In this document: positions 1 through 35,149 of the stretch, in pieces
How the letters are laid out: every line of letters starts with the position of its first letter
Position numbering within the stretch: the stretch's first letter is position 1
Translations under genes and position numbers: made by a program
The notes under the pieces: model-generated
The model's input: the letters and a program-made list of their open reading frames with translations, nothing else
What the model was told of the DNA's origin: nothing
The model's database searches: none
NCBI GenBank assembly: GCA_019309045.1
Contig: JAFDGZ010000026.1
Span: 1 to 35,149, forward strand
Length of the DNA stretch: 35,149 nt
DNA from: Deltaproteobacteria bacterium
Lineage (GTDB): Bacteria > Desulfobacterota > Syntrophobacteria > BM002
Direction: 5' to 3'

Positions 1-180
1 GCTTTGTGGTGAAGATTCCAGCCGCAATTTAGAGGTGTATTGGTTTCTGTTCTAGGGTCAGTTGAGGTGATTCAGTGGAATGTATTCTTTCACAAGAATA
101 CTGACAGTGTCAATGAAATCAATGCAAAGCCTTGGTTCTGCGGCACCTTCTATCGCCATGAGGGAAACATGCATCAATAA
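1..180. other. Stretch without a recognisable gene
   Basis: No open reading frame with a credible start or a family resemblance is visible here. The only clear structure is a perfect 8-bp inverted repeat with a 4-base loop at 82-101 (GTATTCTT / AAGAATAC). It has no T-tract on either side, so it is not an obvious terminator. Confidence 0.5.
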
Positions 181-336
181 TCAACCCGCAGGGGCAGGTT
201 TGAAACCTGCTCCTACAATGACGATACCGTGGATATGATTTGACATAACAACAAAGGCATCCAGGGCAACGTCTCTGTAATGGTTCGGCAACTGGTGCCA
301 GGGGTGGAATAATCGAAATTGGACAGACGCAGACTG
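181..336 (-). pseudogene. Relic of REP-associated tyrosine transposase (RAYT, Y1_Tnp family)
   Basis: Read on the minus strand, the frame between a TAA (337-339) and a TGA (181-183) contains LDAFVVMSNHIHGIVIV. This is the diagnostic HxH (HUH) metal-binding block of IS200/REP-associated transposases, preceded by WHQLPNHYRD, which is also typical of the family. The frame then runs through a REP palindrome (GAGFKPAPAG) and stops. The rest of the roughly 150-200 residue family, including the catalytic tyrosine helix, is not recognisable in the flanks. It is therefore a truncated, non-functional remnant. In intact members of the family the enzyme acts on the REP hairpins of its own genome, and two such hairpins lie here. 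Confidence 0.75.
191..213. repeat. REP-type palindrome, copy 1
   Basis: An imperfect palindrome with core GCAGGTTT-G-AAACCTGC, G-rich on the left and followed by TCCTACAATG. The same layout, including the trailing CCTACAATG, recurs at 383-405. It lies in frame inside the transposase relic, where it encodes GAGFKPAP. Confidence 0.8.
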
Positions 337-382
337 TTACGCCTCCGCGACCTTACCAGCCGTTGCATATCAACCTATCCCG

Positions 383-405
383 GGGGCGGGTTTAAAACCC
401 GCCCC
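383..405. repeat. REP-type palindrome, copy 2
   Basis: A perfect palindrome with 11-bp arms around one base (GGGGCGGGTTT-A-AAACCCGCCCC), followed by TACAATG as in copy 1. The two copies have the same orientation and lie about 190 bases apart on either side of the relic HUH block. The arrangement fits a RAYT gene once flanked by its REP substrate, but the region between is degraded. Confidence 0.8.
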
Positions 406-581
406 TACAATGCGGTGTCACTCATTTGGGAATATTTCCTTAGTTAGGTCCGAAAACCAGATTGGAACTGCCGGCATGTGTACACCATCTCTCATGCCCC
501 CTCTATCCGCTCCACTTTCTTGAAATACTCTTTTTGGTGCCAAAATCAACCTTCTAAACCCATATCTACTCAGTCCTTGCA

Positions 582-875
582 CTACGGCAATTTCTTCACG
601 ATCTCTGCGAACTCCTCCTTGGTGAAGGCCCTAAGTGTTGTTGTCCTGACAAATCCCTCAGATGCCAGCGCCAGAGAGAAGGCCACATGTGCTTCATCAC
701 TGGGCGCGTCACCAATTACTACATAGTCATATTCGCCTAGGACGACGTAAAAACCTATAAATTTACCCCCCATAGCTTCGTAGGCTTTAATGCCATTTTC
801 AATCCGCTGAGGCGCTTCCTTGATGTTTCTAATCCCTTGATCAGTCAATTTTAACAAGCCGATATAAGTTGGCAT
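582..875 (-). CDS. GYD-domain protein, small
   Basis: A 97-residue protein in the size range of GYD-domain (DUF1488-unrelated, Dabb-like ferredoxin fold) proteins. The family signature is the LGEYDYVVI strand near residues 47-55, where the namesake motif is EYD rather than GYD. The remainder alternates strands and helices without catalytic motifs or membrane segments. A longer frame extends to 902, but the ATG at 875 is preceded by a perfect AGGAGG eight bases upstream, so the shorter form is chosen. Its function is unknown: family members are cytosolic and often regarded as ligand-binding or oligomerising proteins. It stands alone, with no neighbour close enough for an operon. Confidence 0.8.
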   Translation of the reverse strand: MPTYIGLLKLTDQGIRNIKEAPQRIENGIKAYEAMGGKFIGFYVVLGEYDYVVIGDAPSDEAHVAFSLALASEGFVRTTTLRAFTKEEFAEIVKKLP

Positions 876-1430
876 ACGAATAGCCTCCTGTCTCGTTGCC
901 AAGGTTGTTTCGAGTAGGTGGTTGTTCCAGCAAGCTACATAGAAAACAACACCAAGCCTCCAAGGAGATGAGAAACCCCTCAGAGGCTTCGTGTCGGCAC
1001 TTTCTGGAAACTCCTTAACATGACTTTCTCCAGAAGTAGAAGACAGTGCCTAGCCCAGATATTTCAAGTATTGATTTCGTGAGACCATGGAGAAGGGTGT
1101 GCCATGTGGCAACCGCAGGGGATTGGCTCAGAGGCGTACTTGAACAGTACGTCGCAGGGTCCGATACCCGAGGATGCCCGGAAGGACACGCATATCCGTA
1201 GCCGCAGCAGGCAATTCGTGAAATATCCGGGCTAGAATGCGCAGGGTGATAGTCCAGTCCAAATGAGGGCAGAACTGAAAAAGTGGTCTCTCGAAGATGC
1301 TATTGAAAATGAAATAGAATTAATTGCAGCTTAGATTACCAGGGAGGTCCATGTCAAGAAAAAGCTGGTATCTTCCGTTTCCGTTTTTTGGGCCCGAACC
1401 TGATCCGACCACAAATGTTTAAATGTTAAA
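876..1430. other. Long gene-poor stretch, unexplained
   Basis: No credible protein gene is seen. Visible structures are a 7-bp inverted repeat AAGCCTC/GAGGCTT (954-988) and a hairpin CGTACT/AGTACG near 1135-1151. A 23-codon frame at 1263-1334 (starting MRAELKKWSLEDAIENE) reads like protein but has no ribosome-binding site. The segment from about 1080 to 1260 has the irregular GC-rich look of a structured RNA or decayed element, and I could not match it to a known family. Confidence 0.4.
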
Positions 1431-1473
1431 CAAAGAAAGCCCCCACCAGCCGGCGCACAGGGCTGGGGGGGCT
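1431..1473 (-). terminator. Rho-independent terminator of the tRNA-Arg transcript
   Basis: On the minus strand a GC-rich hairpin (arms at 1438-1451 and 1461-1473, one bulge) is followed by TTTCTTTGTTT. It lies about 180 bases downstream of tRNA-Arg with no gene between, so it most likely ends that transcript. Confidence 0.75.
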
Positions 1474-1480
1474 ATAATTT

Positions 1481-1584
1481 GGTTTCAGGCGACCGGCGCA
1501 CAAAGTCGCTGAAACCTTGGGGCACCAGGCAGGGCTAAAGGTGGGACCCTGCCTTTTGGAATAATAGCACAAAGTCGCCTGAAA
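1481..1584. other. Alternative hairpins in the tRNA-Arg trailer
   Basis: The arm at 1481-1493 can pair with 1505-1516 (one bulge) or, in perfect 11-base complementarity, with 1574-1584. The two pairings exclude each other. Between them sits an independent hairpin GGCAGGG/CCCTGCC (1528-1553), followed on the plus strand by TTTT. Short direct repeats (GCGCACA, GCACAAAGTCGC) recur across 1453-1580. No coding frame is present. Confidence 0.6.
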
Positions 1585-1652
1585 AAGAAATAGGCAGTTG
1601 ATCAATCCTCTAGCAGGAGCAATGGTATACCGGGCAAGGAGGAGATTTTGCC

Positions 1653-1729
1653 TGGTGCCCCCGGCGTGACTCGAACACGCGACGCCCGGATTAGGAATCC
1701 GGTGCTCTATCCACCTGAGCTACGGGGGC
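1653..1729 (-). tRNA. tRNA-Arg (anticodon CCT)
   Basis: A full cloverleaf folds on the minus strand. The acceptor is GCCCCCG/CGGGGGC, the anticodon arm is CCGGA-TTCCTAA-TCCGG giving anticodon CCT, and the T-loop is TTCGAGT. CCA is encoded. It decodes AGG. An inverted copy of its 3' end plus flank lies 130 bases downstream. Confidence 0.97.
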
Positions 1730-1964
1730 ACTGTGGGTCTGAAGTCCGTTACTACAATTTATGGATCTGGCTGTCAAGCACTCAAACCTGTAGTTGCCTG
1801 CCGCCGGCAGAAAATGATGGCTTTTGGCTAGAACCACCATGCTACTTCTGCTTTCTCGAGCCTGCAGAGAGAATACCCTGGATGCAGTTTGCCCCTTTGT
1901 CCAGCAGCAATGCTCAATTGCTTGCTCCTGCACAGATCCTTGCAAACCTGTCTGCTTCAAGATT

Positions 1965-2465
1965 TCAAGTCAGTGGCGCCTCACACACCGGACAGAGCAC
2001 AGTGCCGTTGGCCAGAGGTTTCAGGCAGCCCGTACAGGTTACCGCCCCGCACTCCGCACAGGTCTTGAATGTGCTCACGTGCTGACCGCAGCCAAAGCAT
2101 CTGACCCTGGAAGGAGGTTTTTCTTTTGCGTCTCCTGCTGCGATTTCCGCGTACAGGAAACGAAGTTCCTCCTCGGTCAATTCGAGAAAATAGACAGCTG
2201 CCCCGGAAGAGCTGCGCTCCTTTCTTGTTTTTTCAATCTCTGAGCGCACAACTATTGTATTGACTACTAGAGCGGGCCGACGAGGGGTCTTGATGACCAC
2301 GCATATCTTATCGTGCAGTGACAGGGGGTATTCAGTGGCAATGAAGGCTCCCTTTGGACCGATATTCTTGGTCACACCCCTTTTCGGTCCCTGGGGTGTC
2401 ATTATGGTCACTGGCCAGTTCACCTCAACCCTTGGAAATCTACGTTTTTCTCGTTTAGCCCTCAT
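1965..2465 (-). CDS. PilZ-domain protein with C-terminal eight-cysteine zinc-binding tail
   Basis: A 166-residue cytosolic protein. Residues 5-110 form a PilZ domain, the c-di-GMP-binding beta barrel. The RxxxR element is at 8-12 (RRFPR). The second element reads NIGPKGAF at 34-41, with glycine where the consensus (D/N)xSxxG has serine. Residues 120-163 carry eight cysteines (C123, C126, C136, C139, C144, C147, C158, C161) in four CxxC pairs, enough for two zinc sites of ribbon or B-box type. This suggests a c-di-GMP sensor that passes its signal through a zinc-finger protein or nucleic-acid interface (inference). It is divergent from a second PilZ gene at 2907. The ribosome-binding site before ATG is weak. 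Confidence 0.85.
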   Translation of the reverse strand: MRAKREKRRFPRVEVNWPVTIMTPQGPKRGVTKNIGPKGAFIATEYPLSLHDKICVVIKTPRRPALVVNTIVVRSEIEKTRKERSSSGAAVYFLELTEEELRFLYAEIAAGDAKEKPPSRVRCFGCGQHVSTFKTCAECGAVTCTGCLKPLANGTVLCPVCEAPLT

Positions 2466-2906
2466 GTCTCACGCACTGTATGAAAAAATTAATCAGGTCT
2501 CTGCTCCTTTTGCCACTCAGTTGATGCTCCGTTCAGAGCAGAAAGGATTCTTACGACGATGCACTTCCGATTTGTTGTTGCTGAAAAAGGTATCTCTAAC
2601 ATCACACCATACCTGAAAGAAACAGTTCCTAGCAAGATGAAAAATGGAGGAGCAGCTTACCGGGCAAACCAGCCTGTTCCAATTGCCGCCTCCAGAACCT
2701 TGTTTTGACCACGCTTATAGCAGAAAGTTACGGCCCGTTCCTCCTTATCAGAATATTATGCATGTTCCGCAGGTGGCTTGGCACGGCAGTTGCTACTTTT
2801 TTCAGGTACAGTTCAACACCACTGTGTGCTGCAAGAGGGTCTAGCAAAGCGCAGCCGAATTTCTCATCTCCCATGAGGGTCATCTCGCCCTCTAAACGTA
2901 AAGGAT
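2466..2906. other. Intergenic region between divergent PilZ genes
   Basis: A 441-base region that should carry the promoters of both PilZ genes. I found no pair of hexamers convincing enough to call and no terminator-like hairpin. The short frames inside it lack ribosome-binding sites and family resemblance. Confidence 0.5.
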
Positions 2907-3329
2907 ATGGATTCGAAAAGATTCAAGGATAGACGCAAGCAACCCCGTTTCCAGGTGAACTGGCCAGTCGTAATCCTCACTCGCCATGGGGCCACTGTGG
3001 GGGAGACAGTGAACATCGGTCCCAATGGGGCCTTCCTCTATTGCCCCGTTCTCCTTGATCGCAATGAAAAACTCACCCTGTTCATTGTTGCCCCGAGACG
3101 GCAGCCCATGAAGGTCAGGAGTGTAGTCACCTGGTCAAACAGATATGGCTCCGACGAGGATACCCCTCCTCGAGGCATGGGAGTGAGATTCGTTGACATC
3201 GCGGAGGAAGACCGCAGCCATCTCCTGCAGCTTTTCAGGGGCCTGGAGAACGCAAAGTTACAGCAATTGGGCTCCAGGATGGAAAGCTCCCTGGAGGGAA
3301 AAATAGCGCCCCTGGAAATGCGCCAGTGA
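2907..3329 (+). CDS. PilZ-domain protein
   Basis: A 140-residue cytosolic protein whose first 110 residues form a PilZ domain. The RxxxR motif is at 10-14 (RKQPR). The second motif, NIGPNGAF (36-43), has the same Ser-to-Gly change as the divergent neighbour. The shared run VNWPVxI just after RxxxR indicates that the two genes are paralogues. The C-terminal 30 residues are a short amphipathic tail (LLQLFRGLENAKLQQLG) in place of the zinc-binding tail. The ATG is preceded by AAAGGA at close spacing. It probably binds c-di-GMP and alters a motility, pilus or secretion partner, but no partner gene is adjacent. Confidence 0.85.
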   Translation: MDSKRFKDRRKQPRFQVNWPVVILTRHGATVGETVNIGPNGAFLYCPVLLDRNEKLTLFIVAPRRQPMKVRSVVTWSNRYGSDEDTPPRGMGVRFVDIAEEDRSHLLQLFRGLENAKLQQLGSRMESSLEGKIAPLEMRQ

Positions 3330-3422
3330 ACTGCGTTTTGACTCTGCGCCCTCACGGTTTGCAATAGAATTGCTCTTTCAAGTTTTTACCCCCGAAAGGC
3401 TGGGACTGAAAACCGCCGTGAA

Positions 3423-3668
3423 CTAACATTTCTGTTCAGTATCAAACTGCGCCTCATGCCTGCTGAGTACTTGACCGTACAACAGGGAGGCTCCTCGCCA
3501 TAAAGCAGCAAACAGCATAATCGCCAACAAGCTCCCTATTGGAATAGCAATCAAGTAATCGGACCAGCACCACTCCGACCTTGGCAATGCAGTAAGGTGG
3601 GCCACACAAAAAATCGCCAACGCCGGCATAAAGGCCTGTATACCGAAGGCTAGGTACTTAACGGCCAT
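3423..3668 (-). CDS. Small two-helix membrane protein, unknown
   Basis: An 81-residue protein with two likely membrane helices, about residues 5-26 and 38-60, joined by a short polar loop (RSEWCWSD). The tail is polar and ends in a cysteine (TEQKC). I do not recognise a family. The ATG is preceded by AAGGAT nine bases upstream, which supports translation. It converges with the PilZ gene ending at 3329, and no partner gene is adjacent on its strand. Confidence 0.6.
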   Translation of the reverse strand: MAVKYLAFGIQAFMPALAIFCVAHLTALPRSEWCWSDYLIAIPIGSLLAIMLFAALWRGASLLYGQVLSRHEAQFDTEQKC

Positions 3669-4138
3669 GGCTTCATCCTTTGTGGCAAATGCATTCCCAC
3701 AGAGTGTCTCTTCCAGTAGGCCTCTGTTCTCTACAGTTCATATCTTTGCTCTCATGCAACAATCTCTGTTGCCAGTTCGGCCTCAACCAGCTCGGACAGT
3801 ATTACAGCCAACCTGAACAATACTGTTGGCAGCCCGTTCTGGAATGGGTTGTCTCCAGTGGACTGTAAAGCAAATAATATGCCATCTATTTAATATTCAA
3901 TAGAAAAGGCCCGGATATGATGTTCAAGATATTCGGACAAAGGGCGTGAAGTGATCATGAAGATGCGGCTAGCATCTTGAACTAGAAAAGAACAGATTGA
4001 CTGGGTGTATATTGACAACAGATGCAATGCACGGACTGGCAGCTGCTCGAAGTCCTGGACACCATAGCAGGGCCAGCACCATACAATGCCTGAATCGGGC
4101 TGACCACCTGCAACTTTGCAATCCACTGCAGCAGGTCG
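3669..4138. other. Intergenic stretch, no gene seen
   Basis: About 470 bases with no credible frame. A perfect 8-bp inverted repeat ACAGTATT/AATACTGT (3796-3826) is overlapped by a second one (GCCAAC/GTTGGC). The region lies downstream of the livF terminator and upstream of the small membrane protein, so it may contain that gene's promoter. None was convincing. Confidence 0.45.
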
Positions 4139-4159
4139 AAAAAGTGGGGATTTTCCCCA
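4139..4159 (-). terminator. Rho-independent terminator after livF
   Basis: On the minus strand the hairpin TGGGG-AAAAT-CCCCA is followed by CTTTTTC. It lies about 100 bases past the livF stop, with no gene between, so it marks the end of the import operon. Confidence 0.75.
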
Positions 4160-4260
4160 AAGTTTTGTTCATCATAGTTCCAGGAATGGTGCTAGTGGAG
4201 AGGTCAGGTGGGCAAGCACTACTCGAGCGCCCATTCTTGAGTGGCAAGGCCGAGCCACCT

Positions 4261-5061
4261 TCAGGTCAACCAACGTTTTCTTCGTTTGTAGTGCTTTACA
4301 TCGCGGTAAGAACGCTTGGTCCCCACGTCTGTCAAGCCCAGATAAAATCTCTTCACATCTTCGTTGTCGCGCAAACGGTCCACAGTGTCATCGAGTACGA
4401 TCCTGCCGTTCTCCATGATATAGCCGTAATTGGCGATGCTCAGAGCCAGCCTGGCATTCTGTTCAACCAGCAGGATGCTTGTTTTCTGTTCTTCGTTTAT
4501 CTTCTTGATAATGTGGAATATTTCTGCCACCAGCAGAGGGCTGAGCCCCAGAGATGGCTCATCCAGCAGCATCAACTTTGGTTGAGCCATCAGGGCCCTG
4601 CCAATGACCAGCATCTGCTGCTCACCTCCACTCAAATAGCCGGCCAGGGTTTGCCGCCTTTCCTTGATCCGCGTGAAATAGGAATATACCAGTTCTTGCA
4701 GCTCTCTGATCTTGGCGCGCCCCTTTTGCAGATGAGCTGCTGCTATGAGATTCTCTTCAACCGTGAGATCTTCAAAAACCCGCCTGCCTTCCATGACCTG
4801 GAAGATGCCGCGGCGGACGATCTCCTCGGGCGCCATGTGTTGAATTGGCTGGCCTTCAAATTCTATGATGCCATCAGTCACTTCACCCTCTTCAGTCTTG
4901 AGCAACCCAGAGACTGCCTTGAGAGTGGTGGTCTTGCCTGCTCCGTTGGCGCCCAGGAGAGCCACTATCTGGCCTTCTTTAACAGACAGTGACATTCCTT
5001 TGAGAACCAGAATTACGTCGTTATAGATGACTTCAATATTGTTGATGTTCAGAAGATCCAT
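4261..5061 (-). CDS. livF: Branched-chain-type ABC importer ATP-binding protein LivF
   Basis: A 266-residue cytoplasmic ATPase, the second nucleotide-binding subunit of a HAAT-family (branched-chain amino acid type) importer. Walker A is GANGAGKT (37-44), the signature is LSGGE (143-147) and Walker B is LMLLDEP (163-169), followed by the switch histidine region replaced by LLVEQN as in the LivF subfamily. It is slightly longer than typical LivF (about 235 residues) because of a basic tail, YKRRKRWLT. It is last in the livG-ligase-livHMKF operon and separated from livK by a strong hairpin. The substrate cannot be read from this subunit. Confidence 0.95.
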   Translation of the reverse strand: MDLLNINNIEVIYNDVILVLKGMSLSVKEGQIVALLGANGAGKTTTLKAVSGLLKTEEGEVTDGIIEFEGQPIQHMAPEEIVRRGIFQVMEGRRVFEDLTVEENLIAAAHLQKGRAKIRELQELVYSYFTRIKERRQTLAGYLSGGEQQMLVIGRALMAQPKLMLLDEPSLGLSPLLVAEIFHIIKKINEEQKTSILLVEQNARLALSIANYGYIMENGRIVLDDTVDRLRDNEDVKRFYLGLTDVGTKRSYRDVKHYKRRKRWLT

Positions 5062-5161
5062 AGCCCTCTTTTCGGGACAGAGCCCCAGATAAAGCAGCCC
5101 TATCTAGTACTATTTTTTGCCAGAGGCCCTGTAAACTTTCGAAACGGATGCATCAGGCACA

Positions 5162-5203
5162 GAGGCAGAAAGGCTGGCCGCTGCTGCCAGCCATTTCTGC
5201 CTC
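5162..5203 (-). other. Intercistronic hairpin between livK and livF
   Basis: Long near-perfect inverted repeat. The 10-bp outer arms GAGGCAGAAA/TTTCTGCCTC continue into TGGCTGG/CCAGCC around a 9-base loop. No T-tract follows on the minus strand, so it is more likely an mRNA-stabilising or attenuating element that keeps the binding-protein message in excess over livF than a full terminator. Confidence 0.65.
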
Positions 5204-5224
5204 CGAATGCTGCTGTTCTTCGGG

Positions 5225-6445
5225 TTACCATCCCAGGAATCTAGCTTCCCTTTCAATGGATACGCTCTTTACCGGAACCAGTTTATTGTTGCTCATCTTG
5301 AAGATTCGCAATGAGGTATTGGGACGGTGATCAGTTGGCGTGAAAGTAACGGGAGCGGTTAGACCCCCAGTATCGAAGTCTTTCAGGGTCTCAAGAGCTT
5401 TCTTCAAGCCGGGACCATTCAGCTCTCCCGCCTTGTCAGCCCTCTTGAGGCCCTCCCACATGACCATCATTGCTGACCATCCCTGGATATAGCGAACCGT
5501 GTGGCTAGCCTCGGGGTTGGTCTTCTTGGCAGCTTCCATGGCAGCCTTCATGCCGGGCACATCCTCTCCCCAGAAAGCAAAGGGTGCCATGCCGTAAATG
5601 CGGTCATTTCCTGCCTCGCCTGCGAGTTTTATGAGATTTTCATCAAAACCCCAGACGTTGGAGATGAACTTGGTGCGCAGACCTAACTTGGCCGCATCCT
5701 TGACGATCACAGATGTTGAGGGGGTGGTGCCGCCCACCCAGGCCCAATCCGGGTCGAATTCCTTCATATGCAACAGCTGACTGGTGGCATCAATAGCCCT
5801 GAGACCAACAATTTCATCCGGTCCCACCTTGATTCCCAGTTCTTCCGCCATTTTCTTGCCTGCTGGAATGGGGGCTTTGCCATATGGATGGTCAGGATAG
5901 ATGAAAACCACCCTGGGGGCACGGTTCCCGGCATCAGGAAACATCTCATTGAAGGTGTCTTTGATGAACTTCATGGCCAGACGAATGGCATCTGAATAGG
6001 ATGTTCCCACATAGAAGTTATAGGGTGTTTTTGAGGGGTCATCCAGTTTGGAATCATAGGATGCGGAGATGTAAACGATCTTGTCTTTGTTGATATGAGG
6101 CTTCAAAGCATTGGTATCACCGGTGCCCCAGCCTTGAATAACAAATACCTTGTCCACATCTTTATATTGCTTGTAAAGGTTCACTGCTTCAGGAATCTTG
6201 TAGGCATAGTCGTTGGCTATGAGTTGTATCTTGCGTCCATTCACACCGCCATGCTCATTGATGTACTGTTCAGCGTCTTTGCATGCCTGTGCATAGTCCT
6301 TGCCCACGGCTGATGTGGGACCAGTGATATCAAAAATGCCACCGATCTTGATGGGCGCCGCCTCCTTCTTGGCGCAACCCCACAGCCCAAAGCCAACAAC
6401 CAGTCCTATCACTGCAAGCCAGACAACATACTGTTTTATCTTCAT
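5225..6445 (-). CDS. livK: ABC importer substrate-binding lipoprotein, LivK-like
   Basis: A 406-residue exported protein. Residues 1-23 are a lipoprotein signal peptide ending in the lipobox LWGC, with C24 as the lipidated residue. The remainder is a type I periplasmic binding protein (Peripla_BP_6), starting IKIGGIFDITGPTSAVGK. That loop contacts the ligand carboxylate and amino groups in LivJ/LivK. The inner-membrane lipid anchor is unusual in E. coli LivK but common in other lineages. The start is supported by AAGGAGAGGGG just upstream. Family members bind branched-chain amino acids, amides, or aromatic and aliphatic acids. The adjacent acyl-CoA ligase favours an organic acid here (inference). 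Confidence 0.9.
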   Translation of the reverse strand: MKIKQYVVWLAVIGLVVGFGLWGCAKKEAAPIKIGGIFDITGPTSAVGKDYAQACKDAEQYINEHGGVNGRKIQLIANDYAYKIPEAVNLYKQYKDVDKVFVIQGWGTGDTNALKPHINKDKIVYISASYDSKLDDPSKTPYNFYVGTSYSDAIRLAMKFIKDTFNEMFPDAGNRAPRVVFIYPDHPYGKAPIPAGKKMAEELGIKVGPDEIVGLRAIDATSQLLHMKEFDPDWAWVGGTTPSTSVIVKDAAKLGLRTKFISNVWGFDENLIKLAGEAGNDRIYGMAPFAFWGEDVPGMKAAMEAAKKTNPEASHTVRYIQGWSAMMVMWEGLKRADKAGELNGPGLKKALETLKDFDTGGLTAPVTFTPTDHRPNTSLRIFKMSNNKLVPVKSVSIEREARFLGW

Positions 6446-6473
6446 TTTTTCCCCTCTCCTTCAGGTTTTCTCG

Positions 6474-6516
6474 GGCGCCGGACAACACAATCGTGCCGTC
6501 ATGACAACCCGGCGCC
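6474..6516 (-). other. Hairpin in the livM-livK gap
   Basis: Perfect 8-bp arms GGCGCCGG/CCGGCGCC separated by 27 bases, immediately upstream of the livK ribosome-binding site. No T-tract follows. It may protect the livK message from 3'-to-5' or internal decay, or mark a processing point. No separate promoter was found in this gap. Confidence 0.5.
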
Positions 6517-6629
6517 ACAATAGCTCCCTCTCCCAAAGCGTTGCTGGTCACCTCCTCTCTTCTGCTGCAAGAAATTTCCTCAATTATGTGCAGGTCAGTT
6601 CCATCAAATACCTGAAAAAAAATAATATA

Positions 6630-7697
6630 TCAATACGAGAAGGGCCACAATTTCCAATAAGCACGGACCGTATGCCAGCGGGCTGCCAGTCCATCCGGCT
6701 CAAAGATCAAAAACAGAATTATGACCACCCCGAATACCAGCTCTCGCAAGGTCCCGAAAATTGCAAAGATGTTTGGGTACACATTGCTCAAAGCTTGCGA
6801 GGGAATGCGCAACAGTTCCGGGAGCAACACCATAAAAATCGTGCCAAATATGCCTCCAAGCACATGACCGAGACCGCCTATAATGACCATGGCAAGGTAT
6901 TGGATGGAAAGCCACATGGTAAAGTGTTCATCACTGATGATCATATTGTAGTGGGCGAAAAGACCGCCTGCTACTCCCACATAAAAGGAGCTAATACCAA
7001 AAGACAGCAGGCGGTACTTGAACAAATTTACTCCCATGATTTCTGCAGAAAGATAGCGATCCCGGACTGCCACGAAAGCCCGGCCTGTCTTGGTGCGAAG
7101 CAAATTTTTGAGAAACAGAGTGGAGGCGACAACCAGCACAAATACCAGGTAGAAATAGCGCTTGTCAGTATCCAGAGCCAGCCCGGCAATAACGGGTGGA
7201 TCAATATTGAGCCCTGCACTTCCCCCGGTAAGAGAAGTCCAGTTTCGCATGGTATATTCAATAATAAATTGAGCCGCCATGGTGGCTATTGCCAGGTACA
7301 AGCCGCGGAGCCGCAGTGAGGGCACCCCAAAGATCATTCCCACAGCCGCTGTTACCAGGCCGGCAGCAGGCAATGACAGCCACAAGGGCCAACCCGCCTT
7401 CATGAAGAGGATGCCAGAGGTATAGGCGCCCACCCCCATAAAAGCGCCATGTCCCAGAGATATCTGGCCGGTAAAACCGGTGAGGATGTTCAATCCATGT
7501 GCCCCTATAATAAATATGCCAATCATGTTTGCCATATGCAGCACATTGATTCCGAAGATGGCACTGAGAGAAGATGCCACATTGGGGAACACCACGAAAA
7601 GGAACACCAGAAATCCCCACATCCAGCACTTGAGCCATAATGTCTGGAGGATTTTTTCATCGTCTTCATAATTGGTATGAAACAGACCTGAGGGCAT
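6630..7697 (-). CDS. livM: ABC importer permease LivM
   Basis: A 355-residue integral membrane protein of the LivM permease family. After a hydrophilic N-terminal segment (about 25 residues) come roughly nine to ten hydrophobic helices. Family landmarks are GLNILTGFTGQISLGHGAFMGVGAY (about residues 68-92), PSLRLRGLYLAIATMA and the cytoplasmic coupling region MGVNLFKYRLLSF. It should pair with LivH to form the transmembrane channel. The ATG at 7697 is preceded by AGGAG at 11 bases. The stop of livH lies only 20 bases upstream, which indicates co-transcription. Confidence 0.95.
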   Translation of the reverse strand: MPSGLFHTNYEDDEKILQTLWLKCWMWGFLVFLFVVFPNVASSLSAIFGINVLHMANMIGIFIIGAHGLNILTGFTGQISLGHGAFMGVGAYTSGILFMKAGWPLWLSLPAAGLVTAAVGMIFGVPSLRLRGLYLAIATMAAQFIIEYTMRNWTSLTGGSAGLNIDPPVIAGLALDTDKRYFYLVFVLVVASTLFLKNLLRTKTGRAFVAVRDRYLSAEIMGVNLFKYRLLSFGISSFYVGVAGGLFAHYNMIISDEHFTMWLSIQYLAMVIIGGLGHVLGGIFGTIFMVLLPELLRIPSQALSNVYPNIFAIFGTLRELVFGVVIILFLIFEPDGLAARWHTVRAYWKLWPFSY

Positions 7698-7717
7698 GGA
7701 ACGAATTTCTCCTCTTC

Positions 7718-8614
7718 TTACACCCTTTCAATCTCCACTGTGCCGAAAAGGCCGTATGGCCGAATCATCAAGATGATGACGAGAACAATAAATGGCGCCA
7801 CTTCTTTTACGCCGCCTCCCAGATAAATGTCCAGGTAACCCCCCATGAGGTTTTCCAGGATTCCTATGGTCAGCCCCCCGATAATAGCGCCCGGAATACT
7901 ATCGAGTCCTCCGAGTATCACGGCTGGGAAAACTTTCAATCCGAAGCCAGCCAGGGTTATATTGATACCGTTGATATTGCCGATAAGAATGCCGCCCACA
8001 GAGGAAACCACTGCAGCCACGCACCAGGACACCGCAAAGATTCGCTTGACGCTGATCCCCATCGATTGAGCCACCTGCTGGTCAGCAGCAGTGGCCCGCA
8101 TAGCAATACCCGTCCTGGAATACTTGAAGAATATAGAAAAAACCATCATGAAGATGAAAGCTGCAGCCATGGTCCACAAGTACACCTTGGAGATTACGAT
8201 GCCTGCCACACTCAAAGGCTCTTGCGGAAAAATCTGGGGAAAAACCCTGATCTGAGTGCCCCAGAACAGGGTAACCAGGCTTCTCAGAACTGTGGCCATG
8301 CCAATAGTCACCATAATAACGGTGATGATTGGTTCACCAATGAGGGGTCTCAGAACCATTCGTTCTACCAGCAGACCGAGGATCACGGAAAAACCCATGG
8401 TCAACACGAAGGACCAGATAAAAGGGACACGGCAGTCCACAGTCAGCCAGAGGCAGATGTAGCCGCCAACAAGCAGGAATTCACCCTGAGCAAAATTGAT
8501 GACGCTTGTTGCCTTGTAAATGAGCACAAAACCGAGGGCAACCAGGGCATAGACGCTGCCAATAACCAGTCCTGTCACAACGAGTTGCACAAAATGGAGG
8601 ATTTGCGGACTCAT
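7718..8614 (-). CDS. livH: ABC importer permease LivH
   Basis: A 298-residue integral membrane protein of the LivH permease family. The family signature GLVIGSVYALVALGFVLIYK is at about residues 15-34, followed by INFAQGEFLLVGGY and the coupling-helix region AQSMGISVKRIFAVSW. About eight hydrophobic helices are visible. A longer frame starts with TTG at 8668, but the ATG at 8614, with GAGG eight bases upstream, places the first helix where the family has it. It is followed at once by livM, and the acyl-CoA ligase lies 157 bases upstream. Confidence 0.93.
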   Translation of the reverse strand: MSPQILHFVQLVVTGLVIGSVYALVALGFVLIYKATSVINFAQGEFLLVGGYICLWLTVDCRVPFIWSFVLTMGFSVILGLLVERMVLRPLIGEPIITVIMVTIGMATVLRSLVTLFWGTQIRVFPQIFPQEPLSVAGIVISKVYLWTMAAAFIFMMVFSIFFKYSRTGIAMRATAADQQVAQSMGISVKRIFAVSWCVAAVVSSVGGILIGNINGINITLAGFGLKVFPAVILGGLDSIPGAIIGGLTIGILENLMGGYLDIYLGGGVKEVAPFIVLVIILMIRPYGLFGTVEIERV

Positions 8615-8771
8615 CTCCTGGACCTCACAATAAGAAAAAACAGAAAATTGACCAGATAGTGGAATCAACCCCCAGCTACCTGGATCATGGGCTGCAACTA
8701 TGCAGAGAAACGACTGAAGATCGAATTATCATCCCTCTATGCCTCTGCAGTCAACAATCAAGGATCTCACT

Positions 8772-10778
8772 TCAGGCGGCCCTTGATTTCCGCCCGAGGA
8801 GCCTGTGCATAAATGACCTCTTTTCCCTTTTAACATAGTGTTCCAGGCTGTCTACTGAGCGGATCTGCAGGCTGGTTCTCAGAGTGGAAGTCTTGCCGTC
8901 CTGATACCTGATTAGCGACTCGATGTCCACCTTGTCTTTGTCACTATAGAGGCCTGCAATTTCCCGAGAATATTTTTCATTGATGAATCTGCGGCGAATT
9001 TTCTTGGTTCGGGTCAGTTCTTCATCATCCGGGTCGAGCTCTTTATAGAGAAGAAGAAACTTTCTGATCCTCGCCCCCTCAGGCAGGCTCAGATTGACGC
9101 GCACCACCTCCTGTTCAACCAGGTCATAAACCTCAGTCTTGCCGGCCAGATCTGTATAGGTGGTATAGGTGAGTCGGCGATCCTCAGCCCACTTTCCCGT
9201 GTGTTTGTAGTCAATGCAGATCATCGCTGTGACATAAGGTTTCTCGTGACCGAGCACAACTGCCTCTACAATGTAAGGACAGAATTTCAGTTTGTTTTCA
9301 ATGAACATTGGTGAAAATTGGGTGCCATCTTCCAGCCGCATGAGATCTGCTATCCTGTCGATGCATACCAGGTGGCCTGCCTCATTGATATAGCCAGCGT
9401 CCCCTGAATGCAGCCAGCCAGCCACCACCGTTTTCTTTGTGGCTTCTTCATCTTTGTAGTAGCCCTGAAAAAGCGCTGGACTTCGGGAAATAATCTCGCC
9501 CACTCCGGACGGATCTGGGTTGTAAATCCTTATCTCCGTCTCTGGGATGGGCAGTCCCACAGTATCGAAATCGATATCGCCATCTCGGTGGATACAGGAA
9601 ATTCCAGATATTTCTGTTTGCCCATATATCTGCTTGAGATTGACGCCAATGGCATGAAAGAAACGAAAGACATCAGGTCCGAGCGCTGCCCCCCCGGTAG
9701 AAGCTGTCCTGAGGCGCAGGAAGCCGAGGCGATCCTTCAACGCTCTGAAAAGTGCCAGATAGGCAACCGCATAGAGGAGTCTCCAGACAAATGGTGGCTT
9801 CTTCTTGGCAAACTTGTAGTCTGCCATCCGGTAACCGATGGGCATACACAGGCGGTACACCTGCCGCTTCAGCCAGGTGGCATCCAGATGTTTCACCATT
9901 ACCGACCGGGAAAGACCTTCCCAGACGCGGGGGGGCGAAAACATTACATGGGGGCCGATCTCGTAAATGTCTGCTGTGGCGGTTTCAGGCTCCTCTGGAA
10001 AGTTTACTGAGAAACCAATCGCCAGGGCGCTCGACACAGCCATCATCTGCTCCCCGATCCATGGCAGGGGCAGGAAGGAAACAAACTCGTCGCTTTCATA
10101 TTTTGGATCAACAGCATTCAGATTGAGCGCCATCTTCAACATATTACGATGCGTCAGGAGTGAGCCCTTGGGAAATCCTGTGGTACCTGAAGTATAGGAG
10201 ATGAGGGCCACATCATTTTCAGTGATCTCCTGCAGGCTGTTTTCGAATTCACCGGAATGTTCTGCCTCGTAGTTGCGGCCGAGCTTCTCCACCTCCGGGA
10301 AATAGATAAGCTTGGCATCGTCATAGCCGCGCATCCCCTTGAGATCTGTGTAGACTATTCTTTCCAGCCTGGGCAGCTCATCCTGCATCTCCAGTATCTT
10401 GTCAACCTGCTCCTGGTCTTCGGCCACCACCAGCCTGGCCTCCGAGTGGTTGATGATATAAGCCACCTCCGTGAGGATAGAATCCTGGTAGATCCCGAGA
10501 GGCACAGCACCGAGGGCCTGGGCAGCGAGTTCGGCATAGAGCCACTCTGGACGATTGTCGCCGATGATGGCAACCTTGTCTCCCCTGCCGTAGCCGAGTG
10601 CCTTAAGTCCAAGCGCAAAATTCTTGACGTGCTGGTAGTACTGCTGCCAACTTACAGATTGCCAGATGCCATATTCTTTTTCACGAAGAGCAGTGCGCGC
10701 ATTGCCGTAGCGCTCTGCATTTCTTTTCAGCAAAGCTGGCAGGGTTTTCTCTTTCATAGCGACGACAATATCTTGCAA
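8772..10778 (-). CDS. AMP-forming acyl-CoA synthetase (long-chain FadD/FAA1 type)
   Basis: A 668-residue adenylate-forming enzyme that activates a carboxylic acid with ATP and CoA. Visible motifs are the P-loop YTSGTTGFPKGS (195-206), the A5 motif YGQTEISG, the A7 motif LHSGDAGY with GHLVCIDR after it, and the C-terminal LTRTKKIRR segment carrying the catalytic lysine. The length and split architecture match the long-chain FAA1-like subgroup. There is no signal peptide, but the basic C-terminal tail could favour membrane association. The start is TTG, chosen because GGGGAGG lies nine bases upstream while the internal ATG (10757) has no such site. It sits inside the transporter operon, 24 bases after livG, which suggests it traps the imported acid as a CoA ester (inference). 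Confidence 0.93.
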   Translation of the reverse strand: MQDIVVAMKEKTLPALLKRNAERYGNARTALREKEYGIWQSVSWQQYYQHVKNFALGLKALGYGRGDKVAIIGDNRPEWLYAELAAQALGAVPLGIYQDSILTEVAYIINHSEARLVVAEDQEQVDKILEMQDELPRLERIVYTDLKGMRGYDDAKLIYFPEVEKLGRNYEAEHSGEFENSLQEITENDVALISYTSGTTGFPKGSLLTHRNMLKMALNLNAVDPKYESDEFVSFLPLPWIGEQMMAVSSALAIGFSVNFPEEPETATADIYEIGPHVMFSPPRVWEGLSRSVMVKHLDATWLKRQVYRLCMPIGYRMADYKFAKKKPPFVWRLLYAVAYLALFRALKDRLGFLRLRTASTGGAALGPDVFRFFHAIGVNLKQIYGQTEISGISCIHRDGDIDFDTVGLPIPETEIRIYNPDPSGVGEIISRSPALFQGYYKDEEATKKTVVAGWLHSGDAGYINEAGHLVCIDRIADLMRLEDGTQFSPMFIENKLKFCPYIVEAVVLGHEKPYVTAMICIDYKHTGKWAEDRRLTYTTYTDLAGKTEVYDLVEQEVVRVNLSLPEGARIRKFLLLYKELDPDDEELTRTKKIRRRFINEKYSREIAGLYSDKDKVDIESLIRYQDGKTSTLRTSLQIRSVDSLEHYVKREKRSFMHRLLGRKSRAA

Positions 10779-10802
10779 AGTGACTGCCCTCCCCTGTGGT
10801 CC

Positions 10803-11594
10803 TTACAGACCAAGTTTAGAAAAGGCAGCATCAGAACCTCCAAGATAGGCGTTGATCACGTGCTCATTGTGCTGGATCTCCGCAGGAGGGCCCTCGGCTA
10901 TCTTGGTGCCAAAATCTACCACGTACACCCGGTCGGAAATATCCATAACCACACCCATATCATGCTCAATGAGCACGATGGTCATATTGTATTCCTCGTT
11001 GATATCAAGGATGAAACGGGCCATGTCTTCAGTCTCTTCCAGATTCATCCCGGCCATGGGCTCATCGAGCAGGAGGACTTTTGGACGCATGGCAAGCGCT
11101 CGCCCCAGTTCCACTCTTTTCTGCAAACCGTATGGCAGCGTCCCCACAATCTTTTTGCGGATAGATTGAATCTCCAACAGGTCGATGATGCGCTCCTCGA
11201 TTTCTTTGCGCAGCTGCATTTCCTCACGCTGAGCCTTGCCCCAGTAGATGCCTCCGGCCAGAAACCCTGAGCGCAAGTGGACGTGGGCTCCCAGTTTGAT
11301 ATTGTCCAGCACCGTCATGCCTCGAAAAAGTTCTATGTTCTGGAAAGTCCTGGCGATACCTAGTTCGGCTATCTTGTGCGACGAGAAATTGGTAATTTCC
11401 CGGCCTTCAAAGATAATGCGGCCTGCTTCAGGACGATAAAAGCAGCAAATGCAGTTCAATATACAGGTTTTTCCCGCGCCATTAGGGCCTATAATTGCAA
11501 AAATCTCTCCCTGCTTTACCGAAAGGCTGATGTCATTAAGAGCAGTCAACCCGCCGAAACTCAAGCGAAGATTATGGATTTCTAGCTGAGCCAT
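10803..11594 (-). CDS. livG: Branched-chain-type ABC importer ATP-binding protein LivG
   Basis: A 263-residue cytoplasmic ATPase, first gene of the import operon. Walker A is GPNGAGKT (36-43). The ABC signature is replaced by YGLQKR (155-160), as is normal in LivG. Walker B is LLLDEPM (174-180), followed by IEHDM with the switch histidine. The frame extends to an ATG at 11654, but family alignment favours MAQLEIHN at 11594. Neither start has an ideal ribosome-binding site (GAGG abuts the inner ATG). I saw no clear promoter in the 270 bases upstream, up to the cyclase terminator at 11861. Confidence 0.94.
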   Translation of the reverse strand: MAQLEIHNLRLSFGGLTALNDISLSVKQGEIFAIIGPNGAGKTCILNCICCFYRPEAGRIIFEGREITNFSSHKIAELGIARTFQNIELFRGMTVLDNIKLGAHVHLRSGFLAGGIYWGKAQREEMQLRKEIEERIIDLLEIQSIRKKIVGTLPYGLQKRVELGRALAMRPKVLLLDEPMAGMNLEETEDMARFILDINEEYNMTIVLIEHDMGVVMDISDRVYVVDFGTKIAEGPPAEIQHNEHVINAYLGGSDAAFSKLGL

Positions 11595-11860
11595 CCTCAC
11601 ATTTCTCGTTCTTTGCAACGCCTGTGCAGCTAACACAAACCAGCCACGCAACATTACCTCTGTTATTGCATATGCCGATTCTGCCCGTTTCTATTCGGAT
11701 CCGGCGGCTCCTGGCACTAGCCTACTGAGCTCTCAAACTATTGGAATTGGAACAATGGCAAAATATAACCAACCGCCTGGCAAATGAGGGAACGCTTCTG
11801 AAATGCTCACTCCTGAAAAGTCTCAATACCTTCTTCAATTTACCGATCTTTGTCAAGACC
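11595..11860. other. Upstream region of the import operon
   Basis: No gene is seen between livG and the terminator at 11861. The operon promoter should lie here. The AT-richer patch around 11660-11690 contains CATATG and CAATAAC, but no -35 partner at proper spacing that I would defend. Confidence 0.4.
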
Positions 11861-11889
11861 AAAAAAAGGCCGGTGCACCTGCACTGGCC
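11861..11889 (-). terminator. Rho-independent terminator after the cyclase gene
   Basis: On the minus strand the hairpin GGCCAGTGC-AGGT-GCACCGGCC (one mismatch) is followed directly by seven T residues. It lies about 205 bases past the cyclase stop and separates the uvrB-to-cyclase transcript from the liv operon. Confidence 0.85.
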
Positions 11890-12094
11890 TGGCAAGTTTA
11901 TTCTACCCTATTGGGGCATTTGGCTGTGGCCAAACACTCAGCGCCAAAGGTTGCGTCCTCTGCGGCATGAGGTCTGTACATTGGTAGAACTGTTCCAAAC
12001 TCACAGCAGTATTCCACCCGCCAAAGGGAAGCCTCTGCGACCAGCAACAAAGAATTGTGGTTCACTAACCTGGAATGCGCTCTGCCGAAGCATG

Positions 12095-13189
12095 CTACAT
12101 TGTTTGATATTGGGCAACCTTCCTCAGGGCTTCCGGGTGCTGACTGTTATGTACGAGAATCTCTGTATAGGCATGGCGAGCGAGATCCATCTGACCGAGT
12201 CTGTCTAGAATTCTGGCCCTGTGCAGCAAGGCAGCCTCATTTGTCGGATCGAGTCCCAGCGACTGATCAAAGTAATGAAAAGCAAGCTCGAGATTGTGGA
12301 CAGTGCGCCCATAGGTATAGAGCCAGCCAAGCATATTATAGAGGGTGGGCTTGTATTCCAGTACCTCAGCCGCCTGTTGGGCGAGCTTGATCGCCCTGGT
12401 CTCCAGATCCTCATTGCCTCGTTTGGCAATCTGCGAAATGTAGTGCCGAAGTAAAATAATGTAGATCCAGGGTTCAGGCATGGGTCGAGAAACAGTGTAT
12501 TCCATCTTCTCTACTATTTGTTGGCTAAGCGAAGCTGGCATAGTGGTCAGGACCTCGTGGTTGACAAATGACACCAGTTCATACACGGGAATCCTCTGTC
12601 CCAGCCCCCTGAAAACCAGCTTGCGAGGTGCGCTGAAAGTGGCATTGATCTGTCTGTTTTCTTTAGACTTCCGATGAAGACTGTCGCCCGCCATTACTTG
12701 AAACACGCTGCCGTCCCGCGAGGCTGATTCAATGCGTTTAGTGAGATTGATGGCGTAGCCCTCCACATTTGGCTGCTCCTGGCCTATTCTCATCCGCCAG
12801 CCACGCAATCCTTTGACCACCTCGCCACAATTTATACCCACGCCGATCCTGGACACCAGCCTTCCTTCTTTCAAGATCTTCTGATTGAATCCGGACGTAA
12901 GCCAGGCCACCTTGATCTTCACAGCTATGAGCAGAGCATTGCGCACATCGAAAGGGATCATTCCAGAGTAGAGAAACAATCGCAGCTCATCGCCCACCAT
13001 GGACCACTCGGAATCCACTCCATTGCCCACGTAGCCATATTGCCGGAGGTGATGGGAGACCACCTCGAACATGGTGGTCTGAAAATCCACCAGCATGTCA
13101 TCGTATTCCTGCAAGCTGAGATTCTTCGCCAACTCTGTGGAGTTCATCAAGTCTGCAAACAGTATGGTGGCGATTACCCGGTCTTTCAT
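12095..13189 (-). CDS. Class III nucleotidyl cyclase domain protein with C-terminal TPR repeats
   Basis: A 364-residue cytosolic protein. Residues 4-205 form a class III adenylate/guanylate cyclase catalytic domain. The metal-binding aspartates are D13 (FADLMNST) and D67 (VGDEL), and the transition-state pair is N148 and R152 (AINLTKR). The positions that select adenine, a Lys four residues before the second Asp and an Asp/Thr two before the Asn, are S63 and A146 here. Substrate choice is therefore uncertain. Residues of about 250-360 contain TPR-like helical repeats (LDPTNEAALLHRARILDRLG). It starts three bases after the stop of the coiled-coil gene, so translation is probably coupled. Loss of activity with retention as a sensor is an alternative. 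Confidence 0.85.
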   Translation of the reverse strand: MKDRVIATILFADLMNSTELAKNLSLQEYDDMLVDFQTTMFEVVSHHLRQYGYVGNGVDSEWSMVGDELRLFLYSGMIPFDVRNALLIAVKIKVAWLTSGFNQKILKEGRLVSRIGVGINCGEVVKGLRGWRMRIGQEQPNVEGYAINLTKRIESASRDGSVFQVMAGDSLHRKSKENRQINATFSAPRKLVFRGLGQRIPVYELVSFVNHEVLTTMPASLSQQIVEKMEYTVSRPMPEPWIYIILLRHYISQIAKRGNEDLETRAIKLAQQAAEVLEYKPTLYNMLGWLYTYGRTVHNLELAFHYFDQSLGLDPTNEAALLHRARILDRLGQMDLARHAYTEILVHNSQHPEALRKVAQYQTM

Positions 13190-13192
13190 GGT

Positions 13193-13681
13193 CTACAGCT
13201 CGAGATCAATAGTTCTCTCGCGAAGGAAGTCCTTCATCTTTTTCAGTTCCCTGGAAAATGAATCAATATCACTGGCAATCTTTTTCATTTCAGTTTCATT
13301 TTCCTGCACTGTCTTCCGCAAAGAAGCCTGGGATCTGTTGATCCTGGCAACACTTTCATCAACGCTCCTTTTGAGGGGCGCCATCATTTCGTCTAACTCT
13401 TGCCGTATCCTCTCATGCCTGGTGTGCAGCGACCGTATGCTCTTCGCCAGCTCATTTATCTTGTAGTTCAAATCCGCCGTCTTGTTGAAAACAGCCCTTC
13501 TCAGATTGTCATATCTTGACTCGAGGTCTTCGTACAGCTCCCGCTGTGAAGTCTTCAGGGCGATTATTCTCCTTTCTGTCTCTTCAATCTTTCTTTTCCT
13601 GCTGAAGTGAGTCAACAGAACAACGACGCAACCGCAAAGGAGTGCCCCTAAAAGTATCATATCCACCAGGCCGAGGTTCAT
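13193..13681 (-). CDS. Membrane-anchored coiled-coil protein, unknown
   Basis: A 162-residue protein with one N-terminal membrane helix (residues of about 5-25, LVDMILLGALLCGCVVVLL). A basic stop-transfer (SRKRK) is followed by about 130 residues of heptad-rich charged coiled coil. No catalytic motif is visible. The frame opens six bases earlier at 13687, but the GGAG at 13691-13694 is nine bases from the second ATG (13681) and only three from the first, so the second is chosen. It is placed between gltX and the cyclase and nearly touches the cyclase start, so it may tether or oligomerise the cyclase at the membrane (inference). It resembles generic DUF-type coiled-coil proteins, and I cannot assign a family. 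Confidence 0.7.
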   Translation of the reverse strand: MNLGLVDMILLGALLCGCVVVLLTHFSRKRKIEETERRIIALKTSQRELYEDLESRYDNLRRAVFNKTADLNYKINELAKSIRSLHTRHERIRQELDEMMAPLKRSVDESVARINRSQASLRKTVQENETEMKKIASDIDSFSRELKKMKDFLRERTIDLEL

Positions 13682-13735
13682 GAACATTTTCTCCGCGAGC
13701 TAGTTTGCCTCATGACCCTGTTGCCAGCCGAAGCA

Positions 13736-15253
13736 TTACTGTCCAGATAGTTCTGTGGATTCTAATCTTTCCGCAAAAAGCTGCGGCACCGCCAGCAGCC
13801 TCTTTACCACTCTGTCCTGTCCCACGGCAACCAGTACGTCAAACAGGCCAGGGCCTGCACTCTGTCCCGTTACTGCCACCCTGACAGCATTTATGAGCAC
13901 CCCAGGCTTGACCTGCAGTTCTCCGGCAAAACCGCGTATGACCTCCTCAACAGTTTCCTGGTTGAAATCATCTAGTTGTTCCAGGCGGCGAGCGAGCAGC
14001 GGCAGCCACTCTTTGAGGTCGGCGTGCTTGAGAATTCTCTTGCGCACGGCAGCCTCGTCCATGACAAAATCATCGGTAAAATAGGGACGCCCCAGATGAA
14101 CGAAATCTTTGGTAGTGTGGTAGCGGCTGCGAATGAGCTCTATGGTGTTGACAAACCACGGCCGCTTTTCCCGGGCATACTCTGTCTGCCACAAGCCCGC
14201 TTCTTCCAACTCTGCCTGCACATATGGCAAAAGTTCTTCCACGGGCATGGTGCGTAGATAATGGGCATTCATGCTTATGGCTTTAGGGTCTGTAAAAAAT
14301 TTTGGATCATTCTTGCGAATGTCGAAAATAGCATTGGCCCGGTTCAACCCCTCCAGTGAAAAGGCCTCGATGAGCTCTTCTGGAGAAAAAATCTCCCGAT
14401 TGTCCGAAGTGGACCAACCCAGCAGTACCAGAAAATTTACCAGTGCCCAGGGTAAGAAGCCCCGCTCCCGGTAAAACTGTACGGTAACTGCTTCCCCGTG
14501 ACTTCGTTTGGATATTTTCCTTTTCTGCGGATCCAGGGTCAATGACATATGAGCAAACTGGGGCAAGGGTGCTCCCAGGCCCTGGTAGATCAGGATCTGC
14601 TTCGGCGTATTGGCCAGATGGTCCTGCCCCCTGATAATATGACTGATGCGGTCCCTGATGTCATCAACGGCGTTTGACAACACATAAAGCGGCTGGCCGT
14701 TTGAACGAACAATTACGAAGTCTTCTATGTCACGATATTTTTTCTCAATCGTGCCGTACACCGCGTCTTTAAAAAGGACTGCTCCTGGACCTCTTGGCAC
14801 CTTGAAGCGGATCACATATTTGCGACCCTCAGCTTCGAGCCTGGCCACCTTACTGGAAGGCAGATTGCGGCAGGTGCCGTCATAATTATAATCAAGCCGC
14901 TTCTTCTTTGCCTCTTCGCGCTTACGCTGCAGTTCTTCCGGGGTGCAGAAGCATTTGTAGGCGTGTCCCGACTCCAGGAGATTCTGGGCAGCCTGGCGAT
15001 GTTCCTCGGCAAAAGCCGACTGGAAATACGGCCCCTCGTCCCAGGTAATGCCCAACCACCGCAAGCCATCCAGAATACCCTGGATAGCTTCCTCTGTAGA
15101 TCGTTCCACATCAGTGTCTTCAATGCGGAGAATCAGCTTGCCGCCCGTCTTCCTGGCAAAAAGCCAGTTGTAGATAGCTGTTCTTGCACTGCCAATGTGG
15201 AGATAACCCGTTGGGCTCGGAGGAAAACGGACTCGTACCTCTCCTTGGTGCAT
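13736..15253 (-). CDS. gltX: Glutamyl-tRNA synthetase
   Basis: A 505-residue class I aminoacyl-tRNA synthetase that charges tRNA-Glu with glutamate. The HIGH motif is HIGS (19-22) and the KMSKS loop is KISKR (246-250). The zinc-binding set C101-x-C103, Y124 and C128 is complete. The length fits the bacterial family, and the C-terminal anticodon-binding helical domain is present. The start ATG has AGAGG six bases upstream. Since a GlnRS gene lies 4.5 kb away, this enzyme need not mischarge tRNA-Gln, but discrimination cannot be settled from the sequence alone. It follows uvrC by 200 bases and precedes the coiled-coil gene by 54. Confidence 0.97.
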   Translation of the reverse strand: MHQGEVRVRFPPSPTGYLHIGSARTAIYNWLFARKTGGKLILRIEDTDVERSTEEAIQGILDGLRWLGITWDEGPYFQSAFAEEHRQAAQNLLESGHAYKCFCTPEELQRKREEAKKKRLDYNYDGTCRNLPSSKVARLEAEGRKYVIRFKVPRGPGAVLFKDAVYGTIEKKYRDIEDFVIVRSNGQPLYVLSNAVDDIRDRISHIIRGQDHLANTPKQILIYQGLGAPLPQFAHMSLTLDPQKRKISKRSHGEAVTVQFYRERGFLPWALVNFLVLLGWSTSDNREIFSPEELIEAFSLEGLNRANAIFDIRKNDPKFFTDPKAISMNAHYLRTMPVEELLPYVQAELEEAGLWQTEYAREKRPWFVNTIELIRSRYHTTKDFVHLGRPYFTDDFVMDEAAVRKRILKHADLKEWLPLLARRLEQLDDFNQETVEEVIRGFAGELQVKPGVLINAVRVAVTGQSAGPGLFDVLVAVGQDRVVKRLLAVPQLFAERLESTELSGQ

Positions 15254-15455
15254 ATCTGTCCTCTCTTGCTTAGGAGAGCATCACCAGCAGTGCTCTCCAT
15301 AGAACAAGGCATCCTGGTTTTCTAGTTTCTCGAAGAATGGCCAACTCCTGTTAGTCTTCAGCAGGAGATTCACGAAGCGCCCTCTCAATAATACTCAAAA
15401 CCAGGCCGATTGCCAGAGAAAACTAGCAGAACGTCTGTTGACTCCACCCTCCTCA

Positions 15456-17321
15456 TCAGGGTCGTATATTTTTCTGCTCAGCGAGTGCCGTGCGAATAGT
15501 CCGGGCCAGCTTCTGACTTATGCCGGGGACTTCTGCCAGTTCCGCTGCGGAGGCCTGCGCTATCTTTTCCATGGAGCCGAAATGTCTGACAAGTTTCTGC
15601 CGCCGCCTGGCTCCAACACCAGGAATCGAATCCAGGCGTGATGCCAGACTTTCTTTTCGGTGGCGCTTCTGGTAGTACTCGATGGCAAAACGGTGAGCTT
15701 CATCTCTCAGCCTTGCCAGCAGCGCTGCCAGGGCGGCCTCTTTCTCTAGAGAAACAGGATTTCTTCGATTGACCAGGTAGACCCTGTCAGCCGCTGGACC
15801 GCCCTGCTGGCGGCCAGCAGCTGCTCCTTTTGCCAGAGCAAGCAAAGGCAGTCTTTCCACCAGTCCCAGCTCCCTGAGTACGGCCAGGGCGCTGTTGAGC
15901 TGACTCTTGCCGCCATCAACCACCAGGAGATCAGGAAGGGTATCTGCCTCTTTCAAGTCTTTGAACCTGCGGCGCACCACCTCTGCCAGCATGGCGGCAT
16001 CATTGACTGCAGCCACACTCCTGATCCGGTATCTCCGGTAGCCTGCTTTGTATGGCTTGCCGTTTTTGAAGGCCACTACCGAACCCACTGCAAACTGACC
16101 CTGAAAATTGGAAATATCAACACACTCCAGGTACTGGATCTTCCTGGTTGTCTTGAGCAGCTTGGCAAGACCATGATGCGCCGCCGCCGTCTCGGCAGCA
16201 GGCGACTTTCTGGCCAGAAAATGATTGGCTGCATTGTGTACAGCTATCGCCACCAGATGCCTGCCCCTGCCGCGTCTGGGAACCCTGATGTTGACTTTTT
16301 TCCCCTTGAGCTCGGTCAACCACTCCATTAGAAGCTGCGCTTCCGCCACCTTACCACTGAGGAGGAGTTCTTCGGGGATGTCCCGACCTTCTGCATAATA
16401 TTGCTGAATAAAACTTCTGAGCAATTCAGTCTCGTCACCAGGCAGAGAGCGGAATTCGAAATTGCGGCCTCCAAGCAGTCTGCCGCCCCGGATGAAAAGA
16501 ATCTCCAGTACCAAAATCTCGTTGTCTCCGTATACCCCGATAACGTCGCGATTACGGAAATCAGTCGAAGTAACTCCCTGTTTTTCCAGGGTGGCCTCGA
16601 TAGCTTTGAGACGATCCCGGTATCTGGCTGCCTTTTCAAATTCAAGCGCCTGGGCAGCTTCCTTCATTTCTCTGTGCAGGGTCTTTTGCAGTTGAGTATT
16701 GCGCCCTTTCAAAAAGAGCACAGCCTGATCAACAATTTTGGCATACTCTTCAGCAGATATCCGGCCTGCACAGGGGCCGAGACAACGGCCCATCTGAAAG
16801 TTGAGACATGGGCGCTGGCGCCGGCGAAAGGTGCGGCTGCGGCATTGCCGAAGTGGAAACATCTGATTGACGGCCCTCAGTGTTTCACGCAGGGCGCTTG
16901 CCGATGAAAATGGGCCGAAGTAGAGAGCGCCATCCTTTTTGACTTGCCGTACCAGAGTAATCCGAGGAAACTCTTCCCGAGGATCAATGCGCAGGGAAAA
17001 ATACCTCTTGTCGTCCCGCAGCACAACATTGTAGCGGGGGCGATGTTTCTTGATGAGGTTCGACTCCAGTATCAGGGCCTCTTTTTCGTTGGAGGTCACA
17101 AAAACCTCCAGGTCCTCAACTCTCGACAACATTGCCCTTGTTTTCACAGAGCTGTGCTTTCCATCAGGAAAGTAAGAGTTTACTCGCAGACGCAGATTTC
17201 TCGCCTTGCCTACGTAAAGAACAGCTCCCTCTTTGTCCTTGAAAGAATAAACTCCGGGACTGTTGGGCAAGGCGGCAATCTTTATCTGAAATTCTGGCTT
17301 CACTGCAGCACACGCTGGCAT
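15456..17321 (-). CDS. uvrC: Excinuclease ABC subunit C
   Basis: The UvrC nuclease subunit makes both incisions around lesions handed over by UvrAB. Domains in order are GIY-YIG (PGVYSFKDKEG, VLYVGKARNL), a cysteine cluster (CLNFQMGRCLGPC), a UVR motif (LEFEKAARYRDRL) for UvrB contact, an RNase H-like endonuclease core (LECVDISNFQG, LLVVDGGKSQL) and paired helix-hairpin-helix motifs at the C-terminus (SIPGVGARRRQKLVRHFG, EVPGISQKLARTI). The open frame extends to an ATG at 17438, giving 660 residues, but that places PGVY 43 residues later than in E. coli. I therefore prefer the ATG at 17321. Neither start has a good ribosome-binding site. It directly follows uvrB. Confidence 0.95.
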   Translation of the reverse strand: MPACAAVKPEFQIKIAALPNSPGVYSFKDKEGAVLYVGKARNLRLRVNSYFPDGKHSSVKTRAMLSRVEDLEVFVTSNEKEALILESNLIKKHRPRYNVVLRDDKRYFSLRIDPREEFPRITLVRQVKKDGALYFGPFSSASALRETLRAVNQMFPLRQCRSRTFRRRQRPCLNFQMGRCLGPCAGRISAEEYAKIVDQAVLFLKGRNTQLQKTLHREMKEAAQALEFEKAARYRDRLKAIEATLEKQGVTSTDFRNRDVIGVYGDNEILVLEILFIRGGRLLGGRNFEFRSLPGDETELLRSFIQQYYAEGRDIPEELLLSGKVAEAQLLMEWLTELKGKKVNIRVPRRGRGRHLVAIAVHNAANHFLARKSPAAETAAAHHGLAKLLKTTRKIQYLECVDISNFQGQFAVGSVVAFKNGKPYKAGYRRYRIRSVAAVNDAAMLAEVVRRRFKDLKEADTLPDLLVVDGGKSQLNSALAVLRELGLVERLPLLALAKGAAAGRQQGGPAADRVYLVNRRNPVSLEKEAALAALLARLRDEAHRFAIEYYQKRHRKESLASRLDSIPGVGARRRQKLVRHFGSMEKIAQASAAELAEVPGISQKLARTIRTALAEQKNIRP

Positions 17322-17490
17322 TCTGTCACAATGACTGGTCAAATTCTCTCTAGCTTCACTGAGCCTACTGGCCTTTCCTTCGGGCAGACATACGGCCCGC
17401 TGCCCTGTATTGGCCGCAACCCGGTTGAAGAGATCCATTCATGGGGAAAAACCAAATTGGCAGAGACAGCGGCAGCCGTCAACTGCCCTG

Positions 17491-19485
17491 CTAATAGAGC
17501 TCCAGCAAAATCTGACGCAGTTCTTTCACCTGGTCACGCAGCCTGGCAGCTTCTTCAAATTCAAGTTCTGCTGCAGCCCTTTTCATCCTTTCCTCCAGCC
17601 TCTTGATGCCTTGCTCCAGCTCCTCCAACGACCTGTATTCAGCTGCCTCCTCTGCCACTGCAGGAACTTCCACGTAGTCGGCTTCATACACCGATCCCAG
17701 GATGTTGGTGATTTGCTTGCGCACACTTTCCGGGGTGATCCCGTGCCGGCGATTATACTCTTCCTGTATCTGCCTCCGCCTGTTGGTCTCCTCCAGGGCT
17801 CTGGCCATGGATCTGGTCATATCGCTGCCATAGAAAATTACCTCCCCAGCCACGTTGCGAGCAGCCCTTCCTGAAGTCTGAATCAGGGAGCGTTCAGAGC
17901 GCAGGAAACCCTCTTTGTCCGCATCGAGGATGGCCACCAGTGACACCTCGGGAATATCGAGACCCTCTCGCAACAAATTGATGCCCACTACCACATCGAA
18001 GCGCCCCAAACGGAGGTCCCGGATGATCTCGACTCTTTCAATGGTATTGATGTCCGCATGAAGGTATCTGACCCGTATGCCCACATCACTCAGATATTCA
18101 GTAAGGTCTTCGGCCATCCGCTTGGTGAGTGTTGTTACAAGAACTCTCTCGTTCCTGCGCACTCGTTTTCTTATCTCTGCTATGAGATCATCTACCTGAT
18201 GCTCGGCAGAACGTATATGGATTACGGGGTCTGTGAGGCCGGTGGGGCGAATAATTTGCTCCACCACAACCCCACCAGCTTTCCTTATTTCGTACTCGCC
18301 AGGTGTGGCAGACACGTAAATAATCTGAGGAGCAAGCAATTCAAACTCTGCAAAACTCAAAGGTCGGTTGTCGAGGGCGGATGGCAGCCGGAAGCCATAA
18401 TCCACCAGGGTCTGTTTGCGCGAACGGTCGCCACGATACATCCCCTGGAGTTGAGGAATGGTGATATGACTTTCGTCGATGAAAAATAGACTGTCTCGAG
18501 GATAGTAATCCAGGAGACAGGGAGGCGGCTCACCGGGTTGTCGGCCGGTAAGATGGCGGGAGTAGTTCTCTATGCCTGTACAGTATCCGAGTTCCTGCAG
18601 CATCTCCAGATCAAAAAGCGTGCGTTCTTCCAGCCGCTGAGCCTCGAGAAGTTTTTGTTGGGCCCGCAACTCGGCAAGCCTGTCGGCAAGCTCCTGGCTG
18701 ATTGCTCGGATCGCCTGTTCCAGGGCCGGTCTGGGAGTCACATAGTGGCTGGCGGGATATATTGCCAGGCGAGAAAGTTCCCGCAGCGTACGGCCCGTCA
18801 ACGGATCGATTTCAAGGAGGCGGTCCACCTCGTCGCCAAAAAACTCTATTCGTACGGCGCGATCCTCCTCGTGCGCGGGAAAAATTTCCACCACATCGCC
18901 CCGTACGCGAAAGGTCCCCCGGTGGAAATCAAAATCATTTCGTTGATAGTGAATTTCTACGAGCTTCTGCAGCACCAGCTCTCGGTCGATCTCCTGCCCT
19001 CTGTCGAGGTGGAGCAGAAGCCCCTGATAGGCTTCAGGAGAACCAAGCCCGTAAATACAGGAAACACTGGCCACAATGATTACATCTCGACGTTCGAGGA
19101 GAGAGCGGGTGGCGGAATGGCGCATTTTGTCGATTGCCTCGTTGATCGAGGCATCCTTGGCAATGTAGGTGTCGGTTTGAGGCACATAGGCCTCTGGTTG
19201 ATAATAGTCATAATAGGACACAAAGTACTCTACCGCATTCTCTGGGAAAAGCGTCTTGAACTCTCCGTAAAGCTGCGCTGCCAGGGTCTTGTTGGGAGCA
19301 ATTACCAGGGTGGGCTTCTGTACAGCGGCAATTATGTTGGCCATAGTAAAAGTCTTGCCGGAGCCGGTAACTCCCAGGAGCACCTGATGTCTGAGGCCCT
19401 GCTGCACACCAGCAGCCAGTGCCTTCACTGCACCAGGTTGGTCGCCTCGCAATTCGTACTCTGTCACCAATTTGAAGCTTCGCAT
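17491..19485 (-). CDS. uvrB: Excinuclease ABC subunit B
   Basis: A 664-residue DNA damage-recognition helicase-like subunit. Walker A is GVTGSGKT (38-45). The beta-hairpin that inserts between strands is visible as [12 protein letters not shown] (about 91-102). The helicase domain carries GRAARN. The C-terminal UVR coiled coil ([17 protein letters not shown]) is complete and mirrors the one in uvrC. The length matches the family. Its promoter is 40-65 bases upstream, and there is no clear ribosome-binding site. It heads a probable uvrB-uvrC-gltX-coiled coil-cyclase transcript. Confidence 0.97.
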
Positions 19486-19523
19486 TACAATGCCAGGATC
19501 TAGGTAGAAGGTTTTTCACCTAC

Positions 19524-19552
19524 ATTATAGGAGCAAGCCATAAGTGAAGCAA
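19524..19552 (-). promoter_or_regulatory. Sigma-70-type promoter of uvrB
   Basis: On the minus strand a perfect -10 hexamer TATAAT (19529-19524) has TTGCTT (19552-19547) 17 bases upstream. Transcription should begin near 19517, leaving a leader of about 30 bases. I could not identify a LexA-type operator by eye. Confidence 0.55.
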
Positions 19553-19697
19553 TGCCGCTCCCTCTACCCCATGCTTGTCGGGGCATTTGCAAGCTGGATC
19601 TGGACGGCCTGCTGCAATCCTGGAGGAGATCCATCATGGCCTGCTCATTTTCATAATCTGGAACTGGAGACTGCTCGAGATCCAGTCACACTGCCCA

Positions 19698-19726
19698 TTG
19701 AATAGTTTATGACTGACAACTATAAT
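19698..19726 (+). promoter_or_regulatory. Sigma-70 promoter of glnS
   Basis: TTGAAT (19698-19703) and a perfect TATAAT (19721-19726) are separated by 17 bases on the plus strand. The predicted start near 19733 gives a leader of about 35 bases that contains the AAAGGAG ribosome-binding site. It is divergent from the uvrB promoter about 150 bases away. Confidence 0.7.
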
Positions 19727-19767
19727 GGCCAGGATGCCAGAGATTGAAACACGAGAAAGGAGTTCTG

Positions 19768-21483
19768 ATGTCAACAATGAACGATACCAGCCGGCCGCCA
19801 AACTTTATCCGCAAGATCATCGAGGAGGACCTCAGAACAAATAAGTATGGCGGCCGCGTTATGACCAGGTTTCCTCCTGAACCCAACGGCTATCTCCACA
19901 TAGGGCACGCCAAATCCATCTGCCTTAACTTCGGCCTGGCAGCTGAATTTGGGGGACTCTGCAATCTCCGCTTTGATGACACCAATCCCACCAAGGAAGA
20001 GGAAGAGTATGTAGAGTCCATCAAACAGGACGTCAGATGGCTTGGCTTTGATTGGGGTGATCGACTCTATTATGCCTCCGATTACTTCGAGCAGCTCTAC
20101 AATTACGCTATCCAGTTGATCAAAGCCGGCAAGGCTTACGTGGACAGTCTTTCAGCGGAGGAGATCAGGCAGTATCGCGGCACTTTGACTGAAGCCGGCA
20201 AAGAGAGCCCCTACCGCAACCGTTCCGTGGAAGAGAACCTGGACCTGTTCCAGCGAATGCGCGCCGGGGAATTCGGGGACGGCGCTCATGTGCTCCGAGC
20301 AAAAATCGACATGTCCTCGGGTAATCTCAACATGCGGGATCCGATCATGTACAGAATTCTCCATGCAGAGCATCATCGCACCGGAGACGACTGGTGCATA
20401 TATCCCATGTACGATTGGGCCCACGGCCTCTGCGATTCCATAGAAGGGATTACTCATTCTATCTGCACCCTGGAATTCGAAGACCATCGGCCTCTCTATG
20501 ACTGGTTTCTCGATCAGCTTGGAGTCTACCATCCGCAGCAAATCGAATTCGCCAGACTGAATCTCACCTACACGCTCATGAGCAAGCGAAAGCTCCTCAA
20601 ACTTGTTGAACAGGGCCACGTCCAAGGCTGGGACGACCCCCGCATGCCTACCCTCTCCGGTTTGCGACGAAGGGGCTATCCTCCAGAGGCCATTCGCCGT
20701 TTTTGTGAGCGCATCGGCGTGGCAAAAAAGGACAGTATGGTGGACATTGCCCTGCTGGAATACTGCGTAAGGGAGGAACTCAACAAGCGGGCCCCCAGGG
20801 TCATGGGCGTTCTGCGCCCTCTGAAGGTGACTATCGAAAACTTTCCTGAAGAAAAAGTAGAGGAACTGGAGGCCATTAACAATCCGGAGGATCCCAGCAT
20901 GGGAACACGCAAGGTGCCGTTCTCCAGGAAGCTCTATATTGAACGAGACGACTTCCGCGAGGATCCACCTCGCAAGTGGTTCAGATTAGCGCCAGGGCGT
21001 GAGGTCAGACTGCGCTATGGCTATTACCTCACCTGTGTTGACGTTGTCAAAGATCCCCACAGCGGTGAAATCAGCGAACTTCGCTGCACCTATGACCCGG
21101 AGACCCGTGGGGGCTCATCGCCGGACGGACGCAAAGTGCGGGGAACCCTTCACTGGGTCTCCGCGGCCCATGCCTTGAAAGCTGAGGTGCGCCTCTACGA
21201 TCACCTTTTTACCAAAGCCAATCCAGCGGAAGACGAGGGAGCCGACTTCCGAGATTTTCTCAATCCCAACTCGCTCGAAGTCCTGCCCGATTGTCTGGTA
21301 GAGCCAAGTCTGCAGGCAGCTAGAGTTGGCAAACCATATCAATTTGAAAGGCTGGGATATTTCTGCCTCGATCCCGATTCCTCTGACAACAGAATGGTTT
21401 TCAACCGTACTGTCACGCTCCGCGACACCTGGGCCAAGATCGAAAAAAAATTGCAGAAGACAACCCAGGGGAGACTTCTCTGA
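19768..21483 (+). CDS. glnS: Glutaminyl-tRNA synthetase
   Basis: A 571-residue class I synthetase that charges tRNA-Gln directly. The HIGH motif is HIGH (44-47) in [15 protein letters not shown], a form shared by GlnRS and eukaryotic GluRS. The KMSKS loop is MSKRK (271-275). The C-terminal half is the GlnRS-type pair of beta barrels. A TTG-initiated frame begins at 19744, but the ATG at 19768 follows AAAGGAG at five bases and is preferred. GlnRS entered bacteria by transfer from eukaryotes and is patchily distributed; its presence implies that this genome need not depend on the GatCAB transamidation route for Gln-tRNA. It is monocistronic, with its own promoter. Confidence 0.97.
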
Positions 21484-21500
21484 GATAGCAAAGCGCAAAA

Positions 21501-21562
21501 ACCAGCCTGGAATACAGAAGCGAGTCCTGGGCCTTGACAGTGCCTTGCTCCAACAGGCTGGT
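21501..21562 (+). other. Inverted repeat downstream of glnS
   Basis: A perfect 9-bp inverted repeat, ACCAGCCTG/CAGGCTGGT, separated by 44 bases, starting 18 bases after the glnS stop. No T-tract follows, so a terminator function is uncertain. It may form the 3' end structure of the glnS message. Confidence 0.4.
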
Positions 21563-21638
21563 CCACGCCTGATGAGCCAGCGGTAAATCCGCCGGCGTAG
21601 CAGTGATTGATCAGGTCTTGGCATGACAGTGATTGCTG

Positions 21639-21839
21639 TCAAGGGTAGAAGTGGTTGTCTGAGTAGTAGGCGGCCAGCTGACTTCTGGCAGTAGCCATGT
21701 CTGTCAAAGCGGCGGCATTGAAACTGCGCTGCTTGTAGCCCTGATAACGCAGCATGCCAACTACAGTCAGAATGGCAAGGATGCCAATTACGATCATCAA
21801 CTCTACCAGGGTAAACCCTCTCTTGTCTGCTATTTGCAT
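21639..21839 (-). CDS. Short type IV pilin, Geobacter PilA-N type (e-pilin-like)
   Basis: A 66-residue prepilin with a basic 8-residue leader (MQIADKRG), the prepilin peptidase site G/FTLVEL and glutamate at mature position 5. One hydrophobic helix follows, and the protein ends after 58 mature residues. It aligns without gaps to Geobacter sulfurreducens PilA. Aromatics fall at mature positions 1, 24, 27, 32, 51 and 57, the same six as in that pilin, with extra ones at 50 and 56. Proline 22 is replaced by leucine. There is no globular head domain. The frame opens upstream to 21977, but that part overlaps a promoter-like region. No ribosome-binding site is visible and no other pilus gene is near. 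It is either a complete short pilin or the truncated end of a longer one. Confidence 0.8.
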   Translation of the reverse strand: MQIADKRGFTLVELMIVIGILAILTVVGMLRYQGYKQRSFNAAALTDMATARSQLAAYYSDNHFYP

Positions 21840-21872
21840 GGCAACGCACCATCTGTCGTACACACAAGGCTG

Positions 21873-21916
21873 GCCACATAAATGTGGCGGCACTGGCAGT
21901 GATAAATCAGTGCCAG
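21873..21916 (-). other. Tandem hairpins in the pilin leader
   Basis: Two adjacent hairpins lie between the sigma-54-like element and the pilin ATG. One has arms CTGGCACTGA/TCACTGCCAG (21893-21916, one mismatch, four-base loop). The other has arms GCCACAT/ATGTGGC (21873-21888, two-base spacer). They would form the start of the predicted transcript and could control its stability or translation, since no ribosome-binding site is seen before the ATG. Confidence 0.55.
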
Positions 21917-21927
21917 CTGTACCTCCT

Positions 21928-21942
21928 GCAGGAATGGTGCCA
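21928..21942 (-). promoter_or_regulatory. Sigma-54 (-24/-12) promoter element before the pilin
   Basis: On the minus strand TGGCACC-ATTC-CTGC matches the RpoN consensus TGGCACG-N4-TTGC at all but two positions, with the essential GG and GC doublets correctly spaced. Transcription would start near 21916, about 75 bases before the pilin ATG. Pilin genes of Geobacter and Pseudomonas are RpoN/PilR dependent, which fits. Confidence 0.6.
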
Positions 21943-22025
21943 GTGGTTACAGTGGTGCGCAATTTGCCGTAAGGCAACAGCCTTTGGAAGCTCGGGTGTC
22001 TACCAGTCGGCGAAACACCATTGGC
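21935..22025 (-). other. tRNA-Leu-like relic or chance resemblance
   Basis: On the minus strand this 91-base segment begins GCCAATG and ends CACTGGC-A-CCA, which pair at six of seven positions. It also contains the D-loop-like CTGGTAGACAC and a long variable-arm-like hairpin TTGCC-TTAC-GGCAA, as in tRNA-Leu. The anticodon stem is mispaired and the T-loop lacks TTCRA, so it cannot be a working tRNA. Its 3' end overlaps the sigma-54 element. It may be a decayed tRNA or simply the activator-binding region of the pilin promoter. Confidence 0.3.
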
Positions 22026-22048
22026 AAATGACTAATGAGCATGGTCAT

Positions 22049-22070
22049 CTGGCCATTATTCACTGGCCAG
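22049..22070. other. Perfect hairpin upstream of the pilin promoter
   Basis: A 7-bp inverted repeat CTGGCCA/TGGCCAG with an 8-base spacer, about 130 bases upstream of the predicted pilin transcription start. That is the usual distance for a PilR-type enhancer-binding protein site. No TGTC repeats typical of PilR were clear. Confidence 0.35.
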
Positions 22071-22187
22071 TTCCCATCCAGGCATCCTCATATAATCTCT
22101 AACAGTGCACCCTCAAAGCTTGGCGGAGAAAACTACGCCAGGGCGCCCCAGACATAGCACCAGCAGCCCTGTTCCCCCTGCAGACTG

Positions 22188-22628
22188 TTATCTCTCCACC
22201 TCTGCCGCCTGCCAGCTGCCAAAGTCGTCTTGGAAAAAATGATACACTCGCACGGCGCTGTATTCTTTGTCCTTGCCGATGACGTATCGCTGCTCCTGAA
22301 AATCATAATCCAGTCGTCGATACAGCAGAGCTACTTTTACTGGCCAGTATCTTTCCTGGCTGTTGTAGTCTCCGATTTCCATTATTCTCACTTCGGTGAG
22401 ATTTCCCTGGGGAAAGAACTTGCGGGCGATCAGACGCTTGATTACCTCATTTGCAGGCTTCGCCTGCAAAGCCAGTCTGTGGCAAATATTCTGTATTTGC
22501 GCATCACTGAGCCCCTCAGCCTTCATTGCCTGCATCATATTCTCTGAACAGGTTTCGGCAAAACTCTGCTGAAAGTGCCCGCTCAAACAAAAAATCACAG
22601 TCATCAAAATCAAAAGATAGACTCTCAT
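22188..22628 (-). CDS. Exported protein of unknown function
   Basis: A 146-residue protein with a signal peptide (MRVYLLILMTVIFCLSGHFQQSFA, shown here only by its ends: basic MR, hydrophobic core, cleavage after SFA at about residue 24). The mature part begins ETCSEN and has two cysteines, at about positions 27 and 49, which could form a disulfide in the periplasm. A charged helix (AKPANEVIKRLIARK) is followed by a strand-rich region (VKVALLYRRLDYDF, YSAVRVYHFF). I do not recognise a family. The frame opens earlier, at 22676, but the ATG at 22628 has AAGGA seven bases upstream and starts the signal peptide correctly. It follows cysS by 132 bases and may share its transcript. Confidence 0.65.
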   Translation of the reverse strand: MRVYLLILMTVIFCLSGHFQQSFAETCSENMMQAMKAEGLSDAQIQNICHRLALQAKPANEVIKRLIARKFFPQGNLTEVRIMEIGDYNSQERYWPVKVALLYRRLDYDFQEQRYVIGKDKEYSAVRVYHFFQDDFGSWQAAEVER

Positions 22629-22760
22629 CAGCAAATCCTTCCACATCTCGAGAACGACCACTCCTGTGAACTCCAAGGCTCTGTCGTTTATCGCCTGCTA
22701 GTCGAACGCAACCTCCCCAGCAGGCATTCCAGATCAATATCTTCATCAACCATCAGCCGT

Positions 22761-24284
22761 CTAATTTACATCGGCCTCCCTACCCGGGTTTATTCGCTTT
22801 ATGCGGTAGCGCGTCCCCTCGGGCCTATCCTCCACAATTATTCCCTTTTCTTCGAGCATGCCTCTAATCTCATCTGCACGAGACCAGTTTTTCTCTTTTC
22901 TTGCCTGAGATCGCTGCTCGAGCAATCTTTCAATCTCCTCCGCCGGTATGCCCAATTCAGTCAATCTCACCTGCCTCAGCTGTTCAAAAAACTCTGCTGG
23001 AGTCTGCTGCAGCAGCCCGAGTATGCTGCCTAGCTGCTGTATTTGTTGAACACCGTCTCGCAAGATCGCAGCCTCTCTTCCCTTGATTTGCTTTTTGCTG
23101 CTCACCACAACTCTGTTGATGGCCCGATTGAGATCAAAGAGGTGGCCAACTGCTGCGGCTGTGTTGAAATCATCATCCATTGCTTCCTTGAACAGTCCTG
23201 GAAGGTTGGTGATTTTTTCCTGCAGCAGAGCAAACTCATCCGAGCCAGCATCTCCTGCAGCTCCATCCTCGCTCCGCAGGGCAGTCCGTTCTGCCACCTC
23301 GGCCATGGTCTGATAAAATCTTTCCAGACCTCTCTCGGCCTCCGCCATGCTCTCCTCGGAGAAGTCCAGTGGGCTGCGATAATGGCTCGAGACCACAAAA
23401 AAACGCAGTACCTCAGGTGGGTAGCGCTTCAAGACCTCCCTGATGGTAAAAAAATTACCCAGCGATTTAGACATCTTCTCCTGATTCACATTGACAAAGC
23501 CATTGTGAATCCAGTATCGCGCAAATGGTTTGCCATACGCTGCTTCAGATTGAGCAATCTCGTTTTCGTGATGGGGAAAAATTAAATCTCGACCACCGCC
23601 GTGGATGTCGAAGCTGTGACCAAGATATTTGCTGCTCATAGCCGAGCACTCAATATGCCATCCAGGTCGTCCGGGACCCCAGGGGCTCTCCCAGGTGGGT
23701 TCCCCAGGTTTACTGGCTTTCCACAGGGCAAAGTCCAGGGGATTCCGCTTTTTCTCGCCCACAGCCACCCTTGCTCCAGCAATCATTTCATCCAGATTGC
23801 GCTTGGACAGCTTGCCGTAGCCGCTGAACTTGTCCACAGCGAAATAGACGTCGCCGTCTACCTGATAGGCCAATCCCTTTTTCACCAGGATATCTATGAC
23901 CTCAATCATTTCAGCTACAAACTGTGATGCTCGAGGCTCATGTGTTGGCCGCAACACGGCCAACCGATCCATGTCTTCATAGAACGCTGCAATATAGCGC
24001 TCGGCAATCACAGCCGGGTCGCATTTCTCCTCCCGGGCGCGGTTGATGATCTTGTCATCAACGTCGGTAAAATTGCGCACATAGATCACCTGGTAGCCCA
24101 GGTGAAGCAAGTAGCGATAAATCACATCAAAGACAATGGCTGATCTGGCATGTCCAATATGACAAAAATCATAGGCTGTAATACCGCATACGTACATGTG
24201 CACTCTTCCGGGCTGCAGAGGCACAAATTTCTCTTTTCTGCCTACAAGTGTATTGTATATTCTCAGGTCACCCGTCCATTTCAT
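22761..24284 (-). CDS. cysS: Cysteinyl-tRNA synthetase
   Basis: A 507-residue class I synthetase. HIGH is at 42-45 and KMSKS at about 273-277. The zinc ligands include C33 (YVCGIT), the Cys of WHIECSAM and the HHENE motif. The C-terminal anticodon-binding helices end in the usual winged segment. The start codon lies inside ispF, so the two genes overlap by 17 bases; GAGG abuts the ATG, which suggests translational coupling. The ispD-ispF-cysS order is common in bacteria. Confidence 0.97.
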
Positions 24285-24774
24285 CCTCAGTAGCTCCTTC
24301 AGCCGTGCTCACAATGCTGGCCACAGCATACGCCGCAATTCCCTCGCCGCTGCCTGTGAATCCCATGCCTTCCGTAGTAGTGGCCTTCACATTCACCTGC
24401 GCTGCCGTTACATTGATAGCTTTGCAAATGGCAGCCACCATCTGATCCACATAAGGTGCCAGCCTGGGGGCTTGGGCAACTATTGTGGTGTCCAAGTTAA
24501 CTACATGGTAGTTGTACTTCTTGAGCATGTCAGCAACTTTTCGCAGCAGAACAATACTGGACACCCCTTCCCAGGCCTTCTCATGGTCTGGGAAATGCAG
24601 CCCCAGATCTCCGAGTCCAGCAGCTCCCAGAAGAGCATCACAGATTGCATGCAGCAGGACGTCTGCATCCGAGTGCCCCTGCAGACCATATTCAAAGGGG
24701 ATCTGCACCCCGCCAACGATTAGTGGTCTGCCTGCAACCAATCTGTGGGCATCATAGCCGAAGCCAATGCGCAT
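24268..24774 (-). CDS. ispF: 2-C-methyl-D-erythritol 2,4-cyclodiphosphate synthase
   Basis: A 168-residue enzyme of the MEP isoprenoid pathway. It closes the cyclodiphosphate ring of the CDP-methylerythritol phosphate made after IspD and IspE. The metal site is D8-x-H10 (YDAHRL) and the histidine of GHSDADVLLHA, and the family block VKATTTEGMGFTGSGEGIAAYA is present. Six bases of frame exist before it with a TTG, but the ATG at 24774 is the natural start. It overlaps cysS at the 3' end. The 173-base gap after ispD holds no gene and no promoter I could support. Confidence 0.96.
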   Translation of the reverse strand: MRIGFGYDAHRLVAGRPLIVGGVQIPFEYGLQGHSDADVLLHAICDALLGAAGLGDLGLHFPDHEKAWEGVSSIVLLRKVADMLKKYNYHVVNLDTTIVAQAPRLAPYVDQMVAAICKAINVTAAQVNVKATTTEGMGFTGSGEGIAAYAVASIVSTAEGATEDEMDG

Positions 24775-24947
24775 TAGCAAAAGTCCATTACTTAGGTTCT
24801 CACCATTTCTAGTTGAAGGCAGGGGTCAGGGCATAAGATCTGCGCTGCCTTAACACAGGCGCTGCAGGCAGCAACGCTGTTCATGTGGGTATTGCCGGAA
24901 CCCTGCCCTATTATAATTGCTCAGCTGCCTCGAATCGACCGGCATGC

Positions 24948-25673
24948 TCACGGATCAACTGAGCCAGCTGCGGCGCATGGTTTGTTCCTTGCCGCCAGAA
25001 TTGCCTCCGCCAGTGCTAGATCTATTGGTCTGGTAATTTTGATATTTTCTACAGAGCCGTGAACTATGTGTACAGGGACGCCGAGCCGCTCCACCAGAGC
25101 TGCATCATCTGTGGCCCTTACTGCTCGACGACCCGCTTCACGGTGCGCTCTTCGGATGAGAGCGGCGGCAAATGCCTGCGGAGTTTGAGCCAGCCACACC
25201 GAGGAGCGCTCGAGGGTGCGAGCCACCATTCCTGCAGACACTTCCTTTACGGTATCCTGCACCGGAACTGCAGCCACGGCAGCACCGTACTGCCAGCCGC
25301 TCTCCACCACCTCGGCGAGCAGATCAGGAGTGATCAGAGGTCTCACGCCGTCATGAATTACCACAATCTGGCATTCGGGCGGTACTGCCTGCAGTCCCTG
25401 AACAACACTGTCCTGACGTTCTTTGCCGCCATGTACAACCGCTAGAATCTTACTGAGTTCGCCTCTGTCCGAAATGAGATCCTGCCACATCCTCTCCTGC
25501 TCACTGCCCACAACGACTATAATCCCGTCAATACTTTCACTTTTTTCGAAAACTCTCAGAGTATGCAGCAAAACAGGCACACCTGCCAGAGGGAGATACT
25601 GCTTCTCCCTTGTCGTTGCCATGCGCTTTCCTTCACCGGCAGCAACAACAATGGCTACTGTGCTTCTAGGCAT
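24948..25673 (-). CDS. ispD: 2-C-methyl-D-erythritol 4-phosphate cytidylyltransferase
   Basis: A 241-residue MEP-pathway enzyme that transfers CMP from CTP to methylerythritol 4-phosphate. The nucleotide-binding motif is AAGEGKRM followed by KQYLPLAG. The usual VHDAARP reads IHDGVRP. The motif TDDAALVERLG and the closing block IKITRPIDLALAE are both present. The ATG at 25673 with AAAAGG five bases upstream is preferred over a GTG six bases earlier. It lies about 80 bases downstream of the RNase P RNA with no obvious terminator between, so read-through is possible. Confidence 0.96.
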   Translation of the reverse strand: MPRSTVAIVVAAGEGKRMATTREKQYLPLAGVPVLLHTLRVFEKSESIDGIIVVVGSEQERMWQDLISDRGELSKILAVVHGGKERQDSVVQGLQAVPPECQIVVIHDGVRPLITPDLLAEVVESGWQYGAAVAAVPVQDTVKEVSAGMVARTLERSSVWLAQTPQAFAAALIRRAHREAGRRAVRATDDAALVERLGVPVHIVHGSVENIKITRPIDLALAEAILAARNKPCAAAGSVDP

Positions 25674-25754
25674 AAGCACCTTTTCTACATTCCAGGAGCT
25701 TTCCCTGCGGCGATAGGTCAGAGATGCGGCAATCTGGACGGCTGCAAAGGGAGA

Positions 25755-26158
25755 ATAGAGCAGGTCATAAGCCGAGTTCTGTGCCTATTCGGGAATAGCC
25801 CGAACAGGTAATGATCATTCATCTAGGATCTCGGTTACCCGAGATCTCCAGCGACCTACCCGAGAGCTTGGACGGGCCATCCTCGGATGCTCTCCTATTT
25901 GGTCTTGCTCCGGGTGGGGTTTGCCAAGCCTCCAATGTCACCACTGGAGCTGGTGAGCTCTTACCTCACCGTTTCACCCTTACCCAGTGGTATAAGCCCT
26001 CGCAGGCCTCCCTGGGCGGTCTATTTTCTGTGGCACTTTCCTCCCGTCACCGGGACTGGGCGTTACCCAGCACCCTGCCCTCTGGAGCTCGGACTTTCCT
26101 CCCCCCCGGTTGTTTCCTCACGGACAACCCAGGGCGGCGATCATTCGACCTACTCTAT
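25755..26158 (-). ncRNA. rnpB: RNase P RNA, bacterial type A
   Basis: This is the catalytic RNA of RNase P, which trims tRNA 5' leaders. The conserved 5' core GAGGAAAGTCCGAGC (near 26086-26101) and the 3' P4 partner ACAGAACTCGGCTTAT (25782-25767) are present. The ends pair as a 12-bp P1 helix (ATAGAGCAGGTC against GACCTACTCTAT), which sets the limits given. The length of about 400 bases fits type A. Its 5' end overlaps the RNase HI stop codon, so it probably arises from the same transcript or from a promoter inside that gene. Confidence 0.96.
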
Positions 26159-26811
26159 CCTCCAGACCTGAACATAGAGATCTCAGCCTTGCCATTTTTC
26201 GGTTGGGGCTCGCTATCAATGGCCTGGTTGGCCAATCGGTCAGCCTCCGTATTCAACTCTCGCCTTATATGTACGATATCATAGTCAGAGAAATGCTTCA
26301 AATGGCTGCGGACCATGTCATAGAGTGGCCGCAGTGTGGGACTCTTCACTTTGTAGCTTCCTTGCAGCTGCTTCACCACCAGCTCGGAGTCCAGGGAAAT
26401 TCGCAGGCGGCGCATACCCAGCTTTCTTGCTGTCTCGAGCCCAAGAATGAGGGCTTCATATTCTGCTTCATTGTTTGTCCTGGTACCCAGATAGCGGCAC
26501 ACTCTCTTAATTGGCCTGCCCTGTTCATCGGTAATAACTGCACCTGCTCCTGCAGGTCCTGGATTGCCGCGAGCAGCACCATCACAGTATAGAGAACCAC
26601 TGGCCGTTTTGCCCCGGCCGCCGCTCCTGGGCAATGGTGAGGCTGTGTCCCAGCATTGACAATTCCTGATATGCTGCGCTGCCAATTCGATGAGGCGGCT
26701 GGCTTCCTCTCTGGATAAGTCTGCCGTCCGGAAGGCCACGCTTCCTTCAGCAATTGCTACGGCCACTTCCTGGAGGATTGCAGAGATACGTTGGCGATCA
26801 ACCTTTTTCAT
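26155..26811 (-). CDS. rnhA: Ribonuclease HI with N-terminal extension
   Basis: A 218-residue protein. Residues 73-200 form an RNase HI domain that cuts RNA in RNA-DNA hybrids. The catalytic set is complete: D77 (CDGAARGNPG), E115 (NNEAEY), D141 (LDSEL) and D191 (NTEADRLAN). The first 70 residues are a helical segment with no recognised motif. The form resembles the short RNase H of the YpdQ/archaeal-like type rather than E. coli RnhA. It starts eight bases after the zinc-ribbon gene and ends inside the first bases of rnpB. Confidence 0.93.
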   Translation of the reverse strand: MKKVDRQRISAILQEVAVAIAEGSVAFRTADLSREEASRLIELAAQHIRNCQCWDTASPLPRSGGRGKTASGSLYCDGAARGNPGPAGAGAVITDEQGRPIKRVCRYLGTRTNNEAEYEALILGLETARKLGMRRLRISLDSELVVKQLQGSYKVKSPTLRPLYDMVRSHLKHFSDYDIVHIRRELNTEADRLANQAIDSEPQPKNGKAEISMFRSGG

Positions 26812-26819
26812 ACTGCTGC

Positions 26820-27569
26820 CTATGCATCGAGGGCTTCAGCCAGGGGAGCTTTCTGGTACTCTTTGTGCCCCAGCCAGTACATAATTCTCTGGCAATTTGG
26901 ACACTGCAGCAGCTGTTCATTCTTTTGCAGTTCTATGAACATCTGAGGGGGAAGATTCATATGACATACCTGGCAAATCCCAGCATTCACAGGTGCCATT
27001 GCCGTTCCTCCCCTATGTTTCTTCAAGAATTGGTATCTTTTTAAAAGATCATCAGCAATCTTTGGACTGATAGCCTCCCTTTTTTGTTCGAGTTCAGCAA
27101 TGAGCGCATCAGCCTCTGCTGCCAGCGCCAGCAGCCTTGAACCCTCTTTTTCCTGGCGTTGCCGTGCCTTTTTCACCAGACCCTCTACCTGCTTCACTTT
27201 GGTATGCAGCTGTTCGAGAGTCTCCATCTTCTCCAGAATAAGGTCTTCTTTCTCCCGGATAAGATTTCCCAGTTCATCAATTTCTTTGAGAATCGCCTGA
27301 TATTCTCTGTTGCTTTTCACGGCGAGCAGCTTTTCTTTGCTCTTTTTGCGGCGACGTTCTAGATCTTCTACTTCCTGCTCCAGTGCACTGCGGCTGCGTT
27401 TTGCCGCAGCCAGCATTTCCACAGTCTGATCCCGTTGCCTTTCAACGCTTTCCACTTCTTGCCGCAGCGCATCTATCTCTTGCGGCGTTTGTGTTTTTCT
27501 GCTTTCCAGTACCTGAATCCTCCTCTCGATATCCTGTAACTCTATCAGGAGTTGTAGCTGCTTTTGCAA
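26820..27569 (-). CDS. Coiled-coil protein with C4-type zinc ribbon (DUF164/zf-RING_7 family)
   Basis: A 249-residue protein. Residues 1-180 form a long antiparallel coiled coil rich in Glu, Lys, Leu and Arg. The C-terminal part carries CQVCHMNL and CPNCQRIMYW, a four-cysteine zinc ribbon. Family members are cytosolic and possibly nucleic-acid associated, but their role is not established. The frame extends to 27632, but the start is taken as the TTG at 27569, because a perfect AGGAGG lies five bases upstream and the family begins at this point (QKQLQLLIELQDIE). It is coupled to rnhA by an 8-base gap. Confidence 0.9.
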   Translation of the reverse strand: MQKQLQLLIELQDIERRIQVLESRKTQTPQEIDALRQEVESVERQRDQTVEMLAAAKRSRSALEQEVEDLERRRKKSKEKLLAVKSNREYQAILKEIDELGNLIREKEDLILEKMETLEQLHTKVKQVEGLVKKARQRQEKEGSRLLALAAEADALIAELEQKREAISPKIADDLLKRYQFLKKHRGGTAMAPVNAGICQVCHMNLPPQMFIELQKNEQLLQCPNCQRIMYWLGHKEYQKAPLAEALDA

Positions 27570-27630
27570 AATTGCCTCCTGCCCAATTGTTGCCCTATCA
27601 GGTAATTGTCCAACGCAAGATCCAGAAAAC

Positions 27631-27660
27631 AAAAAAGGGTGCCGGACCTAGTCGCACCCT
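27631..27660 (-). terminator. Rho-independent terminator after the tRNA
   Basis: On the minus strand AGGGTGC and GCACCCT arms around an 11-base loop are followed by TTTTTTGTTTT. It lies about 130 bases downstream of the tRNA and just before the zinc-ribbon gene, so it should end most tRNA transcripts while allowing some read-through. Confidence 0.8.
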
Positions 27661-27793
27661 TCACCCCGAAACTCTCGGGCCATCTTACCGTGATCTGGTT
27701 GCCCGCCCTTGCCTCCACAAGAAGAGGCGTGGGGTATCTTCAGCGGATAGCCCGTGATGATGTGGGGAACTCTTGCTGCCATGATAAATAGTA

Positions 27794-27869
27794 TGGTGGG
27801 CCCACCTGGATTCGAACCAGGGACCGACCGGTTATGAGCCGGTGGCTCTTCCAACTGAGCTATGGGCCC
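27794..27869 (-). tRNA. tRNA with CAT anticodon, probably tRNA-Ile2 (lysidine type), else elongator Met
   Basis: A complete cloverleaf on the minus strand, with acceptor GGGCCCA/TGGGCCC, anticodon arm CCGG-CTCATAA-CCGG and T-loop TTCGAAT. CCA is encoded. The anticodon CAT fits Met or, after TilS modification, Ile(AUA). The variable loop CGGTC and the anticodon-stem sequence resemble ileX-type tRNAs more than Met tRNAs, and it lacks initiator features. Confidence 0.95.
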
Positions 27870-27955
27870 TCGGACGACTCTGTTCTCCTTGGCCATGAAA
27901 ACTTACTGCTCTGTTCTTTGCCATATGACCGTTCTGAAGTTGCAGTGACGCAGAT

Positions 27956-27984
27956 CTTATATTGAGCCCGCCAGCCTTTGTCAA
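27956..27984 (-). promoter_or_regulatory. Near-consensus sigma-70 promoter of the tRNA
   Basis: TTGACA (27984-27979) and TATAAG (27961-27956) on the minus strand are separated by exactly 17 bases. It lies about 90 bases before the tRNA 5' end and just after the rpoD stop. Confidence 0.8.
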
Positions 27985-28026
27985 GTGAAAACCTTCTCTG
28001 ATCTGCTGGTAGCAATTCCTCTATTG

Positions 28027-29790
28027 TCAGGTCTCAATAAAGCTCTTGAGCTTTCTTCTTCTGCTGGGATGCCTCAGCTTGCGGAGAGCTTTGGCCTCGA
28101 TCTGCCGAATTCGCTCTCGAGTGACGGCAAAGTCCTGACCGACTTCTTCCAGAGTATGATCCGCCTTCTCTCCTATGCCGAATCGCATGCGCAACACTTT
28201 CTCCTCTCTCGGAGTGAGAGTGGATAGTACCTTCCTCGTCTGTTCAGAAAGATTCAGGCTGATAACCGCATCAACCGGTGAAGTGACTTTCTTGTCTTCT
28301 ATAAAGTCTCCCAGATGACTGTCCTCCTCTTCGCCTATGGGAGTCTCCAGCGAAATTGGCTCCTTGGCGATTTTGAGGACTTTTCTCACTTTTTCCAGCG
28401 GAAAATCCATTTTCTCCGCAATTTCTTCCGGAGTGGGTTCCCGGCCGAGCTCCTGCACCAGATAGCGAGAAGTGCGGATGAGTTTGTTTATCGTCTCAAT
28501 CATGTGGACCGGGATTCTGATTGTTCTTGCCTGATCAGCGATTGCTCTGGTAATGGCCTGCCTGATCCACCAGGTGGCGTACGTGCTGAACTTGTAGCCC
28601 CTCTGGTATTCAAATTTGTCCACCGCCTTCATCAGACCGATGTTGCCCTCCTGAATCAGATCAAGGAACTGCAAGCCGCGATTGGTATATTTCTTGGCAA
28701 TACTCACCACCAACCGCAAGTTAGCTTCAACAAGTTCACGCTTGGCATCCTTTGCTTTCACCTCACCAGCTTCCACTTGCCGCAGAATTTGCTTCAAGCT
28801 TCGAGCGTCCATTTTTACTTCCTGCTCAACTCTGCGAATCCGGCGTTGACTGTTTTTGATGGTCTTTTCCATGTCGAGAAACTGCTCTTCGGTCATTCTA
28901 TATTCCTGGGCAATCTGAGGCAGCATTTCTGGGTTGGTGCGCACCTGTCTAAAAAGTCTTTTCAATTCCTGTACAGGCTTACCAGTGCGAATCATGCAGC
29001 GCTCAATACTCTGTTCACCTTTTTCGAGGCGTTCAACGCAGTTTCTCATTTTCTCAACAATTCTGTCGATCTGTCCTTTATCCAGACAGAGATTTTTCAA
29101 GAGCAGTCCCAGCTGTCTCTTTCTATCTGCGATATCTCTTTGAATAGATTCCTTGAGGCTGTTGTCTAGAGAACTCTCCTGCAGTTGTTCCTCCAGTTTC
29201 TGCACCTTCTCACTGAGCTTCTGCACCTCATCCAACAGGCTGAGCAGTTTTTCTTTTTCCTGAGCCTCCTCTTCAGGGTTCAGTTCATCGTCGAGATCTT
29301 TGCGCACCTCTCGCACGCGCAGCTTGTTCTGGGATATTTTCTCTCGAAGACTGAGAATTTCGCCAACACCAATGGGAGTGGCAATAATTGCATCGATTAT
29401 TTCCTGTTCCCCCTGCTCGATCCGCTTGGCAATTTCGACCTCCCCCTCTCTTGTGAGAAGAGAAACCATGCCCATTTCTCTCAAATACATTTTAACTGGA
29501 TCGGTTATCCTGCCCCCTGAGTCGTCTTCTGCTATTCTCGGGGCCGCTTCCTCATCCTCTAGGGTCTCGTCTTCTTTGTCAATTTTCTCCTTGAGAACCT
29601 TTACCTTATGGGAGGAGTCGACGATCTCAATATCCATCTCATCAAAGATCATCATCATATCATCGAGCTTCTCAGACGAGACGAGATCGTCTGGCAGGGC
29701 ATCGTTTACTTCTTCATACGTCAGATACCCCTTCTCCTTTCCAATGGAGATCAATCTCTTGAGATCCTCCATGTTTGATTTTTTAGCCAT
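28027..29790 (-). CDS. rpoD: RNA polymerase primary sigma factor RpoD (sigma-70)
   Basis: A 587-residue housekeeping sigma factor. Region 1.1 is at about residues 7-55 and region 1.2 at [12 protein letters not shown] long charged non-conserved insert follows. Region 2 is [15 protein letters not shown] through [32 protein letters not shown], which contains the -10 binding helix. Region 3 precedes region 4, which has [14 protein letters not shown] and the helix-turn-helix [18 protein letters not shown]. The start ATG at 29790 shares one base with the dnaG stop (TGATG) and has AAGGGGGG eight bases upstream, so it is translationally coupled to dnaG. Confidence 0.98.
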
Positions 29791-31598
29791 CAATCCATCC
29801 CCCCCTTGGCAAAGTTTCTAGTTCTGTTTGCTCCCCTGCTGAGAAGAGCTGCTTTTTCTGCGAGTAGCTGCCGTAATAGCTCGTCATCTTTTGCTTGTTC
29901 GGCTGCGTGAATGCGCTGCTGCAATCTTCTCAACTGGGTGCTGCGGCGCTGCCCCCGTTGTTTGATCCCCTCGAGATATTCAGGCAGCCGGACTCTTACG
30001 TCATCTTCTCTCCACGGGCTCTCCTCCAGAGACCATGCCGTGACTCTTTTTTTCATTTCAGCGTCGTCCAGTTCCGAGACCAGTCGTGAAAAATCTACTG
30101 ATCCGTCCGCCTCGTATTGCTTCAGCAGGTTTTCGCCTAATCTTTTCCAACCGCTTCCCTCGAAGAATTGCAAAGCCTGACTCTCTTTCAACAGCGGCAC
30201 CCCCTGAGGATAATGAAAAAGGATGCGTATGACTACTTCTTCCATACTGGGCACTCGCACCTGGGATTCCTGCTGCGGCAGCTTCGCCCTGGACTTTACA
30301 GGGTAAATGTGCCACCCCAGTTCGCGCCGCAGAGCTTCTTCACTAGCATTCAGACGCTGCGCCAGCATGCGCAGATAGCTGTCCTGAGCAACCCTGGAGT
30401 CCACCAACCTGAGTACTGCTGCCACGGACCGCACTACCTCAACTTTACTCTCCACCGAGCCGTCATATTTTTCCAGAGATACCTCCAGGAACGCCTCCAG
30501 CAAAGGCTGCGCCCTGTCGAGGAGCAGCAGGAAGGCATCCCGCCCACTGTTGGCCAGGAAATCATCAGGATCCATGCTTTCCGGCAGCCTCAGGTTTCGG
30601 ACCGGAATCTTCTCCCTGAGAAAAAGCTCCAGACTGCGAAAAGCAGCTTTCTGTCCTGCCTGGTCTCCGTCGAATACCAAGACCGCCTTCGGGGCCAGAT
30701 GTCTGAGCAAGCGGACATGTTGCACTGTCAGTGCTGTTCCAAGCGGGGCCACCACGTTGTGGATCCCGTAGCTGTGCAGGGCCAGCACATCAAAATAGCC
30801 TTCTACCAACAACACCTCCCCGTGCTCCCGACACGAGGCTCTTGCCGCTGGTGCCCCATAGAGCACTCTCCCTTTGCGAAAAATCAGAGTTTCAGGACTG
30901 TTCAGGTACTTGGGCAGCGTCTCATCTAGACTGCGCCCTCCAAAGCCCACAACTTTTCCAGCCCTGTCTCTTATGGGGAAAACAAGTCTGTGGCGAAAAC
31001 GATCATAGCAGTCGTTCTGGCCTTTCTTCACCAGGAGCCCTGCCTGAATGCCAATATCCAGGGGCAACTTGTTGCTGAGTAGAAAACGTTTGAGGCCATC
31101 CCAGCGTGCTGGAGCATAACCCAGCTGGAATTCGTTGACAATTTCTTTGCCAATGCCCCTCTTCTCTAAGTACTCCCTTGCCGCCGTGCCTTGCTGGTCT
31201 TCCAGAAGCAGGCTGTGGTAGAAGCGGGCAGTTTTTTCATTTACAGCATAGAGGCTTGCCGCCAGTTCCTTTCTTCTCTTCTGGGCAAAACTCTCACGCT
31301 TCTCAGGAAGCGTCACACCATAGCGATTTGCCAGCTCAATCACTGCTTCTTTGAACGTCAGATTCCGAACTCGCATGAGAAAATCAAAAACGCTGCCACC
31401 AGCGCCACAGCCAAAGCAGTGAAAAATCTGCTTTTCTTCGCTCACCGTGAATGAAGGTGTTTTTTCTGTATGGAAAGGGCACAATCCCACGTAGGTGCTG
31501 CCACGCTTGCGCATCGACACGTAGGAAGCCACCACCTCCAGAATATGAGCAGCTTCCCTGACTTCCTCAATGACCTCTCGAGTTAGTACTGTCGTCAC
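29790..31598 (-). CDS. dnaG: DNA primase
   Basis: A 602-residue primase that synthesises RNA primers at the replication fork. The N-terminal CHC2 zinc ribbon uses C40, H43, C61 and C64 ([18 protein letters not shown]). The TOPRIM catalytic part has [12 protein letters not shown] and VFDGDQAG, and the C-terminal helical region should bind DnaB. The start is GTG at 31598, with GGAG eight bases upstream. It ends by overlapping rpoD by one base and follows mutS2 by 71 bases. Confidence 0.98.
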
Positions 31599-31669
31599 TC
31601 AGGAATCTCCATGTCCCGCATGCACATCCAGAATAACAGGCAAATCAAGGGACAACCATTCGGCCTGAG

Positions 31670-34108
31670 TCACTCCTTGAGCTCCACCACAGTTACCCCT
31701 GTTCCCCCCTGAGATTGCCGTTCGTGGCGAAATCCCTTCACCAGGGCATGATCCATCAAGAAACCGTGCACTGCCTGCCTGAGCTTGCCTGTACCATGTC
31801 CATGGATAACGTAAATTGAGGAGCAATCTTCCAGGATAGCCTGATCTATTGCCTTGTCCAGCTTGGCCAGGGCTTCTTCAACTCGCAGCCCAACCAGGTC
31901 CAGATGGCGATTATAGCCATCCCTGGGCTGAAGCATGAGCTTAATGCCGCTGCTGCTTGGGCTATGCTTGTCCTCATCTGTAGCCAGAACTTCCAGGTCT
32001 GTTGCTGCGACTTCCACTCGTTTCTGTCCTATCTGGACCTCAGCACGCCTTCCCCCTTCCTTGAGTCGCAGAATGGTGCCTGTGGCCGCCGTACTGCTCA
32101 ACCGCACCCGCCTTCCTGCCGCAAAAGGTGGCAGGACCGCAGACTTCTCTGGTTTTGGCTGCTTCAAGACAGCACTGACACTCTCTTTAACCTGCTTCAG
32201 CCTTTCATGAGTTTTCTGGGCACCAGGAGCACCTGACCGCTGGAAATCGCTGATCATTGCTCTAATTTCTTTGTCAGCTTCAGAAAGCAGCAGGCTTGCC
32301 TGCACTCTGGTCTCTTCCAGGATTGCTTCCCGTTGTGACTGCAGTTGCTCCTGTTCCCGGGCAAGGGCGCTCCGAAGTCTCTGCAGCTGTTGCCGTTCTT
32401 TTTCCAGCTCAACCAGCTGACTCTCAGCCCGGCGCCTGGCCTTTGCCAATCCTTCAATAAGCTCAACCGTCCAACGGCTGTTTGGTTCTAGATACCGTTC
32501 GGTGCGCTGCAGCACCCTGCTCGGCAGAGAAAGGTCAGCAGCCACTTTCAAGGCATTGCTGCTGCCAATCGTCCCATAAAGCAAACGATACGTGGGGCGG
32601 CCAGTTTCTCCATCAAACTCTACCGCAACATTCTCCACATTAGCACGCCCAGCCCCGTAAGCCTTGATCAAGTGGTAATGGGTGGTGACCACCGCAAATA
32701 CTCGCCTCTCCAGCAATTCGTCCATGACAGCAAGGGCGAGGGCTGCCCCCTCGGCCGGGTCGGTCCCTGTGCCAATCTCGTCAAACAGTACAAGGGTGTC
32801 GGCATCAGCATGCTGCAGTACTTCAACTATTCTCTTGATTCTGGCAGAAAAGGTGCTGAGATGTGCCTGCAGGTCCTGTTCATCGCCAATTTCGGCAAAA
32901 ATATTGCTGAAAACTGGCCATTCACTGCCTTCGGCAACAGGCACGTGCAGTCCTGCCTGTATCATAGCACCCAGGAGTCCTAGGGTCTTGAGAGATACAG
33001 TCTTTCCCCCTGTGTTGGCCCCGCTGATGATCAACATGCTCTTTTCTCGCGACAGCTCGAAATCATTGGCCACGACGATCATCCTGCTGTCGTCTCTCTT
33101 TTCTCCCTGGGGGTGCGGCAGGCAATCTCTTAATACTGCAGGCAGCCCGCCGGGCTCTTGCGCCTTCTCCTGGAGGATGAGAATGGGGTGGGCCGCCTCC
33201 TTCAGTCGTATCCTCTGGCCATTATTGAGTTCAGGTTCTCGTCCGCCCAGGAGACGACTGAGGAGCACTTTGGCGTGCACGGAGTCGATATGGCCCAGCC
33301 AGTATTCATTCAGTCTGAGTATAGAGGCCTTTCCCAGAACTTTCTCCGTCAGTTGCCGCAGGATGCGCGCTTCCTCCTCTTTTTCCAGTGCCCGCGCCCG
33401 ACAAAGTTTATTGTTGAGTGGTACCGCACTCAGGGGCTCCACAAACGAGGTGGCTCCCTTGTGAGACGTATCGTGTACTATTCCCTCTATTGCTCCTCGA
33501 GCCTCGCTCCGCAGAGGAATAACCAGCCGATCGTTGCGGACGGTGATGAGCTTGTCCTGAAGTATCTTCTGAGAAGAAAGACGGTCTAGAAGCTCGCTGA
33601 GTTCTTTATGGAGCTGTTCCCTGACAGTAATAATCTCACCCCTCAAACGGGCAAGTTCAGGGCTGGCATCGTCTCGGATCCAACCTCTGTGATCCACAGT
33701 TTTATTGATTGTCTTCAGGAGCTCGGCAAGTGGCTCCAGCTGCTCCAGGAGCTCCAACAGTCTATGGTAGCGTTCGGCACACTGCCTGGCCAGGCTGTGA
33801 AGTCTCTGGGTGGCCTCTAGAGTAGAAGCAATTTTCAGAAGACTTTCTGGCTGAAGGCTCTGGCCGCTTCCCTCGACCTGCTCCAGAATATCGCCCACTG
33901 GCTCTATGCCGAACAGAGGCAAGTCATTGCCAACCTGCAGATATTCTTTAAGCTCGCTTACCTGAGCAAGCAGCTTTTCAATCTCCAGTCTGTTATCGCC
34001 AGGGCGCAGTTCAGCGCTTCGCCGTCTTCCTGGTTCACTGCGGCACAGGGCTACCAGACATTTTACAATAAAGGGAAATTCAACTACCCGTAGAGATTGA
34101 TAGTCCAT
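31670..34108 (-). CDS. mutS2: MutS2 protein with C-terminal Smr domain
   Basis: An 812-residue MutS family protein lacking the mismatch-recognition domain. It has a clamp and lever coiled coil, then the MutS ATPase with Walker A SGANTGGKT (about 362-370), STFS and Walker B LVLFDEIGTGTD (about 439-450). A long coiled coil (about 530-640), a KOW-like stretch and a C-terminal Smr domain with IHGHGTGKLR follow. The first Smr motif reads LDLVGLR, with Val where the His/Arg of LDLHG/LDLRG is usual. Family roles are suppression of recombination and rescue of collided ribosomes. The ATG at 34108 with GGGGAG upstream is preferred over a GTG at 34120. Confidence 0.96.
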   Translation of the reverse strand: MDYQSLRVVEFPFIVKCLVALCRSEPGRRRSAELRPGDNRLEIEKLLAQVSELKEYLQVGNDLPLFGIEPVGDILEQVEGSGQSLQPESLLKIASTLEATQRLHSLARQCAERYHRLLELLEQLEPLAELLKTINKTVDHRGWIRDDASPELARLRGEIITVREQLHKELSELLDRLSSQKILQDKLITVRNDRLVIPLRSEARGAIEGIVHDTSHKGATSFVEPLSAVPLNNKLCRARALEKEEEARILRQLTEKVLGKASILRLNEYWLGHIDSVHAKVLLSRLLGGREPELNNGQRIRLKEAAHPILILQEKAQEPGGLPAVLRDCLPHPQGEKRDDSRMIVVANDFELSREKSMLIISGANTGGKTVSLKTLGLLGAMIQAGLHVPVAEGSEWPVFSNIFAEIGDEQDLQAHLSTFSARIKRIVEVLQHADADTLVLFDEIGTGTDPAEGAALALAVMDELLERRVFAVVTTHYHLIKAYGAGRANVENVAVEFDGETGRPTYRLLYGTIGSSNALKVAADLSLPSRVLQRTERYLEPNSRWTVELIEGLAKARRRAESQLVELEKERQQLQRLRSALAREQEQLQSQREAILEETRVQASLLLSEADKEIRAMISDFQRSGAPGAQKTHERLKQVKESVSAVLKQPKPEKSAVLPPFAAGRRVRLSSTAATGTILRLKEGGRRAEVQIGQKRVEVAATDLEVLATDEDKHSPSSSGIKLMLQPRDGYNRHLDLVGLRVEEALAKLDKAIDQAILEDCSSIYVIHGHGTGKLRQAVHGFLMDHALVKGFRHERQSQGGTGVTVVELKE

Positions 34109-34117
34109 AGTACTCCC

Positions 34118-34145
34118 CACGGGGAAAACTCTTCTTTTCTCCGTG
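34118..34145 (-). other. Hairpin next to the mutS2 ribosome-binding site
   Basis: Arms CACGGAGAAAA and TTTTCCCCGTG on the minus strand, one mismatch, with a 6-base loop. The 3' arm ends directly at the GGGGAG of mutS2, so folding could affect translation or mark a processing site in the yqeY-mutS2 gap. The rest of that 278-base gap shows no gene. Confidence 0.5.
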
Positions 34146-34386
34146 AAGCCTGCAGGTGCGAAGAATCATGATCATGCTCTCGTTGGCAGCGTACAAGAAA
34201 CCTGGCAAACCTGCCTCCTGTAGATGCGAAATGATTTGAGATGGGAGAATTTCAGAAGTGGTTCAGGTGAAGGAAATCTGTTTGCCCATTGCGCTGAACA
34301 ATGCCACATCCCCACGGAGATGCTGCCAGTTACCACATCGGCTGTGCTCATCTGCCTTCCCTGTCGTACTAACTCGGTAACAGATG

Positions 34387-34836
34387 CTACTTTGCCGTGA
34401 GTTTGGATTTTACCAAGGCATTGACCCTGGCACCGTCAGCCCGCCCTGCCAACTTTGCCATTGCCGCCTTCATGACCTTGCCCATGTCCTTTGGCCCGGT
34501 GGCACCCACATGGGCAATAATCTCGTCGAGCTCCCGTGCTAATTCTTCCTCTGACAGCTGCTCGGGCATAAATCTCGAGAGGATTGTCAATTCTTCCTCC
34601 TCCACAGCCGCCAGGTCTTGCCTTTCTGCCAAGCGATACTGCTCTATGGCCTCGCGTCTCTGCTTGATCTGAGTAGCAATCACTTTCACTATTTCTTTAT
34701 CTTCTAGAGGACGCCGCAGCTCTTTTTCTCGTCTCTTCATTGCAGTCAGCAGCAAGCGTAAACTGGAAGTGGCTCGTTTGTCCTTGGCACGCATGGCATC
34801 TTTGAGTGCCGCGGCAATGTCGCTTTGCAGTGTCAT
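34387..34836 (-). CDS. yqeY: YqeY (GatB/YqeY domain) protein
   Basis: A 149-residue cytosolic all-helical protein resembling the tail domain of GatB. The motifs MRAKDKRATSSLRLL, KQRREAIEQYRLAERQDL, SRFMPEQLSEEEL and GPKDMGKVMKAAMAKL cover the whole family length. The frame opens at 34983, but the ATG at 34836 gives the usual start (MTLQSDIAAALKDAM). YqeY-like domains bind tRNA in GatCAB and in a Deinococcus GlnRS; the stand-alone protein has no firmly established role. It is first in the yqeY-mutS2-dnaG-rpoD order. Confidence 0.95.
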   Translation of the reverse strand: MTLQSDIAAALKDAMRAKDKRATSSLRLLLTAMKRREKELRRPLEDKEIVKVIATQIKQRREAIEQYRLAERQDLAAVEEEELTILSRFMPEQLSEEELARELDEIIAHVGATGPKDMGKVMKAAMAKLAGRADGARVNALVKSKLTAK

Positions 34837-34994
34837 GGTGTCTGTCTCTTGATGCAGGTTAGCCAACCCTATGCAAGCGTTTCCTGAAATGGCTGCAGGC
34901 CGAACGTGGCTGCCGGCAAGCGCTGCTTGCTGAGGCAATGATTTCAGACCTTTTCTTTTGCCCGTCAGGGATTTTAGTTGCAATCAAACTTATT

Positions 34995-35022
34995 ATTTTA
35001 ATCGCTTTTCTGGAAATGTCAA
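34995..35022 (-). promoter_or_regulatory. Sigma-70 promoter of the yqeY-mutS2-dnaG-rpoD operon
   Basis: A perfect TTGACA (35022-35017) and TAAAAT (35000-34995, five of six) are separated by 16 bases on the minus strand. The predicted leader to yqeY is about 150 bases. No gene is evident between this promoter and the window end. Confidence 0.65.
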
Positions 35023-35149
35023 CAGATGCTCTCTGGCCCAAATCCACCGCCACGATTAAGGCGGATCGATTTTTGACCACATTGGTGTTAGCATACAGGC
35101 TCACTTATGGACGCGAGCTGTTTCGATAGCTCTATCCGGGCATGAAATG

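Follow-up and report, generated by a model that had tools for sequence, protein, structure and literature searches.

The window, that is the whole 35,149-nt stretch analysed here, is contig C26 of a 3.9-Mb assembly (211 contigs, 97% complete). On its minus strand, an open reading frame running from 21839 to 21639 and closed by TGA encodes a 66-residue prepilin, MQIADKRG/FTLVELMIVIGILAILTVVGMLRYQGYKQRSFNAAALTDMATARSQLAAYYSDNHFYP. The locus comprises the following features:

21639–21839, minus strand: divergent short type IV pilin gene, encoding the 66-residue prepilin plus TGA (open reading frame, Pfam N_methyl, PDB geopilin matches)
21816–21839, minus strand: 8-residue leader MQIADKRG, with a predicted class III (PilD-type) cleavage site, G/FTLVE (sequence, Pfam N_methyl)
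21642–21815, minus strand: mature pilin of 58 residues, with Glu5 kept and Gly14, Pro22 and Glu48 lost (alignments, residue counts)
21927–21942, minus strand: putative sigma-54-like promoter element TGGCACCATTCCTGCA (GG-N10-GC), 103 nt before the ATG (motif scoring)
22188–22676, minus strand: upstream gene for a small protein of no family, with a signal-peptide-like N-terminus; not a pilin head domain (open reading frame, family search)

The predicted product has the hallmarks of the type IV pilin superfamily, namely a class III leader, a G/F cleavage position, Glu5 and a hydrophobic helix, and it matches Pfam N_methyl with E = 2.6e-8 (33.5 bits against a cut-off of 21.2). It also has the size of a short PilA-N pilin (about 58–61 residues, headless, with a stop just past a YP motif), and the mature protein is expected to be one long helix with no head domain. 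The helix-breaking residues Gly14 and Pro22 of short PilA-N proteins are replaced by Ala and Leu, and the conserved Glu48 is gone as well; Pro22 is present in every standard short pilin that we gathered. Aromatic residues occupy positions 1, 24, 27, 32, 50, 51, 56 and 57. A sequence-only reading of the locus had described just such a 58-residue headless pilin, with the six aromatics of Geobacter sulfurreducens PilA plus two more at 50 and 56 and with Leu at position 22. That description is correct in every detail, although the loss of Gly14 and Glu48 had gone unnoted. The same reading called the gene an orphan, and the neighbours that could be identified are indeed glnS, uvrB, uvrC, cysS and ispD, with no pilus assembly gene seen in the neighbourhood.

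The gap-free alignment to the Geobacter short pilin, also proposed earlier, is borne out by PDB chains of ‘Geopilin domain 1’, which match across the whole mature protein (9egp_A, 6e-16; 7tgg_A, 8e-11; 2m7g_A, 9e-9). Identity is 24/58 residues to 9egp and 19/58 to 2m7g, and the best match, 9egp_A, has an identical set of aromatics. Unlike these geopilins, the window pilin lacks Pro22 and Gly14, and whereas the solved filaments hold a PilA-C partner, none accompanies the window gene.

A pilin leader is present in nine genes of the genome. One of them opens contig C28 and is a standard short pilA, followed directly by a gene for a 140-residue partner; a profile built from the partner and its counterparts matches PilA-C chains (9egp_B, 1e-12; 7tgg, 4e-10; 6vk9_D, 2e-5). 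The C28 pilin resembles the window pilin in being a short prepilin ending in YP, with the same eight aromatic positions, Glu5 and a PilD-type site, and 30 of 58 residues are identical. In contrast to the window copy, it keeps Gly14, Pro22, Glu48, a strong ribosome site and the downstream partner. The genome further encodes PilB on C4 (811 bits against a curated cut-off of 676), with PilC and a PilS-like kinase alongside, two PilT-family ATPases on C29, PilM, PilN, PilO and a PilQ-type secretin on C13, a prepilin peptidase (PilD) on C55, and RpoN. Homologues of PilB, C, M, N, O, Q, D and T are thus all present, and a split PilA-N/PilA-C pilus is possible in principle without the window gene, which is therefore best regarded as an extra, diverged short pilin. 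A genome-wide profile search for a second PilA-C partner, adjacent to the window gene or elsewhere, returned only the C28 gene and one chance match to a signal peptide. The upstream frame at 22188–22676 was considered as a partner and rejected, as neither a family nor PilA-C likeness was found.

The sequence-only reading had asked for a genome check of pilB, pilC, pilD and a PilA-C partner, and had named the absence of any type IV pilus machinery as grounds for abandoning it. All of these genes are present, the partner being that of C28. The idea that the window gene provides the organism’s own short pilus is weakened, since the genome has a standard copy next to a PilA-C-like partner gene; the idea of a separate partner encoded elsewhere finds no support for the window gene, since the only one found belongs to the C28 copy. 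What stands of that interpretation is the short PilA-N type, the absence of a recent truncation and the existence of the machinery; what falls is the role of sole or standard short pilin. The gene itself is real, intact and only a mildly unusual diverged paralogue of short PilA-N.

Residues M40, T42 and A43 are common to the window pilin and the C28 copy. Recent gene conversion from C28 was rejected because third codon positions differ throughout. Residues 1–32 are nearer to a C1 pilin (18/32) than to C28 (13/32), and the helix of the full-length pilin at G000:C1:48250–48321 (G11, A14, G20 and M21, no Pro22) is closer to the window pilin than that of standard PilA. Third positions give no support to a chimaera of the C1 helix and the C28 C-terminal half, so that common descent or convergence is equally likely.

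We compared the gene with relatives in a set of 13 genomes (order/family of the organism). Six other genomes of the set have a standard short pilA, and one of these, G011 (CP070692.1, bin617), which belongs to another genus, also carries a diverged copy (C1:3113241–3113429; 56% identical to the window gene), so 2 of the 13 carry a diverged short pilin. The G011 copy shares 32/58 residues with the window pilin and likewise has a stop at YP(W), a sigma-54-like site upstream and no partner gene seen in its neighbourhood. It differs in having Leu1 for Phe1, in keeping Gly14 and in having ATA instead of ATG. Its surroundings also differ, with phage terminase-like genes on one side and a PilZ gene on the other, and the two carriers do not share a gene order. 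In the wider G011 locus (L048:8713–16000), genes resembling those for phage terminase and primase lie on the side of the pilin away from PilZ, which, as read from the sequence, puts it at the edge of a probable prophage. A phage origin of the gene was rejected after a scan of viral contigs, which gave only weak matches of at most 57% identity, mostly to part of the protein. In a scan of GTDB contigs for close orthologues, CP070692.1 alone exceeded 50% across the full length, and a search of 395 genomes of the phylum recovered standard-type pilins only. In one other member of the phylum (G176:C117, L155:6112–6993), one PilA-C-like gene sits between two short pilA genes (pilA, partner, pilA), the short pilin being duplicated in tandem on either side of it.

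Could the gene be a full-length pilin truncated by a recent stop mutation? Full-length pilins are the presumed source of the short-pilin class (PMC5174107). However, the stops of the G011 copy and of the standard short pilins fall at the same YP motif or about three residues from it at most, which argues that the window gene is not a recent truncation. No remnant of a head domain was found past the stop, where the partner profile matches nothing and the frame, by reading, shows no recognisable pilin-like sequence. The earlier reading would have yielded to orthologues running on into a head domain, and the nearest relative is also short; we give truncation next to no chance.

The two diverged copies have V18, G20, L22, Q25, Q46 and A48 in common, none of which is found in 17 other pilins, and they group in the tree at 85/89 support. 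This grouping, below the threshold for strong support, is suggestive but not firm, and alternative trees pairing each diverged copy with the standard copy of its own genome were not rejected (AU p 0.22–0.26). Synonymous divergence between the window gene and C28 (dS = 1.2) is close to that between the standard copies of the two genera (1.1), which would place the duplication at about the age of the genera or earlier, although both values are near saturation.

Selection was assessed by comparing the window gene with the G011 copy. Changes affect 36 of 116 sites at codon positions 1 and 2 and 36 of 58 at position 3 (Fisher p = 1.5e-4). When the same 72 changes were placed randomly, 17.6 residues were expected to be kept (maximum 28 in 5,000 trials) against the 32 observed, and 85% of trials gained a stop. 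The codon-position bias and the random-placement result together show that for much of its history the gene has been maintained as a protein. With 34 changes out of 116 at positions 1 and 2, against 9 between standard copies, the diverged copies change about four times as much there (p = 3e-5), so their constraint is relaxed. On these comparisons the window gene shows protein-level constraint, weaker than that on standard copies.

The main rival account sees the gene as a decaying duplicate, in which a long-standing additional copy of pilA, once constrained, would now be losing function and be weakly or not translated. Its faster change would fit this, as would the loss of Gly14, Pro22 and Glu48, the missing partner, the presence of a diverged copy in only 2 of 13 genomes and the lack of conserved neighbours around either copy. 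Translation signals point the same way. The Shine-Dalgarno sequence of the window gene is weak (GGTG only), and in the G011 copy the ATG of standard copies is replaced by ATA. Against decay, the frame is intact, and the leader, cleavage site, Glu5 and exact stop have been kept though synonymous sites are near saturation; the codon-position bias is significant, and a sigma-54-like site is retained upstream of both copies. We regard decay as a possible but less probable account of the gene. An AGGAGG lies far upstream of the window ATG, out of its reach, and the 5’ region (21840–21945, minus strand) is able to fold into a long structure rich in hairpins (-40.4 kcal/mol, z -1.7).

The sigma-54-like site of the window gene, at -103, has one mismatch to the sigma-54 element, and its counterpart in G011, TGGCAGGAAAAATGCA, lies at -100; with site weights that are our approximation of the published consensus, 0.8% of random 350-nt stretches score as high as either. 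In standard pilA genes of the family a clear sigma-54 element, TGGCA(A/G)G-N4-TTGCA, stands 128–158 nt before the start. Between this site and the pilA start, several loci (L012, L013, L014, L016 and L024) share a conserved GAGG(A/G)GGTGA-like leader motif, which might be another ribosome site or part of a leader peptide.

A regulatory role can also be imagined, in which the protein enters filaments poorly, stays in the inner membrane and signals to PilS, tuning sigma-54-dependent pilA expression. In P. aeruginosa, PilS directly interacts with PilA for autoregulation (PMC6058289). The genome has a PilS-like kinase beside PilC as well as RpoN, and a pilin that keeps its membrane helix but not the helix-melting residues would be a fitting candidate for retention there. 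The argument is purely one of analogy, though, and we think such a regulator very improbable.

The sequence-only reading had also linked the aromatic pattern to extracellular electron transfer. Among the pilins gathered here, all six aromatics occur in 15 of 18 short pilins versus 2 of 241 longer ones, so the set marks the short-pilin family. The ‘extra’ aromatics at 50 and 56 are found in the C28 pilin and in 9egp_A too, and a cryo-EM paper reports that five of the six positions are aromatic also in Neisseria meningitidis PilE (PMC5059446). The window pilin’s match to the pattern far exceeds chance, yet the pattern is not distinctive. Because the gene is an old altered copy of a standard pilin, we read the pattern as inherited family likeness and not as a sign of a new conductive wire; on the sequence comparisons it is by itself no argument for electron transfer, and the earlier proposal has no support beyond this resemblance.

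In its strongest form that proposal would make the gene a second conductive e-pilin, with a separate, aromatic-rich pilus for extracellular electron transfer. The strict criteria of Bray et al., as quoted in PMC7399161, are at least 9.8% aromatics (F, W, Y, H), no gap above 22, and aromatics at 1, 24, 27, 50/51 and 32/57. By these quoted values the window pilin qualifies (15.5%, largest gap 22, all positions), but so does the standard C28 pilin, and the relative’s diverged copy, with Leu1, falls outside. The genome is enriched in CXXCH codon patterns (591 versus 168 for the reversed control), and the one cluster that was read, on C2, encodes cytochrome c7- and cytochrome_cB-family proteins beside an iron-sulfur-type protein. 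Against this, the CXXCH scan and the reading of the C2 cluster identified no outer-surface OmcS-type cytochrome, and the loss of Gly14 and Pro22 makes a role as major subunit doubtful. Conduction by PilA filaments is itself disputed, cryo-EM work holding that they contain PilA-C and conduct poorly (PMC12954529 against PMC9207759). A second conductive pilus is thus very unlikely. An accessory pilin or a decaying duplicate explains the missing partner, relaxed constraint and weak start better.

We favour, at about an even chance, a minor or accessory pilin that uses the ordinary type IV pilus machine. The product of this old PilA-N paralogue, expressed from the sigma-54-like site, would be a prepilin that PilD processes. 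With its helix anchored in the inner membrane, it would be recruited via Glu5 by the PilB/C/M/N/O/Q machine. Most likely it would serve in the standard PilA-N/PilA-C pilus as a subunit that is minor or made only under some conditions and that has no head partner to itself. Two related pilins share one pilus in S. sanguinis (PMC10628169). Pro22 and Gly14 are believed to allow melting of the helix when a pilin enters the filament (PMC5059446). Among the leader-bearing genes of the genome Pro22 occurs only in the C28 pilin; the others, mostly minor-pilin-like, lack it, as expected of minor pilins, which counts for an accessory role. The points that weigh against that role are the weak Shine-Dalgarno sequence, the ATA of the G011 copy, the relaxed constraint, the unconserved gene order, and the grouping short of strong support together with the residues shared with C28. 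There is an outside chance that the two copies would represent a lineage-specific second class of headless pilins, which has lost the helix-melting residues, is under pilA-like sigma-54 control and provides headless spots in the split filament or a membrane signal to PilS.

The case warns against taking the aromatic pattern as evidence of a nanowire, as here the pattern is inherited and the gene is a spare, altered copy. If expressed, the window pilin would offer a natural experiment on whether entry into a type IV pilus is still possible for a pilin that lacks Gly14, Pro22 and a head partner.
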